Shown here: piece by piece, positions 1 to 5,999 of the stretch
How positions within the stretch are numbered: the first letter of the stretch is position 1
Layout: every line of letters begins with the position of its first letter
Source: Desulfofustis sp.
GTDB lineage: Bacteria; Desulfobacterota; Desulfobulbia; Desulfobulbales; Desulfocapsaceae
Length of the DNA: 5,999 nucleotides
NCBI GenBank assembly: GCA_030604345.1
Contig: JAUVWB010000113.1
Location: forward strand, 1-5,999
Direction: 5' to 3'
Position numbers and translations under genes: made by a program
Notes under the pieces: generated by a model
The model's database searches: none
Told to the model about the DNA's origin: nothing
The model's input: the letters and a program-made list of their open reading frames with translations, nothing else

Positions 1-740
1 AAGGTGAAGAGCAAGGACTGATCACCAGTCTCGAAGAGCGGATGATTTCGTCGATCTTCGAGTATCGTGATACCTACGCCTCGGAGGTGATGACTCCGGC
101 TGCCGAGATCTTCAGTCTGGAAGAGTCGACCCCGTTGCCGGAGATCATCGACAAGGTGATCGAGGAGGGCTATACGCGGATTCCCGTTTACCGGGGCAAC
201 GGGGACAATATCATCGGCATCCTGCACGTCAAGGATCTGTTGCAGCTGTGTACCGGCAAGGCCCAGAAACTGGGGGGGCTGCAGGCGTTTCTCAACGACC
301 CGTACTTCATTCCGGAAGACAAGCCGATCGTTGATCTGCTCAAGGAATTCCAGAGACAGAAGAACCATATGGCTATCGTCATGGATGAGTTTGGTGCGGT
401 TCGTGGCCTGGTGACGTTGGAAGACGTCCTTGAGGAGATCGTCGGGGAGATCGATGACGAGTACGACACCGACAACGATGATTTTGAGATGCTTGATGAC
501 CGGACAGCCCTGGTTCGGGCCCGCGTCGATGTCGAGGATGTGGCGGAGCGTTTGCACATTTCCCTGCCGGAAGGCCCCTATGAATCGATCGGCGGTCTGG
601 TTATCCATCTGCTGGGCCGGATCGGGGTCGAAGGCGATGAGGTGAGCGTCGGTGCGGTGCGGTTGATTGTTCATTCTGCCGGCCGGCGGAGGATCAAAAA
701 GATAAAAATCATCCTGCCCGACCGGCTGAACGATCTTTGA
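1..740 (+). CDS. CorC/HlyC-family CBS-domain protein, 5' end outside window
   Basis: The reading frame is open from codon 3-5 at the window edge, so the ATG at 42 is probably internal: the 13 codons before it (GEEQGLITSLEER) match the usual lead-in of this family. Two CBS domains follow, the first from about MTPAAEIFSL (near 90) to GILHVKDLL (near 240), the second from DKPIVDLLKE (near 320) to VTLEDVLEEIVGEI (near 450). A C-terminal CorC/HlyC transporter-associated domain fills about 490-730 (ESIGGLVIHLLGRI). CBS pairs bind adenine nucleotides. Relatives are linked to Mg2+/Co2+ efflux (CorC/YbeX) or carry an N-terminal DUF21 membrane domain; which type this is cannot be told because the N-terminus is missing. 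It lies directly before lnt, as ybeX does in Escherichia coli. Its TGA stop (738-740) overlaps the lnt start. The family is secure; the ion-transport role is inferred. Confidence 0.93.
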   Translation, partial: GEEQGLITSLEERMISSIFEYRDTYASEVMTPAAEIFSLEESTPLPEIIDKVIEEGYTRIPVYRGNGDNIIGILHVKDLLQLCTGKAQKLGGLQAFLNDPYFIPEDKPIVDLLKEFQRQKNHMAIVMDEFGAVRGLVTLEDVLEEIVGEIDDEYDTDNDDFEMLDDRTALVRARVDVEDVAERLHISLPEGPYESIGGLVIHLLGRIGVEGDEVSVGAVRLIVHSAGRRRIKKIKIILPDRLNDL

Positions 741-2302
741 TGGAGCCGGTCCGGAAGATGATTGGTCGCTGGGGGTGGCTGCTTACCCCGGTCCTGGCTT
801 GGTTGGCGCTGCCCGGCCGCTTTTCCTGGTGGCCCCTGCTGCTGGTTTGTCTGGTGCCGCTGCTGGCTTGTTTGGCCGATGGTCGGCTGCCACTCCGCCG
901 GGTATTCTGGTTCGGTCTGTTGACCGGTCTTCTCTTCCACCTGCTGCAGATTTATTGGATTGTCCCGGTCCTGATGACCTACGGCGGCCTGCCGTGGTTC
1001 CTGGCGGTACCGGCGTTGCTGTTGCTGGCCGCCTATCTGGCGGTTTACCTGGCACTTTTCGCTCTCGGCTTCTCGCTACTGGTCAGCCGGGGTGGGCCGC
1101 TGACTGGTATCTTCGGGGGGGCGGCTCTGTGGGTCGGGCTGGACTGGGTGCGGTCCTGGTTGTTTTCCGGCTTCCCCTGGATGGATATCGGTTACGGGGT
1201 CTGGCACCTGCCCTTTCTCCTCCAGGCGGCTGATTTGTTCGGTCACGCGGGGTACACGTTCCTCGTTGTCGCCATCAACGCCCTGGGGTATATGCTGGTC
1301 TTTCGGCAGTTTCCGGGACGGCAGACCGCCTATGCCGCGGCGGCGGTGGCTGCCGTCGTGCTGGTGCTGGGCGGCTATTCGGTCAATCGCTGGCACCACT
1401 ACCGCCAGGTCGTGGCCGCAGCCGAGGCCCCGGTTATCGGCCTGGTTCAGGGAAATGTGGAACAGGGGCGGAAATGGTCGCCGACGGAACGGGAAAAAAC
1501 GGTGCGGAACTATCTGGCCCTCAGCGGCGGGTTGGTCGACAGCCATCGGCCCGAGCTGATCGTCTGGCCGGAGACGGCCTTGCCTTTTTATCCCCACGCC
1601 TCTGAATTGATGGGGCCGGTGCTTGGTTTTGTCGGTTCCTCGCGGCAGCCGCTGCTCACCGGGGCACCTTGGTACGAAGTGCGGGAAGCCGACGGCAACC
1701 GGCTCGTGTTTTATTACAATGGGGCGCTGCTGCTCAACGAACACGGCTATGAGCAGGGCCTCTATTTCAAAAGCCATCTGGTGCCTTTCGGCGAGTATGT
1801 CCCGCTGCAGCGTTTGTTTCCCTTCCTGGCGCCGTTGGTGGAGGCGGCCGGCAATTTCACGCCGGGAAGCATCGAGAGACCGCTGACCACCGGCCGGATC
1901 GAGGCCGGGGTCCTCATCTGTTTCGAGTCGATTTTCGGTGCGCGTGGCCGGGACTGGGTGAATCGTGGCGCTAACCAGCTGGTCAATGTGACCAACGATG
2001 CCTGGTACGGTCGTTACAGTGCCCCGCATCAGAGCTGGGCGATGAGTGTCTTCCGGGCGGTTGAGACCCGCAGGAGTCTGGTTCGGGCTGCCAACACCGG
2101 CATCAGTGGTATCGTCGACCCGCTCGGTCGGGTCGTTCTCCAGTCAGACGTGTTTGTCCCGTTCGCTGCCGCCGCTCCGGTCCACCTGCTCGATCAGGTT
2201 ACGTTTTTCGTGCGGGCCGGGTTTCTCTTTGCACCGTTGTGCGGTCTGGCGGCACTGCTTATTCTTGTGGTGCTGGTGAAAAGGCCTCAACGAAGGGTCT
2301 GA
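740..2302 (+). CDS. lnt: Apolipoprotein N-acyltransferase
   Basis: Lnt catalyses the last step of lipoprotein maturation: it moves an acyl chain from a phospholipid to the N-terminal cysteine of the diacylated apolipoprotein, in the inner membrane with the active site on the periplasmic side. The first ~215 residues are a run of hydrophobic helices, then comes a nitrilase-type domain (about 230-480), then one C-terminal membrane helix (about 493-513) and a basic tail KRPQRRV. The catalytic triad is visible as Glu278 (VWPETALPF), Lys344 (YFKSHLVPFGEY) and Cys394 (LICFES). The accessory residues Trp246, Glu352 and Glu396 match E. coli Trp237, Glu343 and Glu389. Length is 520 residues against 512 in E. 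coli. I chose ATG 740, which overlaps the preceding TGA as TGATG and suggests translational coupling; TTG 737 and ATG 758 are in-frame alternatives. No clear ribosome binding site is seen for 740. It stops with TGA. Confidence 0.96.
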   Translation: MEPVRKMIGRWGWLLTPVLAWLALPGRFSWWPLLLVCLVPLLACLADGRLPLRRVFWFGLLTGLLFHLLQIYWIVPVLMTYGGLPWFLAVPALLLLAAYLAVYLALFALGFSLLVSRGGPLTGIFGGAALWVGLDWVRSWLFSGFPWMDIGYGVWHLPFLLQAADLFGHAGYTFLVVAINALGYMLVFRQFPGRQTAYAAAAVAAVVLVLGGYSVNRWHHYRQVVAAAEAPVIGLVQGNVEQGRKWSPTEREKTVRNYLALSGGLVDSHRPELIVWPETALPFYPHASELMGPVLGFVGSSRQPLLTGAPWYEVREADGNRLVFYYNGALLLNEHGYEQGLYFKSHLVPFGEYVPLQRLFPFLAPLVEAAGNFTPGSIERPLTTGRIEAGVLICFESIFGARGRDWVNRGANQLVNVTNDAWYGRYSAPHQSWAMSVFRAVETRRSLVRAANTGISGIVDPLGRVVLQSDVFVPFAAAAPVHLLDQVTFFVRAGFLFAPLCGLAALLILVVLVKRPQRRV

Positions 2303-2381
2303 TACGTAGTATAGTGGGTGAGCCGGGGCGGGCGTCACGGTGTAGCCTGAACAGAGAAGAATCATGGGAAAGAGTGGACGT

Positions 2382-3492
2382 ATGGCACAGGAAACAGGAG
2401 CGGCAATATCGTTTCAAAGACTTGATGAGATGAAAGAGCGGATGCTGGCCTTGAAGGAGCATCTTTGACTGAGCCGCAAAAAAAGAAGAAGTGGAACAGC
2501 TGGAGCGGCAGACGTTGGCCCCGGATTTTTGGAACGATAAGGAGCGGGCCCAGCGGATCCAGAAACAGCTCGGACAGATGCAGGATATTATCACGAGTTG
2601 GGAGGCTTCCTGGAAGGAGATAGAGGAAGCGCATCTGCTGCTGGAGATGGCGGTCGAAGAGCGGGACGCGGATGCCGAACGGGAGGTGGCCCAAAGCCTG
2701 GCGGCCATCGAACAGGACCTTGACGTCCCCGACCTGGAATGCCTGTTCGGCGGCGAGCACGATGCCAACAACGCGATCGTCTCTATCCATGCCGGAGCCG
2801 GCGGTACCGAGGCCCAGGACTGGGTGGACATGCTGTTGCGCATGTATCTACGCTGGGCTGAAGACAAGGGTTTCAAGACGGCGATCCTCGATTATCTCGC
2901 TGGAGATGAGGCCGGCGTCAAGAGCGTTTCCATCTTATTCAAGGGCAAATACGCGTACGGTTATCTGCGCTCGGAGTTGGGTATTCACCGCCTGGTCCGA
3001 ATCTCTCCCTTTGATGCCAGCGGGCGGCGGCACACCTCGTTCGCCTCGGTGATGGTGATGCCGGAACTGGACGACACGGTCAACGTCGAGATCGACGAAA
3101 AGGATCTGCGCATCGATACCTATCGCTCGAGCGGTGCCGGCGGTCAGCACGTCAACAAGACCGATTCGGCGATCCGGATCACTCATCTGCCCACCGGTAT
3201 TGTCGTCCAGTGCCAGAACGAGCGATCCCAGCACCGCAATAAGGATATGGCCATGAAAATGCTGATGGCCCAGCTCTACGAACGGGAGCAGGAACGGCAG
3301 GCGCAGGAACAGGAGAGCCTGCACGGTGAGAAGAAGGAGATAGCCTGGGGCAGCCAGATTCGCTCCTATGTCCTGCAGCCGTACCGGTTGATCAAGGATC
3401 ACCGCACCGATTACGAGGTGGGAAATGTCGACGCAGTCCTGGACGGTCGTCTCGACCCGTTCATCAAGGCCTATCTGCTCTGGGCGAAATAG
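2382..3492 (+). CDS. prfB: Peptide chain release factor 2 (programmed +1 frameshift; extra in-frame TGA)
   Basis: RF2 ends translation at UGA and UAA. The frame from 2467 to 3492 carries the anticodon-like SPF motif (codons 3004-3012) in [19 protein letters not shown] and the peptidyl-hydrolysis GGQ motif (3139-3147) in [20 protein letters not shown]. The residue at the position of E. coli Thr246 is Ser, a common state. The N-terminal part is in the other frame: ATG 2382 opens a 28-codon zero-frame segment (MAQETG...LKEHL) ending at TGA 2466-2468, with a canonical shift site. Joined this way RF2 has 369 residues (E. coli 365) and GGQ falls at 253-255 (E. coli 250-252). ATG 2364, six codons earlier, is an alternative start; neither has a strong ribosome binding site. 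Oddity: after the shift the second codon is TGA (2470-2472), so the joined frame is not open. The longest clean frame begins at GTG 2491 (333 residues). The gene stops with TAG, an RF1 codon. Confidence 0.93.
2454..2469 (+). promoter_or_regulatory. prfB: RF2 autoregulatory +1 frameshift site
   Basis: AAGGAG (2454-2459), a 3-nt spacer CAT, then CTT TGA C (2463-2469). This is the same arrangement as E. coli prfB (AGGGGG, UAU, CUU UGA C). In the known mechanism the internal Shine-Dalgarno pairing and slow decoding of the UGA at low RF2 let the P-site tRNA-Leu slip forward one base from CUU to UUU, so that GAC is read next. High RF2 favours termination and a short peptide. The elements are seen directly; the activity is inferred from the family. 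Confidence 0.93.
2470..2472 (+). other. Second in-frame TGA just after the prfB shift site
   Basis: In the +1 frame the codons after CTT read GAC, TGA, GCC, GCA, AAA, AAA, GAA, GAA, GTG. Apart from the TGA this fits the usual RF2 pattern: E. coli has L-D-Y-D-A-K-K-E where this sequence gives L-D-stop-A-A-K-K-E. The stop therefore sits inside the homologous frame rather than at a boundary. A base error, a true nonsense mutation and recoding cannot be separated from the sequence alone. Confidence 0.85.
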
Positions 3493-4785
3493 ATGAAGGA
3501 CCGGGAGGAATCGGCAGCTCCTGCGGGGCGTAAGCGGTGTGCCAAGTGCGGTGCCTGCACGGCGGTCTGCCCGGTGTACCGGGCCACCGGCCACGAAATC
3601 TACAGCGCCCGCGGCAAACAGCACCTGGCAGAGGTGTATAAAGAGCGCCGACCGGGACCGGTTTTTGAGGATATCTACAGTAGGTGTCTGCTGTGTGGTG
3701 CCTGTGCCTCGGTGTGCCCGCGCAAGATCGATATCACCGGTGAGGTGATGGCCGCCCGGCAGGATTTTTCCCCATTCTACGGTGGGCACGGGTACCAGAA
3801 ATATCTGGCCCGGAAGGTGCTCAATCACCCCTCCCTGCTCGGCGCTGCCCGGCAGATCGGCCGTCGAGCCGCCGCTCTGCTCGCTGCTCGACTGCCCGCC
3901 GATAGCGGTTTGCGCCTGCGTCTGGCGATGTTTGCCGAAGATGGCGACAATGAACGTCCGGCTGTCCCGTTCGCCCCGTCCTCCGGTGCGGACAAGGATC
4001 TGGCGACGGTGGTCTACTATCCCGGTTGTGCAGCGCGTTATCTGTATCCGGAGATTATCGACGACATTGAACAGCTGCTCGCCGGTTACGGTCTGGGGCT
4101 GCACCAGCCTGACGGTCTCGCCTGCTGCGGTCTGGCCATGCAGGCTGCCGGTCATCCGGACGAGGCCCGGCGCGCCGCCCGCACCACGATCGACCTCCTG
4201 TCCCAGACCAACGGCCCGATCCTGGTCTCCTGTGGTTCTTGCTATGCCCAACTGGCTCGTTACGAGGAGTTGTTCGCCACCGACGAGTCGTGGTGGGAAA
4301 AGGCGCGATCCGTCAGTGAACGGGTGGTGGAGATCAGCCGCTTCGTCGAGGAACTGCTCCACCAGTCGGTTGCACCGGATCAAAACCAACCGCTGCTGCG
4401 GGTGTTCTATCATGACCCGTGCCATCTCCGGCAGGGGCATAGCATACCGATCACTGCCGAACCGCGGGCGATCCTGCGCAGTCTGCCTCAGGTGGAACTG
4501 CTGGAGCTGCCGGATGGACCGCAGTGTTGCGGGCAGGGCGGGCTGTTTCATCTGGGGGCGCCGGAGCTTGCTGCAGTGATTCGGGACGATTTGGCCAGAA
4601 AGATTAGCGAACTGGCTCCGGATGTCATAACCACCACTTGCTCCGGTTGCCTGATGCAGCTGAAAACGGCGATGGCCGCGGCGGGCCGGGAGATACCGGT
4701 GGTGCATCTGGCACGGCTGGTTCGCAGCCGTACCGGCGGTTCAGCACATGGCTCGCTCGAGCGCCGACCACCTCTCCGGAAATAG
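3493..4785 (+). CDS. (Fe-S)-binding protein with two 4Fe-4S motifs and two CCG domains (GlcF/LldE-like)
   Basis: This 430-residue cytoplasmic-type protein is built like the iron-sulfur subunit of glycolate or D-lactate dehydrogenases (GlcF and relatives). Two ferredoxin-type motifs lie at the N-terminus: Cys16-19-22-26 followed by Pro and Cys65-68-71-75 followed by Pro. Two CCG (HdrB-type cysteine-rich) domains follow: Cys179, Cys211-212, Cys247, Cys250 (CX31CCX34CX2C) and Cys310, Cys345-346, Cys383, Cys386 (CX34CCX36CX2C). All cysteines expected for both domains are present. Proteins of this type pass electrons between a flavoprotein 2-hydroxyacid oxidase and a quinone or other carrier. No flavin subunit (GlcD-like) is in the window, so the substrate is unknown; glycolate, lactate or a heterodisulfide-type role are all possible. 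The ATG directly follows the prfB TAG with no clear ribosome binding site, suggesting coupled translation. It stops with TAG. Confidence 0.88.
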   Translation: MKDREESAAPAGRKRCAKCGACTAVCPVYRATGHEIYSARGKQHLAEVYKERRPGPVFEDIYSRCLLCGACASVCPRKIDITGEVMAARQDFSPFYGGHGYQKYLARKVLNHPSLLGAARQIGRRAAALLAARLPADSGLRLRLAMFAEDGDNERPAVPFAPSSGADKDLATVVYYPGCAARYLYPEIIDDIEQLLAGYGLGLHQPDGLACCGLAMQAAGHPDEARRAARTTIDLLSQTNGPILVSCGSCYAQLARYEELFATDESWWEKARSVSERVVEISRFVEELLHQSVAPDQNQPLLRVFYHDPCHLRQGHSIPITAEPRAILRSLPQVELLELPDGPQCCGQGGLFHLGAPELAAVIRDDLARKISELAPDVITTTCSGCLMQLKTAMAAAGREIPVVHLARLVRSRTGGSAHGSLERRPPLRK

Positions 4786-4816
4786 CGCCTTCCTCTGAAA
4801 CCAGATTTCTGCGGCG

Positions 4817-4841
4817 AAAAAAGCGCGCGTTCGTCCAGCGC
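4817..4841 (-). terminator. Possible weak terminator after the small membrane gene
   Basis: Read on the minus strand, GCGC (4841-4838) and GCGC (4826-4823) can form a 4-bp GC stem with an 11-nt loop. G.U pairs could extend it slightly. It is followed at once by six T (4822-4817). It lies 5 to 29 bases past the minus-strand stop at 4846, which is the right place for a terminator, but the stem is short. No plus-strand terminator with a T run is seen in the 60-base gap after 4785. Confidence 0.25.
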
Positions 4842-4845
4842 CCGG

Positions 4846-5040
4846 TTAACGGGGTAGACGATCGATACGCTGTTGCACGGCCGTCGCACATCCGCAGCCG
4901 GAATGACCGCCCGGGTGGCAGGTCCCGTTGGGCGACGCGCCCATCCGCCCGCCGGCCCGGCGTCGGCAGAAATTGATCAGCAGCGCCGCCCCGATGAACA
5001 GTGGGATGGTCAGCAGTAGAGTGGTGAAAAACAGGGTCAT
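4846..5040 (-). CDS. Small one-helix Cys-containing membrane protein in NqrM position
   Basis: The product has 64 residues. Residues 2-24 form one hydrophobic helix (TLFFTTLLLTIPLFIGAALL...), then a basic stop RRRAGGR, then a glycine-rich tail with cysteines at 25, 41, 49 and 51. I chose ATG 5040 because GGAGG lies about 8 bases upstream on the minus strand, inside the last codons of nqrF; TTG 5055 is an in-frame alternative that overlaps nqrF. NqrM, a maturation factor thought to help put iron into the NqrD/NqrE site of Na+-NQR, is a small membrane protein with four conserved cysteines encoded just after nqrF in many genomes. Position, size, single helix, RRR after the helix and four cysteines all fit. 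The common GSCGG-type motif is not present, so this is a divergent NqrM or an unrelated small protein. That it is a real gene is likely; its function is a guess from context. Confidence 0.7.
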   Translation of the reverse strand: MTLFFTTLLLTIPLFIGAALLINFCRRRAGGRMGASPNGTCHPGGHSGCGCATAVQQRIDRLPR

Positions 5041-5044
5041 GGTG

Positions 5045-5999
5045 TTACCCTCCAAAGTCGTCGAAATGGATGTTCTCCCGTTCGACGCCCAGGTTGTCGA
5101 GCATTTCCAGCACCGATTGCAGCATCATCGGCGGGCCGCAGATGTAATAGTGCACATCCTCGGGTGCCGGGTGGTCCTTGAGGTAGGTGTGATAGAGGAC
5201 CAGGTGGATGAAGCCGACTGGACCTTCCCAGTTGTCCTCGGGCAACGGTGCGGACAGGGCCAGGTGGAAGGAGAAATTTTCGTGTTCGCGGGCCAGCTGC
5301 TCGAATTCGTCCTGATAGAAGACCTCTTTCATGGAGCGGCCGCCATACCAGAAAGAGACCGTGCGCGTCGTATGGCGCCGCTTGAACAGGTCGAAGATGT
5401 GGCTGCGCAGCGGCGCCATGCCGGCGCCGCCACCGATGTAGATCATTTCCTCCGTTCCCTCGTCGATGAGAAAGTCGCCGTACGGTCCGGAGATGGTCAC
5501 CTCATCGCCCGGTTTGAGGTTGAAGATGTAGGACGAAGCCTGACCGGGCGGGACGGCCGGCTCTCCCGGCGGCGGGCTGGCGATGCGCACGTTGAGTTTG
5601 ATGATGCCTCTCTCGCCGGGATAGTTGGCCATGGAATAGGCCCTGGTGACCGGGATGTAGACATGGGATTTATACTGGAACATCTTGAACTTGCGCCAGT
5701 CGCTGAGAAATCGTTCGTCGATTTCGAAACTTTGGTATTCCAACTCATGGGGTGGCACCTCGATCTGGATGTAGCCGCCGGCCTTGAAATCCACCTGTTC
5801 TCCCTCCGGCAGCACGAGTACCAGTTCCTTGATGAAGGTAGCCACGTTATCGTTGGATTTTACGATGCACTGCCATTTCTTGGTCTCCAGCATTTCCGGG
5901 GGCACTTCGATGGACAGATCCCGCTTGACCGGGACCTGGCAGGCCAGGCGATAGCCTTCCCGGGCCTCCCGGCGGCTGATCGCCCCTTCTTCGGTGGGC
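5045..5999 (-). CDS. nqrF: Na+-translocating NADH:quinone reductase subunit F, 5' end outside window
   Basis: NqrF is the NADH-oxidising entry subunit of Na+-NQR: electrons go from NADH to FAD, then to a 2Fe-2S centre and on to the membrane subunits, driving Na+ export. The minus-strand frame is open to the window edge, so the GTG at 5905 is internal. The visible 317 residues begin in the ferredoxin-like domain ([20 protein letters not shown], with the last cluster cysteine at codon 5939-5941) and continue through [15 protein letters not shown]. The FAD-binding RAYSMAN motif is at 5624-5644, the NAD-binding [12 protein letters not shown] at about 5400-5436, CGPPMM at 5123-5140, and the conserved C-terminus FDDFGG ends at 5048. 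About 90 N-terminal residues, including the membrane helix and three cluster cysteines, are missing to the right. The upstream genes nqrA-E would be expected beyond the window. It stops with TAA, and the ribosome binding site of the next gene lies at its end. Confidence 0.96.

Follow-up and report, generated by a model that had tools for sequence, protein, structure and literature searches.

A second UGA directly behind the frameshift site of a Desulfofustis prfB gene, probably an error in the consensus sequence

Results

Gene content of the window

The window (the whole stretch of DNA that was analysed, 5,999 nucleotides of a Desulfofustis contig) carries prfB, the gene for release factor 2 (RF2), among the following genes, given in their order along the sequence:

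First in the window: the end of a CBS-domain gene of the CorC/GldE kind (NCBIfam matches under the cut-offs)
Second, directly before prfB: lnt
Third, plus strand: prfB
Fourth, after prfB: a gene for a GlpC/LdhH-like iron-sulfur protein (NCBIfam matches under the cut-offs)
4846-5055, minus strand: a small cysteine-containing open reading frame that adjoins nqrF
Last in the window, minus strand: nqrF

The small frame beside nqrF looks like that of an NqrM-type maturation protein. The nearest genome examined, G001 (one contig of 4,232,141 bases), aligns with all 5999 bases of the window at 94.0% identity; a further genome, G002, is placed in the same genus as the window. Over the approximately 6 kb aligned with G001 there are 355 mismatches and two gaps, one of a single base at 4817, outside genes, and one of three bases at 4930, inside the small frame at 4846-5055. 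T-to-G changes make up 17 of the 355 mismatches, a count given here without a formal test.

The prfB frameshift cassette

The region in which translation of prfB begins is composed of the following elements:

2382..2468, plus strand: zero-frame leader, from ATG at 2382 to the CTT that ends at 2465 (28 codons), followed by the regulatory UGA at 2466-2468
2454..2459, plus strand: AAGGAG, a Shine-Dalgarno-like (SD-like) stimulator
2460-2462, plus strand: CAT spacer
2463..2469, plus strand: shift site CTT TGA C (slippery CUUU, weak UGAC stop)
2467..3492, plus strand: main prfB frame, +1 relative to the leader, interrupted at 2470-2472
2470..2472, plus strand: second UGA, codon 2 of the +1 frame, where G001 has a leucine codon

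As a member of the prfB frameshift family the shift site is ordinary, apart from the stop that interrupts its +1 frame. The window shares with the known autoregulatory shift of prfB the short leader, AAGGAG, the three-base spacer before CTT TGA, the C after the stop and an RF2 body in the +1 frame, and the gene encodes RF2 (positions 2491-3489 match the prfB model TIGR00020 at 516.3 bits, cut-off 370). Unlike known prfB shift genes, however, it has UGA as the second codon of the +1 frame, which reads GAC (2467-2469), TGA (2470-2472), GCC GCA AAA AAA GAA GAA (2473-2490) and GTG (2491) and is then open as far as the TAG at 3490-3492, so that a plain single shift cannot give full-length RF2. A preliminary description of this DNA had reported an intact shift signal, followed after GAC by a stop ahead of the conserved A-K-K-E stretch, and had concluded that one ordinary +1 shift could not produce the whole protein; the letters and coordinates are as it gave them, and the conclusion holds. 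Its further claim, that the stop lies inside the homologous frame, is borne out by the RF2 proteins compared: all nine that cover the site read L-D-L there, and the tenth (P0001, representative of a cluster of 12 member sequences and 98% identical to the window's protein in a protein search) begins downstream.

The signal itself is widely shared. In a set of 144 prfB loci (L001-L144) that collapse to 120 distinct sequences, mostly drawn by their similarity to the window and hence not independent, CTTTGA stands at the same place in every one of the 120 and is followed by C in 104, and AAGGAG stands at the same place in 97, with variants in the other 23. Against G001 the leader (2383-2468) has no difference at all. 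A hairpin is predicted at 2440-2464 (GGATGCT pairing with AGCATCT, and CCT with AGG), its stem taking in part of the SD-like element; a 61-base stretch containing it was matched or bettered in folding by 12 of 200 shuffles (z -1.70).

Several ways around the second UGA were considered. A start upstream in the +1 frame is closed off by TGA at 2452-2454, with no ATG, GTG or TTG in between. A seven-A run at 2478-2484, one A longer than in G001, lies right after the second UGA and is a possible slippage site; the zero frame beyond the first UGA is open for 23 codons, and read-through of that UGA followed by a slip on the run is possible on paper, at the price of two rare events. A changed genetic code is unlikely, given that the two genes directly upstream of prfB end at TGA.

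Comparison with relatives

From 2383 to 2477 the window and G001 differ at base 2471 only: G001 has TTA (leucine) where the window has TGA, and its +1 frame is open throughout. The next differences, at 2478, 2515 and 2529, are all silent. Across prfB as a whole there are 32 silent and 9 altered codons (the stop being among the 9) and no insertions or deletions, with 34 of 43 mismatches at third positions; this pattern indicates that the rest of the gene was under purifying selection, and kept working, until recently. As TGA is absent from G001, a regulatory stop could have arisen only after the split from G001, or else have been lost there.

The 120 distinct relatives tell the same story of a sense codon at 2470-2472, which is leucine in 108 (TTA in 74, other leucine codons in 34), valine in 8, and phenylalanine, isoleucine, arginine and proline in one each. 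T is the middle base in 118, a stop at this codon occurs in none, and no stop of any kind occurs within the first 14 codons of the +1 frame at these loci; loci L145-L174, which are matches to a loose pattern, were left out of the codon count. The preliminary description had proposed looking for the TGA in the prfB of close relatives, and it is not kept there. Its suggestion that the stop could be a base error or a strain-specific mutation fits these sense codons.

Wider searches gave the same picture. Of the 257 genomes of the order, none was matched by a strict pattern for tandem stops (CAT spacer fixed, TGA and TAA covered at the codon, TAG not); with TTA substituted for the stop, the pattern matched 112 of them, so that it reaches only part of the order. 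A loose pattern matched 274 of 395 genomes of the phylum, with a comparable count for its reversed control, which makes it uninformative; the strict pattern was used instead. In a protein search reading through stops, 236 of the 257 order genomes were matched, and among the matches listed no stop was found in any of the 149 rows of 150 that span the codon. The corresponding search of the 395 phylum genomes (394 with any match, RF1 included) likewise showed no stop in 149 codon-spanning rows of 150 among the matches listed; the order and phylum sets overlap, and some rows may be genes without a shift.

Some further observations were made in these comparisons. Among the distinct relatives with leucine at the codon following the shifted GAN, TTA is used in 74 of 108, against 142 of 3760 leucine codons elsewhere in the same genes, a contrast between related loci whose counts ignore descent; this rare codon may be kept there as an unlisted part of the shift cassette. 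In G031, a draft genome of the same order, codon 39 of the +1 frame of prfB is a lone in-frame TAG (locus L175, G031:C84:400-2000), and CTTTGA is present at the shift site, so unshared stops do occur where no frameshift logic applies. Three genomes at least 95% complete lacked a strong match to prfB (G035 and G451 in the order listing, G386 in the phylum listing), perhaps through assembly gaps.

Discussion

A probable error at base 2471

The second UGA is probably an error in the consensus (of base calling, of assembly, or from mixed strains) within an otherwise ordinary RF2 shift gene. On this explanation the mechanism would be that described in the literature on the prfB frameshift family: when RF2 is low, the ribosome would pause at the UGA at 2466-2468, slip from CUU to UUU and continue in the +1 frame. 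In the living cell it would there meet a sense codon at 2470-2472, as in the relatives, and RF2 would be made by a plain single shift.

The second UGA hangs on one base and is absent from all relatives examined. As to the need for the gene, passages of a study of Pseudomonas fluorescens report that alleles with lowered frameshifting grow poorly and that a doubly weakened allele gave no transformants (PMC13245932). A base that is unshared, in a gene that is needed, favours an error. An argument against an error is that the rest of the window looks clean in comparison with G001. Moreover, of the 129 single-base changes that would create a stop in the +1 frame of G001, 6 fall ahead of the first restart codon and 2 affect this codon, so that a random error landing here would be a few-per-cent event (though it was to this site that the preliminary description had been drawn). 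The same passages report that in minimal medium the cost of low RF2 is milder, with none for one weak allele (PMC13245932), and a slow grower might thus tolerate a real mutation. We infer, for the explanation preferred here, that the base is an error rather than a real mutation, an error being the more likely of the two.

A recent nonsense mutation

The stop could also be real and recent, the strain living on reduced RF2 obtained by read-through, by restart, or by both, a possibility to which we give less credence but which deserves consideration. Shifted ribosomes would partly read the UGA at 2470 with a near-cognate tRNA, for example that of tryptophan, and translation might also resume at one of two codons in the RF2 frame:

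2491..2493, plus strand: GTG, first possible restart, with a weak upstream SD (-1.9 kcal/mol with the anti-SD)
2515..2517, plus strand: TTG, second possible restart, with GGAG 9 bases upstream (-6.0 kcal/mol with the anti-SD)

A restart at TTG 2515 or GTG 2491 would give an RF2 lacking its first 44 or 36 of 369 residues, respectively. The GGAG before the TTG, a codon that is CTG in G001, speaks for this reading, as do the cleanness of the rest of the window and the lower price of RF2 shortage in minimal medium. Leakiness of UGA under weak RF2 is also on record: parts of PMC7918605 give, for one reporter in Bacillus subtilis, 6% read-through in a normal strain and 19-54% in prfB mutants. A survey of tryptophan tRNAs that read UGA covers diverse bacteria, and the term Desulfo is absent from the portion of it consulted (PMC13092985); a guessed anticodon-loop pattern for such a tRNA had two matches in G001, neither of them a tRNA according to ARAGORN.

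Several findings count against a real mutation. The UGA is unshared, low RF2 is costly to P. fluorescens in rich medium according to the same passages of PMC13245932, and the relatives do not conserve either restart codon as a start: among the 120 distinct sequences, GTG stands opposite 2491 in 8, and a start-type codon stands opposite 2515 in 19, with GGAG upstream in 4 of the 19. The window's TTG at 2515 may therefore be a neutral silent change.

A double UGA gate

The preliminary description had also raised a bolder possibility, a doubled UGA gate in which a shortage of RF2 would promote the +1 shift as well as read-through of the second stop. Had such a gate evolved, its negative feedback would be steeper. 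The UGA would then be genuine and have become fixed in this lineage of Desulfofustis, with RF2 made only via shift plus read-through, a two-step gate sensing RF2. Both stops are indeed RF2 codons, lying side by side after the shift, and both leaks would be expected to rise together as RF2 falls; control of RF2 by read-through was also once entertained on principle in the literature (PMC5009743, section 29). We nevertheless regard both the gate and its fixation in the lineage as very improbable.

Selection would be expected to keep such a second stop in relatives, and none of those examined has one, be it among the 120 distinct loci, in the 257 genomes under the strict pattern, or among the protein matches listed. 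Its context counts against the gate as well: the base after the second UGA is G rather than the conserved weak C, and the RNA after it is of no unusual stability (118 of 200 shuffles of the 60 bases starting at the UGA fold at least as well, z 0.28). According to section 29 of PMC5009743, RF2 genes in which the same frame continues past an early UGA were unknown as of 2016, as were organisms in which read-through replaces the RF2 frameshift; a second UGA after the shift is not a topic of that section. A genome survey found the usual premature stop of prfB in 8,164 of 12,753 genomes, and reports no second one in the portion consulted; the phrases 'second stop', 'two stop' and 'additional stop' are absent from its main text (PMC12421855). 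Judged by titles and the openings of abstracts, no RF2 gene with a second stop is reported among the literature matches listed; as far as these go, a double gate, if confirmed, would be new. The window does resemble the read-through genes of the survey in PMC7918605, as the available parts describe them, in that a UGA interrupts an otherwise conserved frame; that survey, however, took only stops present in at least two genomes, limiting sequencing errors, while the window's stop comes from one sequence only.

Of the preliminary interpretation, then, the part that allowed for an error or a mutation stands, and the doubled gate finds no comparative support. On the present evidence, an artefact or a recent private mutation is a better account of the extra stop than a new control device.

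A second gene copy and selenocysteine

It is equally hard to believe that the window's prfB is a non-functional copy and that another prfB, outside the window, supplies RF2. The strain is known here from the window alone, and a further copy could exist in it; yet G001 and G002 have one prfB each, the second match in them being 35-36% identical, as expected for RF1, and selection on the rest of the window's gene looks intact. That the second UGA encodes selenocysteine is highly unlikely: G001 does have a tRNA-Sec gene (72.5 bits, cut-off 47; ARAGORN anticodon tca), and G002 also scores over the cut-off, but a UGA or cysteine codon occurs at this position in none of the 120 distinct relatives, and the 60 bases from the UGA, in the same test of general folding, fold no better than shuffles.

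Conclusions

If, as we consider probable, the second UGA is an error in the consensus, the case is a caution that a famous recoding site tempts the over-reading of a single base. If the stop were real, it would show either that a bacterium can survive on very little RF2 or that RF2 can be sensed by read-through; and a true double gate, very improbable as we hold it to be, would be notable as a case in which RF2 synthesis depends in part on reading through a stop codon in the gene's own mRNA.
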